A stretch of 64,000 nucleotides of DNA from Fuerstiella sp. Lineage in GTDB: Bacteria; Planctomycetota; Planctomycetia; Planctomycetales; Planctomycetaceae. Location: positions 1 to 64,000 of the forward strand of contig JALHMY010000040.1 of assembly GCA_022843805.1 (NCBI GenBank), given 5' to 3'. The notes below the pieces were generated by a model, which was given only the letters and a program-made list of their open reading frames with translations, was not told the origin of the DNA and did not search any database. Of the stretch, positions 1-64,000 are shown in pieces. Position 1 is the stretch's first letter. The number at the start of each line of letters is the position of its first letter. A program made the translations under genes and the position numbers.

Positions 1-131
1 CCCGGCCTGTCGGCCGACCCCTCCCACTTCGCTTCGCTGCGCGGGAGGGGAGGTTTTCTTTAAACCTCATCCCTCAGCGAAGCTGGGGGAGGTCGATCGA
101 GCGAAGCAAGCTCGGGAGGGGGCCGGGAGAT
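1..131. repeat. GC-rich palindromic intergenic repeat, copy 1
   Basis: This stretch consists of modules such as CCCCTCCCACTTCGCTTCGC and GAGCGAAGCAAGCTCGGGAG. The same modules occur in the opposite orientation at about 4166-4670. Short inverted arms (for example CGGCCTGTCGGCCG) suggest folded RNA or cruciform potential. No coding frame is convincing. It lies just past the 3' end of tpx, so it is probably a dispersed non-coding element. Confidence 0.6.
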
Positions 132-137
132 CAGAAT

Positions 138-650
138 TCAGATTGCAGCGAAGGCGGCGTCATAATTTGGATGTTCCGCGATTTCTCGAACATATTCGGC
201 GTGTTTGACCTTTCCGTTTGGATCGATCACGAAAATCGCTCGAGCCAGGCAGCGGTCGAGCGGCCCGCCCTTGATCAGCACGCCGTAATCTTCCCCAAAC
301 TTTGTGCAGCGGTGAGCGCTCAGGGTTTTGACTTTATCAACCCCTTCTGCGCCGCACCATCGCTTCTGGCCAAACGGCAGATCCATACTGACAACCAGAA
401 TTTCGACATTCGGCAGCGAAGCCGCCTTGTCATTGAAGTTTCTGGTTTCCATGTGGCAGACGGACGTATCCAGAGACGGAATGGTGGCAATAATCCTTGT
501 TTTTCCAGCACTGCCTGCCAGCGTCACGTCTTCAAGTGCCGTATTTTGAAGCGTAAACTCAGGTGCCTGCGCTCCTGTGGCGAGCGCTTGTCCCGCCAGA
601 TCGACAGGATTTCCCTTGAGAGTAACTGCACCGGTTCGAATTGCCGTCAT
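138..650 (-). CDS. tpx: thiol peroxidase (Tpx, atypical 2-Cys peroxiredoxin)
   Basis: The 170-residue protein has the Tpx hallmarks. The peroxidatic cysteine is in PSLDTSVC (C65), and the resolving cysteine is in DLPFGQKRWCGAEG (C99). The family reduces hydrogen peroxide and alkyl hydroperoxides in the cytoplasm using thioredoxin. Length matches the family (about 165-170). A third cysteine (C115) lies in the SAHRC segment. The ATG start is preceded by AGGA at a usable distance. The gene stands alone and is divergent from der, with about 290 bp between them. Assignment is firm because both redox motifs and the overall fold signature are present. Confidence 0.93.
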   Translation of the reverse strand: MTAIRTGAVTLKGNPVDLAGQALATGAQAPEFTLQNTALEDVTLAGSAGKTRIIATIPSLDTSVCHMETRNFNDKAASLPNVEILVVSMDLPFGQKRWCGAEGVDKVKTLSAHRCTKFGEDYGVLIKGGPLDRCLARAIFVIDPNGKVKHAEYVREIAEHPNYDAAFAAI

Positions 651-943
651 AGTAAGATCCTGTACCCATGGGTTGGGAGGTTTCCGGGTGTGGGAGCCGC
701 GTCAGCGAATTTGTACACGTCCACTAACGCGGTAACAGTATGATGATGCAGCATCAGTATGAACAATGAAGACCGCGTTGCAACTTCCACGCCCGCCCGT
801 CGTCAATAATTTGCCATGGCGGGATCAGCTCGTGGAATGTTGCGGCAAATTTCGTTATCCTTCGCATCCCACTCGCCCCACGTTACAGGCATTTCCTGAA
901 ATGCCGCTGGATTTGAGTTTGTTTGCACAGAGGATTACTGACC

Positions 944-2518
944 ATGGCCATTCCGAAAGTGGCGATTGTGGGTCGCCCCAACGTCGGAAAAAGTTCGCTG
1001 CTAAACTGGCTGGCAGATCGTTTGATCTCCGTCGTAGACCCCACGGCTGGCGTTACCCGGGATCGGGTGACCTGGATCATGCATGAGCGCGATCGATACT
1101 TCGAACTTGTCGATACGGGCGGCATTGGTATTGTCGACAGTGATGATCTGTCAGAAGATATCGAGCGTCAGATCCAGACAGGTCTGGATGAGTGTGATTT
1201 GCTGCTCTTCGTAGTTGACGCGAAGGCAGGGATTACGCCGCTGGACGAACAGGTTGCGGATCGAGTTCGCCGTACTCAAAAGCGGATGCTGATGGTGGTG
1301 AATAAATGCGATTCCACCAAGCTGGACATTGAGGCCCCCGGTTTTTTGCAGCTGGCAAGCATCCCGATGGTCTGTACCAGCGTCAAAGCCAATCGAAACC
1401 GAGACGACCTGATCGATTCGATTGTTGAACATTTGCCTCCTGCCGCTGAGTCGGAAACCTCTGAAGGCGATGAATTGCTGATGCCGGCAGATATGCGGCT
1501 GGCCGTTGTTGGACGACGAAATGTCGGCAAGAGCACGTTCATTAATCAACTGGCTGAATCCGAGCGAGTCATTGTCAGCGAAGTGGCCGGCACAACCAGG
1601 GACAGTATCGACATACGCTTTGAAGTCGATGGCAAATCCTTCATCGCAATCGACACCCCCGGGGTCAGGAAACGCAAGAGCCTGGCAAATGACGTTGAGT
1701 TTTACGGCCTGATGCGAGCACAGCGAAGTGTTCGTCGCGCCGATCTGGTGCTGATGTTTTTCGATGCGACTCAGACAATTTCCAAAGTGGACAAACAACT
1801 GGTTGAGGAAATTACGGAACAACAAAAGCCCTGTATCTTTGTTATCAATAAATGGGACCTTGCTCTCGAAGCAGGTATGACAGCCGAACGCTGGGTTGAC
1901 TACCTGATGAAGGCGTTCAGTTCTATGCGACATGTCCCGATCGCCATTCTGACTGCCAAAGACGGGCGAAACATTCGGAAGCTGCTGAATCTGGCTCAAA
2001 GCATTTTTAAACAGGCCAGTCGCAGAATCGGTACGGGTCGTTTGAATAAAGCCATTCGTATGGCAATTGATCGTAATCCGCCACCGATTCGCAAAAACCG
2101 TCGCCCCAAGATTTATTATGCGTCGCAGATCGCCGGAGTGCCGCCCACAATCGTCCTCAAATGCAACGATCCCACATTGCTGGACGAGTCATGGAAGAGA
2201 TATCTGTTAGGCTTTCTGAGAGAAGCAACTCCGTTTCAGGAAGTTCCAATTCGCCTCGTTCTGAGGGCGCGAGGTGAAACGGATCCGGATCAGACCGGAT
2301 TACCTCGCGGACTGGAAACGCCAGAGGCGGCGCATGGATTGCCTGAAGGCGGTGAGGAATTTGACGAATCTCTGGAGTCTGATTCGACCGATCAGCTGCC
2401 GGACGAGTTCGACGATTCAGAATTCGACGACGACTTTACGCCGTCCAACTTTATTGATGATGAAGACTGGGACGACGCATCCGACCACCGCTCCGGCGTA
2501 CGGGATTTTTCAGAGTAG
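944..2518 (+). CDS. der: ribosome biogenesis GTPase Der (EngA) with acidic C-terminal tail
   Basis: Tandem GTPase domains are visible. The first P-loop is GRPNVGKSS near residue 10, with DTGG and NKCD. The second is GRRNVGKST near residue 188, with DTPG and NKWD. A KH-like domain follows (SRRIGTGRLN, PPIRKNRRPKIYYASQ). Der assists 50S subunit maturation. I chose the ATG at 944, with AGAGGA about 9 bases upstream, over a TTG 21 bases earlier, because MAIPKVAIVGRPNVG is the usual N-terminus. After the KH domain comes an unusual tail of roughly 65 residues very rich in Asp/Glu (EFDDSEFDDDF), not present in textbook Der. The nnrE gene follows after 16 bp, probably in the same transcript. Confidence 0.95.
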   Translation: MAIPKVAIVGRPNVGKSSLLNWLADRLISVVDPTAGVTRDRVTWIMHERDRYFELVDTGGIGIVDSDDLSEDIERQIQTGLDECDLLLFVVDAKAGITPLDEQVADRVRRTQKRMLMVVNKCDSTKLDIEAPGFLQLASIPMVCTSVKANRNRDDLIDSIVEHLPPAAESETSEGDELLMPADMRLAVVGRRNVGKSTFINQLAESERVIVSEVAGTTRDSIDIRFEVDGKSFIAIDTPGVRKRKSLANDVEFYGLMRAQRSVRRADLVLMFFDATQTISKVDKQLVEEITEQQKPCIFVINKWDLALEAGMTAERWVDYLMKAFSSMRHVPIAILTAKDGRNIRKLLNLAQSIFKQASRRIGTGRLNKAIRMAIDRNPPPIRKNRRPKIYYASQIAGVPPTIVLKCNDPTLLDESWKRYLLGFLREATPFQEVPIRLVLRARGETDPDQTGLPRGLETPEAAHGLPEGGEEFDESLESDSTDQLPDEFDDSEFDDDFTPSNFIDDEDWDDASDHRSGVRDFSE

Positions 2519-2534
2519 CTGTTCGGAGACTTTC

Positions 2535-3260
2535 ATGCATCCGACCCTTCCGTCACTGTTTCGTTCTCTCACTCGAAACGAAGTTCGGGAAATCGACAAA
2601 AAGGCGATGGAAGAGCTGGGTATTCCCGGGCTGGTACTGATGGAAAATGCGGCTCGCGGGGCTGCAGACCTGCTCAGGGCTCACAATCCGGTGGGAAGGA
2701 TCGTGATCCTGTGTGGGCCGGGAAATAATGGTGGCGACGGACTGGCAATGGCCCGTCTGCTGGCCGCCGAGGGCATTTTTGTCGAAGTCTGGCTTGTCAG
2801 GGCGGGGAAGTCACTTTCCGCGGACGCGGCTTCCAATCTTGACTTTCTCAGAAAAGCCGAAGTTCCGGTATTCAATTCAGAGGATCAGCCACTGCAGTTA
2901 TGTCTGCCTCAACTGAGCCCGGAAGACTGGATTGTTGATGCACTGTTGGGTACTGGGATGACGGGAGACGTGCGGTCCCCTTTTAGTGAACTCATCGCTC
3001 TGATCAACCAGTCAAAAGCCAGAGTACTTGCAGTGGACCTCCCGTCAGGCCTGGATTGCGACACCGGACAACCGTTAGGTTGCTGTGTACGAGCTTCTCT
3101 GACAGCCACGTTTGTCGCAGTGAAGTCTGGCTTTGAGAGCGCAGCGGCTGTGGAATGGACCGGAAAAGTTTGTGTTTGCCACATCGGTATTCCTCGCCAA
3201 TGGCTCAATCACTGGTATTCGAGAACGCAGTCAGAAAAGAGCCGCTCGATGCACAGCTAA
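2535..3260 (+). CDS. nnrE: NAD(P)H-hydrate epimerase (YjeF N-terminal domain only)
   Basis: The protein of about 241 residues starts MHPTLPSLFRSLTRNEVREI. It carries the YjeF_N signatures GLVLMENAARGAAD, CGPGNNGGDGLAMARLL and VDLPSGLDCDTG. The family epimerises damaged R-NAD(P)HX to the S form for repair by the dehydratase. Many bacteria fuse this to the NnrD ATP/ADP-dependent dehydratase, but here only the epimerase domain is present and the protein stops right after it. The ATG at 2535 is 16 bp after der, so the two are likely co-transcribed. It converges with the TPR gene downstream, with only 11 bp between the stops. Confidence 0.9.
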   Translation: MHPTLPSLFRSLTRNEVREIDKKAMEELGIPGLVLMENAARGAADLLRAHNPVGRIVILCGPGNNGGDGLAMARLLAAEGIFVEVWLVRAGKSLSADAASNLDFLRKAEVPVFNSEDQPLQLCLPQLSPEDWIVDALLGTGMTGDVRSPFSELIALINQSKARVLAVDLPSGLDCDTGQPLGCCVRASLTATFVAVKSGFESAAAVEWTGKVCVCHIGIPRQWLNHWYSRTQSEKSRSMHS

Positions 3261-3271
3261 CAATCAGTTGG

Positions 3272-4114
3272 CTATTCGGTTTTCTTTTCTGCCTTTTTCT
3301 TCAGAAGCTCAAAATACTGCAGTCGTCCCACGTGCCACATGTAATCCGGACCATAGCCAGCGGATTTCGGCCAATCGTTCTGTATGGCTTTCAGCAACGC
3401 GGCACGTGCCGGTTCAGGTTGACCTTCGACAACGTGATTCAGCCCGATATACAGATTTGAATAAAACAATAGTGGCTGACGTTGCTTCGCATCCAGTTTT
3501 TCGGGAATTGCTGCCAATACCTGCTCGGGCGTCATATTGCCTTCAAACAGCCGGTAAACCTCGGGAAACGGAGGACGGTCATCTTTTTCATACTTCAGCA
3601 GCTGCTCCCGGGCTTTTTCAGCACCGAATGCCCGATAGTGCGAAAAGTATCGCCAGATGCCATTTTCCCGATCGACATTGTCGAACGAATGATACTTATC
3701 GAACTGGGCCGCAGCTTTGTCCGGTTTCGAGGCGTAGAAAAGTGCAATGCCCAGACGCCAGTGCGATGCGTCTGACGCCGGATCCAGTTCCGACATCTTC
3801 TGATAATCGGCCACAGCTTCGGGAAACATTGCCAGGAACATATGCAAATCACCTCGCTGTGAATATCGGGAGACAGCATCAGGCGCGCTGTCTTTAATCG
3901 GTTCGAAGGCCGACAGTTGTTTCTTCAGGTTCGAGGTGATCTCCAGCTGAAGCTTCTGAACAGCCAGTTCATCGTTTGCACTGTCGTTCTTTTCGCTGAC
4001 CTGTACAGCATTGGGCGGAAGAGACTCTTGTCCGGCACCGGAAGGCGTTTCAATGGCCAGCATCACCCCCAGCAGAATCACAACCCGGCAGCGAAACATA
4101 TTTGGAATAAACAT
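3272..4114 (-). CDS. secreted TPR-repeat protein
   Basis: About 280 residues. The N-terminus is hydrophobic with a basic start (MFIPNMFRCRVVILLGVML) and fits a Sec signal peptide. TPR-like helices follow (GDLHMFLAMFPEAVADYQKM, HWRLGIALFYASKPDKAAAQ, EPARAALLKAIQND). The ATG at 4114 is preceded by GAGAGGGACGCC, an excellent ribosome-binding site; the longer reading frame upstream runs into repeat DNA. The C-terminus is Lys/Glu rich (ELLKKKAEKKTE). It may act as an envelope scaffold, but no partner is apparent. Similar small TPR proteins are common in planctomycetes. Function is unknown. Confidence 0.75.
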   Translation of the reverse strand: MFIPNMFRCRVVILLGVMLAIETPSGAGQESLPPNAVQVSEKNDSANDELAVQKLQLEITSNLKKQLSAFEPIKDSAPDAVSRYSQRGDLHMFLAMFPEAVADYQKMSELDPASDASHWRLGIALFYASKPDKAAAQFDKYHSFDNVDRENGIWRYFSHYRAFGAEKAREQLLKYEKDDRPPFPEVYRLFEGNMTPEQVLAAIPEKLDAKQRQPLLFYSNLYIGLNHVVEGQPEPARAALLKAIQNDWPKSAGYGPDYMWHVGRLQYFELLKKKAEKKTE

Positions 4115-4165
4115 GGCGTCCCTCTCTGGAATCTCTATAATTGGTATTTCCACAACTCTAAAATA

Positions 4166-4675
4166 ACCTCCCCTCCCCGCAATCAACTCCCCTCCCGCGC
4201 AGCGAAGCGAAGTGGGAGGGGTCGGCCGTCAGGCCGGGGGAGGGCCCGCCGCGTGTTGCACTCAACGCCGCCCCAATCACACCCGCGTCCCGCAGTTCAC
4301 TCGGCCCCCTCCCGAGCTTGCTTCGCTCGCTCGACCTCCCCCAGCTTCGCTGGGAGAGGAGGGTTAAAAACCCCAGCTTCGCTGGGAGAGGGGGGACTTA
4401 CAAAAACTCCCCTCCCCGCAATCAACCTCCCCTCCCGCGCAGCGAAGCGAAGTGGGAGGGGTCGGCCGTCAGGCCGGGGGAGGGCCCGCCGCGTGTTGCA
4501 CTCAACGCCGCCCCAATAACACCCGCGTCCCGCAGTTGCCCCGGCCCCCTCCCGATCTTGCTATCGCTCGCTCGACCTCCCCCAGCTTCGCTGGGAGAGG
4601 GGGGTTAAAACCCCAGCTTCGCTGGGAGAGGGGGGGTTAAAACCCCAGCTTCGCTGGGAGTGGAGTACTTACAAA
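4166..4675. repeat. tandem 240-bp GC-rich repeat pair plus short reiterations
   Basis: Positions about 4168-4400 and 4407-4640 are nearly identical with an offset of 240 bp. Each unit has a CTCCCCTCCCCGCAATCAAC start, an AGCGAAGCGAAGTGGGAGGG segment, a CCCGCCGCGTGTTGCACTC middle and a CCCAGCTTCGCTGGGAGAGG hairpin. The last hairpin is reiterated about every 33 bp (two extra copies at 4612-4670). The block fills the space between the TPR gene and the acetylesterase gene. Open frames across it are low-complexity and not credible genes. The same modules, inverted, are at 1-131. Confidence 0.8.
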
Positions 4676-4697
4676 ACCTCCCATCCTGCGACGGGAA

Positions 4698-6200
4698 TCA
4701 GTTGGCTTCGGCTGTTTTACCTGGCCAGTCGTCCGTGCGAAACGGTGTTAACGGGAGTCCGGCAACACTGTACATGTTACACACAGGGTTGTCGGCCCAT
4801 GCATAACGTACAGAAGCTGGTTCGGCAACTTTGTCACTGGACACTTCGATTCGCCCATCCGGAAGAATTTTGGCATCTGCCCAGACAAACTTCTTGTCTG
4901 CGCCGGCGATTGCGAATCCGACGGGCGCAGCCACATCAAATGGTCGCCATCCGCCTGCGACGTGATCAAAGGTCAGGATCACCTTCTGACCCTGTTTTTC
5001 CATGCTCTTGTACTGAGGACTATGAAACGGAATCTGGACTCCGTATTCATTGGCAAGTGCCCAGCGAGCAAGTCGGCGGCCAACGTCAACTTTGTTCTTT
5101 GGATGGATGTCTTTCCCTTCACCAATGTCAATGATAACCGCTTCACCGGTGTGAGGCAGTTTTGACATGGTCATCGTCTGAGCTTCACGCAGTTCTGCCC
5201 ATGCGCTTTCGACAGGTTCGGGATTTTCCGCATAGAAATCAGCAAGCTGTACCCAGTAAAACGGAAAATCGCCTTGCCCCCATTCGCTCCGCCAGTTCGA
5301 GATCATCAACGGGAACAAGTCCCGATACTGGTATGCACGGCCAGCATTCGATTCCCCCTGATACCAGATTGCTCCTCGAATCGTGTATCCCAGATGAGAC
5401 TTCAGCACGCCATTATAAATGTTTCCTGGGCGAGCATTACCGCCCATGGCTCCTGTCAGTCCCTGGAGCTTTTTCTTTTCGTCCTCATTCAATTCAGTTT
5501 TAGCCTTCAGGCCAGCAAAATCTGCCTCCATTTGCTCCCATCGGGCCATCAGCGGCTGATAGCGGGAATCTGCTTTCAGGACATCACGATTCACCCACGC
5601 TTCGGCTGCTGATCCACCCCAGGCGTTGTTGATCATCCCGATCGGGATATCGAGCGTCTGATGCAGCTGACGACCGAAGAAGTAACCCACAGCGGAAAAA
5701 CCACCAACATTTTCAGGAGTGCAGACCTGCCATTTGCGATCGTGCGTCAGGATGGGCTCCTGGCTGCCAATCTGCGGAAAGTTGATCATTCGCAGGTGTG
5801 GATACTTAGCCGCGAGCTTTTCCAGGTCCGGATCGTTCGAAGCGTTCACGCTCCACTGCATATTTGACTGGCCCGAACATACCCAGACCTCGCCGACAAG
5901 AACGTCGTTGAAAGTTACTGTTTCGTCGGCCCTGATTGTCAGCGTCTGAGGCTGAGCATTTGCCTCTGCGGCCGGAAGAGCAACGTCGAATCGGCCGTCA
6001 GTTCCCGCCTTGCCAGTCACTGACTGCCCGCCAAACTCAACCGAAACATCCTGGCCTGGATTTGTCCATCCCCAGACCTTGATGGGCATCTTCTGCTGCA
6101 CGACCATATGATCGCCAAAAACGTTGGGTACTTTCAGGGCCGCCTCAGACATGCTCGGAATCATGAGCAGACTGAAAATCCCCAAAACCAGCTTCTTCAT
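4698..6200 (-). CDS. sialate O-acetylesterase-family carbohydrate esterase (SASA/DUF303)
   Basis: The 500-residue protein has a Sec signal peptide (MKKLVLGIFSLLMIPSMSEA). An N-terminal beta domain follows (LKVPNVFGDHMVVQQKMPIK), then SGNH-hydrolase motifs: VWVCSGQSNMQW with the nucleophile serine at about 112, NNAWGGSAAEAWV, IWYQGESNAG near residue 280, and GEGKDIHPKNK carrying the Asp-His pair. The family removes acetyl groups from sialic acids or plant polysaccharides (for example acetylated xylan) outside the cytoplasm. The substrate cannot be decided from sequence. A sialidase-like gene at 50968 fits a broader glycan-degrading lifestyle but is not linked. The gene stands alone. Confidence 0.88.
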   Translation of the reverse strand: MKKLVLGIFSLLMIPSMSEAALKVPNVFGDHMVVQQKMPIKVWGWTNPGQDVSVEFGGQSVTGKAGTDGRFDVALPAAEANAQPQTLTIRADETVTFNDVLVGEVWVCSGQSNMQWSVNASNDPDLEKLAAKYPHLRMINFPQIGSQEPILTHDRKWQVCTPENVGGFSAVGYFFGRQLHQTLDIPIGMINNAWGGSAAEAWVNRDVLKADSRYQPLMARWEQMEADFAGLKAKTELNEDEKKKLQGLTGAMGGNARPGNIYNGVLKSHLGYTIRGAIWYQGESNAGRAYQYRDLFPLMISNWRSEWGQGDFPFYWVQLADFYAENPEPVESAWAELREAQTMTMSKLPHTGEAVIIDIGEGKDIHPKNKVDVGRRLARWALANEYGVQIPFHSPQYKSMEKQGQKVILTFDHVAGGWRPFDVAAPVGFAIAGADKKFVWADAKILPDGRIEVSSDKVAEPASVRYAWADNPVCNMYSVAGLPLTPFRTDDWPGKTAEAN

Positions 6201-6450
6201 AAATATTCTCCCACTATGCTGCGATTCTAAAACAGAATGAACTCGTCAATCCGTGATATTAGAGCAGGCGTTCACCTGAATTTCATCCGGCTGAAAAAGA
6301 AACTCAGGTCGAAGGTGCGGTGGTTTCTGAAGTTCGCGACACGACGTTCCGGTTTTATGTTGTTCGAACCGCCCATCGTTTGGGATTCTCATGCAGTGTG
6401 ATTATCCTTCTCACCTCTGAATATTACTTTCACTTTGGTGAGGCAGCTCG

Positions 6451-6693
6451 ATGCAAAGCCGAAATGCCAGAATCGGTATGGTTCTGTTTGTGGTTTACTT
6501 CATTTTGTATGGCGGGTTCGTGGTGCTGAATGCGTTCCGTCCGGATCTGATGGAAAAGACACCGGTGGCCGGACTGAATCTGGCAATCCTCTACGGATTT
6601 GGATTGATCGTGGGCGCCTTAATTTTGTCGCTGATTTACGGAGCACTCTGCAATAATCCGAAATCCAGTGACCAGCAGGAGCAACATTCATGA
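6451..6693 (+). CDS. DUF485 small membrane protein (YjcH-like) of a symporter pair
   Basis: 80 residues with two transmembrane segments (GMVLFVVYFILYGGFVVLNAF and NLAILYGFGLIVGALILSLI) separated by a short polar loop, the DUF485 layout. In other bacteria (E. coli yjcH-actP) such proteins are encoded just before a cation/acetate symporter. Here the stop overlaps the symporter start as ATGA at 6690-6693, showing translational coupling. The ATG is preceded by GAGG at 7 bases. The role of DUF485 proteins is not settled; assistance of the partner permease is an inference. Confidence 0.85.
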   Translation: MQSRNARIGMVLFVVYFILYGGFVVLNAFRPDLMEKTPVAGLNLAILYGFGLIVGALILSLIYGALCNNPKSSDQQEQHS

Positions 6694-8651
6694 TCTACGA
6701 ACGTTCGTGGGAGGCGGTTGCGTTTTTTGCTGTCTTCGTCGGTTTTACGCTGGGGCTCAGTTTCTGGCTGGGAGGTAAGGCGAAGTCCTCGGCGGGCTAT
6801 TTTGCAGCCCATGGTCAGATTCCATGGTTTGTCAACGGCATTGCTTTTGCCGGCGACTATCTGTCTGCAGCTTCGTTCCTCGGAATCTGTGGAATGATTG
6901 CCTTTTATGGATACGACGGATTTCTTTATTCCATTGGATATCTTGCCGGCTGGATCGTGGCCCTGTTCGTCGTCGCGGAGCCGATGAAAAGACTGGGGAG
7001 ATTCACCTTTGCCGATGCTCTTGATGCAAAATTCAACTCACGCGGAATCAAGCTGGCTGCAGGTATCAGCACTCTGGCAGTCAGTTTGTTCTATCTGATT
7101 CCACAAATGGTTGGTGCCGGAGTTCTCGTCCAGCCTCTGCTCGGACTCGACCACTGGATGGGTGTTGTGATGGTCGGAGCGGTCGTGATCATGATTGTGG
7201 TGACCGCTGGTATGGTCTCAACAACCTGGGTGCAGTTTCTTAAGGGTTCACTGCTTGTGTTCTTCAGCGCCATCCTGACCTGGATGATTCTGGACCGTGG
7301 TTTTACGGTGGAGGAAGGCGGAAATGACGGTCATAAATTTCGAACGCTGCTGGTCGTTTCCGCGGCCATTGCCCCGGAAGCAGTCGGAACCATCGCCGAT
7401 GAGTTTGACGTCATCCCCCCTGATGACGTCTGGAAGGCAACCAAACAACCATTTGTTCGCCTAAAGGAGCGAAAGTCGGGCCGAACAACGGTTTGGCACG
7501 TGCAGGATTCTGATAAAGATGGTCAGGTTTCTCTAAAGGAAACCCAGACGGTCACCAAATCCAAAGACGGAAAAACGCTCGTCAACGGTGAGCCTCGAGG
7601 GACAAAAAAAGGCGAACCGGAACTCTTCACGGTTGGATATGTTAGTCGACTTCCGGACGGAAAATCGTCAACCGGCAGCCTGACACTGGCGTCGTTCTTC
7701 AGTACTCTGCAGGATAGTGAAGTCGTGCTTTGGCGTGAAGAAAAGGTGGCAGAATCGGATGGGCAGATCACCACTGTCTATTATCAAAAACCGACCCCAG
7801 GTGCGCAGATTCTGCGTCCAGGTGAGCATCCCATTTTTAAAGGGATCCGCAGTGATCGCTGGTTTGACCGAATTGACTTTATCTCTCTGATGCTTGCCCT
7901 GTTCTGCGGCACCGCTTCGCTCCCACATATTTTGATTCGATACTACACGGTGAAAGATGAAAGCAGTGCCCGAAAAAGCACCATTGTGGGGATCGCCAGT
8001 ATTGGTTTCTTCTATGTACTGACCCTGTACATGGGGCTGGGAGCGATGACCAGCGGTGCACTGGACGTTACGGACAACAACATGGCCGCTCCGCTGCTTG
8101 CGAAAAGCATGAATACCTGGCTGTTTGCGGCCATTTCCGCCATCGCCTTTACAACAGTCCTGGGCACTGTCAGTGGGCTTATTCTGGCCTCGGCAGGCGC
8201 CGTTACGCACGATCTTCTGGGCAGTGCGTTTGGATTTCAGATGAACGATGATGAAAAAGTGCGGATTGCGAAACTGTCATCTGTTGGAGTGGGAGCGATT
8301 GCCATTATTCTGGGAATCGTGTTCCGCGATATGAACGTCAGTTTCCTTGTAGGCTGGGCATTCAGTGTCGCAGCTTCGGCGAACCTGCCTTCTCTTGTGA
8401 TGATCCTTTTCTGGAACGGTGTCACTCGTCAGGGGGTTATTTCCGCAATCATTGTTGGCATGGTAAGTTCACTGAGCTGGGTACTTCTAAGCGGTGAAAC
8501 TTATGCCAAGGTGTATGGACTGAATGCTGCAGATTCTGTTCTGCCATTCAGCCAGCCGGGGCTGATTACCATTCCGCTGGGATTCCTGACGCTGATCGTT
8601 GTGAGTCTGGCGACCCGTACGGATACAAATGACCGAAACATCCCGGCGTGA
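6690..8651 (+). CDS. ActP-like sodium:solute symporter with EF-hand-containing insert
   Basis: 653 residues of the SSS family. N-terminal helices carry GYFAAHGQIPWFVNGIAFAG and ASFLGICGMIAFYGYDGF; the C-terminal half has GTASLPHILIRYYTVKDE and typical late helices. ActP of E. coli is about 549 residues. The excess is a soluble insert at about residues 205-392 between two membrane blocks. Within it D273-E284 reads DSDKDGQVSLKE, a perfect 12-residue EF-hand loop (DxDxDGxVxxxE), followed by charged, beta-like sequence. The substrate could be acetate or another small monocarboxylate. The gene is coupled to the DUF485 gene by ATGA. No acetyl-CoA synthetase gene is in view. Confidence 0.85.
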   Translation: MIYERSWEAVAFFAVFVGFTLGLSFWLGGKAKSSAGYFAAHGQIPWFVNGIAFAGDYLSAASFLGICGMIAFYGYDGFLYSIGYLAGWIVALFVVAEPMKRLGRFTFADALDAKFNSRGIKLAAGISTLAVSLFYLIPQMVGAGVLVQPLLGLDHWMGVVMVGAVVIMIVVTAGMVSTTWVQFLKGSLLVFFSAILTWMILDRGFTVEEGGNDGHKFRTLLVVSAAIAPEAVGTIADEFDVIPPDDVWKATKQPFVRLKERKSGRTTVWHVQDSDKDGQVSLKETQTVTKSKDGKTLVNGEPRGTKKGEPELFTVGYVSRLPDGKSSTGSLTLASFFSTLQDSEVVLWREEKVAESDGQITTVYYQKPTPGAQILRPGEHPIFKGIRSDRWFDRIDFISLMLALFCGTASLPHILIRYYTVKDESSARKSTIVGIASIGFFYVLTLYMGLGAMTSGALDVTDNNMAAPLLAKSMNTWLFAAISAIAFTTVLGTVSGLILASAGAVTHDLLGSAFGFQMNDDEKVRIAKLSSVGVGAIAIILGIVFRDMNVSFLVGWAFSVAASANLPSLVMILFWNGVTRQGVISAIIVGMVSSLSWVLLSGETYAKVYGLNAADSVLPFSQPGLITIPLGFLTLIVVSLATRTDTNDRNIPA

Positions 8652-8684
8652 TCCCTTCCGGCAGACCAGAAAAGCCCGTGAGCG

Positions 8685-8752
8685 ACGTCGTCCCTGCCAT
8701 CTGTGAAAATCTGTGCCATCTGTGGTTGAATGCATTCTGTTTTTGACCCCTG
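8685..8752. repeat. dispersed ATCTGTG-type intergenic motif
   Basis: The sequence CCATCTGTGAAAATCTGTG followed by CCATCTGTGGTT lies between two genes. Related strings occur at about 31205-31265 and, as an inverted pair, at 50713-50804. It appears to be a short dispersed repeat rather than a coding or regulatory element. Confidence 0.45.
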
Positions 8753-8753
8753 A

Positions 8754-10913
<2,160 letters not shown>

Positions 10914-10946
10914 ATTTCCTCGTCCTTTGCGGCTTGTCTGTGCCTT

Positions 10947-12497
10947 CTACGGCCAGGTGTATCGTGCATTCAGCCCGAGTGGAATTCCCAGACCCCAGTA
11001 TGCCAGCAGCAATACGGTCCAGGTGAGCAGAAAGGTCAGCGAGTAGGCGACCATCAGGGAGATCATTGTACCGATGCCCGTGTTCTTCGCATATCGCTGA
11101 GCATAGACCACGACCAGTGGGAAGTATGGCATCAGTGGAGTAATAATATTGGTGCTGGAGTCTCCGATTCGATAAGCCGCCTGAGTCAGTTCGGGCGAAA
11201 TTCCCAGCCTCATCAGCATCGGCACAAAGATTGGGCTCAGCAGTGCCCATTTGGCGGACGCGGAACCGATCAGCAGATTCACACAGGTCGTCAGAAGAAT
11301 CACGCCAATAATGGTCACCTGCCCTGGCAGTTTCATCGCCTCGAGTGCATTCGCCCCCTTGATGGCCAGCAAAACACCAACGTTCGAACTCGCAAAGACA
11401 GCCGTAAACTGTGCTGCAAAGAAGGCCATCACCAGGTAGTAGTTAATGGTCCCCATCGACTTCGTCATACCCTGAACAATATCCCGGTGCGATTTTACTG
11501 TTCCTGCCACGTAGCCGTGCACAATTCCGGGCAGCAGAAACAACAGGAAAATCAGCGGCACGATCGACTTCATCAGCGGTGCTTCATGAGTAGTCAAATC
11601 TCCATTCGGAGCCCGCATCACGGAATCGGACGGCAGCGAAACAGCAAACAGCACGACAAGTCCGCCAACAAGAACCGCAAGCCCGGCTGCCAGACCTCGA
11701 ACTTCTGTTGCATGCATCTGATGCATGCCGGTGGCGTCACCAGCGTCACCATCGAGCGGCACACGGCTCAGACGAGGCTCAATCACAAAATCAGTGATAT
11801 ACCAGCCAGCGGCAACGATCACCAAACAGGAGACCGACATAAAGCCCCAGTTACACAGCGGATTGATTTCCACCGTCGGGCTGATGATCTGAGCAGCCTT
11901 TTGAGTAAATCCCTGCAGCAATGGGTCAAGACTGGACGGCATAAAGTTCGCACTGAAGCCTCCGGAAACTCCGGCAAACGCAGTACAAATCCCCGCTACC
12001 GGATGACGGCCGGCAGCAGCAAACATCACTCCACCCAGAGGAATGATCAGCACATATCCGGTATCCCCGGCCGAATGGCTCATGATGGCGACCAGCAGCA
12101 GCATTGGAGTCAGCAAAAATCGAGGCGTCAGTTTCAGCATCGCCTTAAGTGCAGCCTGAATGAACCCGGTATGTTCGGCAACACCCACTCCAAGTAACGC
12201 GACCAGTACAACGCCCAGTGGCGGAAAATCCACGAACGTTTTCACCATCCCGGACAGCAGCCCGGCAATGGATACGGCACTCAGCTGATCGATCACCTTC
12301 AACGGTTTGTCGGTCCGGGGATCCTTTTCTGTGAACTCCACAGGAGCCAGCGCTTTGGAGACCAGACAGGTGATCAGCAATGCAAGCACAAACAGAAACG
12401 CCGGATCAGGCAGTTTATTACCCGCCCACTCAATGACATCCAAAAATCTCTGACTGATCCGGGAATTCGATGCGGCAGCATCTGATACCTGTTCCAT
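10947..12497 (-). CDS. AbgT-family transporter
   Basis: 516 residues and about 11-12 hydrophobic helices. Family features include NKLPDPAFLFVLALLITCLV, LGVGVAEHTGFIQAALKAML, SHSAGDTGYVLIIPLGGVMF and the conserved helix-turn sequence GSASAKWALLSPIFVPMLM. AbgT proteins import p-aminobenzoyl-glutamate in E. coli, and some export sulfonamides; the substrate here is unknown. The ceramidase-like gene begins 33 bp downstream on the same strand, so the two may be co-transcribed and the transporter could take up a product of the secreted hydrolase (inference). Confidence 0.88.
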   Translation of the reverse strand: MEQVSDAAASNSRISQRFLDVIEWAGNKLPDPAFLFVLALLITCLVSKALAPVEFTEKDPRTDKPLKVIDQLSAVSIAGLLSGMVKTFVDFPPLGVVLVALLGVGVAEHTGFIQAALKAMLKLTPRFLLTPMLLLVAIMSHSAGDTGYVLIIPLGGVMFAAAGRHPVAGICTAFAGVSGGFSANFMPSSLDPLLQGFTQKAAQIISPTVEINPLCNWGFMSVSCLVIVAAGWYITDFVIEPRLSRVPLDGDAGDATGMHQMHATEVRGLAAGLAVLVGGLVVLFAVSLPSDSVMRAPNGDLTTHEAPLMKSIVPLIFLLFLLPGIVHGYVAGTVKSHRDIVQGMTKSMGTINYYLVMAFFAAQFTAVFASSNVGVLLAIKGANALEAMKLPGQVTIIGVILLTTCVNLLIGSASAKWALLSPIFVPMLMRLGISPELTQAAYRIGDSSTNIITPLMPYFPLVVVYAQRYAKNTGIGTMISLMVAYSLTFLLTWTVLLLAYWGLGIPLGLNARYTWP

Positions 12498-12800
12498 CGT
12501 GGCAACCCGTCTGGCAAAAGAATGGACTATAGAACGGACTCTGGCTCACTCAACCCAGTCAGCAGCCTGCCGCCGGATCGATCGCAGATCGCCCCGGATC
12601 CTAGCGCGCCGCTGATCGAAATGCCAGCGATATGCTCAGTCCTCTACAGTGCGGTCGAGGCAGGGAACTTACCTCACCGCCCATCACTGCAGACAGTATG
12701 GCGGGAGCGACGTCATCGGGCTGTATCGCGGCAGCAATGAATGCTCATTTGGGTTTCAGATGGTGAGTGGCAAACCTGTCATCGCCTGTGACCGCCCGAT
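12498..12800. other. intergenic, nothing recognised
   Basis: About 300 bp upstream of the AbgT gene and downstream of rsfS (both minus strand). I see no convincing frame, hairpin or known motif. It should contain the AbgT promoter. Confidence 0.4.
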
Positions 12801-13418
12801 TCAGGTACCGTCCGATTCATCACTGGTCGAGGAACCAGATGAGGGATCTGCGGTCTGCCAGTCAATCCGTTTCGCATCCGCCCAAAGCTGTTCCAGGTTG
12901 TACAGTTCGCGTCCTTCGGGCGTAAAAACGTGCAGCACAACATCGCCATAGTCAGTCAGAATCCAGTTACCTTCGGTACGGTAACCTTCAATACTGATCC
13001 GCCGATTGCCATCCTCATGCTTCAGCTTCCGGTTGACTTCATCGGCGATGGCGTGCATCTGACGACGACTGTTGCCCGTGACAATGACGAAGAAATCGAC
13101 AATCGACGTGAGCTCAGTCATGTCGAGCACCACGATTTTCTGACCCTTGAGTTCGTCACAAATCCTGGCGGCGGTACACGCATTCGCAAGGCTTGAACGG
13201 TATAATTGCTCAGTTCTGGTCGCAGAAACCTGAACAGTCGCTTCGTCGTCGAATGAACCGTCTTCCAGTTCAGCGTCCGCTTCTGACAGCGATTCGTCCG
13301 TCATATGATGGTCTTCTCCAGCGGACTGGCCCAGCCCAATAGTCGAGTCAACAACAGACAAAGACTGAAATTCCTGGTCATCCGGGGGATGCAGGTCAGT
13401 CAATTTTTGATCAGTCAT
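12801..13418 (-). CDS. rsfS: ribosomal silencing factor RsfS with acidic N-terminal extension
   Basis: The C-terminal ~115 residues form the RsfS/Iojap domain: KGQKIVVLDMTELTSIVDFF, VIVTGNSRRQMHAIADEV, GNWILTDYGDVVLHVFTPEG and LEQLWADAKRIDW. RsfS binds uL14 and blocks subunit joining during starvation. Usual length is 105-120. Here an acidic N-terminal extension (ESLSEADAELEDGSFDDE) precedes the domain. The start is uncertain: ATG at 13418 is used, but ATG at 13304, preceded by GGAG at 9 bases, is at least as plausible and gives a 167-residue protein. The usual nadD neighbour is absent. A Ser/Asp-rich C-terminus ends the protein. Confidence 0.88.
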   Translation of the reverse strand: MTDQKLTDLHPPDDQEFQSLSVVDSTIGLGQSAGEDHHMTDESLSEADAELEDGSFDDEATVQVSATRTEQLYRSSLANACTAARICDELKGQKIVVLDMTELTSIVDFFVIVTGNSRRQMHAIADEVNRKLKHEDGNRRISIEGYRTEGNWILTDYGDVVLHVFTPEGRELYNLEQLWADAKRIDWQTADPSSGSSTSDESDGT

Positions 13419-13738
13419 GGAACTTTCGATCTTAGGCATTGGATTCGGAAACGATATCTGAAACACTCATTTTACCGCTATCTGGTCTCAGACACAATCT
13501 GCACGAGCTGGTACACTGCGAATTCTGTACGGAGGCAGGATTTACGAAAATCTGGTAGAATCATTAGCGCCGCTTCAGCAGTCGGAATTCGACTCAGTTT
13601 CATGACGCCAAAGTGCAGAGGTTTGACAAACGCGCAGCTTTCCGTGATCCAGCATTGGATCGCGGAGTGATTCACGACTACGGGCTGCGGAGCTATGGAT
13701 GCTCATTGGACCGCATGTATTGCATGGAGTAGCGAACA

Positions 13739-14629
13739 GTGGCTCGATTTAATAGTGAAAACAGCGAAAACAACGCTTCGGCTGGCACCGTTCTGCGAGT
13801 TGTCTGCATTCGTTTTCTAATTATTGGCTGCGTCAGTGCCGCCACCGTTTGGCTGGGCCTTGGTCGAATTGCAGCGGAGAAAATTGCGACCACGGCAGTT
13901 ATGCCTGTCGGATTACTCTGGCTGCTCCTGCTGTTTTTCTCTGCGTATTTCGTCGCACTTCGGCAGAGGCTCGCTGCTACAGTTCTTTTATTCGCATGGA
14001 CAGCACTCTCGGTGATGGGAAATGGCTATGTGGCGAACCAACTTGCGGTGTCTCTGGAAAGTGAGTGGTTATCGCAGGACCCCATGAAACTCCAGCCCTT
14101 CGATAAAATCATTGTACTTGGCGGTGGAGCCAGCTCCGGGGGCAACGGAAGATTGCAGGGCAATGGCTCCGGTGATCGACTGATCCTGGCAGCCCAGCTC
14201 TATCATGGGGGTATCGCTCGTAACCTGATTTGCACTGGCAGGCGAATTGAGTCGATGGACTCCAGTGGATCAGATCCGGCCGATTCGTCAGCCGACATAC
14301 TCACAAAGCTTGGAATACCTGCGGAACGAATCGAAAAACTGGGTGGCAGAAACACATCCGAAGAGATGAGTGAACTCAGCAAACGACTGACGGAAGAACA
14401 GATCCGAGTGGGCGTTCTTACGTCGGCATGGCATCTGCCACGTGTGCTGCGACTCGCTCGCCGTCATGGCCTGGAATTTGAAGGGATTGCGGCCGACTTT
14501 CGTTCTTCCATGTCCAGGCTGCCTCCCACACCGGGACAAATGGTGGAGTCCATGGTACCGAATGCTGTCGCCATCGCGACAACGACTGCTCTTCTGAAAG
14601 AATATATTGGAATGCTGGCGGGTCGATGA
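13739..14629 (+). CDS. YdcF/SanA-like DUF218 membrane protein
   Basis: 296 residues. The start is GTG with GGAG 9 bases upstream. Three hydrophobic segments (VLRVVCIRFLIIGCVSAATV, MPVGLLWLLLLFFSAYFV, LAATVLLFAWTALSVMG) anchor a DUF218 domain: DKIIVLGGGASSGGNGR, DRLILAAQLYHGGIARNLIC, ERIEKLGGRNTSEEMSELS, VGVLTSAWHLPRVLRLARR. Relatives (ElyC, SanA, YdcF) act in envelope integrity or peptidoglycan precursor metabolism, but the chemistry is not established. It is a single-gene unit between rsfS and a repeat array. Confidence 0.85.
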   Translation: MARFNSENSENNASAGTVLRVVCIRFLIIGCVSAATVWLGLGRIAAEKIATTAVMPVGLLWLLLLFFSAYFVALRQRLAATVLLFAWTALSVMGNGYVANQLAVSLESEWLSQDPMKLQPFDKIIVLGGGASSGGNGRLQGNGSGDRLILAAQLYHGGIARNLICTGRRIESMDSSGSDPADSSADILTKLGIPAERIEKLGGRNTSEEMSELSKRLTEEQIRVGVLTSAWHLPRVLRLARRHGLEFEGIAADFRSSMSRLPPTPGQMVESMVPNAVAIATTTALLKEYIGMLAGR

Positions 14630-14691
14630 CAAACAGCCGGTTTTGGCAGCTTTTGGGCCGTGGGCAAGTGAAAACTATCCTTCACCGCGAC

Positions 14692-14905
14692 AAACGGGAG
14701 GGCGAAGCTCCTGCTGAGCCGTGAAAAGCAAACGGGAGGGCGAAGCTCCTGCTGAGCCGTGAAAAGCAAACGGGAGGGCGAAGCTCCTGCTGAGCCGTTA
14801 GAAGCTCGGCTCGGCAGGAGCCTCGCCCTCCCGGTCGTTAGAAGCTCGGCAGGAGCCTCGCCCTCCCGGTCGTTAGAAGCTCGGCAGGAGCCTCGCCCTC
14901 CCGGT
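14692..14905. repeat. symmetric array: three direct and three inverted copies of a ~38-bp repeat
   Basis: Three head-to-tail copies with a 38-bp period contain CGGGAGGGCGAAGCTCCTGC (starting about 14694, 14732 and 14770). They are followed by three copies of the reverse complement containing GCAGGAGCCTCGCCCTCCCG. The two halves differ only at a few positions, so the whole block could form one long hairpin with a centre near 14800. It lies between convergent genes. It is not a CRISPR array because no unique spacers separate the repeats. Confidence 0.85.
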
Positions 14906-15003
14906 AGACAAAGACCCGGCAAATGAACAAAAAAGGCCGGTGGCGAAGTTTGATCGCCACCGTCCTTTGATTTTTTGACTGACCAGCCGGCCAGTTTTTC
15001 TGC

Positions 15004-16938
15004 TTAGCCGAACAGCCCGCCGATCATTTCCAGAATTCCCGACTTTGCCTTGTCGGTTTGTGTCCACAGCCACATCGTGCGCACAAGCTCAACTCCAATG
15101 ACCGCCGACACCATTGAAAGCAGTGTGCCCATACCAATCATCACTTTGGTTCCGGTGCCCCAGTCTGCTTCCGCCCGAGAAGCTCCGCGTCCGGCAGCCG
15201 GTGCAGCAAAGCCACTTCCGGTTCCCTCTTCGTCATCTTCTTCGTCGAAGTCCTCAGCGTAACCTTCTTCGTCTTCAAGTGTTTCTTCGAATTCCTCATC
15301 CGCGAATTCTTCATTCGCGTATTCATCTTCTTCCTCTGCCGCCGCAACCTTTGCTCGACCGCGACCTGAGGCCGGGCGACCAGCATCCTCTTCTTCAAAC
15401 TTCAGAACAGAGGTGCTTGTTCCCGCATCATCATCGTCGTCATCCAGTCCGGCCAGTTCAAACTCACTCTCCCCAGCTTTACCTCGCTGGATATCAACAT
15501 GCGTGGTGAGTGCGTTGGAGTCTGCCAGAGCCGCCTTTGCGCCAGGCACCGCATTCATGGGCATTGTCCGTCCCATGTCATCTTCATCCGCATCGAGCGA
15601 AATTCCACTGTCATCGTCGAATGTCAGGGCAATTCCGCTGTCGGCAGCATCCAGCGAAATTCCGCTGTCGTCTCTCAGTGCGGCACTGCTGTCGAACCCT
15701 TCCATAGAAATTCCACTGTCATCGCTCAGCGATGTACCGCTGTCGAAGCTTTCCAGGGAAATTCCACTGTCGTCAGCGTCGAGACTGATCCCGCTGTCGA
15801 CTTCCAGGGAAACTTCACTGTCATCGGCCCGCAGTGCAACGCTGCTTCCTGTCGGAAGTGCAATTCCACTGTCCGGCTGCCGTACGGAAGATCCGGAATC
15901 AATCAGCTTGAGGTCGCTGTCGTCAGGGAACAGCGACAGAAAATCATCGTCGTCATCCGGTTTTGACGGTCCCTTTGAAGGATCTTCAATCAGCCGAATA
16001 TCGCTGTCCGTCCGGGCCTGCCCGCGGTCCACCTTAACATCACTGTCGCTGTCAACGAGCGACAACTCATCAGTGCCAGTGAGTTTTACGTCGCTGTCCG
16101 AATCAATGTCGTCAAAGAAAGATATGCCGCTGTCATCCTCGTCTTCAGCTGCCTCGTCATTCAGACGAACATCACTGTCTGAATCCGCAAGGCCCGCGGA
16201 CGCTGCCACCGTCTGGTCGTCTTCGGTACCCGAAGCGCTTCCGCTGCTATCGGAATTCAGGTCGTCAAACTCAATATCGTCAAACAGCCCCGGAGTACTG
16301 TCATCGTCGCTTTCGACGATATCAATCGCGTCAGTCAGCCGAACATCGCTGTCCGAATCCGACATCCTGGCTGGTTTCTCAAGTCCGCCGAGGTTGATGT
16401 CGGCATCTGTACGGTCGCTGGTCATGTCCACGTCACCATCTGATCCGGTGAGCTTAACGTCGCTGTCCGAATCCGAAAGCTTCACATCACTGTCAGAGTC
16501 TGAAAGCATTGCGTTACTGTCCCATCCAGTCAGATCAATATCGTCGGCCAGCGGTTCTTCCGCTTCCAGCCGGGGCCCCGAATCGCCCGACAACCGCACA
16601 TCACTGCCTTTGTTCTGCAGCTGACTGATTTCCTCGTCACTTTCTTCCGAGAACAATGCATCGTCAAAAGTCAGACGAACATCGCTGTCAGAGGAAAGCA
16701 ACTCGCCGCCATCATCATCCAGCACGGACGAAGATTCTCGCGGGATAATCGGAAAGTCGGGCGATGAGTCAGCCTGACGACTCCGAGCGAACTCCTCGAT
16801 ATCTTCTTCACGAAACTTCCAGCTGCCCCGGTCAGCGAATCCACGAACGTCACCTTCTTCGCGAAAACGCAGTAACTGATCAGTTGAGAGTCCCAGCCGT
16901 TCTGCCGCTTCGTCAAGGCTCAAGTACTTCTTGGACAT
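15004..16938 (-). CDS. tail-anchored HTH protein with acidic DSDVxL/DSGISL repeats
   Basis: 644 residues in four zones. Residues 4-52 form an excisionase/MerR-like winged HTH (YLSLDEAAERLGLSTDQLLR, GSWKFREEDIEEFARSR). Residues 83-345 contain about ten SDSDVRL or SDSDVKL repeats. Residues 350-450 contain about eight DSGISL-type repeats. Residues 500-572 are almost pure Asp/Glu. Near the C-terminus (about 597-620, VMIGMGTLLSMVSAVIGVEL) is one TM helix, followed by a short tail, so the HTH should face the cytoplasm on a membrane tether. Composition is extremely acidic, unlike neighbouring genes. DNA binding is suggested only by the HTH; targets and role are unknown. Confidence 0.75.
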   Translation of the reverse strand: MSKKYLSLDEAAERLGLSTDQLLRFREEGDVRGFADRGSWKFREEDIEEFARSRQADSSPDFPIIPRESSSVLDDDGGELLSSDSDVRLTFDDALFSEESDEEISQLQNKGSDVRLSGDSGPRLEAEEPLADDIDLTGWDSNAMLSDSDSDVKLSDSDSDVKLTGSDGDVDMTSDRTDADINLGGLEKPARMSDSDSDVRLTDAIDIVESDDDSTPGLFDDIEFDDLNSDSSGSASGTEDDQTVAASAGLADSDSDVRLNDEAAEDEDDSGISFFDDIDSDSDVKLTGTDELSLVDSDSDVKVDRGQARTDSDIRLIEDPSKGPSKPDDDDDFLSLFPDDSDLKLIDSGSSVRQPDSGIALPTGSSVALRADDSEVSLEVDSGISLDADDSGISLESFDSGTSLSDDSGISMEGFDSSAALRDDSGISLDAADSGIALTFDDDSGISLDADEDDMGRTMPMNAVPGAKAALADSNALTTHVDIQRGKAGESEFELAGLDDDDDDAGTSTSVLKFEEEDAGRPASGRGRAKVAAAEEEDEYANEEFADEEFEETLEDEEGYAEDFDEEDDEEGTGSGFAAPAAGRGASRAEADWGTGTKVMIGMGTLLSMVSAVIGVELVRTMWLWTQTDKAKSGILEMIGGLFG

Positions 16939-17388
16939 AGCTCAAAAAACCCCCGAGGAAAAAACAGCCATAAGCGGTGAAACATCGATCATCAGTTTTG
17001 CGTAACCAGCATGCAAGCTCACGCAAATTCTGCGCATTTTGCCGGTATTCCGTCATTCTAAAATGCCTGAATCTCGATGCAAGTTCTTTGTTTCCCGAGA
17101 CAAATGAGTTCTTCAACTCTTGTTCAGGAGACTACACCCAATCGCTTCCGGAGTCCCTTCCTGGGCTGCAGGCCACCAAAAACACTCGTTGTGATGCCAT
17201 ATTTCGAAATTCGACTGCAGAAAACTCCCGTGCACGCTGGCTCGAAATTTCCCACTTCGTCGAATTCGACACCTGCACGCGGGTTTCTGTACGAAAACCC
17301 TCCATTCACAGGTTTGCTTTCGGAAGGAAGCACTCGTGCGGCTGGATATTCCCTGAGATTGCGCTACCCGGTATGTTCGGTTTATCTG
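16939..17388. other. 450-bp intergenic region, nothing recognised
   Basis: This lies between lysC and the HTH-repeat gene (both minus strand). Short frames exist on both strands but none has family-like sequence or a supported ribosome-binding site. It presumably holds the HTH gene promoter. Confidence 0.4.
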
Positions 17389-19182
17389 CTATGGCAGTCC
17401 AAACTCGGCCCTGGAAAGCGTCAGCGCCTTTGCTGCATGCTCGGCGGAAATCACCACGCACAGCTTAATTTCACTGGTATTAATCATCTCAACGTTGATC
17501 TGATTGTCCGCCAGCGTACGAAAAAGCCGGGATCCGACGTCCGTATGGCTGCGAAGCCCGATCCCCACGACACACAACTTTCCGATGTGACGATCATGAG
17601 TCACTGAAGAGCCATCATAACGTTCCAGAACTTCCCGCAAAAGCAAAAGTGAACGATCAACATCCTCAAACGGCACCGTAAACGAAATGGTGGCGCGGCC
17701 GTCGCGAGCTGCGTTCTGAACGATCATATCCACAAGCACTCCGCCTTCGGCAATTGCTGTAAATACTTCCTCCGCAATTCCGGGATCATCGGGCAGGTTG
17801 CTGATCGTCACGCGAGACTGGTCTGTATCCACATAAACATCACTGACAACAATGCTCTCCATCCCCGCCAGCTGAGATGCTATGTCCTCGGCAAGTGCCG
17901 TTCGTCCCCCATTTCCAACCACTAAAGGACGTTCCTTTGCCGCAACTCCAATCTCCGGCATGGAGGCTGTCGGACGGTGCAGTTCAAATCCATCATGAAC
18001 AGCATTCACCGCATCGTTGCACTGTGATCGGGCAATCAGCACAGAGATCTTAATTTCACTGGTTGTTACAACCTGAATATTGATGCCGCGAGCTGCAAGG
18101 ACCTGAAACATCCTTGCCGCCACACCCGTATGCGTCAGCATCCCATGTCCAACCACGGAAACCTTTGAAAGGCCGGTAGAGTGGGTGACTTCGATAGCCC
18201 CAAGCTTTTCGGCGGCCGTTTCGGCAACCTGCAATGCGCCCGGCAAATCCTCTTCCGCCACAGTAAAGGAAACGTTTGCAATCCCTTCCCTCGCGACATT
18301 CTGCACAACCATGTCGACCGGTATCTTGGCGAATGAGAGAGCAGTAAACAGATGACTCATCACTCCCGGCTGATCCGGCAAACCGATTAATCGGACCAAT
18401 GCCTCGTTTCGAACAAACGCAACGCCCGTAACGATTGATGACGACTGATCCGGTTCCGGTGCAATCAAAGTTCCCGGGCCGTCGGAAAAAGACGGACGAA
18501 CACGCAAATGCACTCGGTATTTCTTCGCAAACTCAATCGAACGGGAATGCATCACGCCCGCCCCAAGACTGGCAAGCTCAAGCATTTCGTCATACGAAAT
18601 CCGGTCAACTTTACGAGCCGAGGAGACAATTCTCGGATCCGTGGTAAACACTCCTTCAACATCCGTGTAAATCTCACATAACTCCGCATTCAGAGCGGCA
18701 GCCAGCGCCGTGGCTGTGGTATCACTTCCACCCCGCCCCAGAGTCGTGATATTGAAGTCCGAATCAACTCCCTGAAAACCAGCGGCTATTACAATGTTCC
18801 CTGCATTCAGCAAGTCCCGCATCCGCTGAGTCGAAATGCTGACAATGCGAGCCTTCGTATGTGTGGTATCCGTCAGAACCCCAATTTGAGCTCCCGTCAG
18901 ACTAATTGCCTCTTCACCAAGCTCATGCACAGCCATCGCCATCAGGGCAACGGATTCCTGCTCTCCGGTGGAAAGAAGCATGTCCATCTCTCGAGGCCTG
19001 GGCCGACTGGTGATCTCTGCCGCCAGCTCTACCAGCTCATCAGTCTTGTGTCCGCGCGCACTAACAACGACCACGACCTGATGGCCCTGTCGACGCGCTT
19101 CGATGGCCCTTCGGGCTGCTCCTCGAATTTTTTCCGCATTCGCAACACTGGTGCCACCAAATTTTTGAACGATTACCGACAC
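17389..19182 (-). CDS. lysC: aspartate kinase with four ACT domains
   Basis: 597 residues against about 400-450 in the common bacterial enzyme. The kinase domain (residues 1-250) has [37 protein letters not shown] and [17 protein letters not shown]. It makes aspartyl phosphate for Lys, Thr, Met and diaminopimelate synthesis. Four ACT repeats follow and read as a duplicated pair: [57 protein letters not shown] and [25 protein letters not shown] recurs at the second and fourth. Cyanobacterial aspartokinases have the same four-ACT arrangement. Feedback control by Lys and/or Thr is expected from the family. Confidence 0.93.
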
Positions 19183-19460
19183 TTCTGGCTGCTACCTTGC
19201 GTTCCACACGCCCTGAAAAAGTTTGAACTCGTATTCTCCCGCCGCCCAGTCGTGTGTCTGGCGTCACGGGAAGCTGACCGTGTGGACATTGATTATCCGA
19301 GGTTCCGGCTGCAAGTGTCGCTGAACAGTTTTTCTGAACTTGCAGAAAACGACCAGACATTTACTGCCTTTTCAACACCTGCGGCAGGAATTCCTGCGCG
19401 GATGCTGCGCCGTTTCATGAGGCATCGGCCATCAGGCAATAACTCACAGCTGTCGCAGGT

Positions 19461-21791
19461 TCAGTGCACGGCGATGAATTCGGCACTGTTTAAATATGCC
19501 CACAGCATGTCCTCCAGTGCCAGTTCCATTGCTTTTTCAACGGTCAGTGTTCTGACCAGAGTTCGCTGCCGATTGCGAAACGCCCGTTCTTCGCTCTCAG
19601 AAGGCTTGCGGGAAAGCACAGACATTGACAACTGTTCCAGACATTCGGAACCCGTTCGACGTTTTCCGGATGCGGGTACAACCAGAGACTGCACGGCAAG
19701 GGAAATTGCCTGCTCCAGGTCTTCGCCATTCATCATCATCAGAGCCTGGGAAATATTTCCATCAAACTGCAGTCGTTCGTCGTTGTCATCCGTACCAAAT
19801 GACTCAACAAACTGCTTCACCCATTCTGTACGATGCAGCGTTCCCAAAGAAGATTCCATCGGCTGACCGGAGACTGACCGAATCGCCACACGAATCGAAT
19901 CGTACAGCTGCTCAGGCACCATATATCGCGGATAAACCCGGGTAAACAACGGCTCTGTACCGGTCACAGGGTTATCCTGCTCAAATACAACCTCTCCACC
20001 CGCAAAATTCGTCGAGCTTGTTCGATGCCATGCATCTGAAAGTGCGATCCACATCATCAGTCGCTTTGTATCGTATCCCGACTGCACAAAGGCATCAGTC
20101 AGAAAACTCAGCAATTCAGGATGACTGATGGTTGCGTGAGGCCCCATGTCGTCGACCGGAGTTGTAAACCCAGCCCCAAAGAAATGGTTCCACATGCGAT
20201 TGACCATCGCTTTTGATACCTGCCGATCAGGATCCGTTGTCAGCAGCCGTACAAGCTCATCGCGTCGATCAATTCCGTCCGCTGCTGTCAGTCGATGCCC
20301 GGCAAATTCAGGCAAAACGGCTTTCTGCTGGCCTCTCAGGGTTTCATAAAAGGTCATGCCGCCCCCTGTCGAGTCGGCCAGTTTCCAAACGTCCTTCTGA
20401 GTTCCGTCGGGCAACGACACCTTGATCAGCTCACGACTGGTCTGTTTAAAGAACGCATTGAGCGCCCAAAACTGATCCTGCTTTACATCGCGTGAAAATG
20501 GATGGTCATGACACTGAGTACAGTGGACCTGTTGTCCGAAGAAGAGTCGGGCGGTTACCGCTGTCGCCGGCGTTGCCTGATCATTCAAATGTGCCAGCAA
20601 AAAGTTGGTCGCGCCATTCTGGTCGCTTCGACCTTCTGCAGCAATCAATTCTCCCACCATCCCGATCCATGGCTCATTCTTCTGAAACCGTTCCATCAGA
20701 AACGCCTGAAGCGCTGCCTGGTCAACTCCTCGAGGATTAGAACGTCCGATCAGCAGATTGACCCACATTACGCTCAAATTTTCGGCTGTTCTCGCATCTG
20801 AAAGCAGCTCTTCGACCAGCATCCTTCGGCGTCGGTCACCAGTGGCCGAGTAATATCTTCTGCATTCCTCAGCAGATGGAATCCGTCCGGCAAAAGTCAG
20901 ATAAGCCCGCCGCAGCCACTCAGCGTCTTCTGACTCAGGTGAAGCAACAACTCCATTCTCTTCCCACGATTTTGCCAGCAATTCATCGATCCGCTCAATA
21001 ATGGCATAGTCGTCTGTAGGCATATCAGGAATCGAAGACACTTCCGCGGTGATCACAGGGACCCTGGAATCTGAGCCTGACTGCGTTTCTGCACCTGAGG
21101 AGACGAGACTGTCACTGGTGTCACCATCGTCAGAGACTGCTTCAAGCGAGCTAAGCGATTCATCCGGCGACGCAGCAGCCACAGAATTCTCGCTGGCGCC
21201 GCCCTGATCGGTTCCTGCACCCGGATTCAAACCAACCTCGGATTGCGCGACGACTCCCACCGGGTTTAACGGTGCGGAATCTGATTTGTCAATCACATCC
21301 TTTGAGGAATTTCTGATATCCGCAATATCGCCCTTTCCTGCAGCTTCCTGCGCCACTTCCGAAACTGACTGCCACATCAGAATGGAAACAGTTACTAGCG
21401 CACATGCGACCGCTGATGCCGTCAAATACGAACGAAGCCCCCGGCTCCTCGACCTCGCCATTTCCATCGAACCAACGGTCGATGATAAACGGCGATTTCC
21501 AGCGGAAGACTGTCCACTGACATCAGAAACCGACTCTGAACAACTCGCAAGAAACTCTTCGTTCGCAGGAGCTCCTCGGCCTGACAAAGTCCCATGCCCG
21601 GCGTCCCATGCAAGCTGACCGTGAAGCTGAACAAATTCCACGAATAGCGCCACAAGAGCAGAGTCAAGGCGCAGAAGGTCGTTCAGACGCTTCGCGTCAT
21701 CAGACGTAAGCTGCTGATCACAATAGCGGTTTGCAAGTTCGAGCAACTCGCCGGACATCTGATTCAATGCCTCACCAGACTTACCTTTCAT
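19461..21791 (-). CDS. anti-sigma-like / DUF1549-DUF1553 fusion membrane protein
   Basis: About 776 residues. The N-terminus (residues 1-60, LLELANRYCDQQLTSDDAKR, NDLLRLDSALVALFVEFVQL) resembles the cytoplasmic region of planctomycete anti-sigma/FecR-type regulators. One TM helix follows (about 121-141, SYLTASAVACALVTVSILM), then a Ser/Asp-rich linker to about 265. The rest is DUF1549 (EWLRRAYLTFAGRIPS, VHCTQCHDHPF with CxxCH at 424-428) and DUF1553 (AMVNRMWNHFFGAGF, DMGPHATISHPELL). The ATG at 21791 overlaps the stop of the ECF sigma gene as ATGA. The CxxCH could bind heme c. I infer a trans-envelope regulator; no family with proven function covers this fusion. Confidence 0.82.
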   Translation of the reverse strand: MKGKSGEALNQMSGELLELANRYCDQQLTSDDAKRLNDLLRLDSALVALFVEFVQLHGQLAWDAGHGTLSGRGAPANEEFLASCSESVSDVSGQSSAGNRRLSSTVGSMEMARSRSRGLRSYLTASAVACALVTVSILMWQSVSEVAQEAAGKGDIADIRNSSKDVIDKSDSAPLNPVGVVAQSEVGLNPGAGTDQGGASENSVAAASPDESLSSLEAVSDDGDTSDSLVSSGAETQSGSDSRVPVITAEVSSIPDMPTDDYAIIERIDELLAKSWEENGVVASPESEDAEWLRRAYLTFAGRIPSAEECRRYYSATGDRRRRMLVEELLSDARTAENLSVMWVNLLIGRSNPRGVDQAALQAFLMERFQKNEPWIGMVGELIAAEGRSDQNGATNFLLAHLNDQATPATAVTARLFFGQQVHCTQCHDHPFSRDVKQDQFWALNAFFKQTSRELIKVSLPDGTQKDVWKLADSTGGGMTFYETLRGQQKAVLPEFAGHRLTAADGIDRRDELVRLLTTDPDRQVSKAMVNRMWNHFFGAGFTTPVDDMGPHATISHPELLSFLTDAFVQSGYDTKRLMMWIALSDAWHRTSSTNFAGGEVVFEQDNPVTGTEPLFTRVYPRYMVPEQLYDSIRVAIRSVSGQPMESSLGTLHRTEWVKQFVESFGTDDNDERLQFDGNISQALMMMNGEDLEQAISLAVQSLVVPASGKRRTGSECLEQLSMSVLSRKPSESEERAFRNRQRTLVRTLTVEKAMELALEDMLWAYLNSAEFIAVH

Positions 21792-22363
21792 GTAGCCGCT
21801 CCTGCCGAAGACAGGCGTCGACGCACACATTCCATTAATACTCGCCGTATACGGCCCAGCGACTGATAAACGGAGTTTGCAGGGCGACCGAGCTGTTCGG
21901 CAACTTCGTCCCCTGACACATTCGAATTGTATCGCCGCTGGATCAGTTCCCGATCACGTTCACGAAGCCGGTTGACACACTCCGCAAGAGCGTCACGCCG
22001 CTGATCGGCGTCGGATATCTGGTGAGCCGACTGTTCAGCAATGAGCTCTACCACATCATCTCCCAACAGCTGCAGGCGGCTGTCTCGGCGTCGTCGATAA
22101 CGAAACACTTCAAGGCGGGCAATGGCTCGCCCCCAGGCTACAAAATTTGTTCCGGGAGTAAATTGAGACCATTTACTCCAAATCACCACATTCGTCTCCT
22201 GAAGTATTTCATCGGCATCTGCCGAACTCGAAACCAGCGGCATGATGTACAAATACAGAGCCCTCTGCGCCTGGGTAAACAGGCGTATAAAATCTTCCCC
22301 AGGTCCAGCCATCGAGCTGCTCGACGAAGTCGCTGAGGTTTCTACCGGCTCCTGGTCCACCAT
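21788..22363 (-). CDS. ECF RNA polymerase sigma factor (Rhodopirellula/Verrucomicrobium type)
   Basis: About 191 residues. Region 2 is DFIRLFTQAQRALYLYIMPL, VSSSADADEILQETNVVIWS and FVAWGRAIARLEVFRYRRRR; region 4 is CVNRLRERDRELIQRRYNSN and VSGDEVAEQLGRPANSVYQS. The ATG at 22363 is used; a longer frame starts with TTG 45 bases upstream and lacks sigma-like sequence. The stop overlaps the next gene by ATGA, so the sigma factor and the anti-sigma-like DUF1549/1553 fusion are translationally coupled. That is the classical arrangement for a sigma/anti-sigma pair. Confidence 0.9.
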   Translation of the reverse strand: MVDQEPVETSATSSSSSMAGPGEDFIRLFTQAQRALYLYIMPLVSSSADADEILQETNVVIWSKWSQFTPGTNFVAWGRAIARLEVFRYRRRRDSRLQLLGDDVVELIAEQSAHQISDADQRRDALAECVNRLRERDRELIQRRYNSNVSGDEVAEQLGRPANSVYQSLGRIRRVLMECVRRRLSSAGAAT

Positions 22364-22596
22364 GGTTCCCAATTTTTCTTCCTGCCGTCCAAAAAAACCG
22401 ATGTTCAATCGAAAACCACTATTGCCGATCCTGCACTATCAACCCGGACGTCTGACCATGCCTTATGCATGAGCATGGTCCGGACATCCTAACTGATAAA
22501 TGTTGCGGTTTTCCTTCAAAAACGCAAGCCGTCCATGCCCGTGAACCCACAAAGTGGCCTCAAATCTGTCCACCATCATTTTTGGCCAGCAGGATT

Positions 22597-23898
22597 CTAA
22601 CCAATCAGTTCCTGAATCGGAGTACCACCGTTTGCCAGCTTCATCGGTCGACCACGCTTCGAGGTATGGACTGTATTGACGGGAATTCCCATGGCGTGTG
22701 CGACCGTCGCCCAAACATCTCCCGGGAGATAGCTCTTGCTTCCATCCGCGATCTGAATGCCGTCGGCGTCCGTCGCACCGATGGCCTGTCCATTCTTCAG
22801 GCCGCCTCCACCCATCATGACCGACCAGCTGGCTGCCCAGTGATCCCGGCCCACATCCTGGTTGATTCGCGGTGTTCTTCCAAACTCGCCCATCCACACC
22901 AGCACGACATCATCCAGCATTCCTCGCTGTTTCAGATCGGTGACAAGTGCCGAAATTCCCTGATCCAGCTGAGGCAGCCGCTGAGTTCTCAGAGCCTGAA
23001 ATACTCCGGCGTGCAGGTCCCAGCCACCCATATTAACTTCCACAAACGGAACTCCCGTTTGAACAAGCCTTCGGGCCATCAGCAACCCCTGACCAAAGGA
23101 ATTACGTCCGTACGCATCCTTAATCTGATCAGATTCCTTCTCCAGCCCCAGGGCAGCTTCCGTGCGAGACGAATCAAACGCCGCCATCTGAGGAGAAACC
23201 ATCAGGTTCACCGCGTTCGAGTACACATCTTTATGAGCTTCCGGCAGCTCTCCTCGCTTTGAAGCAACAAATCCGTCTTCAATCTCTTTCAGCATTGCCA
23301 GCCTTGCGGGCAGACGGCTCTTCGCTTCATCACTCGGAGAATTTCGAATTCTGCCACTGCTGTCCACCACAAACGGGGCATGAGACATTCCGAGAAAGCC
23401 GGCCTGTCCGGAACCGCCATCAATGGAAACAAAGGCCGGAATTTGAAGAGCTGTGCGCTTACGTCCAATTTCGAAGCTCACAACAGATCCAAACGCCGGA
23501 TGCACTACGGTTGGATTTGGGACGTAGCTGGTCTGCATGTAATAGCGACCCCGGCCGTGGTCCGCCTCTCGCGTGCTCATCGAACGAATGATCGACAGAT
23601 CGTTGAACACTTTAGCCGTCTCAGGCATTCCTTCAGTGATCTGAACACCGGGAGCCGCCGTATCAATCGGCTTGAACTCTCCTCCGTTCTTCGAACCTGG
23701 CTTAAGGTCCCAGATATCAATCGTCGGAGGACCTCCGCCCATCCACATCAGGATGCAGGCCTTCTGCGACGATTTCAGTGCTGCCGCATTTGCCTGAACA
23801 TGCGACAAAAAATTCACGGCGGGAATGGTTGCTGCCGCGGTCGCAACATGCTGCAGGAAATGACGCCGATTCATACCGAAGTTATTCCAGATCGCCAT
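22597..23898 (-). CDS. DUF1501 protein with twin-arginine signal
   Basis: 433 residues. The N-terminus [20 protein letters not shown] has the RRxFL pattern of Tat substrates. The DUF1501 body includes [58 protein letters not shown] and [16 protein letters not shown]1501 proteins are sulfatase/alkaline-phosphatase-like in fold and are usually encoded next to DUF1549/DUF1553 partners, but their reaction is unknown. It follows the upstream DUF1549/1553 gene by 17 bp, so they form an operon. Start ATG at 23898 has AGGAG 9 bases upstream. The sigma gene begins about 230 bp further on. Confidence 0.9.
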
Positions 23899-23915
23899 GG
23901 TGGTCTTCTCCTGCG

Positions 23916-25604
23916 TTAATGCACAAATACAAACTCATTGGAATTCAGCAACGCCCAGAACAGGTCCTGATAGCCCGCCAGCTTCTTTGATGCCGGATAC
24001 GCAGCCAGCATTTTTTGTGCTCTTGACTGCTCCGCTCGATTCGGTTGGCGACTGAGTGCCGCCAGATAGAGTTCCTCAATCTTTTTGGAATCCGGCCCCG
24101 GGCGATTCAGTGTTTCAAACAAAAAACTGCCTCGCTCAATGCTGACGGCCTTATCCATCAGTTCACTGTTCATCATCATCAGAGCCTGAGTGATGGTCCC
24201 GTTGAATGTGGTCGCTTCGTCATTCTCATCGTTTTCAAACGCCACTACGAACTGCTGCATCCAGGTTCTGCGCTGAGCCTCCTGCGCGGCCCATCCACCC
24301 TGACCCGACTGATGAGCGTTTGATGCAACAATCAGCGAATCGTACAGTTGCTCCGCCTGCATCGACTTCAAATACATGTGACTAAACAAAGGCACTTCAC
24401 CGGCTGCAGGATTATCCGCGTCATTGTTCTTTCCACTCTGGCTGGACAACCCATACGCTTCCGTACTGCAAATCAAACTGATCAGCCGCTTCACATCGTA
24501 ATTGCTGGCCTGAAACTCGTCCGCCAGCCGATTCAGCACTTCCGGATGCGATGCCGGATTATGCGGGCCCATGTCGTCCACAGGCCGGGTAAACCCGTAA
24601 CCGAAAAACTGGCCCCACGTGCGATTCACAAACGCCTGAGCAATCAGCGATGCTTCTCCCTCAGACGACTCAACCATCAGCCTGGCCAGCTCCGCCCGGC
24701 GATCCGTTTCCGGACCTGGATCGATCTGCTTCCCCTGGTATTTGGGAAACGCAACCTGCATCAGACCACTGCGTTTTTCAAAATAGACTGGCCCTGAAAA
24801 ATCACGCCAGATCACTTCCGAATAGTCATCCACCATCCGCCCGGTATTGGGGTCAGCCTTCTGAACATCACGCTTATCGACCTGACGGAAAAAACTGTTA
24901 AACTCCCAGAATTGATCCTGCTGCCATTTGTTGAATGGATGGTTGTGGCATTGAGTACACTGAACCTGCATACCCAGAAACAGGCGAGTGGTCATCGCCG
25001 TCAGCTGCACTCCCTCATCCTGATTCTGCATCTGAGCAAGAATGTAGTTGACCGCACCGTTCTCTTCGAAATGCCCTTCACCGGTTACCAGATCAACAAC
25101 CGTATCCTTCCATGGTCGATTTCGACCAAAAGCCTCTCGAAAGAACTTCTCCATCCCGGCCCGACTTACTCGACGAGGCTCTCCGCGACCAATGCAGTTG
25201 TTGCTCCAAATCGTGGTGAAATTCCTGACATAATCATCACTCTCAAGCAACTCACCAATCAAAACCTGACGTTTTCGAGCATTCTCGTCAGCCACAAAGG
25301 AACGCACCTCCTGGACTGAGGGAATTCTCCCACAGATATCCAGATATACACGGCGCACCCACTCTTCATCGGAGGCAATCTCCGACGGCTTAATTTCGTT
25401 GTCCTGCCAAACCTGCCGCAACTGCTCGTTGATAAAATCGACGATCGACACCCCGCTCGCAGATGATTCCTCCGAGCCGGAGGCGGCTGCCGATTTCGAA
25501 ACAGCCCGGTCCTCTGCGACCAGCGACTCACACAATGCCACCGAACTGGTCAGAAAAACCAGTCCAATCGCAATGACAAGTCGTTTCATTTTCGAAACGT
25601 TCAT
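23916..25604 (-). CDS. DUF1549/DUF1553 cytochrome-like secreted protein
   Basis: 562 residues. Signal peptide [23 protein letters not shown]1549 carries [20 protein letters not shown] and [11 protein letters not shown] (CxxCH at 216-220). DUF1553 has [33 protein letters not shown] and [19 protein letters not shown]. Compared with the 1060-residue homologue at 36421 it lacks the PSCyt1 N-terminal cytochrome and the middle jelly-roll region. It heads an operon with the DUF1501 gene. Start ATG has AGGAG 9 bases upstream. Sequence resembles the anti-sigma fusion at 19461 closely enough to suggest paralogy. Confidence 0.88.
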
Positions 25605-25884
25605 GAATCTGAACTCCTGGATCGTTTCCGGTACGTCGAATCCTTCTGAAACCCGACTTCTGCTGTAAGTGTAACTCAGACTTGGCGATGGATGTTCGTA
25701 CGTTTTTCACTGAATTAAATCAGATTGACATATTGTATGCACGGCTGATCAGTTTCCGCCTTTTTTGCCTGCTTTTTCGAACATCCAGCGGATCCCGCCA
25801 GTCCCGCTTGCCGTCAGGGGCAAAAGCGTTAAGGTCTGCCCGCCTGAATTGACTCACATTTTTTTGTTTCCACGAAGAATCCTT

Positions 25885-27285
25885 ATGAAGATAACGTTTT
25901 TAGGGGCTGCTGGTGAGGTCACAGGCAGTCAGCATCTGGTGGAAACCGATTCCCGCCGCATTTTGCTCGATTGTGGCCTCTTCCAGGGGCCCGATGCAGC
26001 CACTCGACCTCGCAATCAAAAATTTCTTTGTTCACCCCCAAGACTGGACGCCGTCCTTCTTTCCCATGCGCACATCGACCACTGCGGTAATCTTCCCGGA
26101 CTTTACAAGGCAGGATTTCGAGGCCCCATTTTTTGCACTCGGGCTACCGCGGAAATTGCCGGAGTCATGATGCGTGACAGTGCCAGAATTCAGGAAGAGG
26201 ACGCTCGATATCTCAGCCGTAAAAGATATTCAGATCCGTCTGGAAAGTCTCCGGCAGCTCTCTATACCGAAGACGATGCCCGAGCCGTAACTCGACAGTT
26301 CGAATATCTGTCGTTTCACAAGTGGGAATCGATCGGCGATGATGTTCGACTGCGTTTTCACAACGCCGGTCATATTCTGGGGGCTGCAATCGTCGAACTT
26401 GAGCTTCTTGACAACGGTGACTGGAAACGCCTGGTCTTCACCGGAGATCTCGGACGACGAAAAACGCCCATCCTGCCCGATCCCGAAACTGTTGATCGCT
26501 GCGACGCACTGATCTGTGAATCCACCTACGGAGATCGGATTCACCCTGATTCGGGTGACGTCAAACGAAAACTCCAAAGTGTCATATGCGAAGCATCACG
26601 CATGGGGGGCAAGGTAATTATTCCGGCTTTTAGCCTCGGACGCACTCAAATGCTGGTCTACCTGCTGAATGAACTGCGCAATGAGGACTCCCTGTGCCGC
26701 GTGCCAGTTTATATTGACAGCCCCCTGGCAATGCGGCTGACCGACATCTATCGGGACCATTCCGAAATCATGGACGATGATGTCCTTGAAACGCTGCGAC
26801 ACGATGATGATGTTTTCGACTTTGAAGGTCTGACGTATATCCGATCTCAGGACGAAAGCATGGCTCTCAATCGACAGGCCGGACCATTTGTCGTTATTTC
26901 AGCAAGCGGCATGTGCGAAAATGGTCGCATCGTCCATCACCTCAAACATGGTGTGTCAGAGGAAAAGAATACGATTCTGATCATCGGTTTCCAGGCAGAA
27001 CATACCCTGGGACGGCAGCTGGTCGAAAAACGCGAATTCTTAAACATCTTCGGGCGGCGATACCCTCTGAACGCCCGGGTAGAAATCATTAACGGACTTT
27101 CGGCACATGCCGATGCCGAAGATTTTCGCTGGTGGTTTCATGCACTTTCACAAAACGGCGGCGCTGGCCAGGTTTTCCTTGTTCATGGTGAAGAACGCGC
27201 CGCCAAAGCCGCGGCAGAACTGGCACAAGACTGCTCTGACCTGCCCCCCGTCATCCCCCGCTTTGGCGAATCCTTTACCATCTGA
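25885..27285 (+). CDS. MBL-fold / beta-CASP hydrolase, probable RNA-processing exonuclease
   Basis: 466 residues. The metallo-beta-lactamase domain opens with MKITFLGAAGEVTGSQHLVE. The zinc-binding HxHxDH is LLSHAHIDHCGNLP (H61-H66). A further histidine sits in NAGHILGAAIVELEL and an aspartate in FTGDLGRRKTPIL. The beta-CASP part has CESTYGDRIH, IPAFSLGRTQMLVYLL, ISASGMCENGRIVHHL and VFLVHGEERAAK. The family includes archaeal/bacterial KH-less CPSF-like nucleases (YsH1-like). It probably acts on RNA in the cytoplasm. ATG at 25885 is chosen because homology begins there; an upstream frame of 40 codons has no support. Monocistronic. Confidence 0.88.
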   Translation: MKITFLGAAGEVTGSQHLVETDSRRILLDCGLFQGPDAATRPRNQKFLCSPPRLDAVLLSHAHIDHCGNLPGLYKAGFRGPIFCTRATAEIAGVMMRDSARIQEEDARYLSRKRYSDPSGKSPAALYTEDDARAVTRQFEYLSFHKWESIGDDVRLRFHNAGHILGAAIVELELLDNGDWKRLVFTGDLGRRKTPILPDPETVDRCDALICESTYGDRIHPDSGDVKRKLQSVICEASRMGGKVIIPAFSLGRTQMLVYLLNELRNEDSLCRVPVYIDSPLAMRLTDIYRDHSEIMDDDVLETLRHDDDVFDFEGLTYIRSQDESMALNRQAGPFVVISASGMCENGRIVHHLKHGVSEEKNTILIIGFQAEHTLGRQLVEKREFLNIFGRRYPLNARVEIINGLSAHADAEDFRWWFHALSQNGGAGQVFLVHGEERAAKAAAELAQDCSDLPPVIPRFGESFTI

Positions 27286-27550
27286 ACACGGCTCCCGAAA
27301 GTTAAAGTGATCGTCTGTCCACAGATGAAGCCTCAGCAGAGGGCAAATTTGCCGGGGACAATCTGCAGCAATGATATCTTCATAAGAATTGGCGATTTTT
27401 TGATGCACGCTTTTGCAAATAGCGTGCTGAGTGCCATGTTGCCCGCTACATTATCCAGGGGTTCTGCTGTGAATTATTCAGGAATCGTCTGCCAGGCGGC
27501 CGTGCCGGGAGACATCCGATTTCCGACAAAAGAGATCGACGAGAATCCCT

Positions 27551-29458
27551 ATGCCAATCAAGGTTCGCTGCGGTGAATGCGGAACAGCACTAGCCGTCTC
27601 CGAAAAAGCTGCCGGTAAAAACGTAGCGTGCAAAAGCTGCGGAGCCAAAATCCGAGTGCCGATACCCGACGCTGAAGGCTCGGTAAGCGCTGCTGGCCCG
27701 GTTAAAGCCGCTGCCGGCGCAAAACGCCCGGTGAAAAGAAGGTCTGAAGACGATCTGCAGAATCTTCCTGCAGCGCCAGACGATCTTTTTGGAGGACTTG
27801 ATCTGGGAAGGGCGGAAGACAGCAAGCGGCGAGTTTGCCCGTCCTGCGCCACCCCCGTACATCTCGACGATATTGAATGCCCCAAATGTGGAGTCAATAT
27901 CGCCTCCGGTACTCTCAGCGAAAAACAACGCCTGATCAAAAGTCGCAAAGGACCGCCGCCTGAAGAGTTCTATGGAGCCGTGTGGAGTAATGGGTGGAAA
28001 TTTCTGAAAGGTCACAAAGGCTTTGCCGTCTCCACAGCCCTGGTCTGGTCCATCACGCTCTCAATGTCGGTGACTTGCCTGTATGCGTACAACTGGTACA
28101 TCACTTCGCGCACCGAGGAATTGCTTGCAAGCGCTAAAGCAGATACCAACATTTCGATCGTGGGAAACGAACTGATCATCACCGTGCCCAAAGATGGAAA
28201 AGCACGTTACGACAACAAACTCTATACCTCCCCGACGGGAACAACGATTCGACTTCCGGCTCCTCACCTGTCTGCGATGAGGGATCCTCCTGCGCTGTTC
28301 TGGATGGGGATGACGGTGGTCTTCCAGCTGGGATTTGGCGGATGGGCATGGATGCTGGCGGTGAAAATCGCCGAGCTGACAATGTCGGGAGGAAAGAAGA
28401 TCAAACGGTTCCAGGTGGATTTCTTCGGAAATTTGACGATGGGATTTCGTTTCTATTTCTGGCCCACCGTTGTGATGATTCCCTTCGCCTGGATCGGGCC
28501 GCTGACAACCTATATGGCAGGACCGGTACCCGGTGCGTTTGCTTCGCTGATTGTGGTGTTGATCCCGATGTTGTTGTTCCTGCCCGCCGCTGTTATTCAT
28601 ATGACTCAGCGATACAGCTACCGGGCATGGCTGATCAACTGGATGTGTCTGGATTTTGCAAAGACCGCTGCGGCATCGCTGTACGTTGCCGTGATGATGT
28701 TCTTCCTCGTGCTGCTGATACCAACGGCTGCGGCGGCAACGATATTTCTAATGTTTGCCCGAGTATCGCAGTGGGCCCTGACGACAGAAAGCACTGCACT
28801 TAACTGGCTCCGCGACAACGTTATGGATCTTGGAGATGGTGGATTTCAGTTTTTGCTTTATAGAATGCCTCTGACGTTCACCTCCACCTTTCTGTTTTTC
28901 GGCGTTATCTGCGGTCTGATGGCCTTTCCAGCGGTCTTTATGATGCGAGTGATCGGGCTGTACGGAGTCTATTTCCGCCCGGACCTGTGTCTGGTGTCAG
29001 AGTTTGCAGACAGGACTCCTGCTGGTTTCGGACCGCGTTTTCTGGCCTATCTTGTGGATTCCATCATGATGGCCATCCTGGAAATTCCTGCCTGGTTTAT
29101 CGGCTGGTGCAGCGGACTGCTTTTCTACTACTACGGGATGGATGCCACCGCCGAAAAACTCTCCCGCGTTGTGTTCGGACTGGCCACTTTGGGCATCTGG
29201 GGATTCTATTTCGCCTCAGGAGAATCAGGGCAGGCACGTGCCACGATGGGTAAATGGAGCCTCGGCCTGATGGTGCTTCGTGACGACGATATGCCGATGA
29301 CTCGCAAACAGGCGTTTGGACGTGCGGCTTCCGCATTTGTCACCGCACTGACACTGTATCTCGGATTCATCATGTGTGCATTTCGCTCAGACCATAAGGC
29401 AATGCATGACCTGTTGAGCAAATCCAAAGTCGTCTGGCGTGGTGAAGAGAACACCTGA
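27551..29458 (+). CDS. polytopic membrane protein with two zinc ribbons and RDD domain
   Basis: 635 residues. Residues 1-35 are a zinc ribbon (CGEC at 7-10, CKSC at 27-30). A second ribbon has CPSC at 96-99 and CPKC at 110-113. About eight membrane segments follow (for example GFAVSTALVWSITLSMSVTC, GAFASLIVVLIPMLLFLPAA, MFFLVLLIPTAAAATIFLMF). The C-terminal RDD domain (PAGFGPRFLAYLVDSIMMAI, LGLMVLRDDDMPMTRKQAFG) closes the protein. RDD proteins are often ion- or stress-linked, with no single function. The chelatase gene starts 73 bp downstream on the same strand. Function is unknown. Confidence 0.8.
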   Translation: MPIKVRCGECGTALAVSEKAAGKNVACKSCGAKIRVPIPDAEGSVSAAGPVKAAAGAKRPVKRRSEDDLQNLPAAPDDLFGGLDLGRAEDSKRRVCPSCATPVHLDDIECPKCGVNIASGTLSEKQRLIKSRKGPPPEEFYGAVWSNGWKFLKGHKGFAVSTALVWSITLSMSVTCLYAYNWYITSRTEELLASAKADTNISIVGNELIITVPKDGKARYDNKLYTSPTGTTIRLPAPHLSAMRDPPALFWMGMTVVFQLGFGGWAWMLAVKIAELTMSGGKKIKRFQVDFFGNLTMGFRFYFWPTVVMIPFAWIGPLTTYMAGPVPGAFASLIVVLIPMLLFLPAAVIHMTQRYSYRAWLINWMCLDFAKTAAASLYVAVMMFFLVLLIPTAAAATIFLMFARVSQWALTTESTALNWLRDNVMDLGDGGFQFLLYRMPLTFTSTFLFFGVICGLMAFPAVFMMRVIGLYGVYFRPDLCLVSEFADRTPAGFGPRFLAYLVDSIMMAILEIPAWFIGWCSGLLFYYYGMDATAEKLSRVVFGLATLGIWGFYFASGESGQARATMGKWSLGLMVLRDDDMPMTRKQAFGRAASAFVTALTLYLGFIMCAFRSDHKAMHDLLSKSKVVWRGEENT

Positions 29459-29531
29459 TCGAAAAATCGTGAACGGTGCCACAAGCGAATTCGGGCTGGT
29501 TGCTGCTCCAGTATTTGCAGGGAGTCATCCA

Positions 29532-30002
29532 ATGAGCGAACCAGACGGAAGATCGGAACTTCAGAATCAGGCGGTGATCATTGTGGATCATGGTTCTCGC
29601 AGGGCTGCGAGCAATCAGATGCTGCAGGATGCGGTCTCGGCTTTTGCAGCCCAAAGTAAATTCAGAATCGTTGAGCCAGCTCATATGGAGCTGGCTCAGC
29701 CTGATATCGCCACTGCCTTCGCACGCTGCGTGGAGCGAGGCGCCGATCGGGTGATTGTCTTTCCCTATTTTCTTTCGCCCGGGCGACACTGGGATCAGGA
29801 TATTCCCCGGCTCGTCCGTGAGGCCGCTGCATCATTCCCTGGAATTCCGTGGCTTGTCACTGCCCCGTTTGCCCTGCATCCGGGCTTACTCTCTGTGATC
29901 AGCGATCGCATTCAGCATTGTTTGGCCCAGTCGGTTTTACCCGCTGAAGCCCAGCAGGGTTGTGAGGTCTGTACTGGCGACCGTCCCTGCCTCTTCAAAT
30001 GA
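29532..30002 (+). CDS. CbiX/SirB-type sirohydrochlorin chelatase with C-terminal Cys cluster
   Basis: 156 residues. Chelatase motifs are AVIIVDHGSRRAASNQML (H20), AHMELAQPDIATAF and VIVFPYFLSPGRHWDQDIP (H86). The small single-domain CbiX/SirB enzymes insert Fe or Co into sirohydrochlorin for siroheme or cobalamin. After the domain comes QQGCEVCTGDRPCLFK, with C144, C147 and C153 (CX2CX5C). Some CbiX and plant SirB proteins carry a C-terminal Fe-S cluster, so this may be a cluster or metal site. ATG at 29532 has GGGAG 8 bases upstream; the longer frame overlaps the preceding gene without homology. Confidence 0.82.
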   Translation: MSEPDGRSELQNQAVIIVDHGSRRAASNQMLQDAVSAFAAQSKFRIVEPAHMELAQPDIATAFARCVERGADRVIVFPYFLSPGRHWDQDIPRLVREAAASFPGIPWLVTAPFALHPGLLSVISDRIQHCLAQSVLPAEAQQGCEVCTGDRPCLFK

Positions 30003-30164
30003 CGAAGATGCCTGGAAAGCAGGCAGCTCTTGCTCGCGATGCTCAACTCCTGTACTTCCGTTCGAAGTCCGGAACTTTGGAAACGGAATTCGGCACCGCC
30101 ATCGAGTAGAAAAACGGGCGGACTTTAACACGACGGTTGAATTCCTGATCGATTGCAAAACAGT

Positions 30165-30182
30165 TTGGCACATTGATTGCTT
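30165..30182 (+). promoter_or_regulatory. sigma-54 (RpoN) promoter upstream of the amt remnant
   Basis: TGGCACATTGATTGCTT matches the -24/-12 consensus TGGCAC-N5-TTGC. GG at 30167-30168 and GC at 30179-30180 are separated by exactly 10 bases. The predicted transcription start near 30191 lies about 65 bp ahead of the GTG of the amt remnant. RpoN control of amt genes through NtrC is well known in other bacteria. No activator site was recognised. Confidence 0.65.
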
Positions 30183-30256
30183 AACGCATCGCACGTCCAC
30201 GCAGACGCGGTCGGCAAAACAGGCAGAATGGGGCTGCTTTGCACAAGGAATGGAAC

Positions 30257-30862
30257 GTGACGGGATCAAATTTGGTGAAGGGGGTTCGATGGTTGCTCCC
30301 GGTATGGCTTATTAGCGGGGTATTGATGAGTTTTGTGCTTTTGCCATCGTCGGCATTCGGCGGATGAAGCGGCTGCAGTCGCCTCACAGCCTGCGGCGGC
30401 AGCGGCAGCAACTGAAGCCGAAGCGGCTCCGGAGTACTACTCAATGAAGGAAATTGACTACACACTGAACACTCTCATGATGCTGATCTGCGGAACCCTC
30501 GTGATCTTCATGCAGGGCGGATTCGCGACGGTCGAAGTCAGTCTGAATGCGTCCAGGAACGTAGTTAACATCCTGTTCAGGAATCTGATGGACTTTTGCC
30601 TGGGTGCATCCTGTATCTGCTGATGGGATACCGTCTGATGTATCCGGGTGCCGACTACGCGGGAAAATGGTTCGGATATGTCGGACCTTTTGTGACGATG
30701 TTAATTCTGTTTGGAATACTTAAGGCCCTCGGAATGCTGAGAGTGCATGCACACGAAGAGGTTGAAGGACTTGATACGGTAGAACACGGTATGCCGGCTT
30801 ATGGCCACGATGGAGGAGGCATGGCCAGTGCTTCGTTCCAGGGCAGTGCCGCTCAGGCATAG
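30257..30862 (+). pseudogene. amt: ammonium transporter (Amt) remnant: two frameshifts and a large internal deletion
   Basis: Three fragments in shifting frames align to one Amt. Part 1 (from GTG at 30257, AAGGA upstream) is a signal peptide (GVRWLLPVWLISGVLMSFVL, then PSSAF). A loss of two bases near 30357 moves to part 2, with the linker and first helix (MKEIDYTLNTLMMLICGTLV, IFMQGGFATVEVSLNASRNV). A loss of one base near 30608 moves back to part 3 (YLLMGYRLMYPGADYAGKWF). Right after WFG the sequence jumps to the Amt end (KALGMLRVHAHEEVEGLDTV, EHGMPAY), so roughly 300 or more central residues are missing. It cannot form a channel. A sigma-54 promoter and a strong terminator flank it. Confidence 0.85.
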
Positions 30863-30949
30863 AGAACTCGCCTGTTCCCGCTCACATGGGTGCGTTGCCC
30901 GAGCGGGAAGCTCCTGCCGTAGTGTTTGTGCAAACAAACTCAACGGCGG

Positions 30950-30990
30950 AAGGGGGGAAGGACTTGTCCTTCCCCCTTTCTTTTTCGCGC
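30950..30990 (+). terminator. strong intrinsic terminator after the amt remnant
   Basis: GGGGGAAGGAC (30953-30963) pairs perfectly with GTCCTTCCCCC (30966-30976) over 11 bp. TTTCTTTTT follows. This is a canonical rho-independent terminator on the plus strand about 90 bp after the remnant. Confidence 0.85.
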
Positions 30991-31337
30991 GAAATGAAGT
31001 GCGTGGATCATTCAACCATGCTTCAGAATTCCTTACGACTCCGTACAACGTGCGCAACAAAACGCATTCGTTCAAGTTTTATGGCAATCCCGCCGCGATT
31101 CGTTGTAATCGTCTCTATCGAGCACGAGCACCGCGATGCTGAGCACGAGCACGAAAAGACGATTTCGCGCAGAACCATTTCACAGATAACCGGGCCATCG
31201 GCGTTTGTGTTTTTATCTGTGTGATCTGTGGTTAAAAAAACAGCGTCCATTGAACCACAGATGTTACAAGCTTTCACGGATTTCAGGAGCTGAACCTGTA
31301 AAACGGGTCCGCCATCTCAGTTCGGCAAACACGCTGG
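30991..31337. other. intergenic with dispersed ATCTGTG motif
   Basis: This region contains a GAGCACGAGCACCGCGATGC / GAGCACGAGCACG reiteration at about 31119-31154. It also has the dispersed string ATCTGTGTGATCTGTGGTT at about 31214-31233, with an inverted GAACCACAGATG nearby. No gene is supported. Confidence 0.4.
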
Positions 31338-32003
31338 CTATTGAACTTCAGCCGCCTTTGCAAGGTCTTCGTCGTTACCAGCCACGATCAGTGTATCCGA
31401 TTCCTTCAGCTTGGCATCGGGATTGGTCGACGCATTCATCTGGTCCGTCAGCACATCATGCACGGCAACTACCGTAACACCATATCGCTGGCGCAGTTCC
31501 AGCTCTCTCAGAGTCTTGCCATTCCATGACTCCGGTACTCCCATTTCCTGAATGCTGAATCCGGTTCCAAGCCGAACATAATTCAGCAGACCGGAACCCG
31601 ACATTCGTTTTCCAAGGCTGAGCGCCGATTCTCGTTCCGGAAAGACAGTTTCCGTGACCCCCAGTCTCTCCATAACTCGAGCATGGTCGCGTGAAATGAC
31701 CTTTACATACACTTCCCGAATACCAATATCATGCATAGCCATCGTGGTCAGGATGCTGGCAGTAATATCGTCACCCGTGCTGATTACAGCGGCATCCGCA
31801 CCTTTTGCGCCAAGCCGTTCGAGCGTCTTTATACTTTTGCCGTCTCCGACCGCGGCTCTCGATACGTAGGGCGAGATCCTATCAACGGCTTCCCCGTTCA
31901 TATCGACTGCAACAACTTCGTGACGCTGAGCAAACAGTGACTCAGCCACGCTGGAACCGAAATTCCCCAACCCAACCACTACGAAACGCTTCATGTCTTG
32001 CAT
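31338..32003 (-). CDS. ktrA: TrkA/KtrA-type potassium channel regulator (RCK)
   Basis: 221 residues. The RCK N domain has the nucleotide-binding VVVGLGNFGSSVAESLF and acidic AVDMN, with GDGKSIKTLERLGAKGADAA. The TrkA-C domain ends the protein (GFSIQEMGVPESWNGKTLRE, LKESDTLIVAGNDEDL). It gates the TrkH/KtrB partner in response to nucleotides. The partner gene lies 15 bp upstream, so this is a two-gene operon. An alternative ATG nine bases inside (MKRFVVVG) is possible. Confidence 0.9.
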   Translation of the reverse strand: MQDMKRFVVVGLGNFGSSVAESLFAQRHEVVAVDMNGEAVDRISPYVSRAAVGDGKSIKTLERLGAKGADAAVISTGDDITASILTTMAMHDIGIREVYVKVISRDHARVMERLGVTETVFPERESALSLGKRMSGSGLLNYVRLGTGFSIQEMGVPESWNGKTLRELELRQRYGVTVVAVHDVLTDQMNASTNPDAKLKESDTLIVAGNDEDLAKAAEVQ

Positions 32004-32018
32004 CTCATCTATTTGTCA

Positions 32019-33425
32019 TCAGCCAACGACAACGTCTTCGTAGGCGTACCGAAAACCAGTAATCTGTGAACGATGCAGTGTCAGCGCGGCTGCAAGGGTC
32101 AGCAATCCAACTCGCCCGAAAAACATCAGAAGAATAGCGACCCATCGTCCCGCAACCGACAGATCGGGAGTAATTCCCATAGAAAGTCCAACAGTATTGA
32201 ACGCACTGGCAGCCTCAAACATCAGTTGAATCAGATCACTCTTCGCACCTGTTTCCGTTGTTGTCAGCACAAAAACACCAGCCACTGCGATCCCGGAGGC
32301 AATCGCGAACAGACCCACAGCTCGCGAGGTCGTTTCTTCAGGAATTGATCGGCCAAAGCAGTCCGTGGATTCAAGCCCCCGCAGTCGTGACCAGGCCAGC
32401 AGCCCAATCAGAGCCACGGTTGTTGTTTTGATGCCTCCGGCCGTCGAACCAGGTGAGCCTCCGATGGTCATCAGCAGTATTGTCAGCAGATTTGAACTGT
32501 CCGTCGCAGCTCCGTAGTCAATGGCGTTGAAGCCCGCCGTACGGGGCGTCACCGTCAAAAACACCGCGTTGACGACACGATGGACCGTGGGAAGATCCTT
32601 CAGCGTATTATCCCACTCAAAGATGGCGAAAAGCGGGGCCGTTGCGACCGTAAGAAAGATTGTTGTGATCAGAACAAGGCGACTCTGAAGCGAGAATCGA
32701 AATGCCCGCCGATGAATCTTCGACTGTACAAACAAAAACAGCTCCTCGTGCGTCAGAAATCCGAGGCCACCCGCAAGAATCAGCCCCATGATAATGATAA
32801 GCGTGCCGGGTGACTGCTGATATCCAATGAGCGAATCGGTCCAGGTTGAGAATCCGGCATTGCAGAACGCACTGACCGCATGGAAAATTGCCGGCCATAG
32901 TGCCTCCCTCATACCAATCCGGGGAGCCCAGACGCAAAACAGCAATATTGCACCAATACCCTCAAACAGAAAAGTGAACCTTACAATGTCCAGTGTCATT
33001 CGCCGGCGATCGATATGAGGAGCAGAATCCGAGGAGACGATGGAACTGGCCTCCGCCCGCAGTGACAACCGCTTCCCGAGCGCAACAATGATCAAACTGG
33101 CAAATGTCAGCATTCCCAGACCACCCAGCTGAATCAGCAGCAACACAAATGCCTGCCCCAGCAGAGTAAAGTGCTTTGCGGTATCCACAACAATCAGTCC
33201 CGTCACACAAACGGCACTTGTTGATGTGAATAGCGCATCCAGCCATGTCAACCCCTGCGCCGTATAAAGCCCCGGCAGAAACCTGAGCCCCATTGCACCC
33301 AGAAGTACCAGCAGCGCAAATGAACCCACGAACAGCTGCGGGGGCGAAAGCTGCTGCCATGGAGCGACTCGAAGACCGTGCGGAACATCCCAGCGGCGAG
33401 TGGTGCCGTTACGAAGTTGTTTCAA
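32019..33425 (-). CDS. ktrB: TrkH/KtrB-family potassium transporter subunit
   Basis: 468 residues with the four-repeat membrane-pore-membrane plan: DALFTSTSAVCVTGLIVVDT, FHAVSAFCNAGFSTWTDSLI, NAVFLTVTPRTAGFNAIDYG and EAASAFNTVGLSMGITPDL. Length matches KtrB/Ktr-type ion channels. It works with the RCK protein encoded downstream for K+ uptake at the inner membrane. The start appears to be TTG at 33425, weakly supported; homology starts later (SPPQLFVGSFALLVLLG), so the N-terminus could be shorter. Confidence 0.9.
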   Translation of the reverse strand: MKQLRNGTTRRWDVPHGLRVAPWQQLSPPQLFVGSFALLVLLGAMGLRFLPGLYTAQGLTWLDALFTSTSAVCVTGLIVVDTAKHFTLLGQAFVLLLIQLGGLGMLTFASLIIVALGKRLSLRAEASSIVSSDSAPHIDRRRMTLDIVRFTFLFEGIGAILLFCVWAPRIGMREALWPAIFHAVSAFCNAGFSTWTDSLIGYQQSPGTLIIIMGLILAGGLGFLTHEELFLFVQSKIHRRAFRFSLQSRLVLITTIFLTVATAPLFAIFEWDNTLKDLPTVHRVVNAVFLTVTPRTAGFNAIDYGAATDSSNLLTILLMTIGGSPGSTAGGIKTTTVALIGLLAWSRLRGLESTDCFGRSIPEETTSRAVGLFAIASGIAVAGVFVLTTTETGAKSDLIQLMFEAASAFNTVGLSMGITPDLSVAGRWVAILLMFFGRVGLLTLAAALTLHRSQITGFRYAYEDVVVG

Positions 33426-33776
33426 CCTGCACCCACCGGGCTATCAAAAGAATCGGGAATCGACCGTATGAGAAGTCGAAAGTAAACGTTCATACAGATA
33501 TCGATGCATCAGGAACGAGCCAATTTCATCTGATCAGTCACTAACTGTCGACCAGTCGTTCGAATGACAGCTTTGAAAACAGCATTTCTACAAACTCCCA
33601 TAAACAGCCACTTCTCTCAGGATGGCCGTTCCCTGCTCTCGACCCGTTCCAGGTGATCGGCTGACATCGGCTTTATGCATCGCCCAATGCCTGATTCTTC
33701 AACAGGATCGTGGCATACATCGAGCAGCCTGATACAGCGAGCATATAACGGTTGAATCCGGGTTTCAAGTTACCAC
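33426..33776. other. intergenic between ktrB and hemA, nothing recognised
   Basis: About 350 bp downstream of hemA and upstream of ktrB, both minus strand. No frame or clear hairpin was found; it should contain the ktr promoter. Confidence 0.4.
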
Positions 33777-35060
33777 TCATTTGTCCCGCAGCTGAAACAG
33801 CCGACGAATGGCCTGCAAAAGCCCATCCGGTGTGCCAGCTCGGGCTTCATCCTTAAGCGCTTCCAGAGGCGGATGCAGCAGCTTGTTCACGATCCTCTGA
33901 ATCGTCATTTCGATGGCCGTTCGCTGGTCGTCAGTCAGTTCTGGCAGTTTTCGAAACAAGCGATCCAGCTCAGCACGACTGATTTCTCCCCAATGCTCGC
34001 GCAGTCGATGAATGACCGGCCCTGTCGCCCTGTGATAGATCTCCTGCATAAAGCGATCGGTCTGATCGGAGATGATCTCCATGGCCCTGCGAACCTCGGC
34101 TTCCCGTAGCCTGCGGTTCTTATTGCAGGTTTCCTCCAGAGCATCAATGTCGTACAAAAACACATTGTCATCCAGAGTCGAAATCAGAGGGTCGAAATCC
34201 CGAGGTGCAGCCAGATCAAGAATAAAGACCGGCTGCTGGTCCGATTTCGCACGCGCCGCTTCAAATCGCTTCCGACTGATCAGAATCTCTTCGGATCCGG
34301 TCGTGCTGACAATCACATCGGCCCTCGAAAGCCAGTGGTCGAGCTGTCCAAAATCAAACGCTTCGCCGCCAAACGCCCCGGCCAGCCGTTCCGCTCTTTC
34401 GCGGCTGCGATTGATGACAATAATCCTCTGAACACCCTCACTCTTAAGATACTGCAGAGTCTCTTCAGCCATTTCACCCGCACCGATGACCAGCACGGTT
34501 TTATTGTCGAACCGGCTGAAAATGCTGCGACCAAATTCTCCTACCGCCACACTGGCGATGGAGACTCGCCCTTCTGCCAGCCGCGTCTCTGTTCGTACCC
34601 GTCCAGAGACATTTAATGCCTGCTGGAAAAGTACATTCGTCAGTGGACCGCAGGCATCGTTTTGCTGGGCAACACGATAAGCCTCCTTAACCTGATTGAC
34701 GATCTGGGGCTCTCCAAGCACCATGCTGTCAATGCTGCAGGCAACTTCAAAGAGATGCGACACAGCTCGCGGGCCATGATGCGCCAGTACCGACTGCACA
34801 AAGTCGTCGGTCGGAACATTGTGAAAACGTGAGATGAATCGAGTAATGTCGTCAAACGAAACTCCGGCATCCTCCGACTCATCGGCCGCATAGATTTCCA
34901 CTCGATTGCATGTTGAAAGGACCACGATTTCCGAATCCGGATGAAGCTCCTTCCACTGCGCATAGGCATTCGAAAGCTGCTGCTCACTGGAAAACGCGAG
35001 CTTCTCTCGAATCTGAACTCCGGCAACATGATGGTTACAGCTGACAACGAGCACATTCAT
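33777..35060 (-). CDS. hemA: glutamyl-tRNA reductase
   Basis: 427 residues. The catalytic cysteine is in VVLSTCNRVEIYA (C51). Also present: VSHLFEVACSIDSMVLGEPQ, IVNQVKEAYRVAQ, the NADPH-binding VLVIGAGEMAEETLQYL and DVIVSTTGSEEILIS. The C-terminal dimerisation helix follows. It reduces Glu-tRNA to glutamate-1-semialdehyde in the C5 heme pathway. The ATG overlaps the upstream hemX-like gene stop as ATGA, giving translational coupling. Together with the SirB-like protein at 29532 it indicates tetrapyrrole synthesis by the C5 route. Confidence 0.95.
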   Translation of the reverse strand: MNVLVVSCNHHVAGVQIREKLAFSSEQQLSNAYAQWKELHPDSEIVVLSTCNRVEIYAADESEDAGVSFDDITRFISRFHNVPTDDFVQSVLAHHGPRAVSHLFEVACSIDSMVLGEPQIVNQVKEAYRVAQQNDACGPLTNVLFQQALNVSGRVRTETRLAEGRVSIASVAVGEFGRSIFSRFDNKTVLVIGAGEMAEETLQYLKSEGVQRIIVINRSRERAERLAGAFGGEAFDFGQLDHWLSRADVIVSTTGSEEILISRKRFEAARAKSDQQPVFILDLAAPRDFDPLISTLDDNVFLYDIDALEETCNKNRRLREAEVRRAMEIISDQTDRFMQEIYHRATGPVIHRLREHWGEISRAELDRLFRKLPELTDDQRTAIEMTIQRIVNKLLHPPLEALKDEARAGTPDGLLQAIRRLFQLRDK

Positions 35061-36055
35061 GGAGTTTTTCCCTCCATGCCTGAAACGACACCGGAGGAGA
35101 TCTCACCGGGGACCGCAGGATTTTCCGATCGCACCTCACCGCGAGCAGACCGCTGTCCTCCGCTTCCATGAAAGGTGGTAATCGCGCCTGTCCTTGCCAG
35201 CAACATCGGCCCCACAATCGTCACCAGCAAAAACCCACCGCTCAGCATCGACATCTGTGCGATCGCCTTGCCACTTTGCCTTCGAATAACCAGGAGTCGC
35301 ACGACCAGAACGACCATCGCAAGCCAGACCATTATGGTCGTTACAATCGTGGGATCGGTCCAGCGGATCTGAGCTCTTCCCAAAGCATCCTTCTGCAGAA
35401 TCAGGAGGATAAACCCGGTGACCAGTCCCACAGTGAGACAGGGGACTGACAAAATCACCATCCAGCGGTTCACCGACAGCAGCTGTTCCAGACTGGGTAA
35501 CTGTAACCGCTTTAGCCACGAATTGCGGCTTCTCAGTTTTTGATGGTGCAAAAGATACATCAGAGCAGACAGCGTAGCTCCGACGACCGAACCCATCCCC
35601 AGAACCAGTGACGCTGCGTGCAGCATCCCCCATCGCCTCGTTGCGGTTTGCTGCAATTCCGATGTTGCATCATCACTGACAAACACGGCAACAACAACCA
35701 GCAAAAGTATGGCAGGTAACATAAAAACGCCGTGCGCCAACTGACCGTGTGAAGCCGTCAGCACCAAATACAGCACGGCTCCCAGCCACGCGAGTACCAG
35801 TAGCCAGTCCTGCCCGCTGCTCATCAGCGGCGGCAATCCGGATTCCTGACTCCTTGTGACAAGATAGATCGTATGAGCCAGCAGTCCTGCTGCCGTAAAT
35901 CCCAGCACGATGCCGCGTGTTACCGTCGAGCGTCCACGAATCAGCTGCAGCACTTCGCTGATCAGCGAAACGAGATAGCTGAAAAAGAAACACGATATTT
36001 GTACCTGGGCAAGGAAACCCACGGGCAGGTTCTCATTTAAGGAAACAGGAGGCAA
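35057..36055 (-). CDS. HemX/CcsA-like cytochrome c assembly membrane protein
   Basis: About 332 residues and eight hydrophobic segments, for example ISCFFFSYLVSLISEVLQLI, LLVLAWLGAVLYLVLTAS, LVLGMGSVVGATLSALMYLL and IVTTIMVWLAMVVLVVRLLV. The plan matches the CcsA/HemX family encoded next to hemA in many bacteria, where HemX modulates HemA amount. The stop overlaps hemA by ATGA. The frame opens with TTG and no good ribosome-binding site; the GTG at 36022, after GAGAACCTGCCC, is a reasonable alternative start. The C-terminus is Ser/Gly-rich and cytoplasmic or periplasmic. Confidence 0.8.
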   Translation of the reverse strand: MPPVSLNENLPVGFLAQVQISCFFFSYLVSLISEVLQLIRGRSTVTRGIVLGFTAAGLLAHTIYLVTRSQESGLPPLMSSGQDWLLVLAWLGAVLYLVLTASHGQLAHGVFMLPAILLLVVVAVFVSDDATSELQQTATRRWGMLHAASLVLGMGSVVGATLSALMYLLHHQKLRSRNSWLKRLQLPSLEQLLSVNRWMVILSVPCLTVGLVTGFILLILQKDALGRAQIRWTDPTIVTTIMVWLAMVVLVVRLLVIRRQSGKAIAQMSMLSGGFLLVTIVGPMLLARTGAITTFHGSGGQRSARGEVRSENPAVPGEISSGVVSGMEGKTP

Positions 36056-36420
36056 ACAATGTGACCGGATGCAAAAACGTCACCGGATGCAAAAAAACAC
36101 TGATTGTACGCTGACTCGACTGAAGTTGAAATCAGGATGCGATGCATGTCCGATGCCAGCATCCCGTTCCTGATGCCGACATTCTATGCAGAACACCCGG
36201 TGACGGAAATCTGCTGCAGAATTCAGCGAAATATCGAATATTTCTTCGTTTTTTGGCTTTGCCCCCGCGATCCTGCCTGAAATTGTACCAGGCTGACTCC
36301 TTCCTGATTAAGATTTGTGACCGGTGGCAAAATATTCCTCGGCTTTCTGAATGGTCTGCCGGATTTCCACCTGGTTTTTCGATCTGTTCTTCTTCAGCCT
36401 GACTTTCTGGTGATGTCGCT
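36056..36420. other. divergent intergenic region, nothing recognised
   Basis: 365 bp between the divergent hemX-like gene and the long DUF1549/1553 gene. It must hold promoters for both. I see no strong -35/-10 pair and no structured RNA. Confidence 0.4.
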
Positions 36421-39400
36421 ATGCTTGAAATCATTGCTGTTCCGGGTTCGTGGAAGTTGTTCTGCAGAATGCTGACAATTTCCGCCTTTTGTAGCGTGCT
36501 CAACGCTGACGACAAACAGATCGACTACTCTCGCGATGTGCGGCCCATTCTGGCAGTAAATTGTTTTCGCTGTCATGGCGCTGATGAAGGTCATCGCGAA
36601 GCAATGCTCAGGCTCGATACTTTCTCCGGCGCAACCCAGGTAAACGATGATCACGCCGCCGTCGTCCCGGGAAGTCCGGACAAAAGCGAACTCATCGCCC
36701 GCATCACCACCGACAATCCCGAACACCAGATGCCGCCCGCGGAAACAGGGCAAAAACTGAACGATGAACAAATCAAAATTCTCAAAACATGGATTGCGGA
36801 AGGTGCTGAGTACAAACAGCACTGGGCACTTTCCGCTCCAAAACGTCCGGATGTTCCGGCATTGACCAGCGACTGGATACGAAATCCGATTGATGCGTTC
36901 GTGTTAAAGGAGCTGCAGAAGAATCGTCTGTCGCCTGCACCTGCCGCAGACTCCGCGACTCTGCTAAGGCGACTTTCTCTTGACCTCACCGGTCTGCCTC
37001 CGGCAATGGCCGACATTAAAGCGTTCAACGATCGTCTGAATTCCCGGCGAACGGCCGACATTACTGCAAACGCTTCGGCGGACGTCCTCAAAAAGACCGT
37101 CGGCGAAGAAGTCGAACGCCTTCTGGCCTCGTCCCATTTCGGTGAAAAGTGGGCAAGACACTGGCTCGATGCCGCACGTTATGCGGATTCCGATGGCTTT
37201 GAAAAGGACAAACCGCGATTTGTCTGGTTCTACCGGGACTGGGTCGTTAAAGCGATGAACACAGACAAACCGTATAACGAATTTCTGATCGAACAGATTG
37301 CCGGCGATTTGCTTCCTGACCGAACACAGGATCAGCTGATTGCAACCGGATTCCTCCGCAATTCCATGATCAATGAAGAAGGGGGTGTCGACCCGGAACA
37401 GTTTCGCATGGAAGCCATGTTCGATCGCATGGACGCCGTTGGCAAAGCCATGCTGGGACTGACAATTCAGTGCACTCAGTGTCATGATCACAAATATGAT
37501 CCGCTTACCCAGAGCGATTATTACAGAATGTTTGCATTCCTGAATAACTCCGATGAAGCTCAGGCAACAGTATACACGGATGCAGAACAGAAACAGCGAT
37601 CTGCACTTCTGTCAGAAATTCGCGAAACAGAACGTCGATTGCAGGCAGATCGTCCTGGCTGGGCCGATGAAGTGCATGCGTGGGCGCAGCAGTTGTCCGC
37701 CCATTCACCGGACTGGCAGATTGTTCGACCTCAGCTGGATGCCAGCGGTGGACAAAAGCATTATCTGCTGGAAGACGGCTCCGTGCTGGCACAGGGATAT
37801 GCGCCTACCAAACACACGACAGACTTCGTTGTGGAAACGAATCTCACTTCGCTCTCCGGCTTCAGGCTCGAACTGTTGAACGATCCAAACCTGCCGCATG
37901 GCGGCCCGGGCAGGTCAGTTGATGGACTGTGTGCATTATCCGAGTTTCAGATACTGGCAGCGCCAATTGGTTCAGACAGTCGAATGTCTGCGGTCCGACT
38001 GACGGCTGCCTCCGCCGATGTCAATCCTCCGGAACAGGAGCTGGCCGCTCTGTATGCGGATAAATCCAAAGAACGGCGAACCACAGGACCTGTCACTTTT
38101 GCAATCGATGGAAACAACAGTACTGCATGGGGCATCGATGTCGGCGGCGGACGAAGCAATGTGCCACGCAATGCTGTTTTTACTCCTGACTCCCCGCTCA
38201 TCAGCCAGACGGGCTTCAGGCTGACATTTCGACTGATCCAGATGCATGGAGGATGGAACAGTGACGATAATCAAAACAACAATCCAGGGCGATTCCGGTT
38301 CTCAGTGACCTCTCAGCCAGAACCCGCGGCCGATCCGGTTCCACCCTCGGTACGAGCAATCGCGGCAATGTCCCCTGACGATCGAAGCGAACAGCAACGA
38401 CGGGAATTGTTTAGTCACTGGCGCACGACAGTTCCGGAGTTCTCACAGGCGAACGAGGAAATTGAGCGGCTTTGGAACAGTCACCCCCGCGGCACAACGC
38501 AGCTGGTTCTGCAGGAACGATCCAATCGCCGGCCCACCTGGATTTTAACCCGCGGCGATTTTCTGAAGCCGGCTGAAATGGTTGAACCTGGCGTTCCTCA
38601 GGTCTTCGGCTCTTTGACCGATTCGGGCAATACACCCGATCGACTGAAGTTTGCGCGGTGGATCGCAGATAAGGAAACCCCCACGACGGCTCGCAATGCC
38701 GTCAATCGGATCTGGCAGGAATATTTCGGAGTTGGCATTGTTCAAACAGCGGAAGATTTCGGAACCCAGGGCGAGTATCCATCACACCCAGAGCTGCTGG
38801 ACTGGCTGGCGGTGGAACTGATTGAAAACCAGTGGAGTCAAAAGCATATTCATCGACTGATCGTCAATTCGGCGACCTACCAGCAATCGTCCCGCGTGTC
38901 CCCAGAGCAGTTCGCCGCGGATCCGCAAAATCGACTTCTGAGCCGCGGATCACGTTTCCGCGTCAGCGGGGAATCGGTCAGAGATATTTTCCTGTCAGCA
39001 AGCGGGCTGCTCAATCCGACAGTTGGTGGCCCGGGAGTCTATCCTCCGGCACCCGAGTTTTTATTTCTGCCTCCGGCAAGTTACGGCCCAAAGACATGGA
39101 ATGTGGTCTCAGATCAAAGTCGCTTCCGCAGAGCCATCTATACTTTTCGTTTCCGATCTGTGCCCTACCCGGTGCTTGAGACTTTTGATACGCCACGCGG
39201 TGACACGGCCTGTGCACGCCGCAATCGCTCTAACACTCCCCTGCAGGCACTGACAACACTGAACGAAGAGCTCTTTATGGACTGCGCCCGAGCACTGGCA
39301 GTTGCGGCGTTGCGGGACCGACAGGCATCCGATACGGATCGAGTCGATTTCCTGATGCTGCAATGTGTTTCCCGAAATGCGTCGGCCGAGGAGAGGGATA

Positions 39401-39603
39401 TCCTGCTCAGCTTTTTCGGCAATCAGAAGCAGCGTTTTCAGGGCAGCGAATTTGCAGACGAAGAAAAGCTCCGCGAACTCTGTGCGGCCGGGCCGGATCA
39501 GAATCCACACATTCAGATCGGTACTTCTCTGGCGGATCTCGCCGCATGGACAGCAACAGCTCGAGTTGTGCTGAATATGGATGAAACGATTACAAAGGAG
39601 TAA
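36421..39603 (+). CDS. PSCyt1-DUF1549-DUF1553 planctomycete cytochrome-like protein
   Basis: 1060 residues. A hydrophobic start (possible signal, FCRMLTISAFCSVLNA) leads to the PSCyt1 domain IDYSRDVRPILAVNCFRCHG, with CxxCH at 48-52. DUF1549 has LLRRLSLDLTGLPPAMADIK, WARHWLDAARYADSDGFE and TIQCTQCHDHKYDP (CxxCH at 351-355). A jelly-roll-like middle (FRLELLNDPNLPHGGPGRSV, TFRLIQMHGGWN) is followed by DUF1553 (NAVNRIWQEYFGVGIVQTAE, SRGSRFRVSGESVRDIFLSA, RSNTPLQALTTLNEELFMDC). The family is a secreted multi-domain protein of unknown reaction. No DUF1501 gene is adjacent; an LRR-like gene follows 15 bp on. Confidence 0.92.
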   Translation: MLEIIAVPGSWKLFCRMLTISAFCSVLNADDKQIDYSRDVRPILAVNCFRCHGADEGHREAMLRLDTFSGATQVNDDHAAVVPGSPDKSELIARITTDNPEHQMPPAETGQKLNDEQIKILKTWIAEGAEYKQHWALSAPKRPDVPALTSDWIRNPIDAFVLKELQKNRLSPAPAADSATLLRRLSLDLTGLPPAMADIKAFNDRLNSRRTADITANASADVLKKTVGEEVERLLASSHFGEKWARHWLDAARYADSDGFEKDKPRFVWFYRDWVVKAMNTDKPYNEFLIEQIAGDLLPDRTQDQLIATGFLRNSMINEEGGVDPEQFRMEAMFDRMDAVGKAMLGLTIQCTQCHDHKYDPLTQSDYYRMFAFLNNSDEAQATVYTDAEQKQRSALLSEIRETERRLQADRPGWADEVHAWAQQLSAHSPDWQIVRPQLDASGGQKHYLLEDGSVLAQGYAPTKHTTDFVVETNLTSLSGFRLELLNDPNLPHGGPGRSVDGLCALSEFQILAAPIGSDSRMSAVRLTAASADVNPPEQELAALYADKSKERRTTGPVTFAIDGNNSTAWGIDVGGGRSNVPRNAVFTPDSPLISQTGFRLTFRLIQMHGGWNSDDNQNNNPGRFRFSVTSQPEPAADPVPPSVRAIAAMSPDDRSEQQRRELFSHWRTTVPEFSQANEEIERLWNSHPRGTTQLVLQERSNRRPTWILTRGDFLKPAEMVEPGVPQVFGSLTDSGNTPDRLKFARWIADKETPTTARNAVNRIWQEYFGVGIVQTAEDFGTQGEYPSHPELLDWLAVELIENQWSQKHIHRLIVNSATYQQSSRVSPEQFAADPQNRLLSRGSRFRVSGESVRDIFLSASGLLNPTVGGPGVYPPAPEFLFLPPASYGPKTWNVVSDQSRFRRAIYTFRFRSVPYPVLETFDTPRGDTACARRNRSNTPLQALTTLNEELFMDCARALAVAALRDRQASDTDRVDFLMLQCVSRNASAEERDILLSFFGNQKQRFQGSEFADEEKLRELCAAGPDQNPHIQIGTSLADLAAWTATARVVLNMDETITKE

Positions 39604-39618
39604 GTGGGAAAGTAACGA

Positions 39619-40695
39619 GTGAATCGAGCCACAAAGAGAATCTGCATTGCACTGATAAGCGCAGTCGTGCTTTCGACGGCCGCGATCGTTTACCAAAAGT
39701 ATGATCGAGTGAGGGATTTCAACGCGCTGATCGAAATCGCGGAGTTTGTGCCGGAGGGCTCGCGACTATACGAACGAGACGGGATAACAATCGAATACGA
39801 GTCCAATGGACGCAGTGCCATGTTTTCAGACTGGACCAGTCTTCGGATTCAGCTGAGCAGGGGAGATATTCCCATGATTGGTCCGCTGTTTGAAAAGGAC
39901 AGTGTCAGAGAGATCACGCTGGTAACAGGTATGAAGTATTCTGATCCGCTTCCCATTCTTCTAAAACAGTCTGACCTGCAGCAGTTTGCGACCTGCAATT
40001 CTCTCGAGGCATTGCATTTAGGTGGCCTGACGATTGATTCGCTGGATATTTCCAGAGTGTTCGGGAATTTGACGCGCCTTGTTGTCGACAGGTGTCGTGT
40101 GCGCGGAACCATTCGAGTGGGGATACATCCGGATCTTGAGTCTTTGGAATACAATGAGTTCGGAGGAAGTTACCCAGATGACCTTGCAGAATGCCTTTCC
40201 GGGGCGCACAGTTTGAATCGAGTGAGTCTCAATGGAGAACCACAGCCTGAAGGTGTCCTTGATGCCTTAGCAGGTATTGCCACTCTACGAGATCTAACAT
40301 TGTCAGGGTGGTCTGTAGATGGAAAATGGCTTCAGGGTTTGTCATGCAGACAACGGCTGATAAGCCTGACACTGCCTGACTTATCGCCCGATGATCACCT
40401 TGCCGGCTTCTTTTCCGAAGCGAAACAACTCCGAATGTTCATCACAGATGCTGGCGCGTTGAGAAGAGAATCCTTGCGGATGTTGTGTGAGTCGGCCCCT
40501 CAGATCGAAATTCTGCTTTTTCGTTCCAGCCATCCTCATCGAGAGGCAGACACGCTCACCGATCTTGAAATTGCAGCGATTAAGAAGTGCACGAGGCTCA
40601 TCGCGCTTCAGTTGCCACGCAGAGCCGTTACCGATGAACAGATCGCAGAGCTCCGTCTCGCGTTTCCATCTGCAAACGTTTCCTTCGCAGAGTAA
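39619..40695 (+). CDS. membrane-anchored LRR-like protein
   Basis: 358 residues. The GTG start has GGGAAAG upstream. One N-terminal anchor (KRICIALISAVVLSTAAIVY) precedes a degenerate leucine-rich series: LEALHLGGLTIDSLDISRVF, LTRLVVDRCRVRGTIRV, LESLEYNEFGG, LNRVSLNGEPQPEG, LRDLTLSGWSVDG and LIALQLPRRAVTDEQIAEL. Planctomycetes encode many such proteins, usually without known function. It is 15 bp after the DUF1549/DUF1553 gene, so the two are probably co-transcribed. No catalytic motif is visible. Confidence 0.7.
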   Translation: MNRATKRICIALISAVVLSTAAIVYQKYDRVRDFNALIEIAEFVPEGSRLYERDGITIEYESNGRSAMFSDWTSLRIQLSRGDIPMIGPLFEKDSVREITLVTGMKYSDPLPILLKQSDLQQFATCNSLEALHLGGLTIDSLDISRVFGNLTRLVVDRCRVRGTIRVGIHPDLESLEYNEFGGSYPDDLAECLSGAHSLNRVSLNGEPQPEGVLDALAGIATLRDLTLSGWSVDGKWLQGLSCRQRLISLTLPDLSPDDHLAGFFSEAKQLRMFITDAGALRRESLRMLCESAPQIEILLFRSSHPHREADTLTDLEIAAIKKCTRLIALQLPRRAVTDEQIAELRLAFPSANVSFAE

Positions 40696-40745
40696 TGTAT
40701 AGGTTCAGAAGGAAACAGAATACGCATGACATTGAGAGCCTCCAC

Positions 40746-40774
40746 GTTTCAGCGTCTCTCCGAGACGCTGAAAC
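40746..40774. repeat. perfect 13-bp-arm palindrome
   Basis: GTTTCAGCGTCTC, loop TCC, GAGACGCTGAAAC. It lies 50 bp after the LRR-like gene. The core GTCTC/GAGAC is shared with the palindrome at 40849. There is no T-run, so it is not a typical intrinsic terminator. Confidence 0.75.
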
Positions 40775-40848
40775 CAGCATGTCAGTTTCCGTCCCCGCCG
40801 TGTGACTTGCCGTCTCTTCTTGTATTTTGCCGTTGAGGCGGGTGAATC

Positions 40849-40869
40849 GCGAGTCTCGGAGAGACTCGC
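40849..40869. repeat. 9-bp-arm palindrome sharing the GTCTC/GAGAC core
   Basis: GCGAGTCTC, loop GGA, GAGACTCGC. It is 75 bp after the palindrome at 40746. Loops are TCC and GGA, reverse complements, so the two elements look like related halves in opposite orientation. Confidence 0.7.
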
Positions 40870-40956
40870 CTACGTGGCGCCACAGGAATGCTTGTTGGCT
40901 GACCGGATGAATGAAGAAGAATCGTTCACAGTCAATGAGGAAGATCGACTGTGATG

Positions 40957-41268
40957 TCATCCAAACAACCGAATCAGGACCGCAATTAATGCGACGGCCC
41001 AGATGACGGCAACGAAACAAATTGCGGATGTCAGGGATCCGCGTCGGCTGCGGAAGTCCTCCGGGATCAGCATCAGTCCCATCGTCAGCCCAATTGCGGG
41101 AACCAGCGCCATCAGGGTTTCAGTGATCACAGAAGGGAACAACCTTATAACGATAAAGCTGGCCACCAGCGGAATCGCCATAGCAATACCGGCCTGATGA
41201 TGTCGACGATTCCATGTCTCCAGAATCGCGCTGGCTTCTTTAAGACACTCCACTTCAGACTTGCTCAT
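40957..41268 (-). CDS. small three-TM membrane protein, unknown
   Basis: 103 residues. An N-terminal amphipathic, Glu-rich segment (MSKSEVECLKEASAILETWN) precedes helices at GIAMAIPLVASFIVIRLF, LMALVPAIGLTMGLMLIPE and AICFVAVIWAVALIAVLIR. Composition is a normal membrane protein. I do not recognise a family. It lies downstream, on the same strand, of the DUF1559/lipoprotein pair. Confidence 0.6.
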   Translation of the reverse strand: MSKSEVECLKEASAILETWNRRHHQAGIAMAIPLVASFIVIRLFPSVITETLMALVPAIGLTMGLMLIPEDFRSRRGSLTSAICFVAVIWAVALIAVLIRLFG

Positions 41269-41424
41269 CGCATTGCCTTTCCGCTTATGGTTAGTGCCAC
41301 ACCGAACGACTTTGCTCAGCGACCGCTGTTCGCCCCAATCCGGCTTTACGCCGGTTGAGCGCTGGTTTGGAAACTAACGATACGCCACAAATAAAACCGT
41401 CCCCGCCCGGCTTGCCCAAATGGC

Positions 41425-41919
41425 TTATTCCAGCGTTAACGGTGCGCTGTACGCGATGGGTCGATTCTTCGCCGCAAAAGCAGCGATCTGCCACTTGTCG
41501 CCCGGACTCTGCGGCGCCGGAAGTTCGGCTTTTATAATCCACCCGGTCTTCGTCTCCTTGAATTCCTTTGCGATGGTGCTGTTTCCAGTGACTGGTGTCC
41601 CGTCAGAAAGAAAAATTAAATAAGACACTGAGGCGTGTGCACCCCCATCGGCAAACTCCTTTCGTTCAAGCTTCGGAAGATGAATCTCGATGGTGGTTGA
41701 ACTTCCAACGGGGATTTTCGTCGAACTGTTCTCTTCGATTGTCATTCCGTTGACGATGAAAATACCGTCGGTCGTCATAACCGCCTTGTCCGGCTTCCAC
41801 GCGTTGGCCGGGATTGTGACAGAATCAACAACCCGTGTGGGGCCTGAACTGATGTTCGAATCTCCCCCGCAGCCGCAAAAGGAAAACAACGTTGCTAGAG
41901 TTGTCAGAGTTTTCCACAT
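41425..41919 (-). CDS. small lipoprotein paired with DUF1559 protein
   Basis: About 164 residues. MWKTLTTLATLFSFCGCGG is a lipoprotein signal ending in a Cys-rich CGCGG as in many planctomycete lipoproteins. The rest is beta-rich (SVTIPANAWKPDKAVMTTDG, SSTTIEIHLPKLERKEFADG, TPVTGNSTIAKEFKETKTG). The ATG at 41919 has GGGA 9 bases upstream and follows the DUF1559 stop almost directly. The same gene order appears at 52928-54460. Function is unknown. Confidence 0.72.
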   Translation of the reverse strand: MWKTLTTLATLFSFCGCGGDSNISSGPTRVVDSVTIPANAWKPDKAVMTTDGIFIVNGMTIEENSSTKIPVGSSTTIEIHLPKLERKEFADGGAHASVSYLIFLSDGTPVTGNSTIAKEFKETKTGWIIKAELPAPQSPGDKWQIAAFAAKNRPIAYSAPLTLE

Positions 41920-41921
41920 CT

Positions 41922-42854
41922 TCAATAATCCCACACTGATTTTGAATCGTCCCTTGCACCCAGTTGGCGCCAGACTTCGATGTCGATTGAAGTTGACGTG
42001 AACTGCACTCGACCATCTGCCATCAGCAGATTGACACCGTCGGAATGATTCGATCGCGGGGTCGCGATCATGGTCTGCGTCCCTCCCGTTGAGGACTTAC
42101 AGCTGTTTTGTCCCGGAGTCAAAACATGGCTGTAAACCGTGACTGGATAACCTGGCGACATCCACCCTACCCCCATGTAGCTTCCCGGGAAGTTTCCCAG
42201 AGGTTTTCTTGCGGCACAGGCTGGCACAAATTGCTGCTTCCATTCCTCAAGTGTCGCCACTGGTGAATCAAGATGTTCAATCGGATGTTTTCCCCAGCCA
42301 GAAAGGAATTCGCATACGGCCGCGGTATTCGAAAGGCCATCAACAAATGCTCCGGTTGTCGCCGGCTTTCGCGAGATCGTTCCATTCTCACTCAAATGGA
42401 ATCCCGACCCGGAGTTCCCAAGGTAACTCGTATTGTGAGCTTCGACATCAGGATCCATCGGACATTGAAACATGCGGACCGGCGTCTTCTGAAGTTCATC
42501 CAGCACTGAAACCGAATCACCAGTCCAACAGTTGACTCCGGCCTCTCGAATCTTCGTATGCAATGACTCCTGCTCGATCATTGGAAGAATCTCCACGAGC
42601 CACGAGAAGCACTTGTTGTTATCCGAAGGAAACTTCTGATGTGCGGCGAGGTACTGGTGCAGGGCGATCCCCAGTTGCCGTTGCCGATCGGTGCAATCCA
42701 GTCTCCGTGCGGTGTTGCGTGCCACCTGCACAGCGGGAATCAACAGAGAAAGCAGAAGTGAAACGACGGCAATAACGATTAAAACTTCCACCGCCGTAAG
42801 GCCCGCCCGCACTTTCGGGACAGAAACCGAAGTGAGATTCTGAGAAAGCTTCAT
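41922..42854 (-). CDS. DUF1559 prepilin-like protein (H-X9-DG type)
   Basis: 310 residues. The prepilin-type N-terminus GLTAVEVLIVIAVVSLLLSL would be cleaved and methylated by a type IV prepilin peptidase: G before the processed residue and E at +5. DUF1559 follows (TARRLDCTDRQRQLGIALHQ, LSNTAAVCEFLSG). The terminal HSDGVNLLMADGRV gives the H-X9-DG pattern. These surface or pseudopilin-like proteins are expanded in planctomycetes. The lipoprotein gene follows immediately. A good sigma-70 promoter lies at 42914-42942. Confidence 0.85.
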   Translation of the reverse strand: MKLSQNLTSVSVPKVRAGLTAVEVLIVIAVVSLLLSLLIPAVQVARNTARRLDCTDRQRQLGIALHQYLAAHQKFPSDNNKCFSWLVEILPMIEQESLHTKIREAGVNCWTGDSVSVLDELQKTPVRMFQCPMDPDVEAHNTSYLGNSGSGFHLSENGTISRKPATTGAFVDGLSNTAAVCEFLSGWGKHPIEHLDSPVATLEEWKQQFVPACAARKPLGNFPGSYMGVGWMSPGYPVTVYSHVLTPGQNSCKSSTGGTQTMIATPRSNHSDGVNLLMADGRVQFTSTSIDIEVWRQLGARDDSKSVWDY

Positions 42855-42913
42855 TCGTCTTTTCCCCCTCCTCGTCTCACGGGATCCAAGCGCTCAGTAC
42901 GCATGATAATAGT

Positions 42914-42942
42914 ATATTACAATACAGGTGATCAAACGTCAA
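42914..42942 (-). promoter_or_regulatory. sigma-70-type promoter for the DUF1559/lipoprotein operon
   Basis: On the minus strand TTGACG (42937-42942) is followed by a 17-base spacer and TAATAT (42914-42919). The expected start near 42907 is about 50 bp ahead of the ATG at 42854. Confidence 0.5.
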
Positions 42943-43320
42943 TGTTGTCATGAAGTTCGTCTCTCAGGCCAAATTCGGTCGACGAAGCCATTTACATTGA
43001 AGAACACCACGTTTCGCATTTCACCTTCCGGTAGGGTTCATGTTCGACGAAATCGTTAGAACCGCACCGTCGAGCCGGTCAACCCGGAAGCGCATGATCG
43101 AGAGGAAACTGTTCAGTGGATGTGCAAACTGCCTCGGCACAGTCGACGGTCGTCGGATGTGGCCTGAGTTATCCGAAGTGACTGAGCCCGAAGGTTGAGA
43201 GCTCGGGCACGATTGCCGTCAGACTTCGGAAATCTGAAAATTGTGTGAGGCGCGGCGGCCGCATGGTTCGCTTATCAGAAGGAACCGCCGACGCCCTCAA
43301 ACTGATGGAGAATGTCTGTC
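42943..43320. other. divergent intergenic region
   Basis: About 380 bp between the minus-strand DUF1559 promoter and the kinase gene. No coding frame or structured element was recognised; it should contain the kinase promoter. Confidence 0.4.
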
Positions 43321-46300
43321 ATGCCCAGCATCGACCCCAAAGCCGAATCGTTGTTCGCCGCCGCAGCAAAACTGGCTGGAGAAGCTCGAAAGGCATTGCT
43401 TGATCGGGAATGCGCTGGCCAGGAAGATCTTCGAGGACAACTGGAGGGGCTGCTGCGTGCTCATGACCGCGTCAATCAACCGATCGACCGTCCCGCGGTC
43501 CGGCAGGACAGACTTGAGGCAACATGTCTCGCCGATGCTCAGGCGGTTGGCACGGTCATCGCTGGCCGGTACAAACTCCTCGAGCAGATTGGCGAAGGGG
43601 GTATGGGCACTGTCTGGGTAGCCGAACAAACCGAACCGGTGAAACGCAAGGTAGCTTTGAAGCTGATCAAGGCCGGGATGGATTCGAAGGCGGTTTTGGC
43701 CCGGTTTGAAGCGGAACGTCAGGCGCTCGCCATGATGGATCACCCCAATATCGCCAAAGTACTCGACGGCGGGCTGACTGATGTTGGGCGCCCCTACTTC
43801 GTGATGGAGTATGTCAAGGGGGTGCCGATCACAGAGTATTGTGATGCCCTGAAGCTGAGTGTCCCGGAGCGACTGGATCTCTTTGTTCAGGTCTGCTCTG
43901 CGGTGCAACATGCGCATCAGAAAGGGATCATTCACCGCGATCTGAAGCCATCGAACATTCTGGTTGCTCCCTACGACGACAGACCGGTTCCCAAGGTGAT
44001 CGACTTTGGCCTCGCCAAAGCTCTGCATCAGCGGCTCACCGACCGCACGTTGCACACCGCCCATGAAACAGTGATCGGCACGCCGCTGTACATGTCGCCC
44101 GAACAGGCTCAGCTCAACAACCTTGATGTCGACACGCGTTCGGATGTGTATTCATTGGGAGTGTTGCTGTATGAACTTCTAACCGGTACCACTCCGATCG
44201 AGAAAGCGAGGTTTAGGGAAGCCGCGTGGGATGAAGTCCGTCGGATCATCCGCGAGGAAGAGCCACCGCGACCAAGTACCCGTATCAGTTCCACAGCGAT
44301 GCTTCCTTCCCTCGCTGCATGTCGGCAAGCAGATCTGTCCAGGTTAACGCAACAAGTCCGCGGCGAGCTGGATTGGATCGCGATGAAAGCATTGGACAAG
44401 GAACGGACTCGCCGCTATGACACCGCGATTGGTTTGGCGAAAGACGTTCAGCGCTATTTGAAAGGAGATACAGTCGAGGCCTGCCCGCCGAGCCTTGGGT
44501 ACCGTCTGAAAAAGGCGTACCGGCGGAACAAGCCTGTTGTTCTGGTGACGGCGGCGTTCGTCGGACTGATCACGGGGGCCGCGGTTATGGGAGCTGTGCT
44601 GGCGGTGCGGGCAGAGCAGGCTCGACAAGGTGAGATTGCCGAGCGAAGGAAGGCCGAGCAGCGGGAAGCAGAAGCCCATGAGCAGCGAGCTCTCGCCATG
44701 CGCGAACAACAGCGAGCCGAACAGGAGAAACAGAGGGCGGAGCAGGAGAAACAGAGGGCGGAAGAAGAGAAGCGGTCGGCTGAAGCTGTCAGGGCGTTTC
44801 TGCAGGATGATTTACTGCGGCAGGCAGACATCATGAAGCAGGCGGAGTCACTGCCACGAACCGGCGGCGACTTTGAGATAAAGCTGAATCCCACCATTAA
44901 TGAACTGCTCGACCGGGCGGCTGCCCAGCTCTCTGAGGAACGGATCGAGCAAAAATTTCCGAATCTGCCATTCGTGCAGGCCGAGGTACTGCACGCCGTT
45001 GCCTCCGCATACGCCGGCATCGGACAGAACGAGAAGGCAAGGCCATTAATCGACCGTGCTGTTCCACTTTACTTCGCATCCCGCGGACCTGATGATCGTG
45101 CAACCCTCGCCAGCCGCGTCACTCAGGCAGGAATTTGCCGTGGCATGGATGGTCGTGAAAAAGGTGAGCAGATGCTGGCGGCTGTCGCTGATGATTGCCG
45201 CCGAGTGCTTGGCCCTCGCGATCGTATGGGATTCGATGCAGCCATCTGGTATGGACGATCACTGGCTATGGGCAGCCCCTCTGAGGCAATCCCCTATCTG
45301 CAGAAACTGAAGGCAGAAGGCATCGATTCCTACGGTGGTGAAGACAATCTGACGATTCTTGCCGCTGGCCATCTGGCGATGGCCTACAGGCTGGCTGGCC
45401 GAATTCCCGAAGCAATCCGGGAGATGGAGGAGTTGCTGGAGAAGATTCGAAATGCAGGGGTTCGGCCTGATTATCCGTGGTTCGACGCCGGATTCGGCGA
45501 GCTGGCCGATGCGTACAATGCCAGCAATCGCCCCGACAAAGCCATCGAGGTGTGGCGAGAAGTGATCAGACAGTGGGAGCTGCGTGGTCAGCCGTTTCAC
45601 CACAGAACCTGGTTCGCTCGACACGAGATCGGCCTGTTACACGCCCGCAAGGGAGAAACCGAAATCGCTCTTCAGCTATTCAAAGAAAACGTGCAGGCGG
45701 CCCCTTTGCCACCGTTCGTGATGCTTTCCAACTATGAAGCCAAACGGATGGCGATCACGCTCGGGCGCGAGGATGATGCCCTTGTGTTTGCCCGCTCCGG
45801 CCTGGCCGCCATGCTCAGCGGGCAACCCAATCTGCGCAACTGGTACACCGGCATGGCACGCCTTCAGGTAGGTGAACTGTTATTGAAGCGGAAGGAATAC
45901 GCAGAAGCCGAGCCGCTTCTTCTGGCCGCTGTCGCCGATCTGGTCGAGTTTCATAATGCCCGCGCAACTTTTGATCAGGGCGGGATGGCTGCCGCAGCCC
46001 ATCGGGCACTCGCTGAGTTATATACCATGACGAACCGTCCGGCTGACGCGACCCGGATCCGAGCCAGCCATGCAGAGTTGGCTGCAGGCGGCAAAATCTC
46101 AGGAGGAATGCCGTGGGACGCATATAGGGCCGGCGATTACGAACTCGCCGCCAGGATTTTTGAAACGGAGGCGAACACTGCCTTAAGTGCCGAGAACAAG
46201 AGCAAAGCCTATCATGGTCTGTTCCTGTCGGAACAAAAACTCGGTCGGGTGGACGATGCCCGAAAGCACGCTCAATCCGCCATTGATGTGATCGTCACAG

Positions 46301-46791
46301 CCCGCGGCCCAAAGCACCGCAGCTACCAGCTTGGAAAGGCTCGTTCAGCCCTCGGAGTCCTTCTGTGCGAACTGAAGGAACCGCTTGCAGCTGAACCGCA
46401 TCTGCTCGAAGGATGTCGCGAAGTGGCTGACCACGCCGATCAGATCCCTGCCTATGACTATCCACATCGGGTTGATGCTTTCGTCTGGCTCATCCACATT
46501 CTCGAGCAGTCGAACCGTTCTGCTGAAGCTGAAAAATGGGTTCTCGAGTGGCAGCAGATTTTCGGTGGATTGCTGCAAAAGACATTGGTCGGTGGCAAGC
46601 TCTCTCCTGCTGCCGTAAAGCTGGTCGAGCAATCGGTGCTGATGAATGTCTCTGTCGCCCGACACGATGAAGCCCTTGCGCTCTTCCACGACGTAAACGC
46701 CAAATACCAGCCAGCCGACAAGGCAACCGCGGATGCATGGCTGACGCTGTCTGAGACAGAAAAATGGAAAACGCTATGCGATCGGAAATGA
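43321..46791 (+). CDS. Ser/Thr protein kinase with TM helix, coiled coil and TPR repeats
   Basis: About 1156 residues. The Pkn-type kinase domain has GEGGMGTVW, the ATP lysine in VALKLIKAGM (K114), HRDLKPSN (205-212), DFGLAK (228-233) and GTPLYMSPEQA. Helix about 403-425 (VVLVTAAFVGLITGAAVMGA) is followed by an AEQEKQR heptad coil that repeats in tandem, then TPR-like segments to the end. The kinase is cytoplasmic and the TPRs extracytoplasmic. The ATG at 43321 is preferred because GGAG lies 10 bases upstream; an ATG 9 bases earlier is too close to it. The stop overlaps the ECF sigma gene start as ATGA. Confidence 0.92.
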   Translation: MPSIDPKAESLFAAAAKLAGEARKALLDRECAGQEDLRGQLEGLLRAHDRVNQPIDRPAVRQDRLEATCLADAQAVGTVIAGRYKLLEQIGEGGMGTVWVAEQTEPVKRKVALKLIKAGMDSKAVLARFEAERQALAMMDHPNIAKVLDGGLTDVGRPYFVMEYVKGVPITEYCDALKLSVPERLDLFVQVCSAVQHAHQKGIIHRDLKPSNILVAPYDDRPVPKVIDFGLAKALHQRLTDRTLHTAHETVIGTPLYMSPEQAQLNNLDVDTRSDVYSLGVLLYELLTGTTPIEKARFREAAWDEVRRIIREEEPPRPSTRISSTAMLPSLAACRQADLSRLTQQVRGELDWIAMKALDKERTRRYDTAIGLAKDVQRYLKGDTVEACPPSLGYRLKKAYRRNKPVVLVTAAFVGLITGAAVMGAVLAVRAEQARQGEIAERRKAEQREAEAHEQRALAMREQQRAEQEKQRAEQEKQRAEEEKRSAEAVRAFLQDDLLRQADIMKQAESLPRTGGDFEIKLNPTINELLDRAAAQLSEERIEQKFPNLPFVQAEVLHAVASAYAGIGQNEKARPLIDRAVPLYFASRGPDDRATLASRVTQAGICRGMDGREKGEQMLAAVADDCRRVLGPRDRMGFDAAIWYGRSLAMGSPSEAIPYLQKLKAEGIDSYGGEDNLTILAAGHLAMAYRLAGRIPEAIREMEELLEKIRNAGVRPDYPWFDAGFGELADAYNASNRPDKAIEVWREVIRQWELRGQPFHHRTWFARHEIGLLHARKGETEIALQLFKENVQAAPLPPFVMLSNYEAKRMAITLGREDDALVFARSGLAAMLSGQPNLRNWYTGMARLQVGELLLKRKEYAEAEPLLLAAVADLVEFHNARATFDQGGMAAAAHRALAELYTMTNRPADATRIRASHAELAAGGKISGGMPWDAYRAGDYELAARIFETEANTALSAENKSKAYHGLFLSEQKLGRVDDARKHAQSAIDVIVTARGPKHRSYQLGKARSALGVLLCELKEPLAAEPHLLEGCREVADHADQIPAYDYPHRVDAFVWLIHILEQSNRSAEAEKWVLEWQQIFGGLLQKTLVGGKLSPAAVKLVEQSVLMNVSVARHDEALALFHDVNAKYQPADKATADAWLTLSETEKWKTLCDRK

Positions 46792-47339
46792 CCCCGATGA
46801 CACGACTTCTCGAAGCAGCGCAACAGGGCGATCAACAGGCCGCCGCGGAGCTCCTGCCGCGCGTCTACGACGAACTTCGCATGCTGGCGGCCGCACGAAT
46901 GGCGCAGGAAAAGCCGGGGCAGACGCTCGACGCGACTGCTCTGGTCCATGAGGCGTATCTGAAGCTGGTCGGCGATCGTAACTTCAATGATCGCTGCCAT
47001 TTTTTTCGAGTTGCAGCTGAGGCGATGCGTCAAATCCTCATCGATCGAGCCCGACGACGACGAAGCGAGCGGCATGGGGGCGGTCGTGAACGGGTCAGCC
47101 TGTCCGACGTGGCGAGTTATGCGGAAACGCCCCCTGACGAGCTGCTCACCCTGGATGAAGCCCTGACGCGATTCACCGAGATTGATCCGCAAAAGGCGGA
47201 ACTGGTCAAGTTGCGATATTTTGTGGGGTTGTCTGAACAGGATGCAGCCCAGGCGCTGGGAATCTCCAGAGCCACCGCCAGCCGGTACTGGATGTTTGCC
47301 CGTGCCTGGTTGATTCAGGCGATGGAATCCGGTTCGTAA
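46788..47339 (+). CDS. ECF-type sigma factor (TIGR02999-like)
   Basis: About 183 residues. Sigma region 2 includes LLEAAQQGDQQAAAELLPRV, LRMLAAARMAQEKPGQTLDA, TALVHEAYLKLVG and FFRVAAEAMRQILIDRARRR. Region 4 includes PQKAELVKLRYFVGLSEQDA, AQALGISRATASRYWMFARA. This subfamily is expanded in planctomycetes. The ATG at 46788 overlaps the kinase stop as ATGA and yields the usual MTPMTRLLEAAQ start; earlier in-frame ATGs at 46764 and 46776 lie inside the kinase gene. Coupling suggests the sigma factor and kinase work in one pathway. Confidence 0.9.
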   Translation: MTPMTRLLEAAQQGDQQAAAELLPRVYDELRMLAAARMAQEKPGQTLDATALVHEAYLKLVGDRNFNDRCHFFRVAAEAMRQILIDRARRRRSERHGGGRERVSLSDVASYAETPPDELLTLDEALTRFTEIDPQKAELVKLRYFVGLSEQDAAQALGISRATASRYWMFARAWLIQAMESGS

Positions 47340-47714
47340 GCCTTCGATCGCACGGATTCGGTCAAGAGTGTTTGCTCGGCAGGTTCAACTGCGCGGTCCT
47401 TGCCGAGCCGCTGGAACTGGAACTGGAACGACGTTTTCCATAGTCTTGCCTGGAGTAGAAAGCTTGACGCTTATTGCATTCGACTACCTGTCCTGAGCCG
47501 CGGGGGAATCGTGGCGGGACGCTGAAGAACGGCTACCGAATCGCGGGTGTGAAACTGAGCCCTGATGGTTCCCAGCCGGCCCTCTTACGGAGATGAACCG
47601 TGTTACAGAGGTGAACCGTGGTCGTTTAGGTGCCCGGACGCTACAATTTTTCCATGCCGGCGACGGCCAGAAAATGGTTTGCAGCAACCACAACTCATCA
47701 TTGACGAGACACAC
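47340..47714. other. intergenic, nothing recognised
   Basis: 375 bp between the sigma gene and the Rpn nuclease gene. It contains a GGAACTGGAACTGGAACG triplication at about 47410, but I see no gene or strong hairpin. Confidence 0.35.
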
Positions 47715-48641
47715 ATGGCAATCGGTATCAGTCCGCTGGTGGATTTCGTGTTTAAGCTGATGCTCGGCAGTCCGGAGCACAGCAGAGTGACCATTCATTT
47801 TCTGAACGCGATTCTGGTGGATCATCCCAGGATTACGAGTGTTCAATTCCTGAATCCGTTTCTGGGCAAGCAAACCGAGACTGACAAGCTCGCCGTTCTG
47901 GACATACTGGCGACAGATGAGCACGGTCGATTGCTGAATATTGAAGTGCAAACTTCGCTGCCGGTCGGCATGTCTCAGCGTCTGACGTATTATGTTTCCA
48001 GTATTTACGTCAGTCAGCTGTACGAAAGTGATCCGTATCGCAAACTTCGTCCTGCGATTAGTATCTGCGTGCTGTCACAGTCCATGTTTCCGAAATCCAC
48101 CGGGCTGCATCTGGACTTTCGGTTGCGTGATGTGTCAGGGGAACTGACTCTGAACGACGACCTGCAAATCCACCTTTTGCAGTTGAATAATCTTCAGGTG
48201 ACAGCGGAAAATGTGTACAATGCGTCGCCTGCAGAACGCTGGGCCTGGTTTTTGCTGAATGCTGACAAGCTGACGTCCGCAGAAATTCGCCGTTTGTTCC
48301 CTGATCAGGAAATTTTGGAAGCCGCCGGAGTCCTGGAAATGATCTCAAAAACTCCCGAACAAATGATGCTTTACAACGCTCGGCTGAAGATGCAACTGGA
48401 CAACGAAGCGCGATTGTATCACGCTCGAGAAGAAGGCCTGAAAGAAGGCCTGAAAGAAGGACGGGAAGAGGGACGAGAAGAAGGCCTGGAGAAAGGCGAA
48501 CAGATTGGCCGCATCAAGGCGATGCGGGAAGTTCTCGGTCTGCGTCCGTTCACGGCGGAGGAGTTTGCTGGCTGTGATGCTGCTCAGCTGGCAAGCCTGG
48601 CTGACCAGTTGCAGCAACAGCTTCGAGATCGCAGCTCGTGA
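47715..48641 (+). CDS. Rpn-family recombination-promoting nuclease / putative transposase
   Basis: 308 residues. The PD-(D/E)XK core is LAVLDILATDEHGRLLNIEV followed by Q, with earlier SPLVDFVFKLMLGSPEHSRV and the usual TYYVSSIYVSQLYESDPYR. The C-terminus has tandem EEGLKEGLKEGREEGREEGL repeats as in many family members. Rpn proteins promote recA-independent recombination in E. coli and are often mobile. ATG at 47715 is where homology begins; a frame extends 50 codons upstream without support. It may be linked to the repeat elements downstream, but no terminal repeats flank it here. Confidence 0.85.
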   Translation: MAIGISPLVDFVFKLMLGSPEHSRVTIHFLNAILVDHPRITSVQFLNPFLGKQTETDKLAVLDILATDEHGRLLNIEVQTSLPVGMSQRLTYYVSSIYVSQLYESDPYRKLRPAISICVLSQSMFPKSTGLHLDFRLRDVSGELTLNDDLQIHLLQLNNLQVTAENVYNASPAERWAWFLLNADKLTSAEIRRLFPDQEILEAAGVLEMISKTPEQMMLYNARLKMQLDNEARLYHAREEGLKEGLKEGREEGREEGLEKGEQIGRIKAMREVLGLRPFTAEEFAGCDAAQLASLADQLQQQLRDRSS

Positions 48642-49002
48642 ACGATCACGACGAGGGGCCGCGACGGTGCTCGGGGAGACACTGCAGTACCAATTCTCCA
48701 CCGGTCAGTAACGAGAACGCATCGCTGGCATTATTGAGCTCCTCGGCGAGTCCGGCATGGGGTCAAATCACAAGCCGTAAAAGAAACCAGAGCCCGCGAG
48801 AACGCTGTGGATCCCGGATGCCGAATCGGTTTACAGCGGCGTTTCGTTTGGTGGGAGAGAAGAATATACTCGCGATCGCCAATTGATGGCATGGGACCGA
48901 TGTCGAAGCCGATGCTTGATGGGCGAGATCGAGCCGATCCTGCGTGGCGTGAAGCAAATCCTCGTTACGTTGGGAACTGGAAAACAATAAGTTATCGCCA
49001 TA
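48642..49002. other. intergenic, nothing recognised
   Basis: About 360 bp after the Rpn gene without a supported gene. It ends at a hairpin element and a MITE-like element. Confidence 0.35.
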
Positions 49003-49052
49003 GTCGCCTTTCGCTCCGCGAAAGAGCATCCTTATGCGGAGCAAAAGGCGAC
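49003..49052. repeat. palindromic element, 17-bp arms
   Basis: GTCGCCTTTCGCTCCGC (49003-49019) and GCGGAGCAAAAGGCGAC (49036-49052) are inverted, 16 of 17 matching, around a 16-base loop. It has no gene content and lies directly before the MITE-like element. Confidence 0.75.
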
Positions 49053-49072
49053 ACTGATTGTCTGACAGCGTC

Positions 49073-49335
49073 TTAGAACCCCTAACGAAACCTCCGTGGC
49101 CGCGTTGTGTCGAGAGTGGTTGAGCTGCAAGGAAGAGCGACGAGGCGACAAATGTCGTCGAGGAGTGATGACGCCGCAGATCGACCGCTCTCGATACAAC
49201 CCTCCGGGACGTTTGTGGTTGCGTCTCAGGCTTCGTCATTCGTCATCGACGGGGTGTCCCGTCTCTTCCTCACTCCTTGCCTGAAACGCAACCACAAACG
49301 TCGCGGCTCACGCAGGTTTTGTTAGGGGTTCTTAA
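49073..49335. mobile_element. MITE-like element with terminal and internal inverted repeats
   Basis: The left end GAACCCCTAAC then GAAACCTCCGTGG (49076 on) and the right end, read inward, GAACCCCTAAC then AAAACCTGCGTGAG, are imperfect terminal inverted repeats (first 11 bp identical). TTA flanks both sides (49073-49075 and 49332-49334), which looks like a 3-bp target duplication. Inside, GACGTTTGTGGTTGCGTCTC (49208 on) is matched inversely at 49279-49302 with one mismatch in 24. There is no transposase. Its left half is related to sequence at about 59724-59860. Confidence 0.7.
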
Positions 49336-49403
49336 TACAATCCACCCACACGCATAGTGTGCGAAAGTACACGCCACGAATCGAACGCATGCTGGCCGAG
49401 CCC

Positions 49404-50561
49404 TTACTGAAGATCCCTTAAAACCTCGAACGGCGGTTCATAGGAGTTTTCACCGCCTTCACGGGACGTAAAGAAATTGAACAAATAGACCCCGTCTGAA
49501 CCGTGCTTCAGCAGTTCCTTCGCTGCATGGCGGTATTCATCCGCGGTGAGATTCTTCTTGCCGCCTCCTTTGGTGCATTCGATGCCACCGTAGACGGGAA
49601 TCGTCGTAATCGCCTTCTTCCATTGTTCAATCGGCAAATCACCTCGCTCGAACAGGAACTCGCTCACCGCAACAAAATCAATCCATTTCTGTTTTTCCCA
49701 CGCTGCGATATCACAGCCAATCTGACGGCAGGTTTCCGGCGTCGGAACAGCTCTTCCATAGTTCGAAGGCACCCGCACGCCGAGAATCAGCCGACGACCT
49801 CGCTTGCGTCCGGTTTCGTCAAGCATCATCCGCACCCGCTGCAGGAGAGAATTCATTTTTGCCACTCGTTCATCAGTTGTGCCATCACGAAAGAAGTTTG
49901 GGAAGCGATTAAAGTCGAGTTCGATACCGTCGCATTCGTATCGCTGAACTGCCTCTTCAATCAGTGAAAACGTATAGTCCCGGACTTCTTCCCGACCGAA
50001 GTCCATAGCGCCGCTGCCGCGATATTGCTCTGTTCCCAGTCTCCATTCGGGATGATCGGCCAGAAAGCGGGTGCGCAGGAAATCGTTGCCGTGATCATCA
50101 TTCATGCGAAACGTCAGCAAGGCTTCACGACCACGACGCTTCGCCTCAGCCAGCATCAGAGCATAGGGATCGATGCCTGCATCAAAAAACTGTTTCAGGT
50201 TCTCGAATCTCTGCTTTTCCGACGGTGGCCACTTCGCCCTTTCTTCTGCAGTCGACAGAGTGCCTCGCATGGTTCCGACTTTCGTCGGATAATACATCAC
50301 CTGCGCATTGATGCAGACGAGAACCGTGTCAACAAGACTTCCGTCGTACGCAACTTCCTCTATCAGCCGAACGACATCATCTGAATTTACCGGGACAGGA
50401 CCTTTGCTATTCGCTTTGGTAGACAGACATGAATCACCGTCGAAGTTGTATAACACGCGACGAACTCCCGCTGCCGTTGCATTCTGGGCCGGGTCAGCCC
50501 CGTGAAGCGGCAACACAACGGACAGGATCAGACAGACTGGTATGAAGTACCGCATCACCAT
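49404..50561 (-). CDS. secreted glycoside-hydrolase-10-like TIM-barrel protein
   Basis: 385 residues. Signal peptide MRYFIPVCLILSVVLPLHGA. The body resembles the GHL10/COG1649 barrel family: GVRRVLYNFDGDSCLST, KRRGREALLTFRMNDDHGND, YTFSLIEEAVQRYECDGIEL, DFNRFPNFFRDGTTDERVAK and GRRLILGVRVPSNYGRAV. The acidic residues in CDGIELDFNR are candidates for the active site. Substrate is unknown. ATG at 50561 has AGGAG about 5 bases upstream. It is divergent from the sialidase-like gene. Confidence 0.72.
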   Translation of the reverse strand: MVMRYFIPVCLILSVVLPLHGADPAQNATAAGVRRVLYNFDGDSCLSTKANSKGPVPVNSDDVVRLIEEVAYDGSLVDTVLVCINAQVMYYPTKVGTMRGTLSTAEERAKWPPSEKQRFENLKQFFDAGIDPYALMLAEAKRRGREALLTFRMNDDHGNDFLRTRFLADHPEWRLGTEQYRGSGAMDFGREEVRDYTFSLIEEAVQRYECDGIELDFNRFPNFFRDGTTDERVAKMNSLLQRVRMMLDETGRKRGRRLILGVRVPSNYGRAVPTPETCRQIGCDIAAWEKQKWIDFVAVSEFLFERGDLPIEQWKKAITTIPVYGGIECTKGGGKKNLTADEYRHAAKELLKHGSDGVYLFNFFTSREGGENSYEPPFEVLRDLQ

Positions 50562-50967
50562 TTTTGCTCCTGTTAAACTGTTACGCAGAGAATCCCGGAC
50601 CTATGGTTCGACGACAAAAGAAGTGCGCGTGGCAGGTGACGTGCTGGTCGCTTCCCTTCCTTCACCGGGTACGGAAAATCAATGTACATCATGTGTCGTC
50701 GAGGCTTTTTTTACCATAGATGACCACAGATAGATGACACAGATGACCACAGATAAAGAGCACAAGCACAAACGCCCCTGTCATCTGTACAAATCTGTGT
50801 CATCAGCACTCCGTGATTTCTGAACCACACTCCTTTGCCGGAACTGCGGGGTGCAGGAGATTCCTGAATGCAGGTTTGATCGCTAACATACAGAGTCACT
50901 CCATTCCCGGCAGTTTTGTGAGGTGAATTTACAGGGGTCACAGCCTTCGAAATACTGGAGAAATCTG
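50562..50967. other. intergenic with inverted ATCTGTG repeat
   Basis: GATGACACAGAT (50733-50744) and ATCTGTGTCATC (50793-50804) form a perfect 12-bp inverted pair embedded in several further GACCACAGAT copies. This is the same motif class as at 8685 and 31214. The region also has to hold divergent promoters for the flanking secreted hydrolases. Confidence 0.55.
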
Positions 50968-52554
50968 ATGCAATTAAGAAACGTACTGCCATTTTTTCTG
51001 ACGGTGATGCTCGGCTTTCCCGCGTGGTCGGCTGCTGATCAGCTGAATGTGGACCTGCGGGCAAAGGAAGCGTCAGGCGACTGGGTGTTTTCTGATTCAT
51101 CAGCACGCATTGAAGATGGCGCTCTGGTACTGGATGGTCGCAAAAAGCTCTCGCGTGCCATTTATTCTCCGATGGAATGGACTGATGTTTCCGTCACCGC
51201 AAAGTTTCTCGTGGAACCACAGCCGTCCGGTGTGCTGGCATGTGGATTCATAGTCCGGGCTGTAGACGGCAGCACCTTCTACTATGTTCATTTCGATCGC
51301 GGACAGGCCATTCTGGTCAGGCACAGCCACGGGAACGAATGGAACGAAATCAGGAGAGTCAGCGGAATCAGTAAGCCGGCCGGGGAATGGCATGAAGGCA
51401 AACTTGAATGTCACGGCAGCACTCTGCGAGTATCCCTGAACGGAAAGCTGCTTTATGAGGCGACGGACGACTCGCTTGCCGGCGGACGCATTGGATTCTA
51501 CGGAAGTCAGGGCCTTGTGAAGGTGAAAGACATTCAGGTGGTCGGCGGTTCGACAAAACCTTCCGGCGAGTTTGTTATTCCTCCGCCTGCGTTTGTGTAT
51601 GTTTGTGAAGATGCGGGCGCCGGAGGATATGAGGCCTTCCCTGACGTCTGCCGACTGCAGGATGGCAGCCTCATGTGTGTGTTTTATGCCGGGTATGGCC
51701 ACATTGCACTGCCGAACGAGCAGTTGCCGAAAGGTGGCCGAATTTCATATTGCCTGTCAGACGATGAAGGCAAAACATGGTCCGCGGCGAAAACACTCTT
51801 TGACGGACCGGATGATGATCGTGACCCTTCCATCGTTCAGCTGAAGAGCGGACGAATGATCTGCAATTTCTTTTCACTTCGAAAAGGCAGTGGCGATCAG
51901 AGCTATACCGGACTGGGCACATGGATCATCACGTCAGATGATCGAGGAAAGTCCTGGTCCGAGCCGCAGAGGATTTCTGAAACTCACTACTGCAGCTCGC
52001 CGATTCGGGAGCTGTCTAATGGGCGACTCATTCTGGGGCTGTATACGGAAGATGCGCAGAATTCGCAGGGTTCGGTGGTTTTTAGCGATGACGAAGGTCG
52101 CACGTGGCAGGAGGAGATACTCATCGACAATGGCGGTATTCGGCTGGACGCAGAAACGGATCTGATCGAGCTGAAGGATGGAACCCTGTATGCTGCTCAA
52201 AGGCCGCAGATGTCCTTTGCCGAATCTCACGACAAAGGAAACACCTGGACGGTCTCAAAACCCATGGGATTTGATGGCCACTGCCCCTATTTCCTCAGAA
52301 TGCGGGAAGATGTCATCGTACTGGCGTTCAGGCTGCCGAACACCAGTCTGCGATACAGCCACGATGAGTGCCGGACATGGAGCGACAACGTTATGATCGA
52401 CGACGTCATCGGCGCCTATCCGTCGATGGTGAATCTCCGGGATGGCAGCGTACTGGTGGTGTATTATGAAGAAGGACAGGGGTCCAGTATTCGCTCAAAG
52501 CGATTCCGTATTTCGTCGAAAGGAATCGAATGGATCCCGCCGTCTGCCAGTTAA
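50968..52554 (+). CDS. secreted sialidase-like (BNR/Asp-box) protein with N-terminal DUF1080-like domain
   Basis: About 528 residues. Signal peptide MQLRNVLPFFLTVMLGFPAW. Residues about 25-200 form a jelly roll of the DUF1080/3-keto-disaccharide-hydrolase type (LVLDGRKKLSRAIYSPMEW, GFIVRAVDGSTFYYVHFDRG). The rest is a six-bladed sialidase-like propeller with five Asp boxes: SDDEGKTW, SDDRGKSW, SDDEGRTW, SHDKGNTW and SHDECRTW. Related exo-sialidases or other glycan hydrolases fit. Catalytic residues of classic sialidases (RIP, three arginines) were not identified. ATG at 50968 has GGAG 7 bases upstream. Confidence 0.82.
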   Translation: MQLRNVLPFFLTVMLGFPAWSAADQLNVDLRAKEASGDWVFSDSSARIEDGALVLDGRKKLSRAIYSPMEWTDVSVTAKFLVEPQPSGVLACGFIVRAVDGSTFYYVHFDRGQAILVRHSHGNEWNEIRRVSGISKPAGEWHEGKLECHGSTLRVSLNGKLLYEATDDSLAGGRIGFYGSQGLVKVKDIQVVGGSTKPSGEFVIPPPAFVYVCEDAGAGGYEAFPDVCRLQDGSLMCVFYAGYGHIALPNEQLPKGGRISYCLSDDEGKTWSAAKTLFDGPDDDRDPSIVQLKSGRMICNFFSLRKGSGDQSYTGLGTWIITSDDRGKSWSEPQRISETHYCSSPIRELSNGRLILGLYTEDAQNSQGSVVFSDDEGRTWQEEILIDNGGIRLDAETDLIELKDGTLYAAQRPQMSFAESHDKGNTWTVSKPMGFDGHCPYFLRMREDVIVLAFRLPNTSLRYSHDECRTWSDNVMIDDVIGAYPSMVNLRDGSVLVVYYEEGQGSSIRSKRFRISSKGIEWIPPSAS

Positions 52555-52643
52555 TCCACAGGACAAATACACAGTAGTACGTAACCGTCATTACGGGAAG
52601 TCCCTCGATTCCTGATTTGACAGTACGCACTTTATCGCGCTTG

Positions 52644-52673
52644 TTGACGATGCTGCATTAAGTTTGTTAACAT
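52644..52673 (+). promoter_or_regulatory. candidate sigma-70 promoter for the second DUF1559 operon
   Basis: TTGACG (52644-52649) and TAACAT (52668-52673) with an 18-base spacer. It uses the same -35 hexamer as the promoter at 42914-42942. If used, the leader before the ATG at 52928 would be about 245 nt, unusually long. Confidence 0.4.
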
Positions 52674-52927
52674 GCAGAGCCGCCAGATGCAAACTCAAAG
52701 AATCCTCGCCAAATTTACCGACGCTTTCATCCCGTAACAGCAACGCTTCGCAGCGGTAGCGGAAACAAGTTCCGACAGCACTGTTCCTGCATTTTGTATT
52801 CCTGCAGAATCCCACACCAAACTTCGATCCGTCTTCCATCTTTTTCGATTGCTTTAAGCTGATCCAGGCTCTCGGGGAGCGTCTTCGGGAGCGATTCGTT
52901 ACGTTGAGTTTCCTGGAGGTAAGTGTC

Positions 52928-53908
52928 ATGAAAGCCGAACGCTCTCGTCCTGCCCACACACGTGGGTTTACCCTGATTGAATTGCTGGTGGTGATTGCCA
53001 TCATCGCAATTCTGATCGCTCTGTTACTTCCAGCTGTTCAGCAGGCCCGTGAGGCGGCACGCAGAACACAATGCAAAAACAACCTCAAGCAAATTGGGCT
53101 CGCCCTTCATAATTATCACGACACGCACTCGATTTTTCCGTGCGGGGTATTCGCTGGAACAGGGCACATCTATCGATCAGCCGGCATGCATGGCAGTGGC
53201 TGGTTCCACCAGTCGCTTCCGTTTATGGAACAGTCGGCTCCGTACAGCTCAATCAGCAACTTCTTTGCTTCAGGCGCGGCGGTGGGCGGGGACAATGAAG
53301 TCTACAGGGCTCCGGAAGCCATTCGTCGGCTTCGACTGTCCGGATTCATGTGCCCATCCGACCCCAACGCTGGTTCCATTATTGGCCCCAACCATGCGAA
53401 CGGGTTCCAGGGAAACTATGTCATGTGCATGGGTTCAACCAACCTTGGCACATACGGCGGCTGGCCGGCAGCTCTGCATGGCGACAGAAGAAATGGTATG
53501 TTCTTCTTTCAGTCAAGCACTCGCATGCGGGACGTCATTGATGGCACTTCCAATACGATCATGGGCAGCGAAGGAGTGTCACGGGGAACCGGCCTGGAAT
53601 ACGGCGGGCCCGGCCAGTACTGGAATGGTTATTGGGGCGGTCCGCTGTTCACTGCAGCCCAAAGCCCGAATACTCCGGTGGCAGATCGCATCCACACCTG
53701 TCTGAACACGACAACAAGATACGCGCCCTGCGTCACCATCGGTGGAACCGGAACCGATGCCGGAGTCTTCGCCCGAAGCCTGCATATTGGTGGTGTTCAT
53801 ACGATGATGGCAGACGGGTCTGTCAGGTTTGTTTCGGAAAACATCGACTTCGCCACATGGCAGGGCCTTGCCACTCGAGCAGGATCTGAAGTCATTGGTG
53901 AATTCTGA
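52928..53908 (+). CDS. DUF1559 prepilin-like protein (H-X9-DG type)
   Basis: 326 residues. N-terminus RGFTLIELLVVIAIIAILIA is an archetypal prepilin signal (G/F cleavage, E at +5). The DUF1559 body has REAARRTQCKNNLKQIGLAL, HNYHDTHSIFPCGVFAGTGH and DVIDGTSNTIMGSEGV. The end has HIGGVHTMMADGSVRFVSEN, the H-X9-DG motif. ATG at 52928 has GGAGGT 7 bases upstream, a near-perfect ribosome-binding site, suggesting high expression. It is followed by a hairpin and a lipoprotein gene. It is the closest to the standard family of the two DUF1559 proteins here. Confidence 0.9.
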   Translation: MKAERSRPAHTRGFTLIELLVVIAIIAILIALLLPAVQQAREAARRTQCKNNLKQIGLALHNYHDTHSIFPCGVFAGTGHIYRSAGMHGSGWFHQSLPFMEQSAPYSSISNFFASGAAVGGDNEVYRAPEAIRRLRLSGFMCPSDPNAGSIIGPNHANGFQGNYVMCMGSTNLGTYGGWPAALHGDRRNGMFFFQSSTRMRDVIDGTSNTIMGSEGVSRGTGLEYGGPGQYWNGYWGGPLFTAAQSPNTPVADRIHTCLNTTTRYAPCVTIGGTGTDAGVFARSLHIGGVHTMMADGSVRFVSENIDFATWQGLATRAGSEVIGEF

Positions 53909-53929
53909 TCGCGGTCACCATGACACATG

Positions 53930-53959
53930 GACAGGATGCCTGTCAGCAGGCATCCTGTC
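53930..53959 (+). other. intercistronic hairpin, 13-bp perfect stem
   Basis: GACAGGATGCCTG, loop TCAG, CAGGCATCCTGTC. It sits 22 bp after the DUF1559 stop and ahead of the lipoprotein gene, with no T-run. It could stabilise the upstream message or reduce read-through to the lipoprotein gene. Confidence 0.8.
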
Positions 53960-54007
53960 ATCTCCGCAAAATATTTAAAACCCAATACAGACAATAAGGA
54001 GCGCGGT

Positions 54008-54460
54008 TTGATTCCCGAATCTGTAAATTCTTCATTGCGACATTTTACTTGTCTGAGTTTTCTTTGCCTGCTGGTGACCGGCTGCGGTGGTGCTGAAGGG
54101 CCATTCACGGTAACAGTCTCAGGCACGATTACTTTGGATGGCAATCCTGTTCCTTCCGGCCAGATACTGTTTAACGATATCGCCGGAAAGGAGAAAGCTT
54201 ACGCGGGACTGATCGACGGTGGAAAGTTTTCCTTTCCCTCTACGCTCGGTCAGAAAAAGGTCGTGATTACTTCGCCACAGGAAGTCAAAGGAAAATCGAC
54301 GGTCGTCGGGGGCACCCCCGGGGATCCGGTGAGTGAAGAAAATCCGGCACTTCAGATCCTTGAATCAATTCCTCCAATGTACAATTCGCAGTCGACTCTG
54401 ACGGCCGATGTGACGTCCGATGGACCAAACGAATTTACTTTCGACCTGAAGTCGAAGTAG
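54008..54460 (+). CDS. small lipoprotein paired with DUF1559 protein
   Basis: About 150 residues. The start is TTG at 54008, with AAGGAG 6 bases upstream; the longer ATG frame at 53927 overlaps the hairpin. The lipoprotein signal is HFTCLSFLCLLVTGCGGAEG with lipobox LVTGC. After it comes a beta-sandwich of transthyretin/carboxypeptidase-regulatory-like type: GTITLDGNPVPSGQILFNDI, IDGGKFSFPSTLGQKKVVIT. Planctomycetes often carry such a protein next to DUF1559. Function is unknown. Confidence 0.8.
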   Translation: MIPESVNSSLRHFTCLSFLCLLVTGCGGAEGPFTVTVSGTITLDGNPVPSGQILFNDIAGKEKAYAGLIDGGKFSFPSTLGQKKVVITSPQEVKGKSTVVGGTPGDPVSEENPALQILESIPPMYNSQSTLTADVTSDGPNEFTFDLKSK

Positions 54461-54488
54461 GTTTGCTGATACGCAGATCCAGCGAGGG

Positions 54489-54556
54489 AAATTCAACCGA
54501 TTGCCGGGCATCGCACGTCTGCGATGCCCGAAATCGGTTGAGTTTCCCTGTTTTTC
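54489..54556 (+). terminator. long-stem intrinsic terminator
   Basis: The inner stem GGGCATCGCA/TGCGATGCCC, with loop CGTC, and the outer stem TTCAACCGAT/ATCGGTTGAG form a long hairpin. CTGTTTTTC follows. It ends the DUF1559/lipoprotein operon. Confidence 0.85.
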
Positions 54557-55185
54557 TCTAAAAAAGGACTCCGGGTATCCCGGTCGCCTCGCTTCAGAAT
54601 TGTTGATCACATTGGCTGGATGATGCGCCTATAAAAAAACTCGTGCAGACGCCGTCATCGCCCTCTGTGAAGGTGAAGTCAGCCAATGTGGCAGTTGAGC
54701 AGTTGCCACGTTCATCTTCGAAAACGCCAACGCTCTGACCGAAAACCCCACTGGGCCGCGCACCGCTGGCTCTTTTGCCTCCCTGGAGTATCATGGGTTG
54801 AAGTCGCTGCACTTCCTTACCCGGATAAGCATTGGTTTGCGATGATGCATGCGGCCTGTCACACTATGCGTCATAAACGCACGATTAAACTGCACACTGC
54901 GCAGCATGGGGCGACATGCGAGCTTCGAGTGTTGAACGCTGTCGTTTCTCCGCCAGATCTTATGAGAATTCAGTTTATGTGATGGTTTCAAGCATTTCAG
55001 GCCGTATTTCAACAGATTTCAGTAGGGTGTCGACATTTCCAGCGGACAACACGTTTGTTGCCTGTTCGTATTCCAGTGTGATGGAATGGCTGTTGCCAGT
55101 GATTAAGCTGTCCCAGCTGCATCTCTGGCTCAGATGGCCGTGTGATCAGCTTCCTGGTCTTTGCTTTGCAAACAAAAGGCGAATT
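54557..55185. other. intergenic, possible decayed fragment on the minus strand
   Basis: About 630 bp. A minus-strand frame at 54594-54812 (for example GVFGQSVGVFEDERGNCSTA) has a protein-like composition but no recognised family. Nothing else was found. The region should hold the promoter of the gene at 55186. Confidence 0.35.
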
Positions 55186-56130
55186 ATGAATCAGCAGAGG
55201 TTTCTTCGTTTCTTCCTTGTGCTGGGAGGCCTTGCGACACTTTCCGTTCAGGCGCCGATAAGCGCACAGCAGAAGGCCGCAGTCACGGCGGATACCAGTC
55301 AGGAGCAGGCCATTCGTGCCACGGTAGATCATTTTGTCAGAGCTTATAACGCACATGACGCAAAGGCCATTGCTGATTTGTTTCTGCCCAATGCGCAGGT
55401 CGTCGATGAAAACGACAACACCATTCAGGGGAGGGAGGCAATTGAGAGTTTGTATGCAGGCGTATTTGAAGAAAACCCTGAGACCGGAATTGAAGTAAAC
55501 GTCGAATCGATCCGCTTTATAGGAACAAATCTGGCGGTTGAGATGGGGTCGACTCTGACTGTTCCTCCCGCCGGGGGAACTCCTGAATCAGGCCGTTACA
55601 GTGTCCTGCATATCCTGAATGACGGAAAATGGCTGATGGGACTTGTCCGTGATATTCCGTCAGAACCAACCCACCGTGATCACCTTGAGTCGCTGGCGTG
55701 GCTGGTGGGCGACTGGGTTGATGAAAGTCGTGATGGTCGGGTGCGGACTTCCTGCTCCTGGGCAGATAACAACAGTTTTCTGCTACAGGAAATTACCGTC
55801 ACACAGGCAGGCAAAGAATCCATCAGGATTACTCAGCGAATCGGATGGGATCCGCTGGGGAAACGCTTCAAATCCTGGGTGTTTGACTCCGAAGGAGGGT
55901 ATGGAGAAGCCAACTGGACACCAACGGAAACGGGCTGGCTGATCAAGGCGACCAGTGTCAACAGTGACGGCACAATTGCTTCAGCAACAAATCACATTCA
56001 GCCGACGAGTCTGGATCGTTATCTGTTTCAGTCCACAGACCGAGTATCCGGAAATGAAGTGCTGCAGCCAGTACAGGTCATCGTTGTCCGACAGCCGCCT
56101 GTTCCAAAGGCCGCCGAGCAGGCGAGATAG
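55186..56130 (+). CDS. secreted NTF2-like (SnoaL/DUF4440) protein with lipocalin-like tail
   Basis: 314 residues. Signal peptide MNQQRFLRFFLVLGGLATLS. Residues about 40-155 form a SnoaL/DUF4440 fold (EQAIRATVDHFVRAYNAHDA, KAIADLFLPNAQVVDENDN, GREAIESLYAGVFEENPET). The C-terminal half (HLESLAWLVGDWVDESRDGR, GWDPLGKRFKSWVFDSEGGY) resembles DUF1579-like beta barrels. Reaction is unknown. The upstream in-frame extension of 90 codons has no homology or signal peptide, so ATG at 55186 is used. A Gly-rich gene begins 103 bp downstream on the same strand. Confidence 0.78.
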   Translation: MNQQRFLRFFLVLGGLATLSVQAPISAQQKAAVTADTSQEQAIRATVDHFVRAYNAHDAKAIADLFLPNAQVVDENDNTIQGREAIESLYAGVFEENPETGIEVNVESIRFIGTNLAVEMGSTLTVPPAGGTPESGRYSVLHILNDGKWLMGLVRDIPSEPTHRDHLESLAWLVGDWVDESRDGRVRTSCSWADNNSFLLQEITVTQAGKESIRITQRIGWDPLGKRFKSWVFDSEGGYGEANWTPTETGWLIKATSVNSDGTIASATNHIQPTSLDRYLFQSTDRVSGNEVLQPVQVIVVRQPPVPKAAEQAR

Positions 56131-56233
56131 CAGGCAGGCGTCTGCCACACGCCGGTGCTCAGCATTTTCCGCAGGATTCAGGACACTAACAATTCAAATT
56201 CGCGTTTTTGACTTCGGTACCAGGATCAGATTG

Positions 56234-58297
56234 ATGAAAACACGATTTACGAGCACTTTTGTAGCTCTGCTCTGTCTAATAACGCTTGTTGACTTTACCG
56301 GAACAGCATTTGGCCGCGGTGGTCGTGGTGGCGGTGGTGGATTCGGAGGGGGAGGTGGAGGCGGAGGTCGAGTTGGCGGTGGCGGTGGGGGAGGATTTGG
56401 CGGCGGTGGCGGTGGCGGTCGAGTTGGCGGTGGCGGAGGCGGAGGCGGAGGTTTTTCGGGCGGAGGAGGCGGTGGAACATCTCGACCGTCCGGTGGATTT
56501 TCCGGAGGAGCCCGACCATCAGTCGGCAGTTCGCCCTCCTTTAATCGCCCCAGTGGCGGCTCTGCCAGGCCATCGATGCCTGAGTCTCGACCATCCACTC
56601 GCCCCGGCATCAATGCCGGAGGTGGATCGCGGCCGTCAATTCAGCCCGGCAACCTGCCAAATGCGGGTGGTGGATCCGGGATTGCTTCGCGACCGTCAAC
56701 GTTGCCGGCAAATAGGCCGGGAACGGGCATTGGGTCGGGCGCAGGCCTGGGATCACGACCTTCAACGCTTCCCGGAACCCGGCCCGGAACGGGACCGGGA
56801 AATGGAATCACATCCCGGCCGTCCACTCTGCCCGGTACCCGACCTGGCGGGGGGAATGCGATCGGTTCCCGGCCATCAACACTTCCCGGAACAGGTGTTG
56901 CTGTCGGCGCGGGAATTGGTGCAGGCATTGCGAATCGGCCAGGGAACACACTCCCCGGACTTGGTGGCAGTGGGGCTGGAGCACGGCTTCCGAACCAGGG
57001 CGCCGGCATACAGGATCGAATGGCGAATCGTCCCCAGACTCTGGAAGATCGAAGGACAAATCTGAGCGATCGCATGACTGGCGGGCGTGAGGACTGGCAG
57101 GACCATCGTGGCGATATGCAGAATGATCGTCAGGACTGGCATGACAATAATCGAGAAGACTGGCAGGACTTCGCCAATGAACATCATGAACATCATGGTG
57201 ACTGGTACAACGACTGCTGGCACGGTGACTGGGATCCAGGTGACGGCTGGAACGCTATGTGGGACAACTACCCCGTTGCGGCCGCATTTGGAGTCACTCG
57301 ATGGGGCGTCAACCGACTGGCTTATGGGTTCGGATACTGGGGCTATTCAAATCCGTACGTCACATCGGGAGCCAGTTACAATTATTCGGAACCACTGGTG
57401 GTCTATTCCGACAATAGTTCCTCGGTAACGGTCAACAATACCACGGAGACTGTTCAGGCTCCTGCAGACGCTTCAGCCAGCTCTCCCCCTCAGCCAGGCG
57501 ACGAGGGAATGACGGCATTTGAGGAAGCTCGGACCGCGTTTTATTCTGGTGACTATGAAAAGTCACTCACACTGCTTGATACCACGCTCAAAACGATGCC
57601 TCGTGATACTGTTGTTCATGAATTTCGCAGTCTTGTGCTGTTTGCCCTGAAAAAATATCCGGAATCCGCCGCGGCAATCTACGCGGTGCTTTCCGCAGGA
57701 CCAGGCTGGGACTGGACGACAATGAGCGGCCTTTATCCAGCCGTTGATGTTTACACACAGCAGCTGCGGCAGCTGGAAGACTTCACATCGGTGAACCCAC
57801 AATCTGCGGATGGACACTTTCTGCTGGGCTACCATTACCTGACGATGGGACATCGGGAATCAGCCGGAAAAGCCTTTACTCGGGCTCTTGAATTGCTGCC
57901 CGGTGACAAGCTACTGACTCAGCTTGCTGAAATGACGGCACCGGCAGGCGCTAAACCAAAGCAAGCTCCACCAGCACCTCCGGCAGCAGGCGACGCACCC
58001 GCGAAGGATTCATTAACTGTGGAAAAACTGACCGGGAAATGGAAAGCGTCATCCGCCGATGCCCAGTTCGAACTGCAGCTGAATGCTGATGGTGCGTTTG
58101 TCTGGACTTACACCAGAGGCTCGAAGAGCGAATCGGTCCGGGGCGCATTTGCCGTTGATCAGAACAATCTGGCGATGGAGCCCGACGCAGGCGGCACCAT
58201 GCTGTCAGAAATTACGATGACAGATCCGTCCACATTTCAGTTTAAGATGATTGGCGGAGATGAGGGTGATCAGGGCCTGAAATTCACCAAAATTTGA
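56234..58297 (+). CDS. secreted Gly-rich / RPSTLPG-repeat protein with TPR and C-terminal beta domain
   Basis: 687 residues. Signal peptide MKTRFTSTFVALLCLITLVD. Then a Gly-rich run (GGGGG with Arg/Val/Phe spacers, residues about 30-90), then about five repeats of SRPSTLPGTRPGTG, then a Trp/His/Asp-rich patch (NREDWQDFANEHHEHHGDW, YNDCWHGDWDPGDGWN). TPR-like helices occupy about 420-565 (YSGDYEKSLTLLDTTLKTMP, HYLTMGHRESAGKAFTRALE). The last ~95 residues (LTGKWKASSADAQFELQLN) are a lipocalin-like beta domain. ATG at 56234 follows the upstream gene without overlap. Possibly a surface scaffold; function unknown. Confidence 0.75.
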   Translation: MKTRFTSTFVALLCLITLVDFTGTAFGRGGRGGGGGFGGGGGGGGRVGGGGGGGFGGGGGGGRVGGGGGGGGGFSGGGGGGTSRPSGGFSGGARPSVGSSPSFNRPSGGSARPSMPESRPSTRPGINAGGGSRPSIQPGNLPNAGGGSGIASRPSTLPANRPGTGIGSGAGLGSRPSTLPGTRPGTGPGNGITSRPSTLPGTRPGGGNAIGSRPSTLPGTGVAVGAGIGAGIANRPGNTLPGLGGSGAGARLPNQGAGIQDRMANRPQTLEDRRTNLSDRMTGGREDWQDHRGDMQNDRQDWHDNNREDWQDFANEHHEHHGDWYNDCWHGDWDPGDGWNAMWDNYPVAAAFGVTRWGVNRLAYGFGYWGYSNPYVTSGASYNYSEPLVVYSDNSSSVTVNNTTETVQAPADASASSPPQPGDEGMTAFEEARTAFYSGDYEKSLTLLDTTLKTMPRDTVVHEFRSLVLFALKKYPESAAAIYAVLSAGPGWDWTTMSGLYPAVDVYTQQLRQLEDFTSVNPQSADGHFLLGYHYLTMGHRESAGKAFTRALELLPGDKLLTQLAEMTAPAGAKPKQAPPAPPAAGDAPAKDSLTVEKLTGKWKASSADAQFELQLNADGAFVWTYTRGSKSESVRGAFAVDQNNLAMEPDAGGTMLSEITMTDPSTFQFKMIGGDEGDQGLKFTKI

Positions 58298-58688
58298 AAC
58301 CTGTCAGCGTATCGGGACGCGTTCCGTGGATTCGCATTACGAAATCCACGGAACGCCGTTGCCGGAAAGAAATGCGAACATAACTCTGCCGAAACTCGTG
58401 ATCCTCAACGCAATATTCCTGCGGGCACAACGGCCGTTTTTTTCCGGTACCCGCTGCCTCTTCTGTATGGTGGTTCGGTTTCGCGTGCGGTGTCGAGTTT
58501 ACGCGCGGTACAGCGACAGGGTTGACAAAGCCACTGAAATTCGCGCTCATCCTCAGTGCAGTTACGCTTTCGACTCGCAAGAATACGAATTGCACTGAAC
58601 ATGGAACCAGTCAGACTTCTGACCATTCTGCCGAAACCGGCGATGGTCAGCTCTGAGCAATACCTGGATGAGGGAATCTGATTAAACG
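58298..58688. other. intergenic with hairpin
   Basis: CGTTCCGTGGATT (58320-58332) and AATCCACGGAACG (58343-58355) form a 13-bp stem after the Gly-rich gene. It has no T-run. No gene was recognised in the remaining ~330 bp. Confidence 0.5.
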
Positions 58689-59726
58689 ATGAGCAGCAGG
58701 ATTCACAATGTTGATGGGATCAACCTGCGTCTGGCAACGCCGGACGTAAGCCAGGGCGAATGGATTGGTCAGGGCGAAGTTCTGAAGCAGCTTCTGGCCT
58801 GCTGGCTGGTTGTTGATGCTAAGGACCTTCCACTCACACCCCGCCTGGTTGGTACTCCGGGAATCGGAAAAACAACACTCGCGATTTCCGGTGCGCGTCA
58901 GCGGGGCCAGGAACTTTATATATATCAGTGCACCGCTGACACTCGACCAGAAGACCTTCTGGTAACTCCGGTGCTGGCGGAGAGTGGAAAGATTGCCTAT
59001 CACGCTTCACCTCTGGTGACTGCGATGATCCGGGGAGGTGTCTGTATTTTGGACGAAGGCAACAGGATGAACGAAAAGTCCTGGGCCAGTCTTGCTCCAC
59101 TGCTGGATTATCGCCGCTACGTGGAATCCATTGTCGCAGGTGTGACCATTCATGCTCACCCGGACTTCCGTTGTGCTGTGACGATGAATGATGATGAATC
59201 AACATTTGAAATTCCCGACTATATTCTGAGCCGCCTGCAGCCGACTCTGAGTCTGGGCCATCCTTCTCGCGAAGATGAATTGTCAATCCTGAAATACCAT
59301 CTGCCCTTTGCTGACCAGCAAATGCTGAATTTGACGGTCGAGTTTTTGCAGCAGGCTCATTCGCTGAACCTGGATTTCTCAACTCGTGATGGCATCAATA
59401 TTCTGCGGTTTGCTTTAAAACGTATCGCACAGGACCCGGATCATCCAATTGCCCGGGATGATGCATGGCGTGAATCACTGCAAAGATGTCTGGGTGAAGA
59501 TGCGGCTGACCTGGAGTCGCTCGCTCAGAAGCGAAACACTTCTCTGGGCGGAAATGCAGTTCCCATGGGCCTTGGAGATTTCTTCTTCTCCCCTGGCGAC
59601 CCGCTGCATCCTGATATGGGATTCGATGACGATGAGTTTGACGACGACGATCTCGACGAATTCGACGATGAGACGGAATTTGAGAATCCCGGCGATCCCG
59701 ATGATCCTGATCGGACCCCGTTCTAA
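58689..59726 (+). CDS. MoxR/CbbQ-type AAA ATPase with acidic C-terminal tail
   Basis: 345 residues. Walker A is GTPGIGKT (55-62) and Walker [13 protein letters not shown] (D122, E123). Sensor 1 is CAVTMNDDE and the arginine-finger region [18 protein letters not shown]. MoxR-type ATPases usually act with a von Willebrand factor A partner encoded beside them; here none is next to it. The last 40 residues are acidic ([19 protein letters not shown]), ending [10 protein letters not shown]. The stop codon TAA at 59724-59726 coincides with the end of a repeat-element remnant. Function: likely a metal or complex insertion chaperone (inference). Confidence 0.82.
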
Positions 59727-59887
59727 GAACCTCTGAAAAACCTCCGTGGCAGCATTGTATCGAGTGTGGTCGAGCTGCAGAGAAGAACGACGAGACGACG
59801 AATGGCGAATATCGTCAAGCAGAAATCACGCAGCAAATCGACCAGTGTCGACGCAACCCTGCGGACGGTTATGGGAGCAGCAGGCAG
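59724..59887. repeat. truncated remnant of the MITE-like element
   Basis: TAAGAACCTCTGAAAAACCT, then CCGTGGCAGCATTGTATCGA and GTGTGGTCGAGCTGCAGAGA, follow the left half of the element at 49073-49335 over about 140 bp with scattered differences. The right half and right inverted repeat are absent. It abuts the ATPase stop codon. Confidence 0.6.
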
Positions 59888-61324
59888 TTAAGTGAGCAGA
59901 CTGCTCAACACGCTGGCTTCCTCAACCCCGGTCAGGCGGGAATCAAGTCCCTGGAATTTAACCGTAAATCGGCTGTGATCGATGCCCATCAGATGCAGCA
60001 GCGTCGCATGAACATCGTGCACAGACACTCGGTTTTCCACTGCCCGATAACCGAATTCATCGGTTGCCCCGTAACTGAATCCCGGCTTGAATCCTCCTCC
60101 GGCGAACCACATTGTGAAGCCGGCCAGATGATGGTCGCGGCCGTTACCCTGAGCCATGGGAGTGCGTCCGAATTCTGAACCAAATACAATGATCGTATCC
60201 TGCAGCATACCTCGCTGCTTCAGATCAGTAATCAGCGCCGCGATGCCCTGATCAACTTCGGCTGCCGAGCCGGCTGAGTGTTCTTTTACTGCGCCGTGAT
60301 GATCCCAGTCCCGATGGTACAGTTGAATGAATCGCACACCGCGTTCTGCCAGCCGCCGCGCCAGCAGGCAATTGGATCCGAACGACCCATCTCCCCCTTT
60401 TGTTCCGTATAAGTCAAAGACATGATCTGGCTCATCGCTGACGTCCATCAGATCGGGAACACTGGACTGCATCCGAAACGCTAGTTCGTACTGACTGATA
60501 CGAGTCGCAATTTCCGGGTCATCAAACCGCGATCCGGCCAGACCATTCAGCGACTGTACAGCATTCACAACATCGCGCTGCCGTTTTGATGTCACTCCCT
60601 TTGGATTTCCAACGTAGAGCACCGGATCACCGGTACCTCGAAATTCAACCCCCTGAAATTGCCCGGGAAGGAATCCGGAATGCCATTGTCTGGCAGCGAT
60701 GGGCTGTTTCTGCCCAAACTTACCCGTAGAAACCATAACCACAAAACCAGGCAGACTTTGTGACTCTGTTCCCAAACCGTAAAGCAGCCACGAACCCATT
60801 GCCGGTCGGCCGGCAATCATCGTGCCTGTGTTCATAAAGGTGTGGGCCGGGTCATGGTTGATCGCATCGGTATGCAGGGATCGAACAATACACAGATCGT
60901 CAGCACATTTTTCCGCAAGATGCGGCCAGATTTCTGCAATAGACTGGCCTGACTGACCCCACTGACGGAACGCATGCTGCGGGGCGAAGCATTTCAGTGA
61001 CTGGCCCTGAAGCTGAGCAATCTGCTGACCTTTGGTTATCGACTCCGGCATGGGCTGTCCATGTAACTCGGCCAGTTTCGGTTTATTGTCAAAGGTATCG
61101 ATATGCGTCATTCCGCCAGCCATATACAGCCAGATAATGCGCTTTGCTCGAGGCACGATGTGTGGCGGATTGAGGATTCCCTTCCATTCCGGCATTCTGG
61201 CGGCTGATGATTCCTCACCCGCAGCCCTGTTTGTCAGCATGGAAGACAGCGCCAGCGATCCAATGCTGACTCCGGAATTCAGAAGGAAGGCTCGTCTCGC
61301 AATATTCTCAGGCAGTCCGTACAT
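59888..61324 (-). CDS. DUF1501 protein with twin-arginine-like signal
   Basis: About 478 residues. Start MYGLPENIARRAFLLNSGVS has an RR motif followed by a hydrophobic stretch, consistent with Tat export. The DUF1501 body: RAKRIIWLYMAGGMTHIDTF, PLALEPIF-like core replaced by MPESITKGQQIAQLQGQ, IVFGSEFGRTPMAQGNGRDH and GGGFKPGFSYGATDEFGYRA. ATG at 61324 is chosen because it follows the upstream gene by 41 bp; a longer frame would overlap that gene. Partner of the DUF1549/DUF1553 protein encoded just upstream. Reaction unknown. Confidence 0.9.
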   Translation of the reverse strand: MYGLPENIARRAFLLNSGVSIGSLALSSMLTNRAAGEESSAARMPEWKGILNPPHIVPRAKRIIWLYMAGGMTHIDTFDNKPKLAELHGQPMPESITKGQQIAQLQGQSLKCFAPQHAFRQWGQSGQSIAEIWPHLAEKCADDLCIVRSLHTDAINHDPAHTFMNTGTMIAGRPAMGSWLLYGLGTESQSLPGFVVMVSTGKFGQKQPIAARQWHSGFLPGQFQGVEFRGTGDPVLYVGNPKGVTSKRQRDVVNAVQSLNGLAGSRFDDPEIATRISQYELAFRMQSSVPDLMDVSDEPDHVFDLYGTKGGDGSFGSNCLLARRLAERGVRFIQLYHRDWDHHGAVKEHSAGSAAEVDQGIAALITDLKQRGMLQDTIIVFGSEFGRTPMAQGNGRDHHLAGFTMWFAGGGFKPGFSYGATDEFGYRAVENRVSVHDVHATLLHLMGIDHSRFTVKFQGLDSRLTGVEEASVLSSLLT

Positions 61325-61365
61325 CACAGCACTCTTTTCCGGAAGGATGTTCTTTGCTGATAAAA

Positions 61366-64000
61366 TCAGTTTCGTGTAATCGATTCGTGAAGGTTCAAAA
61401 TCGTTCGCGAGACACTCGTCCATGCTGCCAGTTCGGGAACAGACATACTGGCGGAAACTGGTCGACCGCCAACGCTCAGCAATTCCCTGGCCGCTTCCGG
61501 ATCCATCAGGTACTCGGCCTGATGCGCCTCAAGCAGTGACTGCAGCACACTTCGCTCCTGCTCATCAATGGATCGTGAAAGTGCTCGACGAAAAGCATAG
61601 TCAAGTCGCGAATCAACCGTCTCGCCACCTTCAGACAGAATGAGTTCAGCAAAGGCACGGGCAGCTTCGACGTAACTTGGGTCATTCAGAAGCACCAGTG
61701 ACTGCAGAGGAGTATTTGAACGAGCCCGATCAGCCGTACATTCTTCCCGACTCGGTGCGTCAAACGCCAGCAGCGCCGGATGAAGATATTGCCGTTGCCA
61801 GTGAATATAGAGTCCGCGACGATACAGATCATCGCCGGTACCGTTCTGCCATTCCCTTGTCGGAAAATTCAGATAGGCCCAGTATCCGGGTGGCTGATAC
61901 GGATGACTGCTGCGGCCACCGATGGTTTTGACAAGTAGTCCGCTGACAGCCAGAGCATTATCGCGAACAAACTCAGCCTCAAGTCGAAAACGGCCCTGCC
62001 TCGCCAGCCAGCGATTGTCGGGATCTGATTCTCTCAGGTCAGGCTCAGCCACTGATGACTGCCGATACGTACGGCTCATCACAATCGCCTTTAGAATCTC
62101 CCGAATGTTCCAGCCATTGTGAGCAAATCGATGAGCCAGAAGATCCAGGAGCTCCGGATGAGTGGGCCATTCACCCTGAGCACCCAGGTCATCGAGCTTT
62201 CGAGACAATCCCATTCCAAAGCAAATCTTCCACAGGCGATTGACAAACACTCGAGCAGTCAGCGGATTCTCCGGAGACATAATCCATCGAGCCAGATCGA
62301 GCCGAGTCAGCCGCTGATCGTCGGACTGCTGAACAACCGACGAAGAATTCCCTGAATTCTGAACCGACAACGACGCTGGGAAGCCCGGCGTCACCACTTC
62401 GCCACTGTCGTCCATCCAGTTTCCTCGAGGCAAAATGCGAACCATTCGAGGAGCGACCGCCTCTGTAATCAATGTCGTGGGAATTTTTGCATCAAGGTCC
62501 ATTCGAGCTTTTTCCAGATCTGCCAGTTGTGCTCGGACAGTCTCCAGACCGGGGGCCACTGATCGATACCACGCGGCCAGTTCACTGCTCTGGGCTTCTG
62601 TTCGCTGGTCTGCCGGCAAGTTGATGATTGCAGCCAGCTGAGCAGGCAGTGAATCCGATGCATGCACCGGACGATCAGACGTGGAAACGGAGATACGAAA
62701 TCGGCCCAGAGTGTGTCTGGGATTATCAAGGTTCTGCCACAGAGAAACCGAAAGAGTCTGACCTTCACCCAGCGTAAGATTCGTTTTCATTTCAAATACG
62801 GCAACGTGCGCCTGTCCAACTTTTTCCATAACAGCCCAGCCCCATGTACGGCCTTTGACGTCGCCGTCGATTGCAGCCGCTGCGGCCCACTTTCCATAAG
62901 GATTCTGTTCCGCCGCACCAGTCTGTTCATAAGTGGCCGAGGCGTTCTGAAGCGGAACCGGCTGCTCTGTACCGTCGGACGATTTCACCGACACCACAAG
63001 TTCGCTCAGGACAAAGTTTCCGTTTCCTGCCCTGCCAGGCCCCTTTGAAGGAAGCGAATCATCCGGCAGCGCTTCCACTCGAATGGCAGTCACATTCGGA
63101 GGACAGGCTGAGACATTCAGAACGACTGTGTCATTGTCAGGGTTGGTACCGCTCGCAAGAACGGACTGGTCCTCCAGAAGTTTAAGCGTCGCTCCTCCTG
63201 CAGAAGTAACCTCGACCGGATTCAGCGCATACCACTTGGGCAGAGACTTTTCCCATTCTGCCTGGGCCGCAGCGATCTCCGGAGTTGTGGTGCCGAGCAC
63301 CTTTTTCACATCATCGATTTTCCGATCGAGCTCAGCAAGTTGCGCCGACTGAGCTGCACCGGGCACCTTGATCGATGGCCCCCAGCTGCCGTCAGCATGT
63401 GCGCCTGAATACAGTCCGCGTTCCCTGATATCTGCAAAAAATGCTTCGAACCGATAGAAGTCACGAGTTGTGAGAGGATCAAATTTGTGATCATGGCACT
63501 CCGCACATCCCAGCGTAATCCCCAGCCATGTGCCGGTGGCATTCCGCACTCGTTCGGCAATGTATTTCGCAAGGTATTCCTTATCCTGAACACCTCCCTC
63601 GGCGCTCATCATACCCAGCCGATTGTAGCCGGATGCGATCTTTTGCTCCTGAGTAGGCTCGGGAAGCAAATCGCCGGCGAGCTGCTCGATTGTGAACTGG
63701 TCAAACGGTTTATTTGAGTTGAATGATTCAATGACATACTGTCGAAAAGGCGAAACACTCATCTCCTGATCACCATGATATCCAACTGTGTCCGCATAAC
63801 GCACCAGATCCAGCCACCACACAGCCAGACGTTCACCGTGGTGTGGTGACTTCAGCAGTCGCTCGACAACGGTTTCATAAGCCTGATGTGACTCATCAGC
63901 AAGAAACTCAGCCACTTCTGTTTCCGTGGGAGGAAGTCCCGTTAAATCGAAACTCAGCCGTCTGATCAGAGTGATCCTGTCGGCTTCGAGGCTCAATTGC
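61366..64000 (-). CDS. DUF1549-DUF1553 protein, 5' end beyond the window
   Basis: At least 876 residues are visible, and the N-terminus lies past position 64000; the first residues seen (ITLIRRLSFDLTGLPPTETE) correspond to about residue 180 of the homologue at 36421. DUF1549 includes VWWLDLVRYADTVGYHGD and LGCAECHDHKFDP (CxxCH). A jelly-roll region (AIRVEALPDDSLPSKGPGRA, FEMKTNLTLGEGQTLSVSLW) and DUF1553 follow (RVFVNRLWKICFGMGL, DLGAQGEWPTHPELLDLLAH, RSNTPLQSLVLLNDPSYVEA). Probably it also begins with a PSCyt1 domain. It forms an operon with the DUF1501 gene. Confidence 0.92.
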   Translation of the reverse strand, partial: QLSLEADRITLIRRLSFDLTGLPPTETEVAEFLADESHQAYETVVERLLKSPHHGERLAVWWLDLVRYADTVGYHGDQEMSVSPFRQYVIESFNSNKPFDQFTIEQLAGDLLPEPTQEQKIASGYNRLGMMSAEGGVQDKEYLAKYIAERVRNATGTWLGITLGCAECHDHKFDPLTTRDFYRFEAFFADIRERGLYSGAHADGSWGPSIKVPGAAQSAQLAELDRKIDDVKKVLGTTTPEIAAAQAEWEKSLPKWYALNPVEVTSAGGATLKLLEDQSVLASGTNPDNDTVVLNVSACPPNVTAIRVEALPDDSLPSKGPGRAGNGNFVLSELVVSVKSSDGTEQPVPLQNASATYEQTGAAEQNPYGKWAAAAAIDGDVKGRTWGWAVMEKVGQAHVAVFEMKTNLTLGEGQTLSVSLWQNLDNPRHTLGRFRISVSTSDRPVHASDSLPAQLAAIINLPADQRTEAQSSELAAWYRSVAPGLETVRAQLADLEKARMDLDAKIPTTLITEAVAPRMVRILPRGNWMDDSGEVVTPGFPASLSVQNSGNSSSVVQQSDDQRLTRLDLARWIMSPENPLTARVFVNRLWKICFGMGLSRKLDDLGAQGEWPTHPELLDLLAHRFAHNGWNIREILKAIVMSRTYRQSSVAEPDLRESDPDNRWLARQGRFRLEAEFVRDNALAVSGLLVKTIGGRSSHPYQPPGYWAYLNFPTREWQNGTGDDLYRRGLYIHWQRQYLHPALLAFDAPSREECTADRARSNTPLQSLVLLNDPSYVEAARAFAELILSEGGETVDSRLDYAFRRALSRSIDEQERSVLQSLLEAHQAEYLMDPEAARELLSVGGRPVSASMSVPELAAWTSVSRTILNLHESITRN

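Follow-up and report, generated by a model that had tools for sequence, protein, structure and literature searches.

Few protein families have expanded as strongly in planctomycetes as those with DUF1549, DUF1553 and DUF1501 domains, and to our knowledge none of the three domains has a known function. A locus of Fuerstiella sp. (contig JALHMY010000040.1), which lies in the 64,000-nt stretch of DNA analysed here and referred to as the window, raises the question of why a complete DUF1549/DUF1553 protein is joined through a single transmembrane helix to a cytoplasmic head encoded directly behind an ECF sigma factor gene, and of what such a protein might report to the transcription machinery.

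The sigma factor (positions 21788–22363 on the minus strand, as are all features given below; 191 aa) belongs to the TIGR02989 family, scoring 156 bits where 124.55 is the cut-off, and possesses sigma regions 2 and 4 (Sigma70_r2 and r4_2, both above the Pfam cut-off). Dozens of ECF sigma matches occur in its own genome, where it is the sole protein above the TIGR02989 cut-off. Its TGA stop codon is contained in an ATGA overlap (21788–21791) with the ATG of the fused gene (19461–21791; 776 aa), a feature that the original prediction had read correctly, coordinates included. The longest ORF of the fused gene adds 13 residues through an upstream ATG at 21830, within the sigma gene. These two genes form the end of a four-gene operon, in which they follow genes for a secreted DUF1549/DUF1553 protein (gene 1; 23916–25604; 562 aa; PSCyt2 139 bits, PSD1 123 bits) and a DUF1501 protein (22597–23898; 433 aa; Pfam DUF1501 313 bits). 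The secreted protein is a paralogue of the fused ectodomain and falls, in a tree, into the sister clade of the fused ectodomains. The DUF1501 protein carries a weak Tat signal (15.7 bits with the TAT model, below the cut-off of 16.7). Both upstream genes went unmentioned in the original prediction and are part of the conserved operon.

The layout that had been proposed for the fused protein, namely a helical N-terminus, one transmembrane helix, a linker and complete DUF1549 and DUF1553 domains with a CxxCH motif, was recovered with Pfam and in the structural model. PSCyt2, or DUF1549 (20436–20990; residues 268–452), scores 120 bits against a cut-off of 29.8, and PSD1, or DUF1553 (19575–20267; residues 509–739), 98 bits against 28.5, which places both above the Pfam gathering score. 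The predicted transmembrane helix (21369–21437; helix 116–149 in the model) is the one such segment in the protein, with a hydropathy peak at approximately residues 121–139 and a positively charged N-terminal side, from which the N-terminus is predicted to lie inside. Exactly one hydrophobic segment above threshold is found in 32 of 33 orthologues, the remaining one being slightly below it, and the head side is the more positive side in all 33, which argues for a head inside and a DUF1549/1553 domain outside. Between helix and ectodomain lies a low-complexity linker rich in Ser, Ala and Asp (21018–21365), predicted to be disordered (pLDDT under 50); Ser accounts for 19%, Ala for 12%, Val for 11% and Asp for 11% of its residues 143–258. 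A fold search of the PDB with the full-length model (mean pLDDT 65.6) gave no useful match.

Whether the head could act on the sigma factor depends first on what it is. Residues 1–66 form a conserved module with an LHGxLxW motif (21600–21782), and the AF2 model of the head contains helices at residues 4–24, 30–42 and 44–64 with a pLDDT of ~82. The original prediction called the protein anti-sigma-like and looked to a fold of this N-terminus against the sigma factor; as far as a model of the head alone can show, the outcome is in its favour, as the head matches anti-sigma chains in the PDB: RsiW (Z 6.0, rmsd 2.4, 54 residues aligned), MucA (5.7, 2.8, 54), RskA (5.4, 1.9, 53), RslA (5.2, 3.0, 54) and ChrR (3.6, 2.9, 57). 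The unrelated chain RGS7 is on par, with a Z of 6.1. A Foldseek search with the head alone also placed RsiW in the top row, at an E of 1.8 and a probability of 0.75, with no row at E < 1. The single Z values are thus modest, and each could reflect a common helical arrangement, such that class membership is supported at the level of the fold only; the weight of the match comes from recurrence of the same functional class together with genetic linkage to a sigma gene. With this reading of the model, the head is predicted to be a class I anti-sigma (ASDI) fold with a three-helix core. Helix 4 of class I anti-sigma domains contacts sigma region 2. In the present model that fourth helix is not visible, and residues 65–115 are mostly predicted to be disordered when modelled without the sigma factor. 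The modest Z values, the tie with RGS7 and the missing view of helix 4 were all counted against the explanation favoured below.

Profile searches placed the head among proteins of a known type. Pfam and NCBIfam gave nothing above cut-off on the head, one relative showing a sub-threshold zf-HC2 match (E 0.018), and a sequence search of the PDB, with the full fused-protein profile and with the head separately, found no relative. A head profile, built without sigma information, was searched across 149 genomes of the phylum, and at 29 of 30 loci a sigma gene ended 0–86 nt upstream of the head. The head occurs once in the Fuerstiella genome. All ten head proteins scanned from outside the window's family contain FecR domains, two of them with scores slightly below the curated cut-off, and several also have LamG, CBM96, serpin or beta-helix domains. 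The fused protein has no FecR domain (PF04773), as Pfam returns PSCyt2 and PSD1 only. Since the fold is joined by head homologues that lie behind sigma genes and carry FecR, the window protein is read as a putative FecR-type anti-sigma factor in which DUF1549/1553 replaces the FecR sensor. It probably works like a FecR-type regulator and is not filed as one because PF04773 is missing.

The pair can be set beside known regulators. In FecI/FecR-type systems, as in the window, the gene that follows the sigma gene encodes a protein with a homologous cytoplasmic head, one transmembrane helix and a periplasmic sensor domain, but in the window that domain is DUF1549-DUF1553 instead of FecR. Class I anti-sigma proteins such as RsiW, MucA, RskA, RslA, ChrR and RseA likewise have a three-helix head, a co-encoded ECF sigma factor and a single transmembrane helix, whereas the window head lacks their HxxxCxxC zinc motif and does not display helix 4 in the model.

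The kinship with FecR leaves two possible directions for the effect. Besides inhibiting, heads of the FecR type are able to activate their sigma factor (pro-sigma; PMC7406223), and the latter property was counted against the favoured explanation. If the head were required for sigma activity, the ectodomain would control activation rather than relieve inhibition; the head is common to FecR-domain proteins, and in E. coli the sigma factor paired with FecR cannot do without the first 59 residues of FecR (PMC7406223). On the other hand, the head model resembles the classical inhibitory domains of RsiW, MucA, RskA and RslA, and for a FecR-like protein from Leptospira the NTD by itself is enough to bind the cognate sigma factor and inhibit it (PMC13118517), so that an activating head is considered unlikely and an inhibitory one is preferred.

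Chance could also bring two such genes together, as in a genome with 95 DUF1549 domains above cut-off and dozens of ECF sigma matches a signal-anchored DUF1549/1553 protein may adjoin a sigma gene by coincidence. To judge by conservation, this is extremely improbable. A search of 99 related genomes gave 34 loci in the window's own family, the Planctomycetaceae, and in 32 of these the sigma gene is followed immediately by the gene for the fused protein, with secreted DUF1549/1553 and DUF1501 genes upstream in most cases. One of the two other loci stops at a contig edge, and one is without both the sigma factor and the fused protein. At an additional locus (G011), the secreted pair is kept while sigma factor and fused protein are both missing. 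No fused protein without a sigma gene was seen among the 34 loci and G011. The co-occurrence of homologues with an adjacent ECF gene and the presence of the same fusion in other planctomycetes, both raised with the original prediction, were thus borne out, and a similar fusion occurs in the Pirellulaceae. Chance adjacency was rejected on the conserved co-occurrence at family loci and at head-profile loci; the fold, co-variation and the same gene order in a second family also speak against it.

The same survey bears on the history of the operon. The DUF1549/1553-DUF1501 pair is also present in four further families of the class, there without this sigma factor or fused protein, so that the pair probably came first and was later joined by the sigma/fused module. 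A mirror analysis of pairwise distances covered 26 genomes. In these correlations, in which phylogeny was not modelled, r is 0.61 between sigma and head (partial value 0.58 once the secreted copy is allowed for; 0/2000 permutations), 0.53 between sigma and the fused ectodomain, and only 0.29 between sigma and DUF1501, while the secreted DUF1549/1553 protein and DUF1501 reach 0.68. The operon therefore appears as two co-varying blocks, one of sigma factor and fused protein and one of secreted copy and DUF1501. Together with the fold and the phylum-wide sigma adjacency, this co-variation lends good support to the earlier view that an anti-sigma-like N-terminus is coupled to a full DUF1549/1553 ectodomain on the other side of the membrane.

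What the ectodomain does is approached through its rate of change and its conserved residues. It could be a membrane-tethered effector, that is, mainly an enzyme or electron-transfer domain whose amount is coupled by the head to its own transcription, with no external ligand sensed. Of the 137 columns that are near-invariant in the secreted copy, the fused copy retains 92, along with CxxCHxHP, H552 and M687; such retention would be expected of a working domain. Yet, within the same set of genomes, the fused ectodomain has evolved ~2.3 times as fast as its secreted counterpart, it co-varies with the sigma factor rather than with DUF1501, and the operon already encodes a working secreted copy, all of which makes an effector role improbable in comparison with a sensory one.

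A sensory ectodomain might, in turn, respond to redox or heme state, as had been suggested. The fused protein carries the CxxCH motif of c-type cytochromes in the form of CTQCH (20508–20522; residues 424–428), a possible heme c site through which periplasmic heme or redox state might control the sigma factor. All 36 fused copies keep the motif, as do all 28 secreted ones, both histidines of CxxCHxHP are invariant, and PSCyt2 is named as a planctomycete cytochrome domain. However, equal conservation in the headless copies means that CxxCH is no sensor-specific feature, and its retention in the non-sensor partner gives no particular reason to take redox for the signal; nor did the PDB searches find a solved relative. 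As an account of the locus, redox or heme sensing by the fused ectodomain is rated less likely still than the effector role.

Further evidence on the signal comes from the Pirellulaceae, in which a TIGR02989-like sigma gene is directly followed by one for a head-TM-DUF1549/1553 protein, for example in Blastopirellula marina DSM 3645 (L173), a MAG (L172) and the f5 genomes (L065–L070). The sigma family and gene order are those of the window, but the head differs, consisting of another short segment (EDPIIDPLLEELLGxxxMPDLTARI) that is almost restricted to Pirellulaceae genomes, and the ancestry of the ectodomain is separate. In the tree, the fused ectodomains of each family cluster with the secreted copies of their own family. 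A single origin of all fusions, for which the fused copies would be held together in the tree, fails the AU test (p 6e-5), a result that gene conversion within the operon could mimic. On these sequences, the plain reading would be that fusion took place twice, separately, in one kind of operon setting, the alternative being gene conversion between neighbouring copies. Contig C27 of the Fuerstiella genome holds a possible third case, in which an ECF sigma factor of another group is followed by an 853-aa head-TM-...-DUF1549-DUF1553 protein and then by DUF1501.

Such a pattern hints that copies of a working periplasmic DUF1549/1553 protein repeatedly became an anti-sigma sensor, at least twice and perhaps three times if C27 is included, although this is put forward tentatively. 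It is with similar reserve that the state of the periplasmic DUF1549/1553 system is suggested to be measured by means of a duplicate of its own component. A sensor twice built from the family's own secreted copy fits the sensing of the same partner or substrate. It is plausible, and we infer, that the ectodomain senses whatever the DUF1549/DUF1501 system handles, as the original prediction had it. More generally, anti-sigma sensors would seem to arise through exchange of ectodomains on a conserved head, and repeatedly so for the same domain.

A candidate ECF-type promoter, CGAACAT-N16-GTTA, is located at 25672–25698, where 67 bases separate its 3′ end from the start codon (ATG) of operon gene 1. 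The corresponding motif, CGAAC[AG]-N15..18-G[GT]TA, is found upstream of gene 1 in 11 of 28 family operons, against a mean of 0.14 and a maximum of 2 in dinucleotide shuffles and 0 on the reverse strand; as the motif was derived from the same 28 operons, the comparison with shuffles is somewhat optimistic, and a fairer control is given by 19 operons or pairs of other families, lacking this sigma factor, in which the motif was absent. A genome-wide scan of the Fuerstiella genome gave 7 matches versus 9 for the backward control, which is chance level, so the regulon cannot be read from the matches. The absence of the motif from the other family operons and its own-genome matches, no commoner than the control, were likewise counted against the favoured explanation.

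That explanation, a sigma/anti-sigma pair with a periplasmic DUF1549/1553 sensor and an operon that drives its own transcription, is given as a whole a probability of roughly 0.7. The cytoplasmic three-helix head, a class I anti-sigma fold of the FecR type, would keep the TIGR02989 sigma factor tethered to the inner membrane, and the transmembrane helix and long flexible linker would join the head to the periplasmic DUF1549/DUF1553 domain, a duplicate of the secreted protein of the same operon. This ectodomain would most likely bind the target of the secreted copy, be it the DUF1501 partner or a substrate or product common to the two proteins. When occupancy changes, proteolysis or a conformational change would probably pass this on and so release the sigma factor. 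Once free, the sigma factor would use a CGAAC-N16..18-GKTA promoter to transcribe the operon that encodes it, with the DUF1549/1553 and DUF1501 genes among the targets. In this scheme, computation gives good support to the anti-sigma fold, the adjacency to a sigma gene, the co-variation, the topology, the conservation of the operon and the promoter-like motif, whereas direct binding of sigma factor and head, the direction of the effect, the ligand, the release mechanism and the use of the promoter are inferred. Through such a pair, the external state of a DUF1549/1553 system can probably be translated directly into gene expression, and the coupling of such a system to a sigma factor makes the question of DUF1549/1553 function approachable with a reporter placed behind the operon promoter.

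A link between ECF sigma factors and DUF1549/1553 proteins is not in itself new. According to the available text of a 2009 R. baltica transcriptome study (PMC2754498), Studholme in 2004 proposed the ECF sigma factor RB10049 as regulator of RB10051, a protein with PSD1 and PSCyt2, and RB10049 itself proved inducible by heat, cold and salt. The parallel to the window, going by that text, is an ECF sigma factor proposed to regulate a nearby DUF1549/1553 gene; the same text mentions neither an anti-sigma head nor a transmembrane helix for RB10051. No DUF1549/1553-type ectodomain on an anti-sigma factor was found in the literature searched, to which the planctomycete ECF surveys (Jogler 2012, Wiegand 2020) did not belong. 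DUF1549 relatives of Verrucomicrobia have been linked to carbohydrate use through context only (PMC5615132).

The original prediction also regarded DUF1549/1553 proteins as normally simple secreted partners of DUF1501. This is broadly right, but the sigma-headed operon on C27 departs from it, as do FecR anti-sigma neighbours in Rhodopirellula. In a genome that probably belongs to the Rhodopirellula group (G247), five operons (L317–L321) consist of genes for a TIGR02989-like sigma factor, a head-FecR(+LamG) anti-sigma protein, a PSCyt2-PSD1 protein and a DUF1501 protein. They share with the window the sigma family, a related head and the same DUF1549/1553 and DUF1501 partners, whereas their anti-sigma and DUF1549/1553 proteins are encoded by separate genes and those of the window are one protein. 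Because separate neighbours in G247 are fused in the window, in the manner of a Rosetta stone, DUF1549/1553 and FecR-type anti-sigma proteins would share one pathway. PSCyt1 is also present in all three of the G247 operons scanned, and their heads score 14–27 bits, below those of the window's family.

The window's own genome holds a second DUF1549/DUF1553 operon coupled to a sigma factor, located on another contig (C27; locus L313, 1274–6042). Its gene order is ECF sigma factor, 853-aa protein and DUF1501; the sigma factor belongs to a different group from that of the window, and the 853-aa protein combines an anti-sigma-like head and TM helix with DUF1549-DUF1553.

Variants of the sigma/fused-protein locus occur elsewhere. 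At L263 (934–6827, minus strand), the operon consists of secreted DUF1549/1553, DUF1501, sigma factor and a 715-aa TM protein, in that order. The DUF1549 of the TM protein is strongly degenerate, yet it retains CARCH. At L270 of genome G012 (8375–10690, plus strand), the fused gene is broken across two reading frames, with the head in one and DUF1549/1553 in the next, which is a frameshift in either the genome or the assembly.

Related operons can also carry the anti-sigma and DUF1549/1553 parts as separate genes. Five of these (L317–L321) occur in one genome, presumably of the Rhodopirellula group (G247), and contain a TIGR02989-like sigma factor, a FecR(+LamG) anti-sigma factor, PSCyt2-PSD1 and DUF1501. 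At L110 (1–1755, minus strand), the gene behind the sigma gene encodes a FecR-type anti-sigma factor whose ectodomain is a serpin domain, a protease inhibitor that may serve as sensor.

Further genes of the window, both on the minus strand, include a 597-aa aspartate kinase (17389–19182) with four ACT stretches, i.e., a doubled regulatory part, and a 644-aa protein (15004–16938) with an excisionase-like N-terminus, numerous SDSDV(K/R)L repeats and a hydrophobic segment at its C-terminal end. Repetitive intergenic sequence, perhaps a dispersed repeat, is found at about 4200–4520 and 14650–14920 of the window and at 1–510 of locus L314; its translation yields recurring units, GRGRPSGRGRARRVLHSTPPQ and similar.
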